From Paludibacter sp. (lineage in GTDB: Bacteria > Bacteroidota > Bacteroidia > Bacteroidales > Paludibacteraceae), in assembly GCA_010365115.1 (NCBI GenBank), contig JAAFGX010000005.1, forward strand, positions 29,301 to 93,300: DNA of 64,000 nt, read 5' to 3'. Made by a program: the position numbers and the translations under genes. The stretch's first letter is position 1, and every line of letters begins with the position of its first letter. Shown piece after piece: positions 1 through 64,000 of the stretch. The notes beneath the pieces are model-generated. The model was given only the letters and a program-made list of their open reading frames with translations. It did no database searches and was not told the DNA's origin.

Positions 1-33
1 TGCCTCTTGGCATTGAAAACAAAACATGTTCAT
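1..33 (-). CDS. hcp: Hydroxylamine reductase / hybrid-cluster protein, N-terminus only (truncated by window edge)
   Basis: Reverse complement of 1-33 reads ATGAACATGTTTTGTTTTCAATGCCAAGAGGCA = MNMFCFQCQEA, matching the Hcp N-terminal cluster-ligand start (MFCFQCxE). The downstream context (4Fe-4S protein, cupin, Crp/Fnr) fits an hcp locus. Confidence 0.75.
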   Translation of the reverse strand, partial: MNMFCFQCQEA

Positions 34-229
34 AATATTTACTATTTTGTTATTTACCATTTACTATTTTTGATAATGGCAAATATTGTTATTATTTTTG
101 ACTTTTTTTTCATTTACCATTTACTGTTTTTTGTATGGTAAATTTTGTTATTTTTATTGACTCTTTTTTCATTTACTAATTCCTAAAAATCTTAAATGGT
201 AAATAGTAAATGAAAAAATGGAAAATTAT
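34..229. repeat. AT-rich intergenic iterated repeat (CATTTACCATTTACTNTTTTT units plus one inverted copy)
   Basis: ATTTACCATTTACTATTTTT near 53, CATTTACCATTTACTGTTTTTT near 111, CATTTACTAATTCC near 170, and the inverted form AAATGGTAAATAGTAAATGAAAAAATGG near 195-222. Confidence 0.6.
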
Positions 230-1135
230 TTAGAACCACTCTTCTTTTAAAACATCACCCCTCACTCCTACTACAATATGTTTTACTGGAATTTTGCGTC
301 CGGCTTCTGAAACGGCTTTTTGTGCCAACCTAAGTAAACCTCCACAACATGGAACTTCCATGACTACAACTGTCAATGTATTGATATTGGAATTGCTAAT
401 CATATTTTTGATTTTCTCCAGATATGATTCCTGATTTGAATCTAATTTGGGACATGCAATGGCCAGAGTTTTCCCTACTAAAAAGCGATCGTGAAAATCG
501 GCAATACTAAAGGCCACACAGTCTGCAGCCAAAACTACATCTGCATTTTTAAAATAAACTGCTTCTGGATTCAACAAATGTAGTTGAACTGGCCATTGAC
601 GCAACTGAGAAGCTGTTCCAGCATTTGCTGCTGGTGTTGGTGCTACCATTTTAAATCTGGGTGTTGCTGCCGGAGCAAAACTCATCTCTCGACTTCCAGG
701 ACATCCACCACCGTTGCTTTGTGCTTGTGCTGTTGCAACTGGTTTTGTTGCACATCCACCACCTCCGTGGTTATGCACCTGAGCAAAATCAACCTGAATA
801 CTGTTATTTCGTAAATATCCAACAGCTTGTTTCAAATAATCAACTTCACCATGATCTTTCAAGTGTTTCAGATGAGCAATGATTGTTTTTTCACCTTTTG
901 GAATCATACGTTCGATCGTCGCAATTTCATCATAAGGTTCTGCTTCGCGCTCTTCAAGTGTGATAGCTCCAACCGGACAATCACCAATGCAAGCACCTAA
1001 ACCGTCACAAAACAATTCACTCACCATACGTGCTTTACCATCTATCATTTGAAGTGCTCCTTCATGGCAACCACTTACACAGGCTTCGCAACCATTACAA
1101 AGTTCTTCGTCTATTTTTATTATTGTTCGTTTCAT
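230..1135 (-). CDS. 4Fe-4S dicluster-domain protein, Hcp-associated electron-transfer type
   Basis: 301 aa; N-terminal CNGCEACVSGC and CDGLGACIGDCP ferredoxin motifs; adjacent to hcp start. Confidence 0.8.
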   Translation of the reverse strand: MKRTIIKIDEELCNGCEACVSGCHEGALQMIDGKARMVSELFCDGLGACIGDCPVGAITLEEREAEPYDEIATIERMIPKGEKTIIAHLKHLKDHGEVDYLKQAVGYLRNNSIQVDFAQVHNHGGGGCATKPVATAQAQSNGGGCPGSREMSFAPAATPRFKMVAPTPAANAGTASQLRQWPVQLHLLNPEAVYFKNADVVLAADCVAFSIADFHDRFLVGKTLAIACPKLDSNQESYLEKIKNMISNSNINTLTVVVMEVPCCGGLLRLAQKAVSEAGRKIPVKHIVVGVRGDVLKEEWF

Positions 1136-1236
1136 AATGACCCCTAAAGGGGAATTAAGTTAGTATTATTATATGTTTTAAATTCATCTATGAGAAAATG
1201 CCTCTTTTATTCCCCTTTAGGGGTTAGGGGTCATTA
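1135..1236. repeat. Palindromic inverted-pair element, copy A (REPIN-like, no ORF)
   Basis: Left arm TAATGACCCCTAAAGGGGAAT (1135-1155) and right arm ATTCCCCTTTAGGGGTTAGGGGTCATTA (1209-1236) are inverted copies; outer 10 bp TAATGACCCC/GGGGTCATTA are perfectly complementary. Each arm contains a CCCC-N4-GGGG hairpin. Confidence 0.8.
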
Positions 1237-1590
1237 CCCTTTAATCATTGTTAGTAACATTTTGAATTTTTCTAACGCATTTACAGCATGACGAATATTT
1301 GCCGGCATGATAATGCTGTCACCAACATTTAATTCAAATGATTTACCATCAATAACTACTTCTCCTTTTCCATCCAAAACCTGAACAATAGCATCATAAG
1401 GAGCAGTATGTTCGCTTAGAAATTCGCCTTTATCAAAAGCAAAAAGGGTTATATTTCCTTTTTCGTTTCGAATTATAATTTTACTCACAACCGAACCCTC
1501 GGCATAAGTTACTTTGTCAATCAAACTGAATTTTTCAGCAGTTGGAAATGCTTTATTCTCGGCTTTTGGGGCCATTTTGAATTCACTCAT
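1234..1590 (-). CDS. Cupin domain-containing protein
   Basis: 118 aa; cupin motif pattern (EHTAPYDAIVQVLDGKGEVVIDGKSFELNVGDSIIMPANIRHAVNA). Confidence 0.85.
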   Translation of the reverse strand: MSEFKMAPKAENKAFPTAEKFSLIDKVTYAEGSVVSKIIIRNEKGNITLFAFDKGEFLSEHTAPYDAIVQVLDGKGEVVIDGKSFELNVGDSIIMPANIRHAVNALEKFKMLLTMIKG

Positions 1591-1624
1591 ATAGTTTCGT
1601 TTTAAGTTGTTTTCTTTTATGCTG

Positions 1625-1632
1625 CAAAAGTA
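1625..1632 (-). promoter_or_regulatory. Bacteroidetes -7 element (TACTTTTG, minus strand) for the cupin / 4Fe-4S / hcp operon
   Basis: caaaagta on + = TACTTTTG on -, about 35 nt upstream of the cupin ATG; no clear -33 TTTG at the usual spacing. Confidence 0.5.
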
Positions 1633-1652
1633 TTGCTATTAAAACAATAAAA

Positions 1653-1670
1653 GTGTAACATTTGTTACAC
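1653..1670. promoter_or_regulatory. Crp/Fnr-type operator dyad GTGTAAC-ATTT-GTTACAC
   Basis: Perfect 7 bp half-sites with 4 nt spacer in the divergent intergenic region next to a Crp/Fnr gene. Confidence 0.65.
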
Positions 1671-1686
1671 TCATAAAAAAAGATTG

Positions 1687-1694
1687 TACTTTTG
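1687..1694 (+). promoter_or_regulatory. Bacteroidetes -7 element TACTTTTG for the Crp/Fnr gene
   Basis: TAnnTTTG consensus just upstream of ATG candidates at 1705/1714; a TTTG at 1661-1664 is a possible -33. Confidence 0.5.
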
Positions 1695-1704
1695 TGGAAT
1701 AAAT

Positions 1705-2382
1705 ATGGAAATTATGAAAAAAGTAGATTTGTCGGCATGTCCGGTTTGCAGCAAAATAAATATTGATGACGAAGGTGCGTTTTTAGATGATTTAAAATGC
1801 ACTATATTGTCTTATAAAAAGAATGAATTGATAATTCGTCAGGGAGAAATATGTGACGCCTTGTATATGCTTACAATTGGGTCAGTAAAAACGGAAATGA
1901 TAACAGAAAACGGGAATATATTGGGAATAGAAATTATAAATGCTCCACGACCTTTGGCTCCGGCATTTGTATTTTCAGATAATAACCGTTTTCCTGTAGA
2001 TGTTACAGCATTGGAAGAAGTGGAAATTATGAAAATTCCTAAAGAGGAGATTATGAGACTAATGGTTACAAATCCGGACTTTATGAGCAGTTTTATGACA
2101 CATAACGCCAACCGCACACAATTTCTGACCAGCCGTTTACAATTGCTTTCTATCAAGACAATAAAAGGAAAGTTGGCACATTTTCTATTGGAAAATTCAA
2201 AAGGAGAAGGAAAAGCATTCGAAATCAAAAGAAATCAGACCGAGTTAGCTGACTTTTTTGGAGTTGCCCGTCCTTCACTGGCAAGAAGTCTGTCGGAAAT
2301 GGTACAAGAAGGAATTATCAGTATCAATAAAAAAGAATATACAATAGTTAACTCCAAAGGATTGAGGGAGTTGTTGGTTTAA
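1705..2382 (+). CDS. Crp/Fnr family transcriptional regulator (HcpR-like by context)
   Basis: cNMP-binding-like N-terminal domain and C-terminal HTH (RNQTELADFFGVARPSLARSLSEM). The listed ORF start 1684 is TTG and overlaps the promoter; ATG 1705 or 1714 is more likely. Confidence 0.85.
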   Translation: MEIMKKVDLSACPVCSKINIDDEGAFLDDLKCTILSYKKNELIIRQGEICDALYMLTIGSVKTEMITENGNILGIEIINAPRPLAPAFVFSDNNRFPVDVTALEEVEIMKIPKEEIMRLMVTNPDFMSSFMTHNANRTQFLTSRLQLLSIKTIKGKLAHFLLENSKGEGKAFEIKRNQTELADFFGVARPSLARSLSEMVQEGIISINKKEYTIVNSKGLRELLV

Positions 2383-2416
2383 ATAGATTTTCAGCATATT
2401 ATATTTCCAAGAAAAG

Positions 2417-2497
2417 ATTTCCCGCAGATTACGTTAATTTTCGCTGATTATATTCCCATAAACTGGAAAGTAATATCTGCGTTATTCTGCGGGAAAT
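2417..2497. repeat. Intergenic inverted-repeat element (ATTTCCCGCAGA ... TCTGCGGGAAAT)
   Basis: 12 bp perfect inverted repeat at 2417-2428 and 2486-2497 flanking degenerate CGCTGATTA/GCAGATTA-like units. Confidence 0.6.
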
Positions 2498-2514
2498 TAT
2501 TTTTAAAGCTGTAC

Positions 2515-2853
2515 TTATATCAAAAAATCTTCACGAATGGGGCTAAATGTATCAATCAAGACTCCACCTTCTATACACTTAACACCATGAATAACATTAG
2601 GTTCCATATATAGTCCGTCCCCAGAATTGACAATTTTAGTTATTTCTCCAACTTGAAATTCGAAAATTCCGCTAACAACATATGTACACTGACGGTGAAT
2701 ATGTGTATGGGCATAACCAATTCCTCCTGTTTTAAATTCAATTTTCACAAGCATCATTTGTTCATCAAATCCTAATATTTGTCGACGCATGCTGTCATTA
2801 ATCTGAACCCATTCAGCCTTTTCTCCAAAAATAAAATTATCGCTTGTTCCCAT
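2515..2853 (-). CDS. Cupin domain-containing protein
   Basis: 112 aa, HTHIHRQCTYVVSGIFEFQVGE...VIHGVKCIEGG cupin motifs. Confidence 0.85.
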   Translation of the reverse strand: MGTSDNFIFGEKAEWVQINDSMRRQILGFDEQMMLVKIEFKTGGIGYAHTHIHRQCTYVVSGIFEFQVGEITKIVNSGDGLYMEPNVIHGVKCIEGGVLIDTFSPIREDFLI

Positions 2854-2871
2854 ACAAATATTAATTGTAAT

Positions 2872-4671
2872 TTAATTCTGATCTCTTCCTTCGTAATAGT
2901 TTATAAATGCTTCATTCACCAATTTATTTCCTCCTGGAGTAGGATAATCGCCAGTAAAATACCAGTCCCCGGCATGATTTGGACATGCTTCGTGCAACCC
3001 TTCAATAGTTTGGTAAACCAACTCTACCGGGCAATCAACATCAGCTGGAGTAAGCATTTTAGCTATCATTTTCGAAACTTCTTGCTGTGTAAACGACTTG
3101 TAAATTTCGGTTACATGGTTAATTATTTCTTCTTTCGGTAAGCCTACTTGTGCTTTTGATTTTCTATAAACTTCGTCAATAATATCTTGCTTACCAGTTT
3201 CTTTAAGTAATGCTATGGCAGCTCTAAATGCACAAAATTCATTCATACGAGGCATATCTATTCCATAATAATCGGGAAATCTAACTTGGGGCGAAGACGA
3301 TACAATAACAATTTTCTTTGGTTCCAGTCGATTCAATATTTTTAAAATACTTTGTTTCAATGTTGTACCACGAACAATAGAATCGTCAATAGCTACCAGA
3401 TTATCTACTTTTCCGCGACGAATAGAACCATAAGTTACATCGTACACGTGAGTTGCCAAATCGTTCCGTTCATCATTATTAGAGATGAATGTGCGTAACT
3501 TTATATCTTTTATTAATACTTTTTCAACCCGAATTGCCTGATTGTTAAGTGCTTTAATACCATCTTTCATCCCATAAAAAGCAACTTCGGCTGTATTTGG
3601 AATAAATGAGAAAACGGTATTATCTACCTCATTGTTAATGGCTTTCAAAATTGGAAGAGCCAATGATTCGCCGAGTTTTTTTCGTTCTTTGTAAATGTCG
3701 ATATCGCTGCCACGTGAAAAATAGATACGTTCGAAAGAACATTTTTTCAAATCTTTAGCTGCAGGACGTATGGTTTCAAATTTAATAGTTCCATTCTTTT
3801 TGATAATCATTGCTTCACCAGGTTGCAATTCGATAATATCTTCCTCTTTCACATTCATAGCCGTCTGAATAACAGGACGTTCAGAAGCTGATACTACTAT
3901 TTCATCATTAATATAATAGAAAGCTGGACGTATTCCTTTCGAATCGCGAAAAATAAACGAATCGCCATGACCCAACATGCCACAAATAACATAACCACCA
4001 TCCCACATTTTTTCCGATTTGCGGATAAATGAAGCTATATCAAGATTCTCCTCTATTTTTTGTGTAATGGCTAAATCATTGGTATAACGTTGCTTTATTT
4101 TGTCATATTCCTTTTGTACTTCCTGATCCAATTGAAAACCAAGTGATTCCAACATCAGGAATGTATCACCTTTATCTCGGGGGTGTTGACCTTTCAGCGT
4201 TAAATGATCGAATAATTCATCTACATTGGTCAAATTGAAGTTTCCGGCAAGAACCATTGTCCTGTTCTTCCAGTTATGACGACGTAAAAAAGGATGAACA
4301 TAAGATAATCCACTTTTTCCGGTGGTACTGTAGCGCAAATGTCCTAAATATAATTCACCAGCAAAAGGCAATTCAGATTTTGCTTTTATCGCATTGGTAT
4401 ATACCTCATTAGGAGTATCTGCCAGTTTTTTATTGATAGTAGCGAATATTCCCTGTATGGCATTTTTACCTTCCACTCTATCGCGCCAGATATATTCTTC
4501 ACCCGCAGGCATATCCAGTTTTACAGTTGCCAATCCGGCACCTTCCTGACCGCGGTTATGTTGTTTTTCCATAAGCAGATACATCTTTTGCAAGCCATAT
4601 TGCCATGTTCCGTACTTTTCCTGATAAAATTCCAAAGGCTTCAAAAGCCTTACCATTGCTATTCCGCACAT
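2872..4671 (-). CDS. Amidophosphoribosyltransferase-like protein (class II glutamine amidotransferase plus PRTase domain)
   Basis: N-terminal MCGIAMVRL nucleophile Cys; PRPP-binding-like segment VAIDDSIVRGTT. Confidence 0.85.
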   Translation of the reverse strand: MCGIAMVRLLKPLEFYQEKYGTWQYGLQKMYLLMEKQHNRGQEGAGLATVKLDMPAGEEYIWRDRVEGKNAIQGIFATINKKLADTPNEVYTNAIKAKSELPFAGELYLGHLRYSTTGKSGLSYVHPFLRRHNWKNRTMVLAGNFNLTNVDELFDHLTLKGQHPRDKGDTFLMLESLGFQLDQEVQKEYDKIKQRYTNDLAITQKIEENLDIASFIRKSEKMWDGGYVICGMLGHGDSFIFRDSKGIRPAFYYINDEIVVSASERPVIQTAMNVKEEDIIELQPGEAMIIKKNGTIKFETIRPAAKDLKKCSFERIYFSRGSDIDIYKERKKLGESLALPILKAINNEVDNTVFSFIPNTAEVAFYGMKDGIKALNNQAIRVEKVLIKDIKLRTFISNNDERNDLATHVYDVTYGSIRRGKVDNLVAIDDSIVRGTTLKQSILKILNRLEPKKIVIVSSSPQVRFPDYYGIDMPRMNEFCAFRAAIALLKETGKQDIIDEVYRKSKAQVGLPKEEIINHVTEIYKSFTQQEVSKMIAKMLTPADVDCPVELVYQTIEGLHEACPNHAGDWYFTGDYPTPGGNKLVNEAFINYYEGRDQN

Positions 4672-4775
4672 ATTATTTTTTTCAATTAATAATTAATAAT
4701 TGATAATTAATAATTATTTAAAACCTAAAAACTAACAATTTAATAAAATTTTGATTTGTAAAATGGTATAACAAA

Positions 4776-4812
4776 CAAAAAACCCCAACGTTTGCAGCAG
4801 GGGTTATTTTTT
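4776..4812 (-). terminator. Rho-independent terminator of glmS
   Basis: Minus strand AACCCCTGCTGCAAACGTTGGGGTT followed by TTTTTGTTTG. Confidence 0.7.
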
Positions 4813-4815
4813 ACA

Positions 4816-6657
4816 TTATTCAACAGTTACCGATTTGGCCAAATTCCTTGGCTGATCTACATTACATCCTTTTACTACAGCTATATGATATGCAAATAAT
4901 TGTAACGGAATGGCTGCCAACAAAGGCACAAGACATTCTTCGGTATCGGGAATACAGATACTATAATCAGACAAATTACTTACTTCTACATCACCTTCTG
5001 TAACAATTGAAATGATTTTACCTCTGCGAGCCTTAATTTCCTGGATGTTACTAACAACTTTTTCATACATTCCAGCACTTGGAGCAATAACAACAACAGG
5101 CATTTCCTGACTGATAAGTGCAATTGGTCCGTGTTTCATTTCAGCTGCCGGATAGCCTTCGGCGTGGATATAGGATATTTCTTTCAGTTTTAATGCACCT
5201 TCCAAAGCTACCGGGAAATTATAACCACGTCCCAAATAAATGAAGTTTTGAGCATAGGTGAACGTTTTGGCAAATTCTGCAATTTTATCATTCTGCTTTA
5301 AAATCTCTTTAATTTTTTCAGGGATTCTTCCTAACTCATAAACAATTTTAAGGTATTGTTCATTTTCTAAAGTGCATTTTTCTTTGCCAATCATCATGGC
5401 AAGCATTGTAAGAACAGTTACCTGAGCAGTAAATGCTTTTGTTGAAGCAACACCAATTTCGGGTCCGGCATGAGTATAACATCCTGAATGTGTGGTACGT
5501 GGGATAGATGCTCCTACAACATTGCAAATTCCAAAAATAAATGCTCCTTTTGATTTTGCCAATTCAACTGCTGCGAGCGTATCGGCAGTTTCGCCAGATT
5601 GTGAAATGGCAATGACCAGATCATCGGGATTTATTACCGGTTTTCGATAGCGAAATTCGGAAGAGTATTCAACCTCAACAGGTATGCGGGCAAATTCTTC
5701 AATGGCATATTTACCAATTAATCCGGCGTGCCAAGAAGTTCCACAAGCAATTATAATTATTCGTTTCGCATTCAGAAATTTTTCTTTATTATCAATAAAA
5801 CCAGCCAATGTAATGTTATTTTCATCTACATTCACACGTCCCCGCATACTGTCACTCAATGTTTTAGGCTGTTCGAAAATTTCTTTGATCATGAAATGAG
5901 GATAACCGCCTTTTTCCAATTGACTTAACGTCATTTCGAGTTTTTTAATCTCAGGAGTTTTTTCAACATTTCCGATAGTTTTGATTTTTAATTCTTTACC
6001 ACGTTCTAATGTAACAATTTCTTCTTCACCAATATAAACTACTTTGTCAGTGAATTCAACAATTGGAGTTGCATCAGAAGCCAGAAAAAACTCATCATCA
6101 CCAATCCCCACAACCAATGGACTTCCTTTACGTGCAGCCACAATTACATCGGGTTGCCCTTTTTCAATTACAGCAATTGCATATGCACCAACCACCTGAT
6201 TAAGTGCTAATTGAACAGCAGTTGTTAAGTCTACATTATTTGACTTTTTCACATATTCAATCAACTGAATTAACACTTCAGTATCTGTTTGACTGTAAAA
6301 AGTAAATCCTTGAGCTTTTAAACCTTCTTTTAAGATTGCATAATTCTCAATTATACCATTATGAATCATTGCCAATTCCTCTGATTGAGAGTAATGCGGA
6401 TGCGCATTTACCTGATTAGGCTCACCATGAGTTGCCCAACGAGTATGTGCAATCCCTACTGTACCTTGTATATCTTTTTTTTCTGCAAAATGTATCAAGT
6501 CCGAAACTTTTCCTTTTGCTTTGTACACGTTTAGATTTCCATCATTCAGCAAGGCAATGCCTGCACTATCATATCCTCTATATTCAAGACGTTGCAAACC
6601 TTTTATCAGAATGGGATAAGCCTGTTTGTTTCCAATATAACCTACAATACCACACAT
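4816..6657 (-). CDS. glmS: Glutamine-fructose-6-phosphate aminotransferase (isomerizing)
   Basis: 613 aa; MCGIVGYIG start, two SIS domains, C-terminal DQPRNLAKSVTVE. Confidence 0.97.
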   Translation of the reverse strand: MCGIVGYIGNKQAYPILIKGLQRLEYRGYDSAGIALLNDGNLNVYKAKGKVSDLIHFAEKKDIQGTVGIAHTRWATHGEPNQVNAHPHYSQSEELAMIHNGIIENYAILKEGLKAQGFTFYSQTDTEVLIQLIEYVKKSNNVDLTTAVQLALNQVVGAYAIAVIEKGQPDVIVAARKGSPLVVGIGDDEFFLASDATPIVEFTDKVVYIGEEEIVTLERGKELKIKTIGNVEKTPEIKKLEMTLSQLEKGGYPHFMIKEIFEQPKTLSDSMRGRVNVDENNITLAGFIDNKEKFLNAKRIIIIACGTSWHAGLIGKYAIEEFARIPVEVEYSSEFRYRKPVINPDDLVIAISQSGETADTLAAVELAKSKGAFIFGICNVVGASIPRTTHSGCYTHAGPEIGVASTKAFTAQVTVLTMLAMMIGKEKCTLENEQYLKIVYELGRIPEKIKEILKQNDKIAEFAKTFTYAQNFIYLGRGYNFPVALEGALKLKEISYIHAEGYPAAEMKHGPIALISQEMPVVVIAPSAGMYEKVVSNIQEIKARRGKIISIVTEGDVEVSNLSDYSICIPDTEECLVPLLAAIPLQLFAYHIAVVKGCNVDQPRNLAKSVTVE

Positions 6658-6717
6658 ATATATATTTTAATTTAATTATTTCGAAGATTTTTAAAAAAAT
6701 AAAATTGAATTCAATAC

Positions 6718-7944
6718 TTATCCCTTTCGAAGTCTTTCCATAGCTTCGATTGTTTCCTCTCTACTCCCAAAACCTGTAAAACGCATATATCCTTCGCCGG
6801 TTGCACCAAAAACTACACCTGGAGTTCCAACAATTTTATATTCATACATAAGTTGATGAAAGAACTTCCACGAAGATTGGTTGTCGGAAGTTTTAAACCA
6901 AACATAAGGAGAACTTATTCCGCCATAAACTTCAAAACCCATAGCTATAAGTTCTTTCCTGATTATAGATGCATTTTTCAAGTAGTAATTTACTAACTCG
7001 ATGGTTTCCAATTTCCCTTTTCGGGAATAAACTGCTTCTGCTCCTCGTTGAGCTATATACGAAACACCATTTGTATATTGATTTTTTCTTCTGCTCCATA
7101 GTTCTTTTAATGGAACTTGATCTCCCATTCGGGTGTATACCATTAATTCTGGTGGAAAAACGGTATAACCGCATCGCAAACCTGTAAACCCAGCTGTTTT
7201 TGAATAAGTACGTATTTCTATAGCAACTTTTTTAGCACCTTTAATTTCGTAAATACTACGGGGAACATCCGGTTCATTCACATACGCCTGATAAGCACCA
7301 TCGTATATTATAATGCTCTGATGTTCAATAGCATAATCTACCCATTTTTTCAATTCGGTTTTATTTAAAACAATTCCGGTAGGATTATTAGGATTACATA
7401 AATAAATAATATCTACTTTTTCGTTTGGTAATTCGGGCAGAAAATTTGTTTTAGCGGTACATTGCAGATAAACAATATTGCTCCACTTCTGATCTTCATC
7501 ATTCAAAGTACCGGCACGGCCACTCATTATTGTTGCATTTTCATATACAGGATAGACAGGATCGGCAATTGCAATAATATTATCCCGCCCTAATACATGA
7601 CCAATGTTACCAATATCCGACTTGGCACCATCACTCACAAAAATGCTTTCTTTATCTAAAGAGACGCCTACAGTCCTATATTCTTTTAAAATTTTATCAA
7701 TTAAAAAATCGTAACCTTGAGGTGGTCCATATCCTTTAAAAGTTTCAACATGAGCCAGTTCATCCACTGCACGATGCATTGCCAATATAACTTCGGGGGG
7801 TAAAGGTTGAGTTACATCACCTAAACCTAAGCGGATTAATTTCGAATTGGGATGTGTAATTTTATAGGCGTTAACGCGCTTTTCAATCTCATCAAAATAA
7901 GATATTTCTGGAGTTTTTAAATAATTCTCGTTCGCTAATGCCAT
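6718..7944 (-). CDS. dapL: LL-diaminopimelate aminotransferase
   Basis: 408 aa; MALANENYLKTPEISYFDEIEKRV, PLP site TYSKTAGFTGLRCGY. Confidence 0.95.
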   Translation of the reverse strand: MALANENYLKTPEISYFDEIEKRVNAYKITHPNSKLIRLGLGDVTQPLPPEVILAMHRAVDELAHVETFKGYGPPQGYDFLIDKILKEYRTVGVSLDKESIFVSDGAKSDIGNIGHVLGRDNIIAIADPVYPVYENATIMSGRAGTLNDEDQKWSNIVYLQCTAKTNFLPELPNEKVDIIYLCNPNNPTGIVLNKTELKKWVDYAIEHQSIIIYDGAYQAYVNEPDVPRSIYEIKGAKKVAIEIRTYSKTAGFTGLRCGYTVFPPELMVYTRMGDQVPLKELWSRRKNQYTNGVSYIAQRGAEAVYSRKGKLETIELVNYYLKNASIIRKELIAMGFEVYGGISSPYVWFKTSDNQSSWKFFHQLMYEYKIVGTPGVVFGATGEGYMRFTGFGSREETIEAMERLRKG

Positions 7945-8161
7945 TAGAAGTAAAGATATTTATAAAAAGAAAATGATTTTCCAATGAAGATGCAAAATTG
8001 CGTTTTTTTTTTGATTAAATAAAGGGTTTTAATCAAAAATATTTATCAATAATCCAATTTAGAATCTAAAATGTGTGGTTCTATAACTTCATTTATTAAA
8101 AAAAAAACGAAAATGAAATTTAATAGATTCGTTGATATCACTCAGGAAAAAACATTATTTC

Positions 8162-9157
8162 CTATTTCAGCATATTAATAATAGTTCTGCCTTTCAATTT
8201 GCCTTGTAAAATTTGATGTATAGCATTTTCAATTTCATCTATTGAAATTTCAGTATACAATTCCATTAAATTTTCAGGTTTCCATTCGTTACTTAGCTTC
8301 AGCCATATGGATTTACGCAAGTGCAATGGATAATTTTGAGATGAAACACCAATCAGTGAAATTCCACGTAAAATAAATGGAAAAACAGTAAGATTAAGTT
8401 GTGTAGAAGAAACACTTCCACATGTTGTTACTGCACCTAATGGCTGTAACGACTTAATTATATTATCTAAAATCGGTCCTCCTACAGTGTCAATTGCACC
8501 TGCAAATTTTGCAGAAAGAATTGGTTTTTTATCAACCATTTCAAATTCTGAACGAGACAGTATTTCAGTTGCTCCAATACTTTTCAAAAATGGATATTCG
8601 TTTTCTTTACCGGAAATTGCTGTGGTTTGGTATCCTAATTGATTTAAAAGTGATACCGCCACTGACCCAACCCCACCTGTAGCTCCTGAAACTACTATTT
8701 TACCATCTGTTGGTTTTACCAATTCTGTTAAACGAGAAAGAGAAATTCCTGCAGTAAAACCTGCTGTTCCAATTATCATGGATTCTTTCAAACTTAAACC
8801 TTCGGGCAATTTAACCACCCACTCTGCCGGAACCCGAATATATTGTCCAAATCCTCCAGAAGTATTCATTCCTAAATCATTACCGGTCACAATCACTTTA
8901 TCACCAACTTTGAAATTCTCACTCTCCGAAGATACTACTTCGCCTGCTGCATCTATTCCCGGTGTATGAGGATATTTTTTTGTAACTCCTTTATTTCCAA
9001 TTGCAGAAAGCCCATCTTTATAATTCAACGATGAATAATTAACTCTTATTAAGATATTTCCAACAGGTAAATCGTCAGTTTGAAGATTTTTTATAGATGG
9101 AATAAATTTCCCCTCTATCTCTTCAACAACAAAAGCTTTATATTCAATATTTTCCAT
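8162..9157 (-). CDS. YhdH/YhfP family quinone oxidoreductase (MDR superfamily)
   Basis: GATGGVGSVAVSLL nucleotide-binding motif; MDR architecture. Likely start is MENIEYKAFVVEE at 9157. Confidence 0.9.
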   Translation of the reverse strand: MENIEYKAFVVEEIEGKFIPSIKNLQTDDLPVGNILIRVNYSSLNYKDGLSAIGNKGVTKKYPHTPGIDAAGEVVSSESENFKVGDKVIVTGNDLGMNTSGGFGQYIRVPAEWVVKLPEGLSLKESMIIGTAGFTAGISLSRLTELVKPTDGKIVVSGATGGVGSVAVSLLNQLGYQTTAISGKENEYPFLKSIGATEILSRSEFEMVDKKPILSAKFAGAIDTVGGPILDNIIKSLQPLGAVTTCGSVSSTQLNLTVFPFILRGISLIGVSSQNYPLHLRKSIWLKLSNEWKPENLMELYTEISIDEIENAIHQILQGKLKGRTIINMLK

Positions 9158-9281
9158 TCTTAATTTTATTAAAATGAGAAACAAAAACGTTGAAGTATTT
9201 GATTACCTCAACGTTAAAACAGTTTAATTTTGTGAACAAGAAAACAAGAAATAAAATTGAAATCTTATTTTCATTTTAAAT

Positions 9282-9653
9282 TTATTTATCAGAAGCAATG
9301 TTTACATTTTGCTCGCGCATTGAGCATGTACCTTCGAAAATAGCATTTGGTTCAACCATCAGCACTTTTGTTTTCACGTCGCCTTTTATTACAGCAGTAG
9401 CTCGCAACGATAAGGTTTCACTTACAACTATATCTCCTTCTACCGTTCCTATAACTTCAGCATTAACACATGAAATCGAACCTTTGAGAAAACCTTTTTG
9501 ACCAATTACCACTTTACCGTTACAATTTATAGTTCCCTCAACTTCACCATCGATACGGAAATCGCTGTCGGCAAAAATTTTACCAACTATTTTGCTGCCA
9601 TTGGTAAGTGCGTTATACATTGCACCCGGATTTGTTACAATTTCTTTAGCCAT
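9282..9653 (-). CDS. Bactofilin (polymer-forming cytoskeletal protein)
   Basis: 123 aa repetitive beta-helix pattern (IDGEVEGTINCNGKVVIGQKGFLKGSISCVNAEVIGTVEGDI). Confidence 0.9.
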   Translation of the reverse strand: MAKEIVTNPGAMYNALTNGSKIVGKIFADSDFRIDGEVEGTINCNGKVVIGQKGFLKGSISCVNAEVIGTVEGDIVVSETLSLRATAVIKGDVKTKVLMVEPNAIFEGTCSMREQNVNIASDK

Positions 9654-9851
9654 ATTATTGTGTTACTTTATTTTCAGAGTTCAAAATTACAGTATTCTTT
9701 CTTAAAAAAAAAATAAATCTTTAAAATTTCATAACATTCCATTTTCTATAGTATAAAAAAACGCATTTTTGACACCACATTAACAACCGAATTATGATGA
9801 TTAATAGCAAAATTCTATTACTTTTGTTTTGATATATTTAAGAGCCTTAAC

Positions 9852-10730
9852 ATGCAACTAAAACATTTACGAAACTCTAGCATTGACTTTATTCGTTGGG
9901 ATAAATGTATTTTGGAATCGCTACATCCATTGTCCTATGCATTTTCGTGGTATTTAGATATTGTTTCGCCGGGTTGGGAAGCACTCATCAGTGAAGATTA
10001 TGAGTATGTTATGCCATTGCCTGCAAAAAGTAAATTTAAGATCCCTTATTTGGTGCAGCCAATACTAACTCAACAATTAGGTATTTTCTCGAAACTTGAA
10101 ATAAACGAATCCACTGTAGAAGAGTTTATTAAGGAAATTCCATATTACAGTTACGAACTAAATCTTAACGAAAAAAATTTCCATTCAAAAGCCTTTATTT
10201 ATCCGAATTATTTATTGAATTTAAATAAATCCTATGAAAAAATTGCTTCACAGTATTCAAAAAATACACAACGGAATATTGACAAAGCTACTAAACTGAA
10301 TTTAATTATAAAGGAAAACATCTCTGTTGAAGAATTCCTGACCTTTTATTATTTTGTTGATAAAAAATTTCTTTCCGTTCAAAAACCGGTACTTGAACAA
10401 TTAATTGTAAAAGGAATTTCAGAAAAATCAATCACTTTATATGGAGTGCTTTCAAATCAAAACAATTTGATAGCTACGTTATGTTTACTGCACTCAACCA
10501 ATAGGTTAACTTACTTATTACCTGTTTCAAACGCTGAAGGGAAATCATCTTCAGCAATGTTCTTTTTAATCGATTTTTTAATAAAAGAAGAAAGTGGGAA
10601 AGATACTTTTTTTGACTTTGAAGGTTCCGGAATTGAAGGTATTGCCAGATTTTACAAAGGTTTTGGTGCCAAAAATCAGCCCTATTATATACTAAAACGG
10701 TTTCGACCTGCGTTTTTAATAAAAAAATAA
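9852..10730 (+). CDS. GNAT/FemAB-like acetyltransferase
   Basis: 292 aa; C-terminal DFEGSGIEGIARFYKGFGAKNQPYYILKR typical of FemAB/GNAT-like proteins in surface glycan clusters. Confidence 0.65.
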   Translation: MQLKHLRNSSIDFIRWDKCILESLHPLSYAFSWYLDIVSPGWEALISEDYEYVMPLPAKSKFKIPYLVQPILTQQLGIFSKLEINESTVEEFIKEIPYYSYELNLNEKNFHSKAFIYPNYLLNLNKSYEKIASQYSKNTQRNIDKATKLNLIIKENISVEEFLTFYYFVDKKFLSVQKPVLEQLIVKGISEKSITLYGVLSNQNNLIATLCLLHSTNRLTYLLPVSNAEGKSSSAMFFLIDFLIKEESGKDTFFDFEGSGIEGIARFYKGFGAKNQPYYILKRFRPAFLIKK

Positions 10731-10738
10731 ATAATGAA

Positions 10739-11875
10739 ATGGGTGATAAAATTGTATTTATAAATACCGGACACAGATCGATGGATGATCGTGTTTTTTA
10801 TCATCAGGCTAAAAGCCTTTTAAACAAAGGATACAATATTGAAATTATCTCGACAAAAGAAAACCTCATAAAATATATTGATGGTATTAAAATTAATTCA
10901 TACGACGATAAGTCTCTAAATAAAAAACAAAAAATCAGCCAAATAGTAAAATATCTAACCGAATCACAACCACAAATCATTCTAGCTGATACTCCTTTAG
11001 CTGTAATAGCCTCAAGTATATATAAAAAAAACAAGAAGACTAAAATTGTTTATGACATTACAGAATGGTATCCTTCTAAAAAGAATTTGATTGATAATAA
11101 AGGGATTATCAAATTTTTCAAAGTTATTTCATTATCAATTTTAAACATTTTTGCAGGCTTTAAATCCGATTTCTTCATTTTTGGAGAACATTTCAAATCT
11201 ATTCCATTCCGTTTTTTGTTTTTCTGGAAACCATACATTTACCTTCCATATTTCCCCGATTTAGATTACATTGTTCCTTTTCCGATTGAAAGCATTGATA
11301 AAAATGTACATCTTACTTACAGCGGCATTTTTAATGAAGAAAAAGGAATAGTATCAGTAATCAAATCAATTGCAGATGCTGCAAAAAAAAGGAACGAAAA
11401 GACTTTCTATCTAAAACTGATTGGGGACTTTCACACCAATATTGATCAAAAATTGTATAACCAGCTAATTTCCGACTTACCACAAAATATGATTATTCAA
11501 CAAGAAAATTTTAAACCATTTTCTGACTTTTGCAAAACAATTGGCAACACCCATATTTTCCTCGACCTTAGAAAAAAAGATATCGAAAATAACTATTGTT
11601 TACCAATAAAACTTTTTTACTATTTGGCTTGTGGTCGCCCGATTATCTATTCTAATCTGAATTCGATAAAAAAAACCATACCCGAAATGAATGTTGGGTT
11701 TTTATGCGAACCTGCTGATATTGAAAGTATATCGAACAGCCTAATTGAATACATCGACAATAGTGAGCTATATGTATCTCATTGCGAAAACGCATTAAGT
11801 ATATCAAAATTAAAATTCAACTGGAAATTGATTGAAAATGATTTTTTAGAATTTATTTTAATGGTTAATAAATAA
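10739..11875 (+). CDS. Glycosyltransferase (GT4-like)
   Basis: GHRSMDDRVFYHQAKSLLNKGYNIEIIS; C-terminal PIKLFYYLACGRPIIYSNL. Confidence 0.8.
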   Translation: MGDKIVFINTGHRSMDDRVFYHQAKSLLNKGYNIEIISTKENLIKYIDGIKINSYDDKSLNKKQKISQIVKYLTESQPQIILADTPLAVIASSIYKKNKKTKIVYDITEWYPSKKNLIDNKGIIKFFKVISLSILNIFAGFKSDFFIFGEHFKSIPFRFLFFWKPYIYLPYFPDLDYIVPFPIESIDKNVHLTYSGIFNEEKGIVSVIKSIADAAKKRNEKTFYLKLIGDFHTNIDQKLYNQLISDLPQNMIIQQENFKPFSDFCKTIGNTHIFLDLRKKDIENNYCLPIKLFYYLACGRPIIYSNLNSIKKTIPEMNVGFLCEPADIESISNSLIEYIDNSELYVSHCENALSISKLKFNWKLIENDFLEFILMVNK

Positions 11876-11895
11876 TACAAAACAGTATCTCCTAA

Positions 11896-13161
11896 ATGTC
11901 TAACTTGAGAAACAATTATAGTCAAATTAAAACCACATTCTCAAATAATATTAAAATTATTGAGAATTATTTTTTTATGACGACTCTTCAGATAGTCAAT
12001 GCATTATTCGGAATTTTAATATATCCATATTTGATAAGGGTTTTAGGAGCAGATAGTTATGGTTTGTATATATTTGCTTTTACTTTTTCATTATATTTTG
12101 TCAGCTTAATTTCATTTGGGTTTAACTTACCAGCGATGAGAATGATTGTACAGAATGTTTACGATATAAAACAAAAAAATGACATAATCTCCGGAATCTT
12201 TACTGCAAAAATTCTTTTGGCAATTATTTCAATATTATTATTTATAATTCTTACACTTTTTATTCCAATTATTAAACAGAATTTATTAATTTTTGTCATT
12301 AGTTTCTGTCAGATTATTGGTGAAGTTTTGTTTCCCGTATGGTATTTTCAGGCTATTCAAAAAATGAAAATCGTAACTTATATTCAATTATTTTTTAGAA
12401 TAATTTCTTTACCCTTTATTTTTATATTAATTAAGAGTCCAGCAGATAATTGGATTTATGCTCTAATAACCAGTTCTTCGATAATTTTAGGTGGCATATA
12501 TTCAGTACTCTATTTAAGATGGAAAGAAAATATTTATTACAAAACTGTTCCTTTAAGCCAATTAAAAAAATATTTTAAGGATTCAATGCCATTTTTTTGG
12601 AATACATTTACAAGTACTATCAAACAAGAAAGTGTTACAATTTTGATTGGTTCGTTCTTTGGAATGAAGGATGTTGCTTTATTTGATTTAGCAAATAAAA
12701 TTATATTGCTTCCTCGTATGTTGACAACAAGCATTAATGGAGCACTTTTCCCTAAAATAATTGAAAATGTGCAACAGAAAGTTGTTAAGAAAGTGATTAA
12801 ATACGAAACTTGGGTAGGATTGGGAGTTATAGTTGGTGTCATATTTTTTGGAAAATGGATTATTTTGATTCTTGGTGGAAGACTCATGTTAGATTCTTAT
12901 CCATTAGCCATAATTTTAAGCGGAACAGTTTTAGTTTGGTTAGTTGTGGGATCGTATGTGAACTTTATTTTTATTCCCAACAACAAATATTATTATGTAA
13001 CACGAAATCAAATTGTTGCATTTATCACGTTTTTTTTATTTTGTATACCTGGAATTTTAATTTTCCAAAATATCATGTCTATAGTCGCAGCATTAACGTT
13101 ATCAGGTTTTAGTGAAATATTATATTGCAAATACTTGATAAAAAAACACAACCTTCTATGA
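11896..13161 (+). CDS. Oligosaccharide flippase (Wzx/polysaccharide biosynthesis protein)
   Basis: 421 aa multi-TM protein; YPYLIRVLGADSYGLYIFAFTFSLYF motif. Confidence 0.85.
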   Translation: MSNLRNNYSQIKTTFSNNIKIIENYFFMTTLQIVNALFGILIYPYLIRVLGADSYGLYIFAFTFSLYFVSLISFGFNLPAMRMIVQNVYDIKQKNDIISGIFTAKILLAIISILLFIILTLFIPIIKQNLLIFVISFCQIIGEVLFPVWYFQAIQKMKIVTYIQLFFRIISLPFIFILIKSPADNWIYALITSSSIILGGIYSVLYLRWKENIYYKTVPLSQLKKYFKDSMPFFWNTFTSTIKQESVTILIGSFFGMKDVALFDLANKIILLPRMLTTSINGALFPKIIENVQQKVVKKVIKYETWVGLGVIVGVIFFGKWIILILGGRLMLDSYPLAIILSGTVLVWLVVGSYVNFIFIPNNKYYYVTRNQIVAFITFFLFCIPGILIFQNIMSIVAALTLSGFSEILYCKYLIKKHNLL

Positions 13162-14159
13162 CTCCTAAAGTTTCAATATTAGTGCCGATTTATAACGTAT
13201 CATCTTATATAAAGCGATGTGCCATTAGTTTATTTGAACAGACATTGGAAGATATTGAATATATTTTTATTGATGATGCAAGCCCAGATGATAGCATAAA
13301 TATATTAGAACAATTAATCGAAAAATATCCTAATCGAAAGAATCAGGTTAAAATTATTCGACATGCAAAAAACAGAGGATTGGCTGCAACAAGGAATACA
13401 GCTATTAATGCATCCTCAGGTGAATACATTGCAGTGATTGACAGTGATGATTACATAGAATTAAATATGATTGAAAAACTATATAAAAAAGCAATAACTG
13501 AAAATGCAGATATAGTCGTTTCTGATTATTATATGGAATATCAACACACAACTGTGAAAAAATATGATTATGTTTCTGAAGTAAAAGAAGAAAATTTTAA
13601 AAATATAATTATTTATGACAAAACCTGTACAATGCTTTGGAATAAACTTGTTATCAGATCTTTATATGAAAGAGCGGACTGTCGAGTTCCTGAGAATCTG
13701 AATTATTATGAGGACAGATATGTGATGACCCGACTTTACTATTTTGCTTCAAAAATTGTAAAAATTAATGAAGCCTTCTATCATTATACTCAATATAATA
13801 TTCATGCCATCACAAAAACAAATAATAAAATGCATTTTGAAAATGTATTGCAGTTTTGGAGCGAATTTGATCAATTCCTGAAAAGTAAAAAATTATATGA
13901 GAAATATAAACAAACTATGGAATTACCAAAAGTTCAGAGTAAAGTCCGATTAATTATTGATACACGTTCATACCAATTGCGAAAAAAATTCGGGGATATT
14001 TTCAAAGAAGAAGAAAAAAACTGTTTAAAATATTTCAGTTTTGGAGAAAAACTTATGCTAATACTTGTTCGATATAAAATGTACGTATTAGCTCATTTAT
14101 TTCACAATTATCTTTTTATCAAAAGCAAAATATTAAAAAAATGCGAAAAATACTTCTAA
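13158..14159 (+). CDS. Glycosyltransferase family 2
   Basis: VSILVPIYNVSSYIKRCAISLFEQTLEDIEYIFIDDASPDDS; likely start ATG 13158 overlaps the flippase stop (ATGA). Confidence 0.92.
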   Translation: MTPKVSILVPIYNVSSYIKRCAISLFEQTLEDIEYIFIDDASPDDSINILEQLIEKYPNRKNQVKIIRHAKNRGLAATRNTAINASSGEYIAVIDSDDYIELNMIEKLYKKAITENADIVVSDYYMEYQHTTVKKYDYVSEVKEENFKNIIIYDKTCTMLWNKLVIRSLYERADCRVPENLNYYEDRYVMTRLYYFASKIVKINEAFYHYTQYNIHAITKTNNKMHFENVLQFWSEFDQFLKSKKLYEKYKQTMELPKVQSKVRLIIDTRSYQLRKKFGDIFKEEEKNCLKYFSFGEKLMLILVRYKMYVLAHLFHNYLFIKSKILKKCEKYF

Positions 14160-15679
14160 TAATGCTATTGGGGTCAACTTCAATTTCACTTTTTTCTCAA
14201 AATACCGTTTCATTTTCCGATCAAATGAATGAGCTTTTCAAGCCATTATTAAACATTATGGATCAGATTTTATTCTGGGATCCGTTTCAGGCAATGGGAA
14301 TTGAATTGGGTGCAAAAGTTCCGATCATTATTCTTTGGTTGATTTTTGGTGCTACTTTTTTTACTATTTATTTCCGGTTTATTAATTTCAGAGGATTAAA
14401 ACATGCTATTCAGCTTGTGTTAGGTCATTTCGACAAAGATGGACACGAGGGCGAAATATCTCATTTTCAGGCAATTTCAACGGCGTGTGCTTCAACAGTA
14501 GGTTTGGGAAATATTGCCGGGGTGGCAGTAGCTATTTCGCTTGGTGGACCCGGTGCAACATTTTGGATGATTATTGCAGGTTTGATAGGTATGTCATCTA
14601 AATTTACAGAATGTACTTTGGGTGTGAAATATAGAAAAATTAATGCGGATGATAGTGTTTCGGGCGGTCCAATGTATTATTTACGCGATGGATTTGCCAA
14701 AAAAGGATGGAAACGAACTGGAAAATTTCTAGCTATTCTTTTTGCAATTCTGGCTTCGTTTGGGGCTTTAGGAATTGGTAATATGTTTCAATCCAATCAA
14801 GTTGCTTCACAAGCTGTTGCTACTTTTCCGGTATTAGCAAATTTCGAACTATTAATTGGCATAATCATAGCTGTTTTAGTAGGAATAGTCATAATTGGTG
14901 GAATTAAAGGCATTGCGCGTGTCAACGACAAACTTTTTCCAATAATGGCAATTCTGTATATAACATCCTGTTTGGTAGTAATTGGAATTAATATTAATCA
15001 ATTCGGTGAAGCAGTTTCATTAATTTTCGAAGGTGCTTTTAACGCAGATGCAGCAAAAGGTGGATTTGTAGGTGTGATGATTATGGGATTTCGCCGTGCT
15101 GCATTTTCCAACGAAGCCGGTATTGGTTCCGCTGCTATCGCCCACTCTACCGTAAAAACACAACGTCCTGTGACTGAAGGTTATGTATCATTACTCGAAC
15201 CATTTATCGATACGGTTGTGATTTGTACCATGACGGCGTTGGTTATTATATTCACCGGATTATATCAAAACCCCGACAACTTAGCGGGTGCTCAATTAAC
15301 CTCAGCAGCATTTTCTACTGTATCTCCTTGGTTTCCATATCTCTTGTTGCCTACTATTTTTCTTTTTGCTTATACTACTATTATTTCGTGGTCGTATTAT
15401 GGTGTGAAAAGTTTCGATTTTCTAGTGGGTGATGCTTGTGAAAAATACTTTGGTAAAAGAATTTATGCAACCCGTTTTTATCAATTCTTCTTTTTGATAG
15501 TTACAGCATTAGGTTCAATTTTAAGTTTAAGTGCCGTTGTTGACTTTTCGGATATGTTAGTATTGGCTATGGCAGTTCCGAATATTATCGGACTGTTGGT
15601 GTTAGCTCCCGAAGTTAGAACAGAATTACGAGAATATAATATCTGGATTAAAACTCAAATTAGAAATCCTAAAAACTAA
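14141..15679 (+). CDS. Alanine/glycine:cation symporter family protein (AGCS)
   Basis: 512 aa; STACASTVGLGNIAGVAVAISLGGPGATFWM, FSNEAGIGSAAIAH. Confidence 0.93.
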   Translation: MRKILLIMLLGSTSISLFSQNTVSFSDQMNELFKPLLNIMDQILFWDPFQAMGIELGAKVPIIILWLIFGATFFTIYFRFINFRGLKHAIQLVLGHFDKDGHEGEISHFQAISTACASTVGLGNIAGVAVAISLGGPGATFWMIIAGLIGMSSKFTECTLGVKYRKINADDSVSGGPMYYLRDGFAKKGWKRTGKFLAILFAILASFGALGIGNMFQSNQVASQAVATFPVLANFELLIGIIIAVLVGIVIIGGIKGIARVNDKLFPIMAILYITSCLVVIGININQFGEAVSLIFEGAFNADAAKGGFVGVMIMGFRRAAFSNEAGIGSAAIAHSTVKTQRPVTEGYVSLLEPFIDTVVICTMTALVIIFTGLYQNPDNLAGAQLTSAAFSTVSPWFPYLLLPTIFLFAYTTIISWSYYGVKSFDFLVGDACEKYFGKRIYATRFYQFFFLIVTALGSILSLSAVVDFSDMLVLAMAVPNIIGLLVLAPEVRTELREYNIWIKTQIRNPKN

Positions 15680-15693
15680 ATTATCAATCATTT

Positions 15694-16062
15694 ATGTCAA
15701 CAAAAACTTTTACTCAATCAATAATTGTAAACGAAAATCAAACCGCAATGCAATATGGTTCGGGATTACTTCCAGTCTTAGCAACTCCTGCATTAATTGG
15801 TCTTATGGAGAATACAGCCATGCAATTAATCGAACTTCCCGAAGGCAGTTCCAGCGTCGGGATTTCCATTAACATGCAACATTTAAAAGCCAACCTGGTG
15901 GGATCCACTGTTCATTGCAATGCTACAATAACAAATATTGAAGGAAAAAAATACAGTTTTTATATTACAGCAACCGATGATAATGGTGATCTAGTTGGTG
16001 AATGTATTCACGAAAGAGTAGTGATTAACGTCGAAAAATTCATGAGTAAATTAGCAAAATAA
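15694..16062 (+). CDS. Hotdog-fold thioesterase, FlK-like
   Basis: 122 aa; LATPALIGLMENTAMQLI, GISINMQHLKANLVGSTV. Confidence 0.8.
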   Translation: MSTKTFTQSIIVNENQTAMQYGSGLLPVLATPALIGLMENTAMQLIELPEGSSSVGISINMQHLKANLVGSTVHCNATITNIEGKKYSFYITATDDNGDLVGECIHERVVINVEKFMSKLAK

Positions 16063-16185
16063 AAATATCTAATGCTTTAAATTACTTAAACGAAAAATAG
16101 AATATTCAACAATATTATCAACAATTTAATTTTTAATTCGTTTAATGTAAAAGGTTCAAATTTTAAATCATAAAATCATAAAACT

Positions 16186-16638
16186 ATGGCATTACAAGTA
16201 GGCGACAAAGCTCCAGCTGTTTTAGGAATAAATCAAGAAGGAAAAGAAATTAAACTGGCGGATTTTAACGGAAAAAAAGTGGTTTTATACTTCTATCCAA
16301 AAGATAACACTCCTGGGTGTACAGCTCAGGCGTGCAGTTTGAGTGACGGTTATGACGATTTGCGAAAAGCAGGTTATGAAGTAATTGGTGTAAGCACCGA
16401 TAGTGCTGCTTCGCACCAAAAGTTTATTACAAAACAAAATTTACCGTTTAATCTGATAGCAGATACCGATAAAAAACTGTCGGAAGAATTTGGGACTTGG
16501 GGAGAAAAATCGATGTATGGAAAAAAATACATGGGTACTTTCCGTACTACTTTCATTATCGATGAAACCGGAACCATTATCCGCATTTTTTTACCAAAAG
16601 AAGTAAATACAAAAGATCACGCTGCACAAATACTATAG
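16186..16638 (+). CDS. bcp: Thioredoxin-dependent thiol peroxidase (Bcp-type peroxiredoxin)
   Basis: FYPKDNTPGCTAQACSLSDGYDDLRKAGYEVIGVSTDS. Confidence 0.95.
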   Translation: MALQVGDKAPAVLGINQEGKEIKLADFNGKKVVLYFYPKDNTPGCTAQACSLSDGYDDLRKAGYEVIGVSTDSAASHQKFITKQNLPFNLIADTDKKLSEEFGTWGEKSMYGKKYMGTFRTTFIIDETGTIIRIFLPKEVNTKDHAAQIL

Positions 16639-16717
16639 TTTAATATTTAATTTAGAGGGTCTTACAAATAATGTAGGACTCTCGTTTTATGTTTAGCTCC
16701 ACTCCAAATAAATAAAA

Positions 16718-17914
16718 ATGTACCTTTATAAAAAATTGAACATGCAAAACAGTCAAACAAAAATATTCTTCGATAAACTTCAATCAAATATTGAAATAAA
16801 AGAACTGATAAAATTGACTCTTACAGGCAAAAGAGAAAAATCTTCTGACCTGAAAAAGTTGATAATTACTGCGGTGGAATTAAAAAAAGGATATTGTCTG
16901 AATTTTATTTATCGTCATAACACAAAGGACATTACAAAAAACTTTGAAATCTTCGAAGGAATTCAATTCATTGAAAAGGCGCTTGAGGAGGAATTCCTGA
17001 ACGCCGAAATGTTTTCTAAAAACGAAAATCTCAACCTGTTCATTTTGCCAAATGGGAAAGTGAAGTTGAAATCTACCAAACCAGTTCTGGAAGCGCCGCT
17101 AACCTACTTGCATAACAAAGTCAAAGAACGATTGATTCATCCGCACGAAAATATTTATCTGCGTGAATTAGGCATTACCAATGTCAACTGGGAAATTCGC
17201 CGTGAAATGAGCGATAAATTCAAACAAATCAATCAATACATTGAATTATTAGCTCCAAATCTGAAAGAATTAACGGTTACTGACAATTTACACATTGTGG
17301 ATATGGGCTCGGGTAAAGGATATCTTACTTTTGCTTTGTATGATTACTTATCCAATTATTTGAAAATAAATATCCAAATGACCGGGGTAGAATATCGAGA
17401 AGAATTAGTGAAGACATGTAATACCATTGCTGAAATGGCTGATTTCGGTTCACTTAATTTTGTGCAGGGAACAATCGAAAAAACAGATCTCGATAAAATT
17501 GATATTCTAATAGCGCTTCATGCCTGCGATACGGCCACTGATGAAGCCATTTATCGTGGAATTACCTCAGGAGCGGAATTAATTGTATGTGCACCTTGTT
17601 GCCATAAACAAATCAGAAAAGCAATGAATGTAAGTAATGAACTTATTAACGTTACACGATTTGGCATTCTGAAAGAACGTCAGGCTGAGATAATTACTGA
17701 TACGATAAGAGCAATGATTCTAGAGGCATACGGTTATAAAACCAATGTTTTTGAATTTATATCGTTGGAACATACTCCTAAAAATGTAATGATAGTTGGC
17801 AAAAAAACGACAACTAAGGTTCCAAATAAAATTGAGATATTTAACAAAATATCTGCAATAAAACAACTTTATGGAATTGAAAAACATTACCTCGAAACTT
17901 TATTGGAACTATAA
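16718..17914 (+). CDS. Class I SAM-dependent methyltransferase
   Basis: LHIVDMGSGKGYLTFALYDYL SAM motif; ALHACDTATDEAIYRG. Confidence 0.85.
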   Translation: MYLYKKLNMQNSQTKIFFDKLQSNIEIKELIKLTLTGKREKSSDLKKLIITAVELKKGYCLNFIYRHNTKDITKNFEIFEGIQFIEKALEEEFLNAEMFSKNENLNLFILPNGKVKLKSTKPVLEAPLTYLHNKVKERLIHPHENIYLRELGITNVNWEIRREMSDKFKQINQYIELLAPNLKELTVTDNLHIVDMGSGKGYLTFALYDYLSNYLKINIQMTGVEYREELVKTCNTIAEMADFGSLNFVQGTIEKTDLDKIDILIALHACDTATDEAIYRGITSGAELIVCAPCCHKQIRKAMNVSNELINVTRFGILKERQAEIITDTIRAMILEAYGYKTNVFEFISLEHTPKNVMIVGKKTTTKVPNKIEIFNKISAIKQLYGIEKHYLETLLEL

Positions 17915-17917
17915 ACC

Positions 17918-18517
17918 ATGGATTCTCAAAAACCAATAATATATTTAGTTCCACGATGGGCTGGGAATATTCATTCCGATTGGTACGATTGGTTGGTATT
18001 GGAAATTAGTAACACCTATCAAATTGATATTCAATGTCTCGAAATGCCAAATTGGAATGAACCTGATCTTGACAAGTCATTAAATTTCCTGACAAATAGA
18101 ATTTCAGAACTCAATAACAATACTTATTTTATCGGACACAGTGTTGGTTGTCAGGCTATTTTACGATTCCTTGATGAAAGATTAAAGCAAAATCACAGCC
18201 TGAAAATTGGGGGATTTTTATTTGTAGCAGCATGGTTTAGTGTAGACAAACCGTGGATTTCCTTGAAACCCTGGACAAATTGCAACAAGTTGAATTATGA
18301 ACTGTTATCTAAAGCTACCACCTACAAAAAAGTTATTCTTTCAGATAACGACCCTTTTACAACCGACTATCTAGAAAATAAAAAACAGTGGATATCCCGT
18401 TTTGGAGCTGAAGTGATGATTAATCCAGGACAACTTCATTTTAATAGACTTATGGAAAAAGAGATTTTAAAAGAAGTAGAAAAAATGATTTCGCTTATCT
18501 CAAAAAATAAGAATTGA
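17918..18517 (+). CDS. RBBP9/YdeN family alpha/beta hydrolase
   Basis: VPRWAGNIHSDWYDWL, FIGHSVGCQAILRFL nucleophile elbow, C-terminal GQLHFN. Confidence 0.9.
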   Translation: MDSQKPIIYLVPRWAGNIHSDWYDWLVLEISNTYQIDIQCLEMPNWNEPDLDKSLNFLTNRISELNNNTYFIGHSVGCQAILRFLDERLKQNHSLKIGGFLFVAAWFSVDKPWISLKPWTNCNKLNYELLSKATTYKKVILSDNDPFTTDYLENKKQWISRFGAEVMINPGQLHFNRLMEKEILKEVEKMISLISKNKN

Positions 18518-18595
18518 TTCATTACAACCCTTTACTTAGAACTTTTTTGCTCTTCATAATTCCTTCTTTTTCTTCATAATTCTTGATTCATCTGT

Positions 18596-18625
18596 TTTGC
18601 AACCCGCCAAAAAAGACTATCTTTG
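18596..18625 (+). promoter_or_regulatory. Bacteroidetes promoter (TTTG-N18-TATCTTTG) for purL
   Basis: TTTG 18596-18599 and TATCTTTG 18618-18625 upstream of ATG 18712. Confidence 0.6.
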
Positions 18626-18711
18626 CACTAAAATTAAGAGTACTGGTAATTCATTTAAAAACAACAGTAAATTATTAGTATACTGCAACTTCTGAAACTT
18701 CAAAATAAATT

Positions 18712-21700
18712 ATGATACTATTTTTCCGAACTCCCGCCCAACACATTTATGCCGTACAATCCGCTCAACCACTCAAAGTTGAAGATGTTCATAAGTTGGA
18801 ATGGCTTTTCAGCGAAGCTATATTACTTGAGTCCTCGAATGTCGAAGGAAATTACGTCGGACCGCGCCGCGAAATGATTACTCCTTGGAGCACAAATGCC
18901 GTTGAAATTACTCAAAACATGGGAATTTCCGGCATTATTCGTATTGAAGAATATAACCTAGTACCCAATACACCTTCTGTAAAAGGTGGTTTGGAGTACG
19001 ATCCTATGCTTCAACGGATATACACAGGATTGGGACAAGATATTTTCACCGTAAATAAACAACCAGAGCCGATTTTAGAAATTGATGATATTGCTGCTTA
19101 CAGCGCTCAAGAAGGATTAGCATTGAGTCCGGATGAAGTTGACTATCTGAATGGAATAAGCCAGAAAATTGATCGTAAACTAACAGATAGTGAGGTTTTC
19201 GGGTTCTCTCAGGTAAATTCGGAACACTGTCGTCACAAAATTTTCAACGGTCAATTTGTAATTGATGGCGAAGAAAAAGAGTTGACATTGTTTAAAATGA
19301 TTCGCAAAACCTCGGAAGAAAACCCAAACAAACTCGTTTCAGCATATAAAGATAATGTAGCTTTCAATGCCGGTCCGAAAATCGAACAATTTGCACCTGC
19401 AAGTGGCGACAAGCCTGATTATTTTGAAATAAAAGAAATTGAGTCGGTTATTTCGTTGAAAGCCGAAACACATAACTTCCCAACAACTGTTGAGCCATTC
19501 AACGGCGCTGCTACCGGTGCAGGTGGTGAAATTCGCGACCGTCTTGGCGGAGGAAAGGCAAGTTTGCCAATTGCAGGAACAGCAGTTTATATGACTTCGT
19601 ATGCCCGCAACGATAATTCACGCAATTGGGAGAATGCAATAAATCCTCGCAAATGGTTATACCAAACCCCTGAACAAATTCTGATTAAGGCTTCAAATGG
19701 AGCATCCGATTTTGGAAATAAGTTTGGACAGCCACTTATTTGTGGTTCGTTGCTGACTTTCGAACACGAAGAAAACAACAAAAAATACGGCTACGACAAA
19801 GTAATTATGTTGGCCGGTGGTGTTGGTTTCGGAACCATGCGCGACGCTCTTAAAGGCAATGTTGAGGCAGGTGAAAAAGTAGTGGTAATGGGGGGCGACA
19901 ATTACCGAATCGGTATGGGTGGCGCTGCTGTATCGTCAGTACAAACCGGAGAATATAATAATGCCATTGAATTGAATGCGGTTCAACGTGCAAATCCTGA
20001 AATGCAGAAACGTGTTTCAAATGTGATTCGTACACTTGCTGAAGCTGATGTAAATCCGATTGTTTCTATTCACGATCACGGTGCAGGCGGACACTTAAAC
20101 TGTTTATCGGAATTGGTGGAAACAACAGGTGGGAAAATTGATTTGTCGGCTCTTCCGGTAGGCGATCCTACATTGAGTGCCAAGGAAATTGTAGGGAACG
20201 AGAGTCAGGAACGAATGGGAATGGTCATTCCTGAAGCAGCAATCGAAGCCGTTCGCCGCATTGCCGAACGCGAACGCGCTCCAATGTATGTGGTGGGCGA
20301 AACAACGGGTGACATGAGATTGACTTTTTACATGCCCCCTAACCCCCAGAAGGGGGAACAAAAAGCAGGAATGCAAACAGCTTATCCATCAATGTACTCG
20401 CGTTTAAAAGAATTAGCTGTTAAACACAGATATAATCCTACTCCAGCAGAAGAATTTCTTTGGCAACAACTAAAAGGAAAAAATCTTGACAATTGCAAAT
20501 TTAGAAGACAACATATTATCGGTGATTGTATTGCAGATTTTATTTGTTTACAAAAAAAAATAGTAATAGAAGTAGATGGAAAATACCACGATACAATTGA
20601 AATGAAAGAATACGATGAACTTCGAACTCAACTATTTCAAGAATATGGTTTGAAAGTTATTCGTTTTACAAATGAAGAAGTATTAAATGAAATAGATAAG
20701 GTTCTAATAAATATAAAAACTGAACTATCTAATCTTACTCCCCTTTTAGGGGGTTGGGGGGCAGCTCCAATTGACCTTCAATTGGAATATATGATTGGTA
20801 AACCGCCGCGTACTATAATGACTGACAGCACAATTGTTGAGAATTTTGCTGCTGTTGAAATAAATGAAGAAAAATTATTTGAATATATTCAAAACGTACT
20901 GCAAGTAGAATCGGTAGCTTGTAAAGACTGGTTGACAAACAAAGTAGACCGTTCAATCACGGGTAAAATTGCCCGCCAACAATGTGCAGGTGAAATTCAG
21001 TTGCCGTTGAACGACCTTGGTGTTGTGGCACTGGATTTCCGTGGAAATGTGGGTATTGCCACTTCTATCGGACATGCACCGCTTGCTGCGCTTGTTAATC
21101 CCGAAGCTGGTTCAGTATTGGCAGTGGCCGAAGCATTGACCAATATCGTTTGGGCACCAATGACTGATGGACTGGATAGTGTTTCGTTGAGCGCCAACTG
21201 GATGTGGCCTTGTAATAATCCGGGTGAAGATGCCCGCCTTTATAAAGCTGTTGAGGCATGTAGCGATTTCTGCTGTTCATTAGGCATCAATATTCCTACA
21301 GGAAAAGATTCGCTTTCGATGACCCAAAAATATGGTAACGAGAAAGTATTCTCTCCCGGAACAGTCATTATTTCAGCCGGAGCGGAAGTTTCTGACGTGA
21401 AGAAAACGGTTAGTCCGGTATTGGTAAACGACCCTAAGTCAGCAGTATATTATATCGATTTTTCATTCGACAATCACAAATTAGGCGGTTCTGTTTTGGC
21501 ACAAACACTTAATAAACTGGGTGATGAAGTTCCAACTGTACAAGATGCCGAATATTTTAAAGCGGCATTCGAAAGCATTCAGGAATTAATTAGCAAAGAC
21601 TTGATTCTGGCAGGGCATGACATTTCCGAAGGCGGCATGTTGACAGCCTTATTAGAAATGTGTTTTGCTAATGCAAGCGGCGGTTTAGACGTAAGACTTG

Positions 21701-22830
21701 ATCAAATTGCTGAAAGCTCGCTTGTAAATATACTATTTGCTGAAAATCCGGGCGTTCTTATACAGGTAAAAGATAAACGTGCCGTTGAGAAAATACTTGA
21801 AGGTAACGGCATCGGTTTTGCCCGCATTGCTACTCCTATTGCGGAACGACGAATGGAAATCATCAAAAAAACAGCTTCCTATTCATTCTCTATTAACGAA
21901 CTTCGCGATATTTGGTACCGTTCTTCGTATTTGCTTGATCGCAAACAAAGTGGTGAAATTTGCGCACAGGCTCGTTTTAATAATTATAAGAATCAACCGT
22001 TGGAATTTGCTTTTAACAAAAATTTTAATGGAAAATTCTCGCAATTTAATCTTTCTCAAAATCATGCACCAAGTGGCGTAAAAGCAGCAATCATCAGAGA
22101 AAAAGGAACAAATGGCGACCGTGAAATGGCTTACGCCCTTTACTTAGCAGGTTTTGATGTAAAAGATGTGCACATGACCGACTTGTCGACAGGACGTGAA
22201 ACGTTGGAAGATGTTAATATGATTGTATTCTGCGGTGGATTTTCAAACTCCGATGTTCTTGGTTCTGCCAAAGGGTGGGCAGGTGGCTTCCTGTTCAATG
22301 AAAAAGCAAAACTAGCATTGGATAACTTTTACAAACGCAATGACACGTTGAGTTTGGGAATTTGTAACGGTTGTCAGTTAATGATTGAACTCGGACTGGT
22401 CAACCCCGATCACGATGTGAAAGCAAGTATGAAGCACAACGACTCGCATAAATTCGAATCCGGGTTTGTTGGATTAACAATTCCTGAAAACAACTCGGTA
22501 ATGTTAGGTTCATTATCAAATAGTAAACTCGGTGTTTGGGTGGCTCACGGCGAAGGAAAATTCTATTTGCCAAAAGCAGAAAACGAATACAATATCATTG
22601 CTAAATATTCCTACGCAAGCTACCCTGCTAATCCAAACGGATCAGATTATAACGTAGCCGGTGTATGTTCAACAGATGGTCGTCATCTTGCCATGATGCC
22701 TCACCCCGAACGGGCCGTATTCCCATGGCAATGGGCTAACTATCCTGCCGACCGCAAAGCAAACGACCAAATCACTCCATGGGTGGAAGCGTTTGTAAAT
22801 GCACGGAAATGGGTGGAAAAGAATAAATAA
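18712..22830 (+). CDS. purL: Phosphoribosylformylglycinamidine synthase with in-frame DUF559 nuclease insertion
   Basis: 1372 aa; intact FGAM synthase motifs (VNSEHCRHKIFNG, ETHNFPTTVEPFNGAATGAGGEIRD, C-terminal GATase GICNGCQLM...MMPHPERAVFPWQ), interrupted between DMRLTFY and PIDLQLEYM by about 143 codons with a DUF559 signature. Confidence 0.95.
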   Translation: MILFFRTPAQHIYAVQSAQPLKVEDVHKLEWLFSEAILLESSNVEGNYVGPRREMITPWSTNAVEITQNMGISGIIRIEEYNLVPNTPSVKGGLEYDPMLQRIYTGLGQDIFTVNKQPEPILEIDDIAAYSAQEGLALSPDEVDYLNGISQKIDRKLTDSEVFGFSQVNSEHCRHKIFNGQFVIDGEEKELTLFKMIRKTSEENPNKLVSAYKDNVAFNAGPKIEQFAPASGDKPDYFEIKEIESVISLKAETHNFPTTVEPFNGAATGAGGEIRDRLGGGKASLPIAGTAVYMTSYARNDNSRNWENAINPRKWLYQTPEQILIKASNGASDFGNKFGQPLICGSLLTFEHEENNKKYGYDKVIMLAGGVGFGTMRDALKGNVEAGEKVVVMGGDNYRIGMGGAAVSSVQTGEYNNAIELNAVQRANPEMQKRVSNVIRTLAEADVNPIVSIHDHGAGGHLNCLSELVETTGGKIDLSALPVGDPTLSAKEIVGNESQERMGMVIPEAAIEAVRRIAERERAPMYVVGETTGDMRLTFYMPPNPQKGEQKAGMQTAYPSMYSRLKELAVKHRYNPTPAEEFLWQQLKGKNLDNCKFRRQHIIGDCIADFICLQKKIVIEVDGKYHDTIEMKEYDELRTQLFQEYGLKVIRFTNEEVLNEIDKVLINIKTELSNLTPLLGGWGAAPIDLQLEYMIGKPPRTIMTDSTIVENFAAVEINEEKLFEYIQNVLQVESVACKDWLTNKVDRSITGKIARQQCAGEIQLPLNDLGVVALDFRGNVGIATSIGHAPLAALVNPEAGSVLAVAEALTNIVWAPMTDGLDSVSLSANWMWPCNNPGEDARLYKAVEACSDFCCSLGINIPTGKDSLSMTQKYGNEKVFSPGTVIISAGAEVSDVKKTVSPVLVNDPKSAVYYIDFSFDNHKLGGSVLAQTLNKLGDEVPTVQDAEYFKAAFESIQELISKDLILAGHDISEGGMLTALLEMCFANASGGLDVRLDQIAESSLVNILFAENPGVLIQVKDKRAVEKILEGNGIGFARIATPIAERRMEIIKKTASYSFSINELRDIWYRSSYLLDRKQSGEICAQARFNNYKNQPLEFAFNKNFNGKFSQFNLSQNHAPSGVKAAIIREKGTNGDREMAYALYLAGFDVKDVHMTDLSTGRETLEDVNMIVFCGGFSNSDVLGSAKGWAGGFLFNEKAKLALDNFYKRNDTLSLGICNGCQLMIELGLVNPDHDVKASMKHNDSHKFESGFVGLTIPENNSVMLGSLSNSKLGVWVAHGEGKFYLPKAENEYNIIAKYSYASYPANPNGSDYNVAGVCSTDGRHLAMMPHPERAVFPWQWANYPADRKANDQITPWVEAFVNARKWVEKNK
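20333..20763. mobile_element. Putative palindrome-bounded DUF559 nuclease element inserted in purL (copy B)
   Basis: Left end TGCCCCCTAACCCCCAGAAGGGGGAACA, right end ACTCCCCTTTTAGGGGGTTGGGGGGCA; ends are inverted repeats and enclose a DUF559 coding segment foreign to PurL. Confidence 0.85.
20392..20736 (+). other. DUF559 (Vsr/PD-(D/E)XK-like endonuclease) domain within PurL ORF
   Basis: MYSRLKELAVKHRYNPTPAEEFLWQQLKGKNLDNCKFRRQHIIGDCIADFICLQKKIVIEVDGKYHDTIEMKEYDELRTQLFQEYGLKVIRFTNEEVLNEIDKVLINIKTEL: the DUF559 signature (TPAE..LW..LK, FRRQ, DF.C, IEVDG.YH, D..R...L...G..VIRF.N.EV). Confidence 0.92.
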
Positions 22831-22863
22831 AACCTCACCTCCAACAGTAGAGGGTAGAAATAG

Positions 22864-22901
22864 AAATCCCGCCTTCACGCAAGTGAAGGTGGGATTTTTT
22901 C
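22864..22901 (+). terminator. Rho-independent terminator after purL
   Basis: AAATCCCGCCTTCACGCAAGTGAAGGTGGGATTTTTTC. Confidence 0.75.
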
Positions 22902-23009
22902 AATTCCAATAGCGTTAGAATATTTAACGGTAATATATCATTCGGAAAAATAAAGCAGCCTGATTAGCAATTCTTTAATTATATACTCTCAAAAAAAATA
23001 ATTTTTTAG

Positions 23010-23017
23010 TACTTTTG
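23010..23017 (+). promoter_or_regulatory. -7 element TACTTTTG for the plsC-like gene
   Basis: TAnnTTTG consensus about 34 nt before ATG 23051. Confidence 0.5.
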
Positions 23018-23050
23018 CATTCGATTTTCGTATTTATAAATAAAGCTGCC

Positions 23051-23785
23051 ATGAAAAAACTTATTTCCATTCCACTTTCATTCATAGTGTATGTGCTGGT
23101 CCTTTTCATATTATGTATATTTCATATTATCCAGTTTGTAAGTTTACATCTCTTTGGATACGAAGCACATAAACGGAGTGTCGATTGGATGGGTTTTTTT
23201 CTTATAAAAGCCTTACTTGTTAATTTAACTACAGCCAAAGTTGAATTCAAGGCTGATTTGCCCGAAGGAAAACCAATTATATTTGTAGCCAACCATCAGG
23301 GCGTTTATGATATTATTGGTATCGGTTGGTTTTTGCGGAAATATCATCCAAAATATGTGAGTAAAATTGAGTTGGGAAAAGGGATTCCCAGCATTTCGTA
23401 CAATTTAAATCATGGCGGGTCGGTGCTCATCGACCGAAACGATCCAAAACAAGCCCTGCCGGCTTTAAAAAAAATGGCAGAATATATTCAGGCAAACAAC
23501 AGATCGACAGTTATTTATCCTGAAGGTACCCGTTCACGTGATGGAAAACCGGGACATTTTGCATCGAATGGCGTAAAAATATTGTGTAAATATGCACCAG
23601 ATGCTTTGGTAGTTCCCATAACCATTAATAATTCCTGGAAAATCTTCCAATACGGAGTTTTTCCATTAGGCTTAGGCACACGCCTAAGATTCACAGTTCA
23701 TTCCGCAATAGCAGTAAAAGAATTTGATTTTAACACCCTTTTCGAGATGACAGAGAAAGCTATCATTGGAGATATTGAAAACTAA
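23051..23785 (+). CDS. plsC: 1-acyl-sn-glycerol-3-phosphate acyltransferase
   Basis: FVANHQGVYD (HX4D-like) and VIYPEGTRSRDGKPGHF motifs; start chosen at MKKLISIPL, downstream of the promoter. Confidence 0.9.
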   Translation: MKKLISIPLSFIVYVLVLFILCIFHIIQFVSLHLFGYEAHKRSVDWMGFFLIKALLVNLTTAKVEFKADLPEGKPIIFVANHQGVYDIIGIGWFLRKYHPKYVSKIELGKGIPSISYNLNHGGSVLIDRNDPKQALPALKKMAEYIQANNRSTVIYPEGTRSRDGKPGHFASNGVKILCKYAPDALVVPITINNSWKIFQYGVFPLGLGTRLRFTVHSAIAVKEFDFNTLFEMTEKAIIGDIEN

Positions 23786-24104
23786 CACCAAAATAGTTGA
23801 GGTAAAATCATTTTTAAGTAATTTACAAGTAATTTATAAGTAATAATGCACAAATAATAATTAAATATAAGACTGTTAATCAATGATTTGTTGATTAAAA
23901 TGGCAACATTATATTCTTCCAACTACTAATTAATGCGGTATAACTCTTAATTAAATTATGAAAATTGGTTATTATTTGTCTTAAAGTTCTACATAATTTT
24001 TTATTCAGCCAAAAAAATGGTAATTTTGTGTTCTTTTGAAGCTGTGAAAGTAGGAAAATTTGAATAGTGAATGAGTAATAAATGATCAGCAATTGAATAA
24101 AAAT

Positions 24105-24755
24105 ATGAAGAAAATCTTACTATTCTTATTGCTGATATTGACTTCTACTATAGGTTCATTAGCTTCAACAAGCGATTCAATATCCACAACCTACAGCGAT
24201 GGCGTATTTACAAGCCAGTATCGTTGTAAAGTTTTTGCCTCCGAAAAAACAATAGATGAGGTATCTGACAAATTAGTGAGTGATTTTCAAAATTCAACAA
24301 CCAGCCTTTTCGATTGGGCATTAAAGGATTTAGGACTTCAAAACGAAGGTAATGAATTGATTATCATTATAAAATCATCAAACCACGATGTGAAAACCGG
24401 AATTACTCATGGCTTATTTGATATTGTGGTTCCATATTTCAAAACTTTTAGCAATGTCAAAGTAGATGCCATTGTTTCAAAAACTAAGAATAACCATGGA
24501 GTAACAAAAGTCTCAGCAAATATTATATATTCAAGTTTATTATTGAAAAATGGTTTAGCAGTACTATATATAATACCTCAAAAAAACAACGAAATGTTTT
24601 TTTATTCAAATGTAAGTATTCGATTCGGTTGGTTCTTTAATATTTTTATTACTAAAAAACGCTATAAAAGCATTGTAGAATGGAGAATTAAAAAATTCAC
24701 TGAAAACATGAGACTTGAATGTATTAAAACGGAAAAAATGGCATCAAAAAAATAA
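24105..24755 (+). CDS. Secreted DUF3316-like hypothetical protein (paralog 1)
   Basis: Signal peptide MKKILLFLLLILTSTIGSLAS; shares DSIS..Y..G.F.....C.V.AS and FGWFFNIFITKKRYKSIVEWRIKK with the next gene. Confidence 0.65.
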   Translation: MKKILLFLLLILTSTIGSLASTSDSISTTYSDGVFTSQYRCKVFASEKTIDEVSDKLVSDFQNSTTSLFDWALKDLGLQNEGNELIIIIKSSNHDVKTGITHGLFDIVVPYFKTFSNVKVDAIVSKTKNNHGVTKVSANIIYSSLLLKNGLAVLYIIPQKNNEMFFYSNVSIRFGWFFNIFITKKRYKSIVEWRIKKFTENMRLECIKTEKMASKK

Positions 24756-24811
24756 ATACAAAATAAAACCGGTTTGATAATTTCAATTTGTATCAATTAT
24801 TAATTTTTTCA

Positions 24812-25459
24812 ATGACTAGACATATTTTACTAATTATTATATCCTTAACGGTTTTTTTTTCGATTAAGGCTTCTTCATTTGATTCAATATCTTCAGTATA
24901 TAAAAATGGTGAATTTGTGACTTATTGCCAATTAAGCGTAAATGCGTCAGACAGCATATGTAGTGAAGTAATAAACAAGTTCGTTTATCAAATGTGTTAT
25001 GATTTAGACGGGCTTTTTACATGGGGTTTAAAAGGTATGAGTCTGGCGAACAACAAAGATGAATTATTGAAATTTGATTTCAAAACTACAAAATTTGACA
25101 AAAAAACCAATATACTAAGAGGCATAGGCGATGTTATTGTGCCCGGAGTTACCACATTTCCAAACCTTTATATCGACAGCAAAGTAACACAATTAAAATA
25201 TACAAACGGACGAAGAGATATCAGACTTGATCTGGTTACTGAAAATCCGTTTATAAAAAACATGGTTGGTGTTTATAAGTTCATTCCCAAAAACCGAAAT
25301 AATATGAGTTATTATTATTTGGAAACCCATATTAAATTCGGTTGGTATTTCGATATTTTCATAACTCAGAACAGGTATAAAAAAATCATGGAATGGAGAA
25401 TAAAACAATTAGTCCGAAACATGAAAGAAGAATCTGAGAAAAGAGAAAAACTAAAATAA
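24812..25459 (+). CDS. Secreted DUF3316-like hypothetical protein (paralog 2)
   Basis: Tandem paralog: FGWYFDIFITQNRYKKIMEWRIKQLVRNM. Confidence 0.65.
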   Translation: MTRHILLIIISLTVFFSIKASSFDSISSVYKNGEFVTYCQLSVNASDSICSEVINKFVYQMCYDLDGLFTWGLKGMSLANNKDELLKFDFKTTKFDKKTNILRGIGDVIVPGVTTFPNLYIDSKVTQLKYTNGRRDIRLDLVTENPFIKNMVGVYKFIPKNRNNMSYYYLETHIKFGWYFDIFITQNRYKKIMEWRIKQLVRNMKEESEKREKLK

Positions 25460-25528
25460 CTTTTATAAATTTCTATTCTCAGAAATTACATTTAGAAAAA
25501 TCAACAATTACACGATTCTACATAAAAA

Positions 25529-26614
25529 ATGGCTGAAAAAACACTTTTAGAAAAATTAGAAGGATTACAACATAAGTTCGAAGAGATTTCGACCTTGATA
25601 ACGGACCCTGCGGTGATCGGAGACATGAAGCGTTACGTGAAACTCAACAAAGAGTATCGCGAACTGGAACGAATCATGGAAGCTCAACAGGAATATCGCA
25701 CTGCATTGTCACATTTATTGGAATCTAAAGAGCTGATGAACACAGAATCTGATCCAGAAATGCGCGAAATGGCGAAAGCTGAAATTGACGAAATTGAACC
25801 TAAAATTCCTATAATGGAAGAAAACATCAAGTTGTTGTTGATTCCAGTCGATCCTGAAGATAATAAAAATGCTATTGTCGAAATTCGTGGTGGAACCGGT
25901 GGTGATGAAGCTGCTATTTTCGCTGGAGACCTTTTCAGAATGTATGTAAAATACTGTGAAACAAAAGGTTGGAAAGTGGAAATTACAAACATTAGCGATG
26001 GAACTTCAGGTGGTTATAAAGAAGTGATTTTTACTGTTTCGGGTGAAAATGTGTATGGAACACTGAAATATGAATCGGGAGTACACCGCGTGCAACGTGT
26101 ACCGCAAACTGAAACTCAGGGACGTGTTCATACATCGGCTGCAACGGTGGCAGTACTCCCGGAAATGGAAGAATTTGATTATGAACTGAAAGAATCGGAT
26201 GTTCGTGTAGATACTTTCTGTTCATCAGGTGCCGGCGGACAGTCGGTAAATACAACTTACTCGGCCATTCGGTTGGTGCATATTCCCACAGGTACAACTG
26301 TGCAGTGTCAGGACGAAAAATCGCAACACAAAAACAAAGCAAAAGCTATGAATGAACTTCGCTCCCGTTTATATGCCATCGAACATCAAAAATACCTGGA
26401 CGAAATTGGTTCTAAACGTAAAACTATGGTTTCAACCGGTGACCGTTCGGCAAAAATACGTACTTATAACTATCCACAAGGACGTATCACCGATCATCGC
26501 ATTAACTTCACCATTTACAACCTTTCTGCTTTTATGGGAGGCGATGTACAGGGTGTGATCGATCAGTTGATTGTAGCTGAAAATGCTGAACGATTGAAAG
26601 AAAGCGAATTATAA
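25529..26614 (+). CDS. prfA: Peptide chain release factor 1
   Basis: 361 aa; GGQ motif in SSGAGGQSVNTTYSAIRLVHIPTG. Confidence 0.97.
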   Translation: MAEKTLLEKLEGLQHKFEEISTLITDPAVIGDMKRYVKLNKEYRELERIMEAQQEYRTALSHLLESKELMNTESDPEMREMAKAEIDEIEPKIPIMEENIKLLLIPVDPEDNKNAIVEIRGGTGGDEAAIFAGDLFRMYVKYCETKGWKVEITNISDGTSGGYKEVIFTVSGENVYGTLKYESGVHRVQRVPQTETQGRVHTSAATVAVLPEMEEFDYELKESDVRVDTFCSSGAGGQSVNTTYSAIRLVHIPTGTTVQCQDEKSQHKNKAKAMNELRSRLYAIEHQKYLDEIGSKRKTMVSTGDRSAKIRTYNYPQGRITDHRINFTIYNLSAFMGGDVQGVIDQLIVAENAERLKESEL

Positions 26615-26617
26615 CAA

Positions 26618-26716
26618 CCCCCTAAATCCCCCAAGGGGGACTTTCGGAGTTTTCTATAAAAAAATTATACTAACAATAACATACTAATCAATAAATCCCC
26701 AGGGGGATTTAGGGGG
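26618..26716. repeat. Palindromic inverted-pair element, copy C (REPIN-like, no ORF)
   Basis: CCCCCTAAATCCCCC (26618-26632) and GGGGGATTTAGGGGG (26702-26716) are perfect 15 bp inverted repeats; inner arms CCCCCAAGGGGGA and TCCCCAGGGGG are themselves palindromic. Confidence 0.85.
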
Positions 26717-26724
26717 CTAATAAG

Positions 26725-27561
26725 ATGACCAAACAAGAATTATTTGAAAACATACAACGCAAGAAATCATTTCTTTGCGTGGGATTGGACACTGATGTGA
26801 ATAAAATTCCCGAACATTTGTTCGACGAATCGGAAGATCCAATTTTCGAGTTCAACAAAGCAATTATCGATGCAACAGCTGATCTTTGCGTAGCTTACAA
26901 ACCCAATTTGGCATTTTACGAAAGTCTTGGATTGGAGGGTTGGGAAGTATTGGAACGCACAGTTGACTATATCCGCGAAAATTATCCCGATCAATTTATT
27001 ATTGCCGATGCAAAACGTGGCGATATTGGAAATACATCGGCCATGTATGCCCGTACATTCTTTGGCAATATGGAATTCGATTCGGTAACCGTTGCTCCAT
27101 ATATGGGCGAAGATTCTGTAACTCCATTCCTCACTTACGAAGGAAAATGGGTGACATTACTGGCTTTAACTTCAAACAAAGGTGCTGACGATTTTCAGTT
27201 TATGAAAGATGAAGAAACTGGAGAAAAATTATTTGAAAAAGTACTAAAGACCTCATTAAAGTGGGGATCGGATGAAAATATGATGTATGTGGTTGGTGCC
27301 ACAAAAGCAGAAATGCTAACCGACGTACGAGCAATTGTTCCTGAACATTTCTTATTAGTTCCCGGAGTTGGAGCGCAAGGCGGAAGTTTGGCAGAAGTTG
27401 CCAAATATGGTTTAAATAACACATGTGGATTATTAGTAAACTCTTCGCGCCAGATAATTTATGCTTCTTCTGAAAATGATTATGCAAAAGCTGCGCGAAT
27501 AGAAGCCGAAAAAGTACAAATAGAAATGGAATTTCTCCTTAAACAAGCTGAGTTAATTTAA
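26725..27561 (+). CDS. pyrF: Orotidine-5'-phosphate decarboxylase
   Basis: 278 aa; [19 protein letters not shown] active site, [11 protein letters not shown]. Confidence 0.96.
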
Positions 27562-27580
27562 TTTTTAGATACATATATTA

Positions 27581-27628
27581 AACAAAAGAAAAGCTCTTAA
27601 TCATCTGATTAAGAGCTTTTCTTTTGTT
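27581..27628. terminator. Bidirectional terminator between convergent pyrF and TPR gene
   Basis: AACAAAAGAAAAGCTCTTAATCA-TC-TGATTAAGAGCTTTTCTTTTGTT long perfect hairpin. Confidence 0.85.
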
Positions 27629-27641
27629 ATACGGTTTTTAA

Positions 27642-28862
27642 TTACATTGCATCAATTTCTGTCTTAATAGCTTCGAATTCTTTATCCATTTTCAATCGAT
27701 AGTACAATGTTTTTAATGTTTTTTTGTACTCAATTTCAGTAGGTTTAAGTTCGGCTGCTTTCTTGAAGTAAGGTACTGACTCTTTAAAAACATTTTCTGC
27801 TTTTAATTGTGCAGCATTATACAGTTTGATATCTTTAATGTTATTGGCATCTTCAAGCATTTTCACTGCTTTATTATAATACAAACGACCTTTTCCTGCA
27901 TAAGCATCTGCCATTGTTGGATCAACTTCAATAGCTTTATCAAACGAAGCAAGTGCATCATCAATTTTTCCTAACGATTCATCCAAATTTCCTTTTACAT
28001 AGCGGTATTGTGCCATATTAGGCTCACGCTCAATTGCTGTATTCAAATAAATTAAGGCTTCAGGAATTTTTGAAGAATAAATAAAATAGTTAATTAAATT
28101 CTGCAAAAACCAAGCTTCAGATGGGAATTTTTCAAATCCTTCTTTCAATGTTTTTACAAAGTTTACTGTATCTTTCTTACCTACATACTCTTCATATAAT
28201 AGTTGATATACAGCCAAAGTTTCATATTTTTTATCTTTCAGATTTTCATATAAACTTATAGCTTTATCATGCATTTTAGCGTTTGTTGAAGCTATTGCTG
28301 TATAATACATGATCATATTATACGTAGAGTCCATCGGAATTTCATTTTCCATCATCGGTAATTTAGGAATTTCAAGAAAAACTTCAAATGCTTTTACCGC
28401 TTCCTCATATTTTTTCTTTTCGAACAAATAAGCACCGTAAGCAATTAAATTTTGCTGTGTGGTATAATATTCCTTGATTTTAGTCTTGATGTCTTTATTG
28501 TATCTAGGTTTTACTCTGCCTTTAGCATCTGGCAACTGATCAAGTTTGTAAGCTTCTAAAAAATAATTATAAGATTCAATGATCGCTTGTCCTTTTACAT
28601 CGGCATCAAAAGGCTGATTCAAAATTGCCTTCCCATACAATACATCATTTTCTTTGTTACCAATTAAACCGCCGACATACCAGGTGTAAGCTTCTTTATT
28701 TGTTGTTGAATCCTGTAACGCTAATTTAATAGCTTCACGAGCACCTGCAAAATCTGGATTTTCCATTAAAGCTTTATTCTTTGCTTTCGAAACGTTAGCT
28801 TTTTGAGCAAAAGAAAAAGTAAAGCTCGCTACTAAAAATAGTGATAAAATAATTTTTTTCAT
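27642..28862 (-). CDS. Tetratricopeptide repeat protein, secreted
   Basis: Signal peptide MKKIILSLFLVASFTFSFAQ; TPR repeats (AQYRYVKGNLDESLGKIDDALASFDKAIEVDPTMADAYAGKGRLYYNKA). Confidence 0.85.
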   Translation of the reverse strand: MKKIILSLFLVASFTFSFAQKANVSKAKNKALMENPDFAGAREAIKLALQDSTTNKEAYTWYVGGLIGNKENDVLYGKAILNQPFDADVKGQAIIESYNYFLEAYKLDQLPDAKGRVKPRYNKDIKTKIKEYYTTQQNLIAYGAYLFEKKKYEEAVKAFEVFLEIPKLPMMENEIPMDSTYNMIMYYTAIASTNAKMHDKAISLYENLKDKKYETLAVYQLLYEEYVGKKDTVNFVKTLKEGFEKFPSEAWFLQNLINYFIYSSKIPEALIYLNTAIEREPNMAQYRYVKGNLDESLGKIDDALASFDKAIEVDPTMADAYAGKGRLYYNKAVKMLEDANNIKDIKLYNAAQLKAENVFKESVPYFKKAAELKPTEIEYKKTLKTLYYRLKMDKEFEAIKTEIDAM

Positions 28863-28934
28863 GACGAGTATTTTTAAAATTTTAGTTTTTAATGAGTGAA
28901 CTGATTTCATATAATCAGTTCACTCAAATGATAA

Positions 28935-31550
28935 TTAATTTTCTGTATTTTCTGTTTCAGTAACTATATCTTCAGACGGGTTTTCGACAATCTGATCTTC
29001 GTCCATTGATATTTCTTCCAACGCTTCTTCTGATACTTCCTCTACAACTTCAGAAAGAACTTTACAAACCGAAGCTATCTCATCGTTGCGTTTTTCAAGG
29101 TTTATAAGACGAACTCCCTGAGTTGCACGCCCCATAATTCTAAAATTAGCTACTTTTATACGAATGGTGATTCCAGATTTATTGATAATCATCAAGTCAT
29201 TATCATCAGTAACACTTTTGATAGTAACCAACTTACCTGTTTTTTCGGTGATGTTTATTGTTTTAACACCTTTACCACCACGGTTTGTAACACGATACAC
29301 CGGAATTGTCTCACCTTTTTCATCCAAAAGCAATTTGCCCTCTTCATCAACTTCGTCAAGCAAAGTACGTTTACCATAACCTAACTGTGAAACAACCATG
29401 ATGTTTTTGTTGTCTTCCTTGTTTACACAAATCATGCCAACCACTTCATCCTGTCCATCATCATCAAGTGTCATACCACGTACACCTGTTGCTGTACGGC
29501 CCATTTTACGTACCTTAGATTCATTGAAACGAATAGCGCGACCATTACGGTTGGCCATCAATACTTCAGAATTGCCATCGGTTAAACGAACTTGTATTAC
29601 CTGGTCATCTTCACGAATAGTAATCGCATTTACACCATTCTGACGAGGACGTGAATAGGCTTCGAGAGAAGTTTTCTTGATAACACCATTTTTAGTTCCG
29701 AAAACCAGATAATGCGATTTTGTATATTCCGGATCGTTCAATCCTTTTACACGAATAAAGGCATTTACTTTATCGGAACCATCAATGTTGAGCATGTTTT
29801 GAATAGCACGACCTTTGGAATTTTTACTTCCTTCAGGAATATCGTATACTTTCAACCAATAGCATTTACCCTTTTGTGTAAAGAACAACATGGTATTGTG
29901 CATTGATGCCGGATAAATATATTCAATAAAGTCAGCATCGCGCGAATCGCTTCCTTTTGAACCAACGCCACCACGTCCCTGAGCTCTAAACTCGGTCAAA
30001 GCCGTACGTTTAATATAACCAAGATGCGAAATGGTAATAATCATTTCATCATCTGCATAAAAATCTTCAGGATTGAATTCTTCAGAAGAATAAACAATTT
30101 GGGTACGACGGGCATCACCATATTTAGCTCTCACTTCCATCAATTCATCTTTGATGATTTGCATACGCAATTCTACTTTTTCTAGAATTTCTTTTAATCC
30201 TGCAATCAAGTTCAAGACTTCTTCATATTCTGCACGAAGTTTATCTTGTTCCAGTCCGGTAAGTTGACGCAAACGCATTTCTACAATAGCGCGCGATTGA
30301 ATATCGGACAGACCAAAGCGTTCCATTAAGCGTTTACGAGCTTCTTCCGGAGTTTTAGAATCACGAATAATTTGAATTGCTTCGTCCAAATTATCCAAAA
30401 TAATCATAAATCCTTCCAATAAATGAGCGCGTTTTTCAGCCTCACCTAATTCGAATTTAGTACGACGAATAACCACATCATGACGATGTTCAACGAAATA
30501 ATGAATCAAATCTTTCACGTTCAACATACGTGGGCGACCATGAACCAATGCAATGTTATTTACACTGAATGAAGTCTGTAGCGATGTATATTTGAACAAT
30601 TTATTTAATACAACACTTGAGTTGGCATCACGTTTTATATCAATAACGATACGCATACCTTCGCGGTCGGATTCGTCGTTAATATGTGAAATACCTTCTA
30701 CTTTTTTATCTTCAACCAAAGCAACAACTGCTTTGATTAATTCCACTTTATTTACCTGATAAGGAATTTCATTGACAATGATTTTTTCACGTCCCTGTGC
30801 ATCAGTTTCAATTTCTACTTTCGATCGAACCACAATGCGTCCACGACCAGTTTCAAATGCTTCTTTTACACCGGCATAACCGTAAATAATACCACCGGTA
30901 GGAAAATCGGGAGCTTTAATATACTTCAGAATTTCTGAAATTTCAATATTATTATCGTCGATATAAGCAATAGTGGCATCAACTACTTCTGTCAAGTTAT
31001 GCGGCGCCATATTGGTAGCCATACCAACGGCAATACCTGACGAACCATTAACCAATAAGTTTGGGATACGACTTGGCAAAACAGTTGGTTCTTTTAACGT
31101 ATCATCAAAGTTCAATTGAAAATCAACTGTATCTTTGTTGATGTCAATCAACATATCTTCTGATAATTTACGCAAACGAGCTTCGGTATAACGCATTGCA
31201 GCAGGGCTGTCACCGTCAATTGAACCAAAGTTACCCTGACCATCCACCAATGGATAACGCATCGACCAGTGTTGAGCCATACGAACCAGCGTACCATAAA
31301 TGGAAGAGTCACCATGCGGGTGATACTTACCCATTACTTCCCCAACGATTCTGGCAGATTTTTTATACGGTTTATCCGAATTGTTTCCCAATTCATTCAT
31401 CCCAAATAATACCCTGCGGTGTACGGGTTTAAAACCATCGCGCACATCGGGCAACGCACGCGAAACAATCACCGACATTGAATAATCGATGTACGAAGAC
31501 TTCATTTCTTCGTCAATGTTTACCTTAATAATTCTGTCTTGATCTATCAT
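28935..31550 (-). CDS. gyrA: DNA gyrase subunit A
   Basis: 871 aa; [43 protein letters not shown], GyrA-box-like QGRGGVG. Confidence 0.97.
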
Positions 31551-31788
31551 CTACTTTTTAATTTTATTTCTATCTAAAAAATCGCACTAAAGTACTGCTT
31601 TTTCTTGGATTAGACAAGGAAAAAAACAAAAAATTATGAATTGTAAATATCGTTAAATTAAGGTATGTTTATATTTTAAATAATATCGGAATTATGAAAT
31701 TATATATAAGTTCAATTTGCTGATTTAATGAGAATTAAATAGAAATTGACAACGATCAATTTCTTATCTATTTTTTTAAAAGTCTTTA

Positions 31789-32256
31789 TTAAACTTGTTT
31801 TCCATTAGTAAGTTTACAATTTTTACAATATTTCTCACAAAATAATCCAAACACGTTGTCAAGTGAATATTTTCCGGGACCCAGAATAGCCAAAACAACA
31901 TATAACGATAAATAAAGACTGGAAAGTTCTACCTTAGAGAAAGGATTACCTGCATGAATTACAAAAGCAGCTACTATCATTCCAATAATCAACGGAATAG
32001 TAGCTACACGGGTAAATAAGCCTATAATTAGCAGTAGCGAGCAACCAAATTCAGCGAAAATGATTAAAACCAGAGAAGCTGAAGAGCCAACCCCAATCGG
32101 ATCGGGGAAGCCTGCACTCATTAATTGAAAATTTTCTATTTTATGCCAACCATGCGTGAGCATGAAAAAGCCTAAAGTCAAGCGAAATAACAATAAACCT
32201 ATATTGTGGAGTATATTTTCATCCAACCAACCACACCATTTACAATTCTTTTTCAT
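31789..32256 (-). CDS. DoxX family membrane protein
   Basis: 155 aa; LLFRLTLGFFMLTHGWHKI..., four TM pattern. Confidence 0.85.
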   Translation of the reverse strand: MKKNCKWCGWLDENILHNIGLLLFRLTLGFFMLTHGWHKIENFQLMSAGFPDPIGVGSSASLVLIIFAEFGCSLLLIIGLFTRVATIPLIIGMIVAAFVIHAGNPFSKVELSSLYLSLYVVLAILGPGKYSLDNVFGLFCEKYCKNCKLTNGKQV

Positions 32257-32355
32257 TTTAAAATTGTTTAAATAATTTACTTTTAAACAAGATTAAATAA
32301 ATGATTGTTCAGATTACAAAAAATTGAATGGAAAAATAGAAAAGAAATTTTATAG

Positions 32356-33174
32356 TCAATCAAGAAATCCTCCTGCAACAAAACTCTCTTCAAACAAATC
32401 ATTTTTCTCGGGCATTTCATTAAAAATCCCATATACCGAAGAACCTGAACCGGACATGGATGCATACATCGCTCCCATTTCGTATAAATCGTTTTTAATT
32501 TTTTCAATGGCGGGATATTTAGCAAAAACGGATTTTTCGAAATCATTTTTAATAGCTGTCTTCCATTCAGAAATTGGATTTGTAATTAATTCTGACAACG
32601 AAAATTCTGGCTTTTGTGGAACAACAAGAGAATATGCTTCGGGAGTAGAAACATGAATATCGGGTTTTACCAACAAAAGAAACTTTCCTTTCAACGATAA
32701 CTGAATGGGTGTGAACACATTGCCTATTCCGGTTGCGAATACAGGTCTATTCTTAATGAAAACAGGGCAATCGGCTCCAAGTTTGACCGCTAATTTTTCG
32801 AGTCGGCTTGGCGTTATTTTTAATTTAAACAGTTCATTAAGAGTCTTTAGCATAAATGCAGCATCAGACGATCCACCACCTAAACCTGCCCCAAAAGGAA
32901 TTTGCTTAATAAGTGTAATGTCAACAGCAGGAAACTGATATCCTGAACGCAATAAATGATATGCTTTTATTATTAAATTATTTTCAGGATCACCTTCAAG
33001 AACAATCCCTGAAGAAGAAAAACTATAATCAGAACATGATTCGGAAACCTCTACTTCAAGCACATCGGTTAAACCAATTGGATAAAAAATGGTTTCGATA
33101 TTATGATAACCATCGGGACGTTTTTCAACAACATTTAGTCCAAGATTTATTTTAGCATTTGGAAAAACAATCAT
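32356..33174 (-). CDS. ispE: 4-(cytidine 5'-diphospho)-2-C-methyl-D-erythritol kinase
   Basis: [48 protein letters not shown] motif. Confidence 0.96.
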
Positions 33175-33318
33175 AAATACTTTTTTTTTTAGATTCCAAA
33201 AGTAATGCTTTTTTTTGAATTCAAAAATCTTAAAATATAGTCTCGAATCAAATATTTGAACAAGTTATCAACAATTTGCTGTTTATAAATTCACCTTTAG
33301 TATGTCGAAATTCTTTTG

Positions 33319-33326
33319 TACTTTTG
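33319..33326 (+). promoter_or_regulatory. -7 element TACTTTTG for dnaB
   Basis: TAnnTTTG consensus about 50 nt upstream of ATG 33376. Confidence 0.45.
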
Positions 33327-33375
33327 AAACCCGCAATTAGAAATATCTAATTGTGAAATAACAACAATATTTTAA

Positions 33376-34932
33376 ATGGCTGAGAAACGCAATTATAACA
33401 AAAAAACTACAGGTCCCGCTCCTATTTCTGCAAACGAATTTGGCAAACTTCCACCGCAAGCTCCTGAATTGGAAGAAGCTGTATTGGGAGCAATTATGAT
33501 AGAAAAAGACGCATATTCGCTTATTTCTGAAATTCTAAAACCAGAATGTTTCTACAAAGTGGCACATCAAAAGATATTTGAAGCTATCATGTTGCTGGCA
33601 ATGCATCAGGAACCCGTGGATATGCATACCGTTACCGAACAATTGCGAAAAAGCGGTACTATCGACGATGTGGGTGGACCTTATTATATCACTTTATTAA
33701 CTGCAAAAGTTTCTTCGGCAGCCCATTTGGAATATCATGCCCGGATTATTGTTCAAAAATTCCTGGCGCGGGAATTAATACGAATTTCAACAGAAATTCA
33801 GACCAAAGCTTTCGATGACAAATCTGATGTGGACGATTTAATGCAGGAAGCTGAAGGTTTGCTTTTTGAGGTTTCACAACGTAACCTTAAAAAAGACGTT
33901 ACTCAAATCAATCCGATAATTGACGAAGCCATTCAACGTATGCAAATAGCTGCTAATAAGCAAGGTGCAAGTGGTGTGGCGACCGGTTTTCATAGTTTGG
34001 ACAAGATTACTTCGGGCTGGCAAAAATCCGATTTGATTATTATTGCAGCTCGTCCCGCCATGGGAAAAACAGCTTTTGTGCTTTCGATGGCGAAAAATAT
34101 GGGAGTAGATTACAATCAACCAGTTGCTATTTTCTCGCTAGAGATGTCCAACGTTCAGTTGGTGAATCGTTTAATAATGAATGTTTGCGAGTTGGAAGGT
34201 GAAAAAGTAAAAAACGGTCAGTTAAACGCCGAAGAATGGAACAAACTGGATAAAGATATTAAGGAATTAATTGATGCGCCAATCTATGTGGATGACACAC
34301 CAAGTTTGTCGGTTTTTGAGCTAAGAAGTAAAGCGCGTCGTTTGGTGAAAGAACACAAGGTTCAATGTTTAATTATTGACTACCTTCAATTGATGAATGC
34401 AAGCGGTATGAGTTTTGGAAGCCGCGAACAAGAAGTAAGTATCATTTCCCGCTCATTAAAAGGATTAGCGAAAGAACTCGACATTCCGATTATTGCACTA
34501 TCACAATTGAATCGTGGCGTGGAAGGTCGCTCGGGGTTAGAAGGAAAACGTCCACAACTTTCAGATTTACGTGAATCGGGAGCTATTGAGCAGGATGCGG
34601 ATATGGTTTGCTTCATTCACCGACCCGAATATTATCATCTGACAGAAGATGCACAGGGCAATTCATTGCTTGGAATTGCCGAAATTATTATTGCAAAACA
34701 TCGAAATGGTGCAACCGGCGATGTACAGTTGAAATTTAGAGCCACTTATGCAAAATTCTTGAATAAAGATGATCGAGATAAAGATGATAATCCTTTTAAC
34801 CCAGGTTATCAGATTATCTCTTCGAAAATGAATGATACAGATGGTGACTTTTATAAAGATAATGCAGTGCTGAACCCACAAAATGCAAGTCCGTTTCCTG
34901 GAGCTGGAAGGAATGATGATGTGCCTTTTTAA
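33376..34932 (+). CDS. dnaB: Replicative DNA helicase
   Basis: 518 aa; DLIIIAARPAMGKTAFVLSMAKN Walker A; QCLIIDYLQLM; no intein. Confidence 0.97.
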   Translation: MAEKRNYNKKTTGPAPISANEFGKLPPQAPELEEAVLGAIMIEKDAYSLISEILKPECFYKVAHQKIFEAIMLLAMHQEPVDMHTVTEQLRKSGTIDDVGGPYYITLLTAKVSSAAHLEYHARIIVQKFLARELIRISTEIQTKAFDDKSDVDDLMQEAEGLLFEVSQRNLKKDVTQINPIIDEAIQRMQIAANKQGASGVATGFHSLDKITSGWQKSDLIIIAARPAMGKTAFVLSMAKNMGVDYNQPVAIFSLEMSNVQLVNRLIMNVCELEGEKVKNGQLNAEEWNKLDKDIKELIDAPIYVDDTPSLSVFELRSKARRLVKEHKVQCLIIDYLQLMNASGMSFGSREQEVSIISRSLKGLAKELDIPIIALSQLNRGVEGRSGLEGKRPQLSDLRESGAIEQDADMVCFIHRPEYYHLTEDAQGNSLLGIAEIIIAKHRNGATGDVQLKFRATYAKFLNKDDRDKDDNPFNPGYQIISSKMNDTDGDFYKDNAVLNPQNASPFPGAGRNDDVPF

Positions 34933-34964
34933 GAAGTTTATAGTTAGTAGTATTTGGTTAGTAG

Positions 34965-35013
34965 TAAAGAAAGATAGCAGAAATTGAAATTCAATTTCTG
35001 CTATCTTTCTTTA
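34965..35013. terminator. Bidirectional terminator between convergent dnaB and nucleoside transporter
   Basis: AAAGAAAGATAGCAGAAATTGAAATTCAATTTCTGCTATCTTTCTTT near-perfect palindrome. Confidence 0.85.
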
Positions 35014-35027
35014 TTTTGGTATCAAAA

Positions 35028-36281
35028 TCAATGACTTACATTTTGTAATTGATTCGGATCGTGTTTGTGTTTGAACAGCACTGCAAATAGTATGGCAACA
35101 ACCAATGCATATACTGCAAAAGTAATCCATATATTTTGCCAGTCTTTTATTCCATTATGAGTAAAAAACCTGTCAATCATAAATCCACTAATTATACTTC
35201 CGGAAACTGCACCAAAACCATTTGTCATAGTCATAAATAATCCCTGCGCACTCGAACGTATTGAAGTATCAGTAGTAGTTTCGATAAATAACGATCCTGA
35301 AATATTGAAAAAATCGAAAGCCATTCCATAAACAATACATGAAACTATTATCATCCACAGTCCGCCTTCGGGATTGCCGAATGCAAATAGTCCGAAGCGA
35401 AAAAACCAGGCTATCATACTGATTAACATCACTTTTTTAATGCCGAATTTTTTAAGGAAAAAGGGAATTGCCAAAATAAATATTGTTTCAGAAATCTGAG
35501 AAATAGACATGATGATAGTAGAATATTTTACGACAAACGAGTCCGCATATTCCGGTATTTTTTTGAAATCATCCAGAAAAGTATCACCATACATATTGGT
35601 CAATTGCAATGCAGCTCCCAACAACATGGAGAAAACAAAGAAAAGTGCCATTTTATAATTAGCAAAAAGTTTGAACGCATTCAATCCTAAGGCTTCCACC
35701 CACGAAGTACTTTTGGTTCTGTTTTCCTGAGGGGGGCATTTGGGCAAAGTAAATGAATAAATACCCAAAATTATTGAAGCAATAGCAGAAATATAAAATT
35801 GATTTTCAGTTGCTTTACTTCCCGAAAGGTTGGTAAACCACATAGCCACAATAAAACCGATTGTCCCCCAAACTCGAATTGGCGGGAAAACTTTTATCAC
35901 ATCAAAATTATTGGATTTCAGTGCATTGTAAGCAATGGAGTTGGAGAGTGCAATTGTAGGCATATAAAATGACATTGCCAATAGCATCATCCAGAAAAAG
36001 GTTTGAGGATCATTTATTTGCGGAAACATCATGAATGTTAATCCGCTCAATATATGCAAAATAGCATACAATTTTTCAGCATTTATCCATCTATCTGCAA
36101 CAATACCTACTATGGCAGGCATAAAAATCGATGAAATACCCAATGTTGAAAATATCGCCCCGAATTCGGCTCCTCCCCACTGTTTGGTTGCAAACCAATA
36201 ATTAGCAATTGTAATTAACCAAGCTCCCCAAACAAAAAACTGAAAGAAACTCATTAGCGTAAGACGAAATTTTAATCCCAT
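35028..36281 (-). CDS. Nucleoside permease, NupG/NHS-type MFS transporter
   Basis: 417 aa multi-TM; MGLKFRLTLMSFFQFFVWGAWLITIANYWF. Confidence 0.9.
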   Translation of the reverse strand: MGLKFRLTLMSFFQFFVWGAWLITIANYWFATKQWGGAEFGAIFSTLGISSIFMPAIVGIVADRWINAEKLYAILHILSGLTFMMFPQINDPQTFFWMMLLAMSFYMPTIALSNSIAYNALKSNNFDVIKVFPPIRVWGTIGFIVAMWFTNLSGSKATENQFYISAIASIILGIYSFTLPKCPPQENRTKSTSWVEALGLNAFKLFANYKMALFFVFSMLLGAALQLTNMYGDTFLDDFKKIPEYADSFVVKYSTIIMSISQISETIFILAIPFFLKKFGIKKVMLISMIAWFFRFGLFAFGNPEGGLWMIIVSCIVYGMAFDFFNISGSLFIETTTDTSIRSSAQGLFMTMTNGFGAVSGSIISGFMIDRFFTHNGIKDWQNIWITFAVYALVVAILFAVLFKHKHDPNQLQNVSH

Positions 36282-36335
36282 GATTTTTAATTCATTAAAT
36301 TGTTATTAATTTGATGGTTACTTATTAAAAACTAA

Positions 36336-36932
36336 TTATTCTGACTTACTTTTTTTCCTTTTTATTGCATCGCGTAAATTCACAGCCAATTCGTATTTTT
36401 CTTCAGCAATTGCCATTTCAAGTAAATCACTGAGCTGTTCAACAACAAGCTTATCCAAATCTTCACTTGTGAGGTTTTCAGCATCTACATTTTCATTATC
36501 AACTTTTTCAGTCGGCTCTTTCTCAATTACTGTTCCTACGATATCGAGTATATCTGACTTAATATAAATCGGACAATCCGAACGAACAGCTAATGCCACA
36601 GCATCTGATGTTCGTGCATCTACTATTAGTATGTTGTCATCTTTCAGAATATGTAATTCCGAAAAAAACACATCATTTATCATATCATATATTAAGACTT
36701 TCTGCAGATCGGCATCAAATAGTTGTAATAGTGTTTTAATTAAATCGTGCGTAAGTGGACGAGGTGATTTTTTATTATTCATTTTCAGGGCAATAGACTG
36801 AGCTTCTGGTTCGCCAATCATAACCGAAAAGCGACGGTTACCGAATTCTTCACTTAATACCAGACCGTATGTGCCAACTACTGTTTGATTATAAACCAGT
36901 CCTGTTATTGTTAGTTTTATTTCTAAATCCAT
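36336..36932 (-). CDS. Bifunctional nuclease family protein (DUF151)
   Basis: LKINGLVY-type start, VDARTSDAVALAVR, C-terminal UVR-like domain. Confidence 0.9.
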   Translation of the reverse strand: MDLEIKLTITGLVYNQTVVGTYGLVLSEEFGNRRFSVMIGEPEAQSIALKMNNKKSPRPLTHDLIKTLLQLFDADLQKVLIYDMINDVFFSELHILKDDNILIVDARTSDAVALAVRSDCPIYIKSDILDIVGTVIEKEPTEKVDNENVDAENLTSEDLDKLVVEQLSDLLEMAIAEEKYELAVNLRDAIKRKKSKSE

Positions 36933-37100
36933 TTTTTTAATATATTATTCGTTTTAAAAACTTATAATTTCTCTACTTCTATGTTTTTTTTTAACGGAGA
37001 GCAAATATACTGATAATTTTAAAAGTAAAAATTATTTTTTTAATAAAACTTGAAAATTTACACTCAAAAAGCTCGGCATCAAACAATTTATGCAAACTGC

Positions 37101-37131
37101 TTTGTCAATCAAAGATTTATTTGTATCTTTG
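37101..37131 (+). promoter_or_regulatory. Bacteroidetes promoter (TTTG-N19-TATCTTTG) for rpsF-rpsR-rplI
   Basis: TTTG 37101-37104, TATCTTTG 37124-37131; supports rpsF start at 37183. Confidence 0.7.
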
Positions 37132-37182
37132 CCCCGCTTTAAGAAAAACTTATTACAAATAACTAAAAAGCTAACAAACAGT

Positions 37183-37533
37183 ATGTTAAACCATTATGAA
37201 ACCGTTTTCATTTTAACTCCCGTTTTGTCTGATGTACAGATGAAGGAAGCGGTAGAAAAATTCAAGACCATTCTGACAGAGAATGGCGCAACAATTACCA
37301 ATGAGGAAAATTGGGGATTGCGCAAATTGGCGTATCCAATCCAAAAGAAATCTACAGGTTTTTATTCGTTGCTTCAATTTGATGCTGAGTCAACAATTAT
37401 CGCTGCTTTGGAAACTCAATTCCGTCGCGATGAACGTGTACTACGTTTCTTATCGTTCCGTTTGGACAAATATGCGTTCGAGTACGCTGAAAAAAGAAAG
37501 AGTGTTAAATCTAAAGAAGTAAAGGAGAACTAA
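37183..37533 (+). CDS. rpsF: 30S ribosomal protein S6
   Basis: [27 protein letters not shown]; upstream extension in ORF track precedes promoter. Confidence 0.95.
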
Positions 37534-37537
37534 AAAC

Positions 37538-37807
37538 ATGGCAGCAAACAACGGAGATATCAGATACTTGACTCCACCATCAGTTGATGTAAAAAAGAAA
37601 AAATACTGTCGTTTCAAAAAAAGCGGTATTCGTTTCATCGATTACAAAGATCCTGAATTTTTGAAAAAATTCTTAAATGAACAAGGAAAAATTCTTCCAC
37701 GTCGCCTTACAGGTACATCGTTGAAATTTCAACGTAAAGTAGCTCAGGCAGTGAAAAGATCACGCCACATTGCGTTGCTTCCTTATGTAACGGACATGAT
37801 GAAATAA
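37538..37807 (+). CDS. rpsR: 30S ribosomal protein S18
   Basis: [51 protein letters not shown]. Confidence 0.97.
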
Positions 37808-37826
37808 TAAACAAGGAGGAAAAAGT

Positions 37827-38270
37827 ATGGAAATTATATTAAAAGAAGATGTAATCAACTTAGGTTACAAAGGCGATATCCTTAAAGTGAAGGACGGTTA
37901 CGGACGTAACTTTCTGATTCCAACAAGAAAAGCAATTTTAGCTACAACATCAGCTAAAAAAATGTTGGCAGAAGATTTAAAACAACGTGCTCATAAACTA
38001 GAACGTCTTAGAAACGAAAGCCAGGATTTGGCTGACAAATTAAAAGACATCGTTTTAACTGTAGGTGCAAAAACGAGTACTACAGGTAAGATATTTGGTG
38101 CAGTTGGTCCTATTCAAATTGCAGATGCATTTGAAAAAGCTGGATTTACAGTTGATCGTAAAGTGATTCTATTAAAAGAAGCCGTTAAAGAAATTGGTTC
38201 ATATAAAGCTATTTTGAAACTACACAAAGAAGTAACTATTGAAGTGGCTTTTGAAGTGGTTGCCGAATAA
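37827..38270 (+). CDS. rplI: 50S ribosomal protein L9
   Basis: MEIILKEDVINLGYKGDILKVKDGYGRNFLIPTRKAI. Confidence 0.97.
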   Translation: MEIILKEDVINLGYKGDILKVKDGYGRNFLIPTRKAILATTSAKKMLAEDLKQRAHKLERLRNESQDLADKLKDIVLTVGAKTSTTGKIFGAVGPIQIADAFEKAGFTVDRKVILLKEAVKEIGSYKAILKLHKEVTIEVAFEVVAE

Positions 38271-38294
38271 GTTTTCAGTTCAAAATCAAGTTAA

Positions 38295-38330
38295 AGCCGA
38301 TATGCATTTTGTATATCGGTTTTTTTTATT
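38295..38330 (+). terminator. Terminator after rplI
   Basis: GCCGATATGCATTTTGTATATCGGTTTTTTTT. Confidence 0.65.
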
Positions 38331-38402
38331 TCAAAATATAACTTTATTGAATGAAGTTTGTTTTAAACATATTGGAACTAAAATCAATTAAAATAAAAAA
38401 TT

Positions 38403-39482
38403 ATGAGTAAAATTTCAGATGTAGTTAAACCGGGTGTTGTTACAGGAAAAGATCTGCAGTATGTTTTTAAAGTGGCCAAAGAGAATGGATTTGCCATTCC
38501 GGCAGTAAATGTGGTTGGGTCATCAACAGTAAATGCTGTAATGGAAGCAGCAAAAAATGCGAATGCACCAATAATGATTCAGTTTTCGAATGGTGGTGCT
38601 GCATTTAATGCTGGTAAAGGATTAAAAATGGAAGGACAACAGGCTGCCGTTTTAGGTGCAATTGCCGGAGCAAAACACATTCATATTCTTTCAGAAGCGT
38701 ATGGAGTTCGTGTAGTTTTACATACCGATCATGCAGCTAAAAAATTACTTCCATGGATTGACGGATTGCTGGATGCTGGGGAAAAACACTTTGCTCAATA
38801 TGGGAAACCACTTTTCAGTTCACATATGCTCGACCTTTCAGAAGAACCGATTGAAGAAAATATTGCCATTTGCAAAAAATACCTTGAACGAATGAGCAAA
38901 ATAGGTATGACACTTGAGATTGAACTTGGAATTACCGGCGGAGAAGAAGATGGAGTTGATAACAGCGGAGTTGATAACAGCTTGCTTTACTCACAACCAT
39001 CAGATGTTTTGTATGCCTATCAGGAATTGAGTAAAATTTCACCAAACTTTACTATTGCTGCTTCCTTTGGAAATGTGCATGGAGTTTACAAACCAGGGAA
39101 TGTGAAACTTATGCCGATTATTCTTAAGAATTCTCAGGTTTATATTAAAGAAAAATTAGGATTGAAAGAAGATCATCCTGTTAACTTCGTATTTCATGGT
39201 GGATCAGGTTCGACTCACGAGGAAATTCGGGAAGCAATAGGTTATGGTGTTATAAAAATGAATATCGATACAGATACACAATGGGCTTATTGGGATGGAA
39301 TTCGTGCTTTCGAAACTGCAAACCGTGGTTACTTGCAAGGTCAGATTGGAAATCCTGATGGAGCAGAAAAACCAAATAAAAAATACTATGATCCACGCGT
39401 TTGGTTACGTAAAGGTGAAGAGTCATTAATTGCTCGATTGAAAGTAGCATTTGAAGATTTGAATGCAATTGATAGTTTATAG
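38403..39482 (+). CDS. fba: Class II fructose-bisphosphate aldolase
   Basis: 359 aa; FSSHMLDLSEEP, TGGEEDGVDN, VFHGGSGS. Confidence 0.95.
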   Translation: MSKISDVVKPGVVTGKDLQYVFKVAKENGFAIPAVNVVGSSTVNAVMEAAKNANAPIMIQFSNGGAAFNAGKGLKMEGQQAAVLGAIAGAKHIHILSEAYGVRVVLHTDHAAKKLLPWIDGLLDAGEKHFAQYGKPLFSSHMLDLSEEPIEENIAICKKYLERMSKIGMTLEIELGITGGEEDGVDNSGVDNSLLYSQPSDVLYAYQELSKISPNFTIAASFGNVHGVYKPGNVKLMPIILKNSQVYIKEKLGLKEDHPVNFVFHGGSGSTHEEIREAIGYGVIKMNIDTDTQWAYWDGIRAFETANRGYLQGQIGNPDGAEKPNKKYYDPRVWLRKGEESLIARLKVAFEDLNAIDSL

Positions 39483-39499
39483 ATAAGACTCTCATATTA

Positions 39500-39552
39500 A
39501 AGCAGATTTTAAGATTTTTGCACTTTACACTGCACATCTTAAAATCTGCTTC
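39500..39552 (+). terminator. Long hairpin terminator after fba
   Basis: AGCAGATTTTAAGAT ... ATCTTAAAATCTGCT, 15 bp perfect stem. Confidence 0.7.
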
Positions 39553-39673
39553 TGTATTTAATATAAGTGTAAGAAAATTTTATTGCGATCAAATACTAAA
39601 AATAGACCTGATTCCTTATGATAGCATACTCTCACTATATATTTTTCAATAATGAAAATTATATTTTTAATTA

Positions 39674-40015
39674 TTAGAAATGCAACATTGCTCCTACTGA
39701 AACAGCTTGAATAATAGGACCTTTTTGTGATTGGAACATACTTAATGGAGAGTGTTTTGCGTATAAACCCCACGAATTATATCCAATTTGAGCTATATAG
39801 TCGAGTGACACTGGAGCAATATTAAGTCCCTTAGATTCCACAGTATTTATATTAACACCATTCGAGTCTTTGTACTTCATGCGAGTGGAAGCAAAAGTAT
39901 TGACACTTCCCACTACACCACCAGACATAAAAAACCTATGATTTCTGCCAAAGTAAGGTTGCCATTCGAGCATTAAAGGAACAGTAAGCCCAAACGTACG
40001 TAAACGCGTCTTCGA
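39674..40015 (-). pseudogene. C-terminal remnant of an outer-membrane beta-barrel (porin-family-like) protein
   Basis: Reading frame KTRLRTFGLTVPLMLEWQPYFGRNHRFFMSGGVVGSVNTFAST... continues upstream of the first Met, is N-terminally truncated by a stop, and ends in a typical beta-barrel terminal ...AVSVGAMLHF. Confidence 0.6.
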
Positions 40016-40105
40016 AGTCTTTTTTCGATTCTATGTAAATTAAAGTTTTTTTTCCGGTAGTTGCACTTCGTTAAATATTATAAGTCGATAGAGGTCGGAT
40101 TTGCG

Positions 40106-40316
40106 GTAACTACTCAGCACCCCTCTATTTTGTCATCTGAATATATAGTATGCTGATAATCAAATAATAGTATCTGGTCAATACAAGCGCTTGTGAGCTT
40201 AGAAAAAGCAGGAATTATGCTCTTTTTGAGATTTTGTTCTATTTCTATCATTTATTGAATAAGCAATCTACTGTATGTCAAAATATTATAAAACAACAGG
40301 GATGCTGAGTAGTTAC
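40106..40316. mobile_element. MITE, IS66-family-like (211 bp, TIR GTAACTACTCAGCA, 8 bp TSD)
   Basis: GTAACTACTCAGCACCCCT at left, AGGGATGCTGAGTAGTTAC at right; flanked by direct repeat GATTTGCG at 40098-40105 and 40317-40324. No transposase ORF inside. Confidence 0.9.
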
Positions 40317-40471
40317 GATTTGCGAGGCAAATATAAAAAAAATAGAAATTGGTTTACCGTTTGCCACAACCTGTTTCACCTTTTTGGCACCAAGTTTATC
40401 TTTGGAAGTACGGAATATAACATCTAAAATAAAAAAAATACTAATAGATTGATTTCAAGCACAATAAAATC

Positions 40472-41158
40472 CTAATTATTAGTTTTCGATTCCTTTCTTC
40501 TATAGAGTTGCCACCAAGGCGTTGAAGGTGAAGCGTGATGTTCGGAGTGATAACCAAAAAAATAACAGGAAATAAAAGCCCATAAATGATTTCGGTTTTG
40601 GGACCGTGAATTGTGCGGGAGCATATCAGCGGTATGCGGCAAGCGATGAGGCAAAAACGTGCCAAAATAGAAAAGCTGGAAGGTGGAAAAAAAGGCTGGA
40701 ACTATCCATAAAACTATCAATTGCAATTCAGAGAAAAAAAAAAGTCCCACATTGAAAATAACTGCCATGATAATAATTTGCCACAAAGTAAGATATTGCT
40801 TCATAAATGAAAACCACCAAAAAATAAAATTTTGATTTCCAGTATAATAATCAGGGTCTTTATCAGTAGCAGGCCATGCATGATGGAAATGATGCTTTTT
40901 GATCAACTTTGGATACCACATCCCCGCATATAGTAAAGTGGACAAAAATCCCAACGTGGAATTCAGAACTCGACTGCGCGACACAGTGCCGTGCATAGCA
41001 TCATGAGCTGTAATAAACAAGCCCGTAAATAGCCAACTTTGCAATAGTATATGTAACCAGAAACTTATTTCAGTGGGATTGACTGCCTGAAAAAGAAGGA
41101 TATATAATAAATGGGCAGCCCATGAAAGTATAATTAGAATGGCTATAAATGTACCCAT
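40472..41158 (-). CDS. Membrane fatty acid desaturase-family protein, CrtW (beta-carotene ketolase)-like
   Basis: 228 aa; His boxes HDAMHG, HHFHH and HSEHH typical of CrtW-type di-iron membrane oxygenases. Confidence 0.75.
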   Translation of the reverse strand: MGTFIAILIILSWAAHLLYILLFQAVNPTEISFWLHILLQSWLFTGLFITAHDAMHGTVSRSRVLNSTLGFLSTLLYAGMWYPKLIKKHHFHHAWPATDKDPDYYTGNQNFIFWWFSFMKQYLTLWQIIIMAVIFNVGLFFFSELQLIVLWIVPAFFSTFQLFYFGTFLPHRLPHTADMLPHNSRSQNRNHLWAFISCYFFGYHSEHHASPSTPWWQLYRRKESKTNN

Positions 41159-41339
41159 AACTTGTTTTTTTTTGCTTGTTAAGAAGTTTTTTGTTTAATT
41201 TATTGCAAATATACAGTTAATTTTTGGTTGAGAAATTAGTGAGCAATAGTTTAAGATGTATTGTTGGAGATTTAAATTAAAAAAACACGGTTATTCCTTA
41301 AAGATACAAAAGGAATAATAGATAATAAATCAGCAAATT

Positions 41340-41495
41340 ATGTTTAAAACCAATCAGTATTTCGATGGTAAAGTTGTTTCCATCGGATTGGAATCAAAGG
41401 CTCGTACAGGGTCACTTTACAAAGCTATTTTTCGTTTCTGGATTATCCAAAGGAAAAAGCGCAAACATTGCTTCCAATGTGAACATTTCTTTTAA
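41340..41495 (+). pseudogene. Remnant of pyrimidine/purine nucleoside phosphorylase (PpnP/YaiE)
   Basis: MFKTNQYFDGKVVSIGLESKA matches the PpnP N-terminus (MFKxNEYFDGKVxSIxxE), then unrelated sequence and stop at codon 52. Confidence 0.6.
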
Positions 41496-41646
41496 GTCCA
41501 TCTCTATCACACTCTTTTACTCAACAAAATAGAGTTTATTTCCTCTTTTTGTTGCTCTTCCTGGAATTTTAATCTCAGCTACAATGGTATTATATTAACA
41601 TTTAACAATTGAATATATCCACTATCCATTAACAGTTAATCATTAC

Positions 41647-43653
41647 TCACAGATACTTTGCTTTAAACAAATCTTCAAGTTTCATCAGTTCATCGCGCAA
41701 TTGAGCAGCTTCTAAAAATTCAAGTTTTTTGGCAGCATCTTGCATTGCTTTCTTCGTTTTAGCAATTGCTTTTTCCAAAGCAGATTTTGTCATGTATTGT
41801 ACAACAGGGTCAGCAGCAATACTCTTCGAGAAATCAGGTTCAATATATGCATTGGGCTCTAGTTTAGCAAATGAATTTCGTTCGCCTTTCAAAATTGCAG
41901 TTGGCGTAATACCATGAGCTTCGTTATAAGCCAATTGCTTCTCTCTTCTTCGATTTGTTTCCGAAATTGTTTTTGCCATGCTGTCAGTCATTTTATCAGC
42001 ATACATGATCACACGTCCATTCAAATTACGAGCAGCACGTCCTGCTGTTTGCGTAAGCGAACGATGTGATCGCAAAAAACCTTCTTTATCAGCATCTAAA
42101 ATGGCAACTAGCGAAACTTCGGGCAAATCCAATCCTTCACGGAGCAAATTTACGCCAATCAGCACATCGTAAACTCCACGACGTAAATCTTCCATAATGA
42201 TGACACGATCTAACGTATCCACATCGGAGTGAATATAATTGCATCGCACACCCATTTTGCCCAAATAATCTGTCAGTTCCTCTGCCATTCGTTTAGTAAG
42301 TGTTGTAACAAGTGTACGTTCATTTTTTTCGGTGCGCAATGTTATTTCTTCCAACAAATCATCAATCTGATTTAAACTTGGACGAACATCAATAATCGGA
42401 TCGAGCAACCCGGTTGGGCGTATCAGTTGATCGACCACAACGCCCTCACTTTTAGCCAATTCGTAATCGGCCGGAGTAGCACTAACGTAAATTGTTTGTG
42501 GTGCAAGTTCTTCAAATTCTTCGAATTTCAAAGGTCGGTTATCTTTTGCAGAAGGCAAACGAAAACCATAATCAACCAAATTTTGTTTGCGAGCAGCATC
42601 GCCTCCAAACATAGCGCGAATTTGAGATATCGAAACGTGACTTTCATCGATAACCATCAAAAAATCTTTAGGAAAATAATCGAGCAAACAAAAAGGACGG
42701 CTACCGGCGGATCGACCATCAAAGTAGCGCGAATAATTCTCAATTCCAGAACAATAGCCTAATTCTTTAATCATTTCCAAATCGTAATTCACCCGTTCGT
42801 AAATTCGTTTGGCTTCGTATGGTTTACCAATGGAGCGAAAATAATCGACTTGTCGGGCTAAATCCACTTCAATGAGTTGGATAGCATTTGCAATTGCTTC
42901 TTTTGTTGTTACAAAAATACTGGCCGGATAGATTTTATAAGCTTCTACCGTTTCTATAACATGATATGTCAATGGATCAACAGTCTGAATCTCTTCGATT
43001 TCGTCTCCCCAAAAAACTACCCGAAGTACAAAATCGGCATACGCCAGAAAAATATCCACCGTATCGCCTTTTACCCGAAAGTTTCCACGATTCAATTCAA
43101 TTTCATTCCGTGTATATAAACTATCCACCAAGGTTCGTAAAAAAATATTGCGAACCACTTTCTGACCACGAAAAATTTCAATCACATTACTGTTAAAATC
43201 GTCTGGATTTCCCATTCCATAAATGCACGAAACCGACGAAACGACTAACACATCCCTCCTACCCGACAATAATGCGGATGTAGTGGCAAGCCTCAGCTTC
43301 TCAATTTCCTGATTAATGGATAAATCTTTTTCGATATATATGTCTGAAACAGGAAGATAGGCTTCGGGTTGATAATAATCGTAATAAGAAACGAAGTATT
43401 CAACCGAATTTTCAGGGAAAAAGTTTTTAAACTCACTATATAATTGAGCTGCCAGCGTTTTATTATGACTTAACACCAAAGTCGGTCGTTGTACTTGTTG
43501 AACAACATTTGCAATTGTGAATGTTTTTCCTGAACCAGTAACTCCTAGTAAGGTTTGAAAAGGAATTTGCGTGTTCAAACCTTCCACTAATTTCTTTATA
43601 GCTTCAGGTTGATCACCGGTTGGACGGTATGGAGATGTAAGTTTAAAAGCCAT
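41647..43653 (-). CDS. uvrB: UvrABC system protein B
   Basis: 668 aa; [19 protein letters not shown] Walker A, C-terminal UVR domain. Confidence 0.97.
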
Positions 43654-43765
43654 GTAATTATAATCAACTGAAAAGCTGAGAGATGAATATGTTCTTTCTA
43701 ATAATTAGCATTATTATCAATGCTAAAATGAGAATCTAAATATTTTATTATTAACAAATAAGATA

Positions 43766-43954
43766 TTAGTCTTCTAATGGCATTATAATCCACATAACTA
43801 TATACAATATTATTCCAGGAAAACCGGCTGAAAAAATTGTAAGCAATGCATAAAGAACTCTTACAAGGGTAATATCCCAACCAAAATATTCGGCTATTCC
43901 GGCACAAACGCCTGCTAATTGCTGATTTCTAGAACGTTTAAGTTTTTTGTTCAT
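43766..43954 (-). CDS. PspC domain-containing protein
   Basis: 62 aa; KKLKRSRNQQLAGVCAGIAEYFGWDITLVRVLYALLTIFSAGFPGIILYIVMWIIMP. Confidence 0.9.
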   Translation of the reverse strand: MNKKLKRSRNQQLAGVCAGIAEYFGWDITLVRVLYALLTIFSAGFPGIILYIVMWIIMPLED

Positions 43955-44335
43955 AACTGAATTGTTTTATGAATTAATAATTAAACAAAGTAACAAAAAA
44001 AAAGTTGAAAAAAAGAATGAATATGCTGTATTGAAATTAAAAACAATTGAAGTCGACTTGAATTTTCAGTATTTTATTTATTAACAATGCAAAAATATAT
44101 TTCAATTCTTATCGTAATCTTTGCTAGTACTTTCTACTCCATGAAAAGAGTGTTCTTATTGCTTTGTAACATTAAAAAAATCTCTTTTTTAAAATTTTGT
44201 GCTTACATTTAAAGGTCATTTTGGTTTCAATAATCACAAAATCAATATTTCGAAAGTACTAAAATACAAATAATGAACAATTCTAATTTACAAACCGTTT
44301 TATATAAAAGAATTTATTATGAATAAATACTTATT

Positions 44336-45190
44336 ATGAAAGAAAATCTTCGCTCGATGCATTTCATAAGTTTAATTGTCCTACCACTAATATTGAATTT
44401 CCTCTTTAATTCTTGCAGTGATGAATTATCTGTAAAATATTCAAATTTACCGGTAATAATTATAAAAGCGGATGATTTAATGGACACTACTCCAAATTGG
44501 AATAGGTTTATTAAAGTTGTTATCGATAATCAAATTTGTGCAGGAATAGGAGTTATATCCAAACAACTTTCATCAAATAAATCCATTTCAGAAATAAGAC
44601 GAATAGCAAAGATTAAACAAAACAACAATTTTTCGGTGATTGAGTTTTGGAATCATGGTTACGATCATTCAAAAAATGGAATTGAAACAGAATTTTACGG
44701 TACTGATTTTGAATATCAATTAAGTCACATTCAGAAATCACAAGATTTTTTTATCGATTCATTGCAATGCATTTCACATAGTTTCGGAGCTCCATTCAAC
44801 AAAACCAATTCAACAACTGACTCTGCATTAAAAAGATACCCAGATATAAATGTATGGATGTGCTATCAAAAAAATGAAAAGGAGAATGCGAATAAATACT
44901 GGAAAGACCCAAAAAAGAAAGCAATACATTCCCTTGATCGTAATTTAATTTTAGATGTAGATTATCTGTTTTTAAAAGATTTTTCCATGGACGTTATAAA
45001 AAAGAATTTTAATGAAGACAAAAAGAAGCAATATATTCTCATTCAAATTCATCCTCAACTTTGGGACAATAAAAGTTTTGATAACTTTAGGAAATTAATA
45101 AGATTTTACAAAGATCAAAAACGTGGAGTATTTATGACTCCATATCAATATTATCAATTTTTGCATACGAAAAAGAGTAATCCTGATTAG
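44336..45190 (+). CDS. Polysaccharide deacetylase-like lipoprotein
   Basis: Lipobox-like LFNSC; IIKADDL, EFWNHGYDHS, SFGAPFNKTN motifs resembling NodB-type/DUF2334 deacetylases. Confidence 0.65.
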   Translation: MKENLRSMHFISLIVLPLILNFLFNSCSDELSVKYSNLPVIIIKADDLMDTTPNWNRFIKVVIDNQICAGIGVISKQLSSNKSISEIRRIAKIKQNNNFSVIEFWNHGYDHSKNGIETEFYGTDFEYQLSHIQKSQDFFIDSLQCISHSFGAPFNKTNSTTDSALKRYPDINVWMCYQKNEKENANKYWKDPKKKAIHSLDRNLILDVDYLFLKDFSMDVIKKNFNEDKKKQYILIQIHPQLWDNKSFDNFRKLIRFYKDQKRGVFMTPYQYYQFLHTKKSNPD

Positions 45191-45195
45191 AAATA

Positions 45196-47889
45196 TTAAC
45201 GTCCCGATTGTGTAATATAATTCTTCAATTCAGCATTATATTCTTCCTTTTGAAGTAAATCTTCCAGATTAATATGAAGACGATACCGCCAGCTACTCAT
45301 TGAATTTGAAGGCACATTAATTCGTTCGTCATGTGGATTAGGTCTTCTGATTTCTTCTGAAATACTTAACAAATCCTGCATTTGAAAAATCGACCACATG
45401 GCAGGAGAATAAAGATGTTGTAATAAAATATCGCGACAAATCCACCATTCGCAAAAATAAGGTGCTTCACCCCAGTGACCCAATTGGGAATTATAAAACC
45501 GCTGAGTTACACCCCGATCTTCCTCCCACCAACCTCTAATTGTGCTCATATCGTGAGTTGAAGGTGTTACTACTGACAAATAAGGCGCTTTAGAAGGATG
45601 GAAAAATTCTCTTTTATTCGATTTTGGTGCACGTTGAACTTCTAAACTTAAAATTCCTAATTCCTTCATTACCGAGGTTACACAAGGAGTCATCATACCC
45701 AGATCTTCACCACAAATTAACATATTGGTAGCGCGCTTCAAAGCAGGAAGTTTTTCCATACCCGATTTATACCAGTTGCTATCTTGCCTACGATAAAAGT
45801 AATCTACGTATAATTCATGTAAACGATCTTTTGTATAATTATCCATATCGCGATATGAACGTATCGATTCCATTCCAAAGCGAGGATAATATTGTTTGCC
45901 ATGACTATCTTCCACTTCGAAAAAAAGCACATTTGAAATCAAATCGAAAAGTCCCCATTTAACTCTTTCAGTTATTTTTTTCTCATGAAACATTTTCTCA
46001 ACATCCAATTGATTTTGAAAAGGCGCTTTTAATCGTAATATCCAACCATCTTCTATTTGAAGACAATTGGTTTTAACCCATGATGCTTCATCACCAAAAA
46101 AATCCCACAATATGGAATCAGTAATATGTGGTTTACAGTAACGATTATAATCGAACCATAATCCTTTTTCTGAAAATTCATTGATATGAATTGGAACAGA
46201 GGGATTTAAATGCCCCATAATGCCTTCGATCTGATTTTCAGGAATTTGCCATATGCGGAAAAAACCTAAAATATGATCAATACGGAACGTATCAAAATAA
46301 TTAGACATTTGTGCAAATCGTCTTTTCCACCAATCAAATCCACTTCGTTCAATTTCTTCCCAATTGTATGTTGGCAATTCCCAGTTTTGACCTTTCACCG
46401 AAAACATATCGGGAGGAGCACCAGCTTGCATGTGCATGTGAAATAGCTCAGGAGAAACCCATGTATCCACACTATTTCTGTTTACTCCAATCGGAATATC
46501 GCCTTTAAGAACCACATTATGATCATGTGCATATTTTGTGGCATCAGATAATTGCGTATGTAAATGATATTGAATAAAATAATTCAAAGCAATTTCATCA
46601 AAATGAGGCTGAATCGGCGAAGAAAATTCAATTATTTTTGTTTCATTATAAAGGGCAAAGTCTTTCCACTGACGGTAATCAGAAGTCCCAAACTGATTTC
46701 TTAAAACACAATAAGCTGCATAAGGAAAAAGCCAGTATTTGTTATTTTCGTAAAAAGCCAGAAAATCTTTGTTCTTCAAAAAGATATCTTTTTGAAGAAC
46801 AAAAATCTCTTTCACATACTGCAATTTAAAAGTTATAACTTCCATAAAACCAATCAATTCCAGATCATTTAATTCCACTTGTTTTGAATTATATATTTTC
46901 TGTAAAGGATGGGTTTGAGGCAATTTTCCAATGGATGGCAAATTAAGAAAAAGTGGATTTAATGCAAATGCAGAAATTGCAGCGTAAGGTAAAACATCGG
47001 CATCAGTATGAGTACCGATTGTATCATTTAGTGGAAGAACTTGTATTAATTTTAATCCTACTTTTTGAGCCCAGTCAACTAGAAGTTTAATATCTTGAAA
47101 ATCACCAACACCAAAACTTTCTTTCGTTCTAATGCTAAAAACTGGTAATCCTACACCAGCTCCTTTCCATGTGTTACTACTTATGCGTACAAAACCATCG
47201 GAAAGTTGTACAATCGTTTTTTTAGAATTCAGAACCGGAGTAATACGATCTGGTCCCGACTCAAAAAAAACAAATTGATGCTCGCTTGTATTGTAAATTC
47301 CGTATTTATAATGAATTTCACTTTGTTTTTTTGTAAATATAACTTCTGTTACCCACCAATTGCCTTCTTGCACTTTTAACAAAATAGGTTGAGTAGTTGT
47401 CCAATTTCCTAATTCGTCACAATCTCCAATTAAACAAATTGCTTCATTATTTTTAAGCAAAGGCATTTTAACTTTAAAAATATGCGTGTAATTCGAATTT
47501 ATTTTTTCTGTACTATTTGAAATATTTTTTTTAAATAAAACATTTTGAAAAGGCGTAGTTAAAAATACATTATCTACAACTTCCGGCGAATTCCATGTGT
47601 CAATGCAAAAATAATGATCCAGTTTAGTTGTTTCGAGTCTCAAAAACCGATCATCACCCCATTCCTCAATATATTGTCCTGTTTGTTCCGTATGGAGTAC
47701 ATATTTATAGTTGAACTCAACCAGCTTATTACTGTTAATTTCAATTAAGGCAGTCCAACTTTCAGGTGTATCGTAGTTTAGCGGCAATGCTTTAGTTATA
47801 TCGCCATTTCCTAATTCGGGGATGTTTCCACTTACAAACAATCGTTGTCCCCAGTATGTGAAATATGGGATTTTAAAGTGTATTTTCAT
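45196..47889 (-). CDS. malQ: 4-alpha-glucanotransferase with N-terminal CBM20-like starch-binding domains
   Basis: 897 aa; FDTFRIDHILGFFRIWQIP; N-terminal YFTYWGQRLFVSGNIPELGNGD. Confidence 0.93.
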   Translation of the reverse strand: MKIHFKIPYFTYWGQRLFVSGNIPELGNGDITKALPLNYDTPESWTALIEINSNKLVEFNYKYVLHTEQTGQYIEEWGDDRFLRLETTKLDHYFCIDTWNSPEVVDNVFLTTPFQNVLFKKNISNSTEKINSNYTHIFKVKMPLLKNNEAICLIGDCDELGNWTTTQPILLKVQEGNWWVTEVIFTKKQSEIHYKYGIYNTSEHQFVFFESGPDRITPVLNSKKTIVQLSDGFVRISSNTWKGAGVGLPVFSIRTKESFGVGDFQDIKLLVDWAQKVGLKLIQVLPLNDTIGTHTDADVLPYAAISAFALNPLFLNLPSIGKLPQTHPLQKIYNSKQVELNDLELIGFMEVITFKLQYVKEIFVLQKDIFLKNKDFLAFYENNKYWLFPYAAYCVLRNQFGTSDYRQWKDFALYNETKIIEFSSPIQPHFDEIALNYFIQYHLHTQLSDATKYAHDHNVVLKGDIPIGVNRNSVDTWVSPELFHMHMQAGAPPDMFSVKGQNWELPTYNWEEIERSGFDWWKRRFAQMSNYFDTFRIDHILGFFRIWQIPENQIEGIMGHLNPSVPIHINEFSEKGLWFDYNRYCKPHITDSILWDFFGDEASWVKTNCLQIEDGWILRLKAPFQNQLDVEKMFHEKKITERVKWGLFDLISNVLFFEVEDSHGKQYYPRFGMESIRSYRDMDNYTKDRLHELYVDYFYRRQDSNWYKSGMEKLPALKRATNMLICGEDLGMMTPCVTSVMKELGILSLEVQRAPKSNKREFFHPSKAPYLSVVTPSTHDMSTIRGWWEEDRGVTQRFYNSQLGHWGEAPYFCEWWICRDILLQHLYSPAMWSIFQMQDLLSISEEIRRPNPHDERINVPSNSMSSWRYRLHINLEDLLQKEEYNAELKNYITQSGR

Positions 47890-48219
47890 ATTATGTTGTA
47901 TTTAAAGCCTTTAGTCGGTATTAATTTCGATCTAAAATCAAAAGTACAGCATTATTAAACAGTTTGAAATTCAAATACAAAAAAACTTGCTATAATTGAT
48001 TTCAAACGTTTGCGGAAAAAAAATAATATTCGTTTTTCTTTTAATAATTTAGTAAAATATGTTTTTTAAAATATAAAATAGAATTACAGACCTTTATTAT
48101 TCAAAGCTTTTAAATGCAAAAGTAAACATTCACAGGATTTTAGGAAGTATACATTTTTAGAGTATAAATATTCATGTTATTTTATCGGGAATAATCATCT
48201 TTTTAATAATATAATTCAG

Positions 48220-48227
48220 TACTTTTG
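48220..48227 (+). promoter_or_regulatory. -7 element TACTTTTG for prs
   Basis: TAnnTTTG consensus about 35 nt upstream of ATG 48262. Confidence 0.5.
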
Positions 48228-48261
48228 CAAAAAATTTCCGAAACTAAAACACACCTATTTC

Positions 48262-49206
48262 ATGTCAGTTTCAACAAAACCTTTCAAAGTATTTTCGGGT
48301 ACGAAAAGCCGTTATTTAGCCGAAAAAATCTGTCAGAATTTAGAATCTCCGCTCGGCAATATGAAAATAGAGCATTTCTCCGATGGCGAATTCTCTGTAT
48401 CGTACGAAGAATCTATTCGTGGACAATACATTTATTTAATTCAATCCACCTTTCCAAATTCGGATAATTTGATGGAATTACTTTTAATGATTGATGCAGC
48501 AAAAAGAGCATCTGCATATAAAGTGATTGCAGTAATACCCTATTTTGGTTGGGCAAGACAAGACAGAAAAGACAAACCACGCGTTTCCATTGGTGCAAAA
48601 TTAATTGCTGATATGCTTAGTGTTGCAGGAGTTGACAGAGTAATCACGATGGATTTGCATGCAGACCAGATTCAAGGATTTTTCAATATCCCTGTCGACC
48701 ATCTTTATGCATCTACTATTTTTGTGCCCTATATTAGATCCTTAAAATTAAAGAATCTGGTAATTGCATCACCGGATGTTGGTGGTTCGAAACGTGCCGG
48801 TTCATATTCAAAATACCTTGGCGTGCCCTTGGTAATATGCTACAAAACACGTGAAAAGGCAAATGTTATTGGAGAAATGACCATAATAGGCGAAGTTTAC
48901 GGCAAGGACGTAATTATTACCGATGATATGGTAGATACCGCCGGAACACTTTGCAAGGCTGCCGAATTGATGATGGGGAAAGGAGCCAGAAGCGTTCGGG
49001 CAATCGTTTCACATGGTGTAATGTCTGGAGCAGCATCAGAAAGAATCATGCAATCGGCACTTACGGAAATTGCATTTACTGATTCTATTCCGTTCGATTG
49101 TGAAAAATGTTCAAAAGTACGCATTCTTTCTATTGCTGAAATGTTTGCCGATACTTTACAACGTGTACAAGAACACAAATCAATTAGTGAACAATATTTA
49201 ATGTAA
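48262..49206 (+). CDS. prs: Ribose-phosphate pyrophosphokinase
   Basis: FSDGEFSVSYEESIRGQYIYLIQST; VIITDDMVDTAGTLCKAA. Confidence 0.95.
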   Translation: MSVSTKPFKVFSGTKSRYLAEKICQNLESPLGNMKIEHFSDGEFSVSYEESIRGQYIYLIQSTFPNSDNLMELLLMIDAAKRASAYKVIAVIPYFGWARQDRKDKPRVSIGAKLIADMLSVAGVDRVITMDLHADQIQGFFNIPVDHLYASTIFVPYIRSLKLKNLVIASPDVGGSKRAGSYSKYLGVPLVICYKTREKANVIGEMTIIGEVYGKDVIITDDMVDTAGTLCKAAELMMGKGARSVRAIVSHGVMSGAASERIMQSALTEIAFTDSIPFDCEKCSKVRILSIAEMFADTLQRVQEHKSISEQYLM

Positions 49207-49233
49207 TAAATTACTCAAAATACTCTTAATGAG

Positions 49234-49270
49234 AACTCTCGAACTAAATTTAAGTTCGAGAGTTTTTTAT
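49234..49270 (+). terminator. Terminator after prs
   Basis: AACTCTCGAACTAAATTTAAGTTCGAGAGTTTTTTATT. Confidence 0.8.
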
Positions 49271-49416
49271 TATCGGTACTTTGTCCATATATATTTTTCA
49301 GAATAAATTTATTTTTTTTAATAGGTAGAAGAAAGCTTATATAAAATTTTAAAGAAAATACTATATCTTTACAGTGAGTTTACTTTATTTACTTTTTTTT
49401 TGAAAACTAAATTATT

Positions 49417-51117
49417 ATGTATAAGAAAATTGAACCTAATCCACTAACATTACAGTCATTAATTGAGTATTCAGTTAAGAACTTTCAAGATATGACATGT
49501 GTATCTTTTGTTGACGGCATACCGATGAGTTACAGAGAGTTGGGGCAAAAAATGAAAATAGTCGGAGAGATGTTATTTTCTCTTGGATTAAAAAATGGCG
49601 ATAAGGTAGCTTTATTAAGTCATAATATGCCGAATTGGGTTGTGGCCTATTTCTCGGTTGTTGCCAATGGATTAATTATAGTTCCAATTTTGCCCGATTT
49701 CACCAGCGAAGAAATTGACAATGTTTTGAATCATTCCGAATCGAAAGTATTGTTTGTGAGTGAACGACTCACTTCCAGAATTGAGGGTCTGGACTTACCA
49801 CAATTGAATGCCACAATCATCCTCGATAATTTTTCAATAACAAAAGGTGAAAGTAATCCTGAACTAGCCAAAATACCCAAAGTAAAAGTAAATGAGGATG
49901 ATACTGCAGCCATTATTTATACTTCTGGGACAACAGGACGGTCAAAAGGTGTTGTATTGTCGCATAAAAATCTGACGTTTACTGCCATGCAATCCTTTAC
50001 TTTTGAATCGATTAATTCTTCTGATATATTTTTATCACTGCTACCACTTTCACACACTTACGAGAATACAATTGGAATGTTATATCCGATAATGTATGGT
50101 TCTTCCATCTATTATCTTGAGAAACCTCCAACTGCTGCTGCGTTATTGCCTGCATTAAAAAAAATCCGTCCTACCATGATGCTTTCAGTTCCGCTAATTA
50201 TGGAAAAATTATATAAAACTCAGATTCAGAGTAAATTTACTGGAAGTGGATTAAAAAGAATGATTTACAAAACACCATTATTTCGTATATTAATTCATAG
50301 AGTTGCAGGCAAAAAATTATTTCAAACCTTTGGCAGTCGATTGAAATTCTTCGGAATTGGGGGCGCAAAACTAGATTCTCGTGTAGAACGTTTTTTGAAA
50401 GAAGCAAAATTTCCATATGCAATAGGCTATGGTTTAACTGAAACTGCTCCTTTACTAGCCGGTGCAGGAGTTCAACAAACCAAACTCCATTCTACAGGAT
50501 TTGCAGTTCATGGTGTAGAATTAAAAATCAATAATCCCGATAAAAAAGGTGTTGGCGAAATTTGGGCAAAAGGTCCAAATGTAATGAAAGGATATTTCAA
50601 AAATCCTGAAGCTACTGATGAAGTATTAACTGATGGAGGCTGGTTTCACACAGGCGATTTCGGACGATTCGATTCAAAAAAACGATTGTACATTAAAGGT
50701 CGAATGAAAAATACAATAATTGGAGCAAGTGGCGAGAATATATATCCAGAAGATATTGAGACAATTATCAATAACCAACGTTTTGTTGTAGAATCATTGG
50801 TACTCGAGGAAGATGGTTATCTGGTTGCAAAAGTCTTGTTGGATATTGATGAGCTGGAAAATAATATTGAGCATTTTAAATCAATTTACGTAGAAAAGAA
50901 AGAAAAAAGTCTACAAGCCATACGCGAATTGGATATAAAATATCAGGCTTGGTCTCATCATTTTACGAAAGAACTTAATGCAAAATTAAACAGAACTTCA
51001 CAAATCAAGCGTATAGATATCATGGAGGAACCTTTTGAAAAAACGGCTTCGCAAAAGATCAAACGTTTCTTGTACACCAAACAAAAAAGAAAAGCAGATA
51101 TTAAAAAAGTAAAGTAA
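49417..51117 (+). CDS. AMP-binding long-chain acyl-CoA synthetase family protein
   Basis: AAIIYTSGTTGRSKGVVLSHKNL; GGWFHTGDFGRFD. Confidence 0.93.
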   Translation: MYKKIEPNPLTLQSLIEYSVKNFQDMTCVSFVDGIPMSYRELGQKMKIVGEMLFSLGLKNGDKVALLSHNMPNWVVAYFSVVANGLIIVPILPDFTSEEIDNVLNHSESKVLFVSERLTSRIEGLDLPQLNATIILDNFSITKGESNPELAKIPKVKVNEDDTAAIIYTSGTTGRSKGVVLSHKNLTFTAMQSFTFESINSSDIFLSLLPLSHTYENTIGMLYPIMYGSSIYYLEKPPTAAALLPALKKIRPTMMLSVPLIMEKLYKTQIQSKFTGSGLKRMIYKTPLFRILIHRVAGKKLFQTFGSRLKFFGIGGAKLDSRVERFLKEAKFPYAIGYGLTETAPLLAGAGVQQTKLHSTGFAVHGVELKINNPDKKGVGEIWAKGPNVMKGYFKNPEATDEVLTDGGWFHTGDFGRFDSKKRLYIKGRMKNTIIGASGENIYPEDIETIINNQRFVVESLVLEEDGYLVAKVLLDIDELENNIEHFKSIYVEKKEKSLQAIRELDIKYQAWSHHFTKELNAKLNRTSQIKRIDIMEEPFEKTASQKIKRFLYTKQKRKADIKKVK

Positions 51118-51150
51118 TACGGATTGCAGAAATAATTCAGTCCAATTTCG

Positions 51151-51330
51151 ACCCTGCCTGCCGCAGGCAAGTGCTTCTAATGGAACATCCCGTGTAACGG
51201 GATTGTACTGTTTATTTCTCCCGTGTGAGGGGATCTACGATATGCCTTCCGCAAGCGGAATCTCGAAATACTCGATCTGCATTATACCAAAGTTGACTTT
51301 GGGCTGAAATAAAAATTCAATTGGTATAAT
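51151..51330. repeat. Cluster of short palindromes / hairpins in intergenic region
   Basis: GCCTG-CCG-CAGGC (51156-51168), ATCCCG-TGTAA-CGGGAT (51187-51203), TTCCGC-AA-GCGGAA (51247-51260), and ATTATACCAA...TTGGTATAAT (51281-51330) containing CCAAAGT-TG-ACTTTGG. Confidence 0.65.
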
Positions 51331-51452
51331 TATAGTTTAAGTAATTGGCAGAACATAATGTATTAATAAGTATCTGTTTGATTTCCATTATTATATTCAA
51401 TTATAAATTGTAAATTATGAATTGTGCATTACTAAATTGTGTCTTACTGCAC

Positions 51453-52421
51453 TTAGTACTTTTTCCCTTGCCAGGAATCTCTTTCAATTAATCGTTTTTC
51501 CAATTTAGCAACAAATTCAAAATTTTTCAGTCCCCAATCCGGTGCTATCAACAACTCTTTGGGCGATTGAGAAACGAAACGCTCCACGGCAATTTTTGGA
51601 CTGAGTCGTTCTAAAAAATCGATTGCCAAATCAATATATTCATCAGCTGAATACAATTTAAACCATTCCGGGTTTTGGTTGAATTGTTGAGCCATTTTAG
51701 TTCCACGAACTAATTGTAACTGATGAATTTTAAGCGAATCGATGGGTAATTCAGATAATTTATCGGCATGCGAAAGGATGGTGCTGCGGCTTTCATTTGG
51801 CAATCCAAGTATAATGTGTGCACCCGTATGAATTCCAAGAGCAGCTGTTTTGAGAATAGCTTTTTGAGCGCATGCAAAATCATGCCCACGGTTAATAAAT
51901 TGCAACGTGTCATCATTTGTCGATTCAATGCCGTATTCAATCATTACGTAGTGTGTTTTTGCCAACTCCGAAAAATATTCCAGCAATTCATCTGTAACGC
52001 AATCAGGACGAGTACCAACAACCAATCCAACCACTCCGGGATACGAAAGTGCTTGTTCATAAATTGATTTTAAATTCTCAATTGAATCGTAAGTATTAGT
52101 ATAGGATTGAAAATAAGCTAGATAATATTGTGCTTTGTATTTATGATGAAAGAATTCGATGCCTTCTTTTACCTGATTACTTACACTTTTTGCAGATTGG
52201 CAATAATCAGGACTAAAAGTAAGGTTGTTGCAATACGTGCAGCCTCCGGTTCCTTTGCTGCCATCCCTGTTTGGACATGTAAAACCAGCATTAATTGATA
52301 TTTTTTGTACTCTTTCGGGGAATTGACTTTTAAGCACTTTATTGTAACTTAAATATCTTTCATTTTTAATATCAAAAGAAGAATTAGTAGTTGGAAATTT
52401 CATTTCAAAATGTGTATTCAT
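51453..52421 (-). CDS. TIGR01212-type radical SAM protein
   Basis: NAGFTCPNRDGSKGTGGCTYCNN; FQSYTNTYDSIENLKSIYEQAL; GTRPDCV. Confidence 0.93.
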   Translation of the reverse strand: MNTHFEMKFPTTNSSFDIKNERYLSYNKVLKSQFPERVQKISINAGFTCPNRDGSKGTGGCTYCNNLTFSPDYCQSAKSVSNQVKEGIEFFHHKYKAQYYLAYFQSYTNTYDSIENLKSIYEQALSYPGVVGLVVGTRPDCVTDELLEYFSELAKTHYVMIEYGIESTNDDTLQFINRGHDFACAQKAILKTAALGIHTGAHIILGLPNESRSTILSHADKLSELPIDSLKIHQLQLVRGTKMAQQFNQNPEWFKLYSADEYIDLAIDFLERLSPKIAVERFVSQSPKELLIAPDWGLKNFEFVAKLEKRLIERDSWQGKKY

Positions 52422-52617
52422 TTTTTCAGTAAAAATATCTTCAGGTTTGTAGAGAAAATTTAAGAATAAACCTGTTCAATCATAATTAATTGAACAAAGA
52501 TACGCATTCAATTTGATGAAACAAAAGTGAAAAAAAAAATTTCTTTGAAGATAAATCAATGAGTATAATTTTGTTATTTGTCAGTTTTTATTTATATTTG
52601 TGAATTAATTATTAATT

Positions 52618-53475
52618 ATGTATTGGTCTAATTATCATAGCCATTGTACTTTTTGTGATGGACGAAGTTCGATGGAGGACTTCGTTAAATTTGCAATTGC
52701 TAAAGGTGTAAAAAGTTATGGATTTTCGTCGCATGCCCCTCTTCCTTTTCTAACTAAATGGACTATGGTTGAAGATGATTTTTCTGAATATAAATTAGAA
52801 TTTGAACGTTTAAAACAAAAACACAATAAGGAAATTGATTTATTTTTAGGCTTAGAAGTGGATTTCATTGAAAATTATTCCAGTGTTCAAAACGTTTTTT
52901 TTCAGGATATTCAACTTGATTACTTAATAGGCTCCATTCATTATTTAGATAAATTGCCAACTGATGAGTTTTGGTGCATTGATGGTGAGTTTACAGAATT
53001 TGATAAAGGTTTAAAAATCCTTTTCGATGGAGACATTCAATTTGCAATTAAACGTTTTTATGAAGTTTCAACTTTAATGATAGAAAAAGGTGGCTTTGAT
53101 ATTGTTGGTCATTGCGATAAGATAGCATTAAATAGTCAGCATTACGATGGTTTTCATCCTATGGAGAATTGGTATATGAATTTAGTGGGAGATTTACTGC
53201 AAAAAATAAAAGAAAAAAATCTAATATTAGAAATAAACACAAAGTCATTGACAGATAGAGGAATAACATACCCAAATCAAGAATTCTATTCGCTTATTAA
53301 TGAAATGCAAATTCCAATAATTGTCAATTCCGATTGTCACTACCCAACCAATGTTATTAATGGTTTTGAATCTACTTTTAAAACATTGAAAAATATTGGT
53401 TTTAAAAGTATGCAACTACTGAAAAATTCAAAATGGGAAACTATTGAATTTGATGAAAAGGGGTTGAGATTTTAA
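52618..53475 (+). CDS. Histidinol-phosphatase (PHP domain)
   Basis: NYHSHCTFCDGRSSMEDFVKFAIAKGVKSYGFSSHAPLPF; IVNSDCHYPTNV. Confidence 0.88.
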   Translation: MYWSNYHSHCTFCDGRSSMEDFVKFAIAKGVKSYGFSSHAPLPFLTKWTMVEDDFSEYKLEFERLKQKHNKEIDLFLGLEVDFIENYSSVQNVFFQDIQLDYLIGSIHYLDKLPTDEFWCIDGEFTEFDKGLKILFDGDIQFAIKRFYEVSTLMIEKGGFDIVGHCDKIALNSQHYDGFHPMENWYMNLVGDLLQKIKEKNLILEINTKSLTDRGITYPNQEFYSLINEMQIPIIVNSDCHYPTNVINGFESTFKTLKNIGFKSMQLLKNSKWETIEFDEKGLRF

Positions 53476-53698
53476 AAAAGAACTTCCAATTATTATTTCT
53501 ATGAATAAGATAAATAAATTTAACAATAATTATTGACATAAATAGTGTAAAAATAATTACAATATAAATCTAAAATACCCTAAAAATAATCAAGTCGGAA
53601 TATTTGCATTTCAAGCATTAAAATCTTTTCTATATTTATATAAATTTCATACTTTTCTATTATCTTTCGCAAAAATTGAACATCTAATATTCATATTT

Positions 53699-56600
53699 AT
53701 GGAAAGATTAAGCACATCAGAAGTCCTGGATTGGGCAAAGGATTTTCTAACGAAATCGGAAAAAGAAATTACCGAGGATGAAAAGAAAGAACAAAAGAAA
53801 TACGCCATACTAATTCAAAATCCAAACGATAAGACATTGCTTTCTAAATTATTGGACGAGTCTTCGCAGATTCACGACAATAAAAAGCTGGCTAGAAGAA
53901 TGAAAGTTCTTATTGAAAGATATGGAGTGCCAGAATTTTTCAGTTCTTCCGATGCATTTTTACTTCGTCTGTTTACACTGTTCGGCTATTGGTTCGATTT
54001 CATAGCTGTTCCATTATTCAAAAACCGATTACGATCAGATACTGCCAAAGTGATAATAAACGAAAAACCATCGTTATTAAATCAGCATTTAAATGAACGC
54101 AGAAAACAAAATATCGGTCAAAATGTAAACTTATTGGGCGAAGTAGTATTGGGCGATGGCGAGGCTAGTAATCGCTACAACCATTACCTCGATGCCTTGA
54201 AAGATACTCGAATCAATTACATTTCCATCAAAATATCAGGCATTTATGCTCAAATAAATCCTCTCAATTATTCGCAAAACAAGTTGGATCTTTGCGAACG
54301 GTTGACACGTATTTACCAACAATCCATCGATTTTCCATACATTAATGAAAAAGGAGTTCCAAGTTCAAAATTTGTAAATCTGGACATGGAGGAATATAAA
54401 GATGCAGAACTCACATTGGATGTTTTTAAAACGGTTTTGAGCCAATCGCAATTCAAAAATTACACTGCAGGTATAGTTGTTCAGGCATATTTACCGGATG
54501 CATGGCTTCTTCAAACCGAAATATTAGAATTTGCAAAAAAGCGTGTGTTAGAAGGTGGAGCTCCACTTAAAATGAGATTGGTAAAAGGGGCTAATTTACA
54601 AATGGAATCAATTATTTCGTCGCTAAAGGGTTGGGAAAATCCAGTTTTGCGTAGTAAAATTGAAGTTGATGCAAATTACCTGCATATTTTAGACCGTGCT
54701 TTGGAACCGGAAAATGCAAAAGCATTGCACATTGGCGTGGCTTCACATAATTTCTTTAGCATTGGATATGCCTATTTATTAAGTCAAAAAAATGGGGTTG
54801 AAGAGCAAGTCACATTCGAAATGCTGGAGGGAATGGCCAATCACTTGCCGCGGGTTATGCGCAATTTGGGTAAACAGATTATTTTATACACTCCTGTTGT
54901 AAAAAACGAACATTTTCTTAATGCTGTTTCTTATTTGGTGCGACGATTGGATGAAAACACTGGCAAGGATAATTTTTTAAGTTATTCGTTCAATTTAAAG
55001 TACAAAAGTAAAGAATGGGATTTTTTACAACAACAATTTATTGATGCATATAATCTGAAAGATAAAATTGAACATAAACCTTATCGTATTCAAAACCGAA
55101 ATACAATAAACGAAAAGCAAAACAACAATATAGAAGTATTTCATAATGAATCAGATACAATTTTTGATTTAAAACAAAACAGAGAATGGGCTGATGAGAT
55201 TCGAAACCGTTGGATGAAATCACCGAACGCCAAACCCTATCAAATTCCGGTACAAATTGGCGATAAAGAAATTACAACTGAAAAAAAACTCACTTATTTT
55301 GATCGAAGTCAAACAGTTGAGATAGCAATATGCGAGGCCAGCTTATCAAATTTGGATCAGGTTAAGAAAATGATTCAAGTTTCGGAAAACGATGCATCAA
55401 GTTGGCGAAAAACAACCTTGATTGCACGTAATAAAATACTGCATCAGGTAGCCGTAAATCTTAATAATAACAGGGGAAATCTCATTGGCTGTATGTCGGC
55501 TATTACCGGAAAAACTTTTATGGAGGGAGATGTAGAAGTTTCTGAAGCCATCGATTTTTGTCGATACTATCCTATCACAATGCAAACGTTTGAGGATTTA
55601 AAGACTATTAAAATCACTCCGAAAGGAATTATTCTGGTTATTCCTCCATGGAATTTTCCGCTGGCCATTCCGGTTGGCGGAGTAGCTGCTGCACTTGCTT
55701 GTGGAAATTCAGTGATATTGAAACCGGCTTCAGTGGCATTACCAGTGGCATGGGAGTTTGCGAAATCTTTTTGGGATGCTGGCGTTCCAAAAGATGCATT
55801 GCAGGTGGTTTGCACCGATGGACGGGAACCGTTGAATTACCTCACATCACATCCTTCTGTCAAACATATAATTCTCACGGGTGGAACTGATACAGCTTTC
55901 CGCTTATTAGAAAACAATCCAACCTGTCCGCTTTCGGCAGAAACAGGAGGAAAAAATCCTATTATCCTCACTTCTAGTGGCGATCGTGATCATGCGATTC
56001 AAAATATTGTAACTTCTGCTTTTGGCAATGCCGGTCAAAAATGTTCAGCATGTTCTTTGCTTTTGCTCGAAAAAGAAGTTTATAATGATCCTGAGTTTAA
56101 AGTCAAACTAACAGATGCAGTAAAAAGCATGCACACAGGCAGTGTCTGGGATGGCGGTAATATTATTGGTCCAATGATAACATCTGAAAATGAAAAATTA
56201 TTGCATGCTATTAACTATTTGGAAGATGGCGAAAAATGGTTGGTAAAACCAGAATTTGTCGACGAAAAACAGTTCATATTAAAACCATGTGTAAAGTGGG
56301 GAGTAAAACCGGATAGTTATACCTTTAAAAATGAATTGTTTGCACCTTTGCTGGGAGTTGTTTGTATCGATAATTTAGAAGATGGCATCAATATGGTAAA
56401 TACTTCTGAATACGGATTAACTTCGGGGTTGCAAAGTCTTGATGAAGAGGAACAACTGAGTTGGAAAAATAGTATTGAAGCCGGAAATTTGTATATTAAC
56501 AGAGGAATTACAGGAGCCATAGTCAATCGGCAACCGTTTGGTGGAATGAAACGTTCAGCATTTGGAGGAGGCATAAAAGCAGGTGGTAGAAATTATGTTT

Positions 56601-57217
56601 CGTGTTTTGTGAATATTGAAAACGAGAAAACTGATTTCAAACCTTCAATTGAATCTAATCATTTAAATTCCTTATCTGAAAATTTGAATTCACATGAAAA
56701 TGCTCTTTTCCAAACAGCTGTTTCGAGTTATATGGAGAATTGGAAATACGAATTCTCACTTGAAAAAGACATTCATGAGTTGATGGGCGAGAAAAACACA
56801 TTTCGATATTTACCGCTGAAAAACATTGTTTTAAGGGTTCAGCCAAGCGATAAGTTATGTGATATATTTATGATACTTGCTGCTTCAAACATTGCAAAAA
56901 CATCGATTACATTAAGCATCAGTGTGGAAGATTCCAAGCTCGAAGTAATTAAAAAATCAATTAAAAACGAATGTAAAATTTTGATTCAATCTGAGTTAGA
57001 TTTTCTTAACGAAATGGATAAGTATGCTCGGGTACGAACTTGCAGCTCCGATCTTTCTGCTGATTTTTTCAAAAAAGCCGCTTTATTAGGAAAATACATT
57101 GCAACTGCAAAACCATTAGTTGAAGGACGATTGGAACTGCTGCATTATTTGAAAGAACAAAGTATTACTTACGAATATCATAGATATGGAAGTATAACAG
57201 ACAACGTAATTGTTTGA
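53699..57217 (+). CDS. putA: Bifunctional proline dehydrogenase / L-glutamate gamma-semialdehyde dehydrogenase
   Basis: 1172 aa; PRODH region (MRLVKGANLQME) and ALDH region (PWNFPLAIPVGGVAAALACGNSVILKPA; FGNAGQKCSACSLLLL). Confidence 0.95.
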   Translation: MERLSTSEVLDWAKDFLTKSEKEITEDEKKEQKKYAILIQNPNDKTLLSKLLDESSQIHDNKKLARRMKVLIERYGVPEFFSSSDAFLLRLFTLFGYWFDFIAVPLFKNRLRSDTAKVIINEKPSLLNQHLNERRKQNIGQNVNLLGEVVLGDGEASNRYNHYLDALKDTRINYISIKISGIYAQINPLNYSQNKLDLCERLTRIYQQSIDFPYINEKGVPSSKFVNLDMEEYKDAELTLDVFKTVLSQSQFKNYTAGIVVQAYLPDAWLLQTEILEFAKKRVLEGGAPLKMRLVKGANLQMESIISSLKGWENPVLRSKIEVDANYLHILDRALEPENAKALHIGVASHNFFSIGYAYLLSQKNGVEEQVTFEMLEGMANHLPRVMRNLGKQIILYTPVVKNEHFLNAVSYLVRRLDENTGKDNFLSYSFNLKYKSKEWDFLQQQFIDAYNLKDKIEHKPYRIQNRNTINEKQNNNIEVFHNESDTIFDLKQNREWADEIRNRWMKSPNAKPYQIPVQIGDKEITTEKKLTYFDRSQTVEIAICEASLSNLDQVKKMIQVSENDASSWRKTTLIARNKILHQVAVNLNNNRGNLIGCMSAITGKTFMEGDVEVSEAIDFCRYYPITMQTFEDLKTIKITPKGIILVIPPWNFPLAIPVGGVAAALACGNSVILKPASVALPVAWEFAKSFWDAGVPKDALQVVCTDGREPLNYLTSHPSVKHIILTGGTDTAFRLLENNPTCPLSAETGGKNPIILTSSGDRDHAIQNIVTSAFGNAGQKCSACSLLLLEKEVYNDPEFKVKLTDAVKSMHTGSVWDGGNIIGPMITSENEKLLHAINYLEDGEKWLVKPEFVDEKQFILKPCVKWGVKPDSYTFKNELFAPLLGVVCIDNLEDGINMVNTSEYGLTSGLQSLDEEEQLSWKNSIEAGNLYINRGITGAIVNRQPFGGMKRSAFGGGIKAGGRNYVSCFVNIENEKTDFKPSIESNHLNSLSENLNSHENALFQTAVSSYMENWKYEFSLEKDIHELMGEKNTFRYLPLKNIVLRVQPSDKLCDIFMILAASNIAKTSITLSISVEDSKLEVIKKSIKNECKILIQSELDFLNEMDKYARVRTCSSDLSADFFKKAALLGKYIATAKPLVEGRLELLHYLKEQSITYEYHRYGSITDNVIV

Positions 57218-57234
57218 AAATAATTAAAATTTTT

Positions 57235-57280
57235 AGCCCGACAGTTTATGAACTGTTGGGCTTTTTTAATTTCTAGTGGT
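57235..57280 (+). terminator. Terminator after putA
   Basis: AGCCCGACAGTTTATGAACTGTTGGGCTTTTTTAATT. Confidence 0.8.
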
Positions 57281-57782
57281 TTATGTGAGCCCATTTAATA
57301 TCATTTTAATAGTAATTATTACAGCATTTTCTCCAGAATTCTGGTTTTTAGATGAATTTTTTATAATTATAGATGTTAAAAACCAGAAATTATTCGTTAA
57401 ACTTTTTAATAAAACCAAGCGTATGAGTTAATATTTACGAAAATATCTGTTTTGTATTTCAAATTATAATTTAAAAAAAATAAATGCTCTCGTTTAAACA
57501 AAATTCAAACTTGCTTCATAGCTGAATAGCTTTGTATATTTCTTCCATATAACAAGCATATCTATTTATTAATCAACACTTAAATTTAATTCTATTTGTT
57601 AATATTAAAAATAGACACGTAATGTATAATTACTAATTGTACTAACTGGCTAGATATGATAAAAATATGTAGCAAAAAGTATACTAAAAATGTTTTTAAT
57701 TCCACACACTACTATATATCAGATAATTAGTGTGTTTTTATTATATTTGAAACATATTAATATAATTAAAATTTTTACAACC

Positions 57783-60689
57783 ATGACTACAAAAATAATA
57801 TCGAGAATGAGATTTATTCTCTTAATTGGCATTGTACTGTCATTCACGAACTGCATAGACGATGAGTACGATTTATCGAGTGGCATAAATACTGAAATGA
57901 GCGTAGGTGGTGATTCTCTTTCGTTTCCCATTATCCAAACTACAAAAATTTTCCTTGATTCGATGATGAATAGTCAGGATATTCAAATGTTGAAACGATT
58001 GGCAGATGGTACGTATTCCTTTCAAATGTATGATTCCATGCAAATGAATTTAGGAAGTATTGCTCCAGTCACTCTTTCAATAGCACCGATTTCAATAGCT
58101 CCAATCAGTAGTAATTTTTCAAATATTGAACTACCAGTTTTTCAATTAAATCCAATCAACTTTGAAACGTTAGTAAATATACCTGATTTTAGTGTTGAAA
58201 GTGAATTAATAAAACCGATTGACGTTTCATACACACAAAAATATCCGATTGATGCGCCTTCCAATATTCGTAGAAACACGAAATCAGGTTCTTCTAAAAT
58301 TAAATCAGAAAATGTGATAATCGGACCATTCCGGAAAATTGCAAATCAGTCAATAACAGAATTATTGTTTTTTCGTTATCCCAATGCACTAAAAAGAATA
58401 AACAAAGTAACTTTTAAAAATACTAAAGTCACATTAACTTTTGACAAAACGAATACAAATCAATTAAATCTAGTATCTCAAAGTGATACGATTAAAGAAT
58501 TCAGGATTGATTTTCCTGCAGAGTATAAAATTACTATGCCTACGGGCTTAAACTCAAGAATTGAAGGAAGCTCTTTTATTATTAAAAATGCTCCATTAGC
58601 AAAGGGTGTAAATATTTTTACAGCCAGTTTTTATATTGAGAGCCTGGATATGACTGATTATTTTCAATTCGAAACATTAAATTACAATAAACCGATAAAT
58701 TACAGCATCGACTATAATTTTGTAGGTGTAACAGATGATCTTTCATCTTTAATTGGAAAAGATGTAGAATACAACGTAAGTTTGCAAGCTTCTCCGGTTG
58801 TAAATGATATTGAAATAGAAACAAATAGTTTTAATTCTGACATGAAAAGCGGTTCGATTTCAATTTCAAAAATAATAGAAAACATTCCAACAGAAATTTC
58901 AGAAATCAAAACTGTAACCTTCGAAGACAATGCGAAACTGCAAATTTATGTTCCCGATCCCGGTTTAAATCCGTTCACTTTTTCTTCGGGAATTTGTCAA
59001 ATAGAATTACCAAAATCTATTATATTTAAGCCATTCAATGGGCTTGACACTGCAACTAACATATTGACAACACCTTACAATGAAATAATTGGAACAAAAG
59101 ATCTCGGAATTTCAGGTTTAAAAGTCAACAAAACGATACCGGAAGGACAAAATTCAATTTTAATTTCAGATGAATTAAAATATACAATTTCTGGTATTAG
59201 TATTGGTTCACAAAAAGTCTCATTAAGAAACGTGCAGGCAATGAACAATAAAATTATCAAAATATCAGGTATCTGTAGTGGCATGGTTGTGAAAGATGCT
59301 GCGCTATCAACCAGAAGAATATCAATAGATTTACCTCAAAAAAACACCAATATCAATATCAGCCGTTTTGTTTCAAAAGATGTAAAAAGAATTTATTCTG
59401 CGACATTAAAAACGCCATCAGATGTTACTTTTAATATAAAAGTCAGCAATTTACCAACTTCAATCGACTCGGTATTTTTCGAAAATTATACTATTAAACT
59501 TCCAGAGTATTTAAAATTCAAAACTGGAAATATAAATAATCAAAACGAAGTAATTTTGAATCGAGGCTTCAAAGTTAGTGAAGGCTTTTCTAAAACATTA
59601 ACATTAGAAAAGTTTGACTTCGGAGCCACTGGTAAACTACTTGAAAACGGCGTATTCACTTTAAATGATGTGATTAGCATGCAAGGGAAAGTTTATATTA
59701 AAGGCACTAATTTGAATACTAATGAATTAGGAACCATTGAAATAAAACCATCATTCCAATTGAGCGAAATATCACTTTCACTTATTGAAGGTGAAATTGT
59801 CCCCCAGATAGCCCCGATAAACAAAACAATTCCGTTGAATTTACCTGATTATTTAAAACAGGAAAATACAAAACTTGACTTGCAAAATCCTGTTATAACC
59901 ATACAGATAGGAAATTCCATGGGCATTGGTGTTGAGGCAGATGTTACACTTATTCCAAAAAGAAATGGAGTGGCAATTGCTGATGCAACTGTAAATTGTC
60001 ATTTGGATATTGCGGCAGCACATCAATTAGGAGAATCAACCTGGAGTAAATTCTGGATTTCAAAATCGAATGAAGGTGTTTCGGATCAATATCAGCCGGT
60101 AATAGTCCCCGAAATAGCAAATTTACTAAAAATTGCACCAGATGAAGTAGAAATAATTGTAACTCCAATTGTAAGCGGAAGCAGACAACTAGTGGATTTG
60201 TATTCTCCAAAAAACACATTGGAAATGAAATATGCGCTAAATGTTCCGCTGGATTTTGGCACAGAATTCAATATTAATTATGCTGATACACTGATCAGTT
60301 TAAAAGAAAAACTGAATGATATAATTAAATATACTCGTCAAATTGAAGTAATTGCAATTATTAATAACACTATTCCACTGAATTTGAATTTTGAAGTTAA
60401 ACCATTAAATGTGTTAAACCAGGAAATTTCGGGAATTACTATTGAATCGGCAGACTCCATTACATCTTGCAATATCGATGGAACAGCTCAAAAAAGCAAT
60501 TTAAATTTAACCATAAAAGAAACGGAAAACGGGTCATTAGATCAACTTGATGCATTTGCATTTAAAGTATTTGCAACAAAAAGCAGTACAATTGCCGGAA
60601 TGCCATTAAAAGTCGATCAATATATTACGCTGGAGATCAGAGTAAGAATTCCTGACGGAATTACAATTAATCAAAGTACAACCAATTAG
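57783..60689 (+). CDS. Large surface/periplasmic lipoprotein-like hypothetical protein
   Basis: Start MTTKIISRMRFILLIGIVLSFTNCIDDEYDLSSG (lipoprotein-like signal with acidic +2 region); repetitive beta-rich composition. Confidence 0.65.
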   Translation: MTTKIISRMRFILLIGIVLSFTNCIDDEYDLSSGINTEMSVGGDSLSFPIIQTTKIFLDSMMNSQDIQMLKRLADGTYSFQMYDSMQMNLGSIAPVTLSIAPISIAPISSNFSNIELPVFQLNPINFETLVNIPDFSVESELIKPIDVSYTQKYPIDAPSNIRRNTKSGSSKIKSENVIIGPFRKIANQSITELLFFRYPNALKRINKVTFKNTKVTLTFDKTNTNQLNLVSQSDTIKEFRIDFPAEYKITMPTGLNSRIEGSSFIIKNAPLAKGVNIFTASFYIESLDMTDYFQFETLNYNKPINYSIDYNFVGVTDDLSSLIGKDVEYNVSLQASPVVNDIEIETNSFNSDMKSGSISISKIIENIPTEISEIKTVTFEDNAKLQIYVPDPGLNPFTFSSGICQIELPKSIIFKPFNGLDTATNILTTPYNEIIGTKDLGISGLKVNKTIPEGQNSILISDELKYTISGISIGSQKVSLRNVQAMNNKIIKISGICSGMVVKDAALSTRRISIDLPQKNTNINISRFVSKDVKRIYSATLKTPSDVTFNIKVSNLPTSIDSVFFENYTIKLPEYLKFKTGNINNQNEVILNRGFKVSEGFSKTLTLEKFDFGATGKLLENGVFTLNDVISMQGKVYIKGTNLNTNELGTIEIKPSFQLSEISLSLIEGEIVPQIAPINKTIPLNLPDYLKQENTKLDLQNPVITIQIGNSMGIGVEADVTLIPKRNGVAIADATVNCHLDIAAAHQLGESTWSKFWISKSNEGVSDQYQPVIVPEIANLLKIAPDEVEIIVTPIVSGSRQLVDLYSPKNTLEMKYALNVPLDFGTEFNINYADTLISLKEKLNDIIKYTRQIEVIAIINNTIPLNLNFEVKPLNVLNQEISGITIESADSITSCNIDGTAQKSNLNLTIKETENGSLDQLDAFAFKVFATKSSTIAGMPLKVDQYITLEIRVRIPDGITINQSTTN

Positions 60690-60779
60690 CGTTAAACTTT
60701 AGTATTCATAAGGTTTAGATTAAAAAACTAAATTTGTGTTCATAAATCATCAACCGATATTTCACTATCCCATTGTCAT

Positions 60780-62159
60780 TTGAAAAAATTTATATTTACA
60801 TCCGTTTTAATCAGTTCGTTGCTTATTGCATCATCTCAAAATATGAATTCGTTGTATTTTTTAGATGAATGGAGTCAGCGACACACACTGAATGCGGCTT
60901 TTACTCCCGAAAACGGACACTTCTCATTTCCATTGTTCGGAGGTATTAATTTTAATACTTCATCGAATACAGGTCTTTCAAATTATGTTTATCCTTATAA
61001 CAGTGAGTTGGTAACATTTATGCATCCAAGCGTAGATGGTCATGATTTCATAGAGAAACTCGATCCGAATATATTTCTCCGACAAAGTATGAAAATCAAT
61101 TTATTATCATTTGGATTCTTTACAAAAAATGCGTATTGGTCATTTGATTATAATCTCAAAGAACAGCTAAATGTAAATATTCCAATTGATTTATTCCGTC
61201 TGATAAAACTTGGTTTCGAACATGAAACTAACGTATACGATTTAAAGAATCTGAACATTAACCAAACCAATATCACTGAATTTTCGTTGGGTTATTCGAG
61301 AAATATTAATTCAAAATTCAGAGTTGGTGCAAATCTTAAACTTTTAGTAGGACTGTCAACCGAAGAGATCAACTACACGCAGTTTGATGTTTCTCTTGCA
61401 AATGACCGATACGAAATTAATTCGAAGGGTGAATCGATAATTATGTCGAATATACTATCATTTGGAACCGACCAAAATAATAATTATGATTTTACCAAAT
61501 CAAGCATCAATTATTCGAGCAAACAACCCGCTGGTACGGGAACCGCCATCGATTTGGGCGCAACATACAAACCAACTAATAAATTGACGTTATCGGCTGC
61601 TATGAATGATTTGGGCTTTATTTACTGGAGAGGAGATGCAATCAATAAAGGCATTGCCACAAGTAACATTTTATTTACTGGATTTTCTGTTATAAATACA
61701 GATGATGACGTTAATATTGAAAGTCAGTTAAATCAACTTGAAAATGATTTGAATAATCTGATATTATTCGAAAAACAACCTCAATCAACAACCGGAATTC
61801 TAAAATTCATACCTTCCACCATAACTTTGTCGGGAGAATATAGTTTATTTGGAAATAAAGATCACAATTTAAAATTTGGTTTGCTTTGGAATAGTTATAA
61901 TTCAGCAAATTATCATTCGAACCAACTGATGGGTGCAATCACACTTAAACCTTTATCCTGGTTTAGTTTATCAACAACTTATTCATTATTTATAAATGAA
62001 AGTAACCGGTTTGGTCTGGCTTTAAATTTTTCGCCGGAATGGTTAAATATCTTTCTGGCAACCGATTTTTCTACAACACAATTCAATCCCCAATTCTTAC
62101 CCATCAAAAAGTTCGACCTGAGTTTTCGGGCAGGAGTTTCTCTTTATTTAGGAGAATAA
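60780..62159 (+). CDS. Outer-membrane protein, DUF5723-like
   Basis: 459 aa; signal peptide ...LIASSQNMNSLYFLDEWSQRHTLNAAFTPENGHFSFPLFGGINFN; beta-barrel pattern. Confidence 0.7.
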   Translation: MKKFIFTSVLISSLLIASSQNMNSLYFLDEWSQRHTLNAAFTPENGHFSFPLFGGINFNTSSNTGLSNYVYPYNSELVTFMHPSVDGHDFIEKLDPNIFLRQSMKINLLSFGFFTKNAYWSFDYNLKEQLNVNIPIDLFRLIKLGFEHETNVYDLKNLNINQTNITEFSLGYSRNINSKFRVGANLKLLVGLSTEEINYTQFDVSLANDRYEINSKGESIIMSNILSFGTDQNNNYDFTKSSINYSSKQPAGTGTAIDLGATYKPTNKLTLSAAMNDLGFIYWRGDAINKGIATSNILFTGFSVINTDDDVNIESQLNQLENDLNNLILFEKQPQSTTGILKFIPSTITLSGEYSLFGNKDHNLKFGLLWNSYNSANYHSNQLMGAITLKPLSWFSLSTTYSLFINESNRFGLALNFSPEWLNIFLATDFSTTQFNPQFLPIKKFDLSFRAGVSLYLGE

Positions 62160-62168
62160 ATGAACTTT

Positions 62169-63272
62169 TCAATAAAAAACCAGGCAAACCGGCGATCCGA
62201 CTTCAATTCTTTTTTCGGTATCGGTGAGTTTTCCGGTTTTCTTATCTCTCTTAAAAATAACTATATTATCAGTGATTTGATGAGCAACAAAAAGGTGTTT
62301 TCCGTTGGGTGAAATTGCGAAATTACGTGGACCTTTACCACCAGTAGCCAGTTGTTGTACAAAAGTAAGTTTCCCATCTTTTGCAACCGAGAAACAGGTT
62401 ATATCATTGGCAGTTCCGCGATTGGTGGCATATACAAATTTCTCGTCGGATGAGAGATGAATATCAGCCGCTCCGGTAACTATATCTTTTTTCTTCACAA
62501 GTGTTGTTTCCTGAATTAAACTCAATTTCCCGTCGCTCACTCCCAACACCGAAACAGTTCCATCGATTTCTTGTACTAAATAAAGTTTTTTACCATCTTT
62601 AGTGAATGTGGCGTGGCGTGGACCACTTCCCTGTTTCACAGCGAGTGTGTCAAATGGAATCAGAATATCATTTTCTGCTTTTGGATTGTATTTGTAAACT
62701 GTCACATTATCAGTTCCCAAATCATTTACAATTAAATATTTATTATCGGGTGATATAATTGCCTGATGGACATGCGGTTCATTCTGACGTTTTTTATTTA
62801 TACTCCCTCCGGTATGTTGAATTACTTGCAACACATCAGTAAGAGAACCATCAGGTTTACGTCCAAATACAGAAATACTTCCACCACCATAATTGGCTGT
62901 AAATACATGTTTCTCTGAGGTGGAAATATAACAAGGGCCTCCACTTTTTGTCAATGATGCATTTAAAAAAGTAAGAACTGATGTGTTTTTATCAAATAAA
63001 AATGACTTTGCGGCACTACCATCAGGAGTTTCACTTACAGAATAAACGTATTTCTTATCGGGTGAAATTGCTAAATAACTTGGATTATTGACTCCTTTTG
63101 CAACCGATTTTCGAACAAATTCTCCCTTTGTCATATCAATTTCATAGGAATAAATGCCTTCACTCTTTCCAGTATTAGTATAAGTTCCAATTAACAAATT
63201 GTACTTTTCGTTTTTCCCCCAAGTTGGGAGAATCAGAGTTGAGATTAGTAAATAAAGGATAGTCTTTTTCAT
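62169..63272 (-). CDS. Lactonase family protein (6-phosphogluconolactonase / YbhE-like beta-propeller)
   Basis: LLIGTYTNTGKSEGIYSYEID; repeated SPDKKYVYSVSE blades. Confidence 0.92.
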   Translation of the reverse strand: MKKTILYLLISTLILPTWGKNEKYNLLIGTYTNTGKSEGIYSYEIDMTKGEFVRKSVAKGVNNPSYLAISPDKKYVYSVSETPDGSAAKSFLFDKNTSVLTFLNASLTKSGGPCYISTSEKHVFTANYGGGSISVFGRKPDGSLTDVLQVIQHTGGSINKKRQNEPHVHQAIISPDNKYLIVNDLGTDNVTVYKYNPKAENDILIPFDTLAVKQGSGPRHATFTKDGKKLYLVQEIDGTVSVLGVSDGKLSLIQETTLVKKKDIVTGAADIHLSSDEKFVYATNRGTANDITCFSVAKDGKLTFVQQLATGGKGPRNFAISPNGKHLFVAHQITDNIVIFKRDKKTGKLTDTEKRIEVGSPVCLVFY

Positions 63273-63387
63273 AATAATATGTTTTAAATTTTACCAAAAG
63301 TAGTACTTTTTCTGAGAATATTTAAATATCTAAAAAACAAAATCATATTTTTATATGTTATTACCAAAACAATTAAACAATAAAAAA

Positions 63388-63816
63388 ATGGGAGATAAAC
63401 ACATTATCAAAACGCAGTGGAAAGGTGATTTGACTTTCGAAGCAGATGTAAACGGACATAAAGTAGTGATGGATGCAAATCAGGAAGCTGGTGGAAATGA
63501 TTCAGGACCAAGTCCAAAGAAACTAATGTTGGTGGCGTTGAGTGGTTGTACTGGAATGGATGTAGTATCCATTTTAAAGAAAATGCACGTCGATATTGAA
63601 AAATGTAATATTGAAGTGCAGGGCGATGTGACCGAAGTGCATCCAAAACATTATTTTAAAATGCATGTGATCTATGAATTTACAGGTAAAGATTTACCAA
63701 TTGAAAAACTGGAAAAAGCTGTAAAAATGTCTGAAGATACTTACTGTGGCGTGGAAGCGTTATACAGAAAGGCTATTGAAGTTACATCTGAAATAAAAAT
63801 TATCGAATCAAAATAA
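63388..63816 (+). CDS. OsmC family protein
   Basis: SPKKLMLVALSGCTGMDVVSILKKMH; ...SEDTYCGVEALYRKAIEV. Confidence 0.93.
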   Translation: MGDKHIIKTQWKGDLTFEADVNGHKVVMDANQEAGGNDSGPSPKKLMLVALSGCTGMDVVSILKKMHVDIEKCNIEVQGDVTEVHPKHYFKMHVIYEFTGKDLPIEKLEKAVKMSEDTYCGVEALYRKAIEVTSEIKIIESK

Positions 63817-63833
63817 AATAACACCTTACGATT

Positions 63834-63865
63834 GAAAGCACAAAACTGGTTGGTTTTGTGCTTTT
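63834..63865 (+). terminator. Terminator after OsmC gene
   Basis: AAAGCACAAAACTGGTTGGTTTTGTGCTTTT. Confidence 0.75.
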
Positions 63866-64000
63866 CTTATTTTCCCCAAAGGCTCTTTTCTAAGATACGG
63901 TTGAAAGTTTATTATTAGGTTTCGAGACTGTTTGTTGTGAAAAAGCAAAAAGAGAAGAGAATAGAACGCTAAAGTGCTTTTTTAGAATACACAAACTATC

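What the first reader, a model, noticed from the sequence alone, without database searches (positions are those of the whole stretch)
40098..40324. 211 bp MITE with 8 bp target-site duplication, IS66-like ends
Termini GTAACTACTCAGCA(C)CCCT / AGGG(A)TGCTGAGTAGTTAC are near-perfect inverted repeats and the element is flanked by a perfect 8 bp direct repeat GATTTGCG. 5'-GTAA ends and 8 bp duplications are the IS66-family hallmark. The element has no transposase, so it is a non-autonomous derivative. The intact TSD suggests relatively recent insertion.
Basis: partly seen in the sequence, partly recalled or inferred. Interest (0 to 1): 0.6.

Follow-up and report, generated by a model that had tools for sequence, protein, structure and literature searches.

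The report
Single IS66-type MITE in Paludibacter pseudogene
A 211-base piece of DNA with no genes of its own was copied into a broken gene of a Paludibacter-like bacterium, almost certainly by the enzyme of a known kind of jumping element (IS66 family, ISBst12 group); it is a good clean example of an ordinary phenomenon.

Summary
A 211-bp element (40106-40316) has 14-bp perfect (26 bp at 85%) terminal inverted repeats and is flanked by perfect 8-bp duplications GATTTGCG. The IS66 reading is supported and can be narrowed to the single-ORF ISBst12 group. In other genomes of the same genus (named relatives are Paludibacter MAGs), intact 1558-1559-bp IS66 elements with one 469-aa transposase have the same ends (19 bp identical) and 8-bp duplications. 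Published ISDge4 (ISBst12 group, seen transposing, 8-bp repeat) has nearly the same ends. The own genome has a decayed copy on C17 and, split over an assembly break, both ends of another copy flanked by the same 8-bp ATAATTTT. About 35 MITEs (161-240 bp) were collected, mostly from the same genus: 20 have an exact 8-bp duplication, against a re-pairing expectation of 0.6. Relatives carry the empty site: the element splits a DUF6108 gene remnant and the flanks join with one 8-bp copy. The element is single-copy in its own genome, its interior matches no MITE found, and the parents share only ~19 bp, so a simple internal-deletion origin is not shown. Ordinary: a new member of a known kind.

The parts
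40098..40105 (.). left copy of 8-bp target-site duplication GATTTGCG
   Evidence: direct repeat 8/8; single copy at the aligned empty site in relatives
40106..40316 (+). 211-bp non-autonomous IS66 (ISBst12-group) element, MITE-like, no ORF of at least 60 aa
40106..40131 (+). left terminal inverted repeat GTAACTACTCAGCACCCCT...; outer 19 bp identical to the L072 IS66 ends
40291..40316 (-). right terminal inverted repeat (GTAACTACTCAGCATCCCT... read inward)
   Evidence: 47 bp of this end 81% identical to MITEs of same-genus genomes
40317..40324 (.). right copy of target-site duplication GATTTGCG
40339..40405 (-). 5'-ward remnant of the split DUF6108-type gene (matches the relative's residues 82-103; truncated upstream)
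40009..40105 (-). 3'-ward remnant of the same DUF6108-type gene (residues ~108-141)
39674..40013 (-). C-terminal third of an outer-membrane beta-barrel gene fused by deletion to the DUF6108 remnant (pseudogene; ORF 39674-39973)
   Evidence: 78% identity over 113 aa to L120; intact two-gene order in L120

Best explanation
It is a MITE-type passenger of an ISBst12-group (single-ORF) IS66 insertion sequence. The transposase of such an element, acting in trans, recognised the GTAACTACTCAGCA ends and inserted the 211-bp DNA by staggered cleavage of the target, leaving an 8-bp duplication. The target was a DUF6108-type gene (intact or already decaying) just upstream of an outer-membrane-protein gene. 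Shown: ends, TSD, empty site in relatives, parents with the same ends and TSD length, MITEs with the same ends, and parent remnants in the same genome. Inferred: mobilisation in trans, and that the unassembled copy between contigs C78 and C6 is or was the active source.
For: Ends and TSD. IS66 parents: L072 1381-2938 (1558 bp, TSD CTTTTAAT) and L065 845-2403 (1559 bp, TSD AAATATTA), each with one 469-aa transposase, called IS66 by Pfam PF03050 (7e-41; 2e-40) and NCBIfam NF033517 (264 and 259 bits, cut-off 180). First 19 bp of the MITE identical to both L072 ends. Own genome: decayed copy on C17 with this left end. A left end at the end of C78 and a right end at the end of C6 have the same 8-bp flank ATAATTTT. 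MITEs with these ends: 20 of 35 exact 8-bp TSD against 0.58 expected, none at 7 or 9 bp. Empty site: relatives align through the junction with one 8-bp copy, CGCAAGTC in L120 against CGCAAATC here; the gene is split between residues 103 and 108. Literature: ISDge4, ISBst12 group of IS66, single ORF, TIRs GTGACTACTCAGCA / GTAACTGCTCAGCA, 8-bp repeat, transposition observed (PMC12898284).
Against: Single copy in its own genome, so strictly not a repeat family there. Beyond ~19 bp neither end is significantly like the parents' ends (51 to 479 of 500 shuffles score as high), so it is not a plain internal deletion of any sampled parent. No complete autonomous copy is present in the 207-contig assembly; the C78/C6 copy is inferred. 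Transposition in trans was not tested.
Confidence: 0.93

Rival explanations
1. The element belongs to another 8-bp-TSD family (for example IS1595; an IS1595-like transposase lies next to the decayed IS66 on C17), and the IS66 likeness is superficial.
For: 8-bp TSDs are not unique to IS66 (general knowledge); an IS1595-like ORF occurs at L010 2434-2793 (assignment by eye, not tested).
Against: Nearly every locus with the single-ORF IS66 transposase carries this end; the three-gene-type IS66 loci do not, except L067, where a 1-mismatch match lies far from the transposase. L065 and L072 are complete elements with these ends on both sides.
Confidence: 0.02
2. It is a deletion derivative of canonical tnpABC IS66, such as the C124 copy in the same genome.
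For: The own genome has a three-ORF IS66 locus on C124.
Against: No GTAACTACTCAGCA end within 3 mismatches near that locus, and none at 1 mismatch in its homologues apart from one stray.
Confidence: 0.02
3. The 8-bp repeats and inverted repeats are a chance or non-transposon structure, for example a stem-loop RNA.
For: The sequence folds better than shuffles (z -3.1).
Against: The fold is explained by the TIRs; no Rfam match. Relatives have the empty site with a single 8-bp copy, and elements with the same ends show TSDs at 8 bp only.
Confidence: 0.01

Closest known systems
ISBst12 group of the IS66 family (for example ISDge4 of Deinococcus geothermalis; PMC12898284)
   Same: Terminal GTRACTRCTCAGCA ends, 8-bp direct repeats; the parents here have the single transposase ORF and DUF6444 / zf-IS66 / DDE_Tnp_IS66 domains.
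   Different: The element itself is 211 bp, has no transposase, and shares only ~19 bp of end sequence with the parents sampled.
Bacterial MITEs (for example MITEPsy1 of Pseudomonas syringae, possibly IS5-derived, 4-bp TSD, transposition observed; PMC3189936)
   Same: Short, coding-free, TIRs match a full-length IS, precise TSD, can interrupt genes.
   Different: IS66/ISBst12 ends and 8-bp TSD; single copy in the host genome.
161-240-bp ISBst12-end MITEs of Paludibacter-like genomes
   Same: Same ends, 8-bp TSD; in several copies the right 47 bp is ~81% identical.
   Different: The main 23-member group has an interior of up to three strong hairpins (GATTTTCAGTTCGAC..., CCCCCAGTTGCGCTTCGC..., CCCC..GGGG); the window element lacks these.

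Membership tests
IS66 family, ISBst12 group (as a non-autonomous derivative) | Terminal inverted repeats starting 5'-GTAA, specifically GTAACTACTCAGCA | tested here: met
   published ISDge4 ends
IS66 family, ISBst12 group (as a non-autonomous derivative) | 8-bp target-site duplication | tested here: met
   empty site
IS66 family, ISBst12 group (as a non-autonomous derivative) | Full-length IS66 parent with the same ends in the genome or genus | tested here: met
   L065, L072; C17 remnant and C78/C6 ends in the own genome
IS66 family, ISBst12 group (as a non-autonomous derivative) | Sequence homology to the parent beyond the TIR (internal-deletion origin) | tested here: not met
   bases 20-60 no better than shuffles against 9 left and 12 right ends; not a required feature of MITEs
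IS66 family, ISBst12 group (as a non-autonomous derivative) | Mobilised in trans by the IS66 transposase | not testable with these tools
   needs a transposition assay
MITE | Short (under ~600 bp), no coding capacity, TIRs, TSD | tested here: met
MITE | Multiple copies in the genome | tested here: not met
   one copy in the own genome; multi-copy MITEs with these ends in G246 and others, but with different interiors

The most novel reading that the evidence does not exclude
ISBst12-group transposases in Paludibacter-like bacteria move several unrelated interiors that share only the outer ~19 bp, so new MITEs arise by capture of foreign DNA between two ends rather than by internal deletion; the window element would be one such capture.
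Probability: 0.25. Interest if true: 0.35.

Novelty: new member of a known kind. Interest (0 to 1): 0.2.

Why it matters
It confirms a base-exact reading of a small mobile element from raw sequence and names its likely mover. ISBst12-group IS66 elements have few studied examples (three papers mention the group in the library searched), and the Paludibacter-like genomes show a large set of MITEs with their ends, a ready source for defining the minimal ends. The element itself is ordinary.

Tried and rejected
Sister copies in the own genome: none. Matches on plasmids and in viral contigs: none. Rfam match: none for the element and none above gathering score inside three of the related MITE loci. 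Extended homology between MITE interior and IS66 ends: not significant. The canonical IS66 on C124 as parent: disfavoured. First MITE pattern used a gap of 150-180 bases and so missed the window's own element (gap 183); this explains the zero for G000. Literature searches for a described IS66/ISBst12 MITE in Bacteroidota found none in the held library.

Full report
Observation. The element is exactly as described. GATTTGCG stands at 40098-40105 and 40317-40324; between them lie 211 bp whose ends are inverted repeats, 14 bp perfect and 26 bp at 85%. The end sequence is not a common motif: 0.18 expected in the window at 2 mismatches, and four exact occurrences in the 4.79-Mb own genome against none for the reversed control. 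No ORF of 60 aa or more lies inside. The single-strand fold (z -3.1) is explained by the terminal repeats.

Copies. The own genome has this 211-bp sequence once. Among 358 genomes of the family, only the ends match, chiefly in the same genus. Genome G246 of the same genus carries many MITEs with the same 14-bp ends. A scan of named genomes with the pattern end-N(170-200)-end gave 18 stretches, mostly Paludibacter and other Bacteroidales MAGs, with single cases in Opitutales, Prevotella and a gammaproteobacterium. That the window's genus is Paludibacter-like is inferred from these names; the own genome bears none. From all loci, 35 MITE copies of 161-240 bp with both flanks could be examined (the window's own included): 20 have an exact 8-bp direct repeat and 25 have one at up to 1 mismatch, while re-pairing flanks at random gives 0.58 and 1.3; no exact repeat occurs at 5, 6, 7, 9 or more bases. 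By similarity they fall into one group of 23 and several small groups or singletons; the window element is a singleton, sharing up to 47 bp at 81% with the right end of others.

Parent. A Pfam IS66 search of the genus found two complete elements with these ends: L072 (1558 bp, TSD CTTTTAAT) and L065 (1559 bp, TSD AAATATTA). Each has one 469-aa ORF with DUF6444, zf-IS66 and DDE_Tnp_IS66 matches (the first two below the curated cut-off in L065), and passes NCBIfam's IS66 cut-off. The MITE's outer 19 bp equals both L072 ends. Loci with this single-ORF transposase carry the end; loci with the other (C124-like) IS66 transposase do not, bar one stray match. A published ISBst12-group element, ISDge4, has ends GTGACTACTCAGCA / GTAACTGCTCAGCA, one ORF and an 8-bp repeat, and was seen to transpose (PMC12898284). 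So the likely mover is an ISBst12-group IS66 element.

Parent in the own genome. Contig C17 holds a decayed copy. Contig C78 ends 88 bases into a left end and contig C6 ends ~94 bases into a right end that encodes the transposase C-terminus; the flank of C78 (ATAATTTT) equals the reverse complement of the flank of C6. I infer that both are sides of one insertion whose body was not assembled.

Insertion site. Joining the flanks with a single GATTTGCG gives a sequence that aligns with relatives across the junction (70% over 180 bp with L120; its 8 bases are CGCAAGTC against CGCAAATC, minus strand). The split gene is DUF6108-type (25.8 bits, cut-off 23.9): residues ~82-103 on one side of the element and ~108-141 on the other. 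Downstream, a deletion fuses this remnant to the last ~110 residues of an outer-membrane beta-barrel gene that is intact in relatives. The order of insertion and decay cannot be told from one genome.

Limits. Bases 20-60 of either end are no more like the sampled parents than shuffles, so the element is not a simple internal deletion of any of them. Either it derives from an unsampled or old relative, or only the ends are shared. Movement in trans is inferred. The claim of recency rests on the intact TSD alone.

Verdict.

Noticed in passing
L013 1325-1547, L032 1501-1721, L046 1501-1723, L014 1501-1723, L099 4789-5014: The main Paludibacter MITE group has an interior of up to three strong hairpins (GATTTTCAGTTCGAC..GTCGAACTGAAAATC; CCCCCAGTTGCGCTTCGCTTACTGGGGG; CCCC..GGGG), conserved across species; no Rfam family at gathering score.
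   Followed up: partly
window 39674-40013 and 40009-40405 (minus strand): DUF6108-type gene and outer-membrane beta-barrel gene reduced to a fused pseudogene in this genome while relatives (L117-L121) keep both in the same order.
   Followed up: yes
L033 102-262 and 1501-1664, L041 1501-1664: A separate 161-164-bp MITE group with the same ends and a CCCCCAACCCCCTAAAGGGGG stem near one end; two copies lie ~1.4 kb apart in one genome.
   Followed up: no
L087 1031-1234, L094 198-395: MITE-sized elements with identical 14-bp ends and near-exact or exact 8-bp TSD in an Opitutales MAG and in Gammaproteobacteria bacterium AwWohl, far from Bacteroidota.
   Followed up: no
L010 2434-2793 (own genome contig C17): A transposase-like ORF that looks like IS1595 by eye lies just past the truncated 3' side of the decayed ISBst12-type IS66.
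   Followed up: no
G251 contigs: 57 exact copies of the IS66 end, many of them within ~60 bases of contig ends, so this genome probably holds a few dozen near-identical IS copies that broke the assembly.
   Followed up: no
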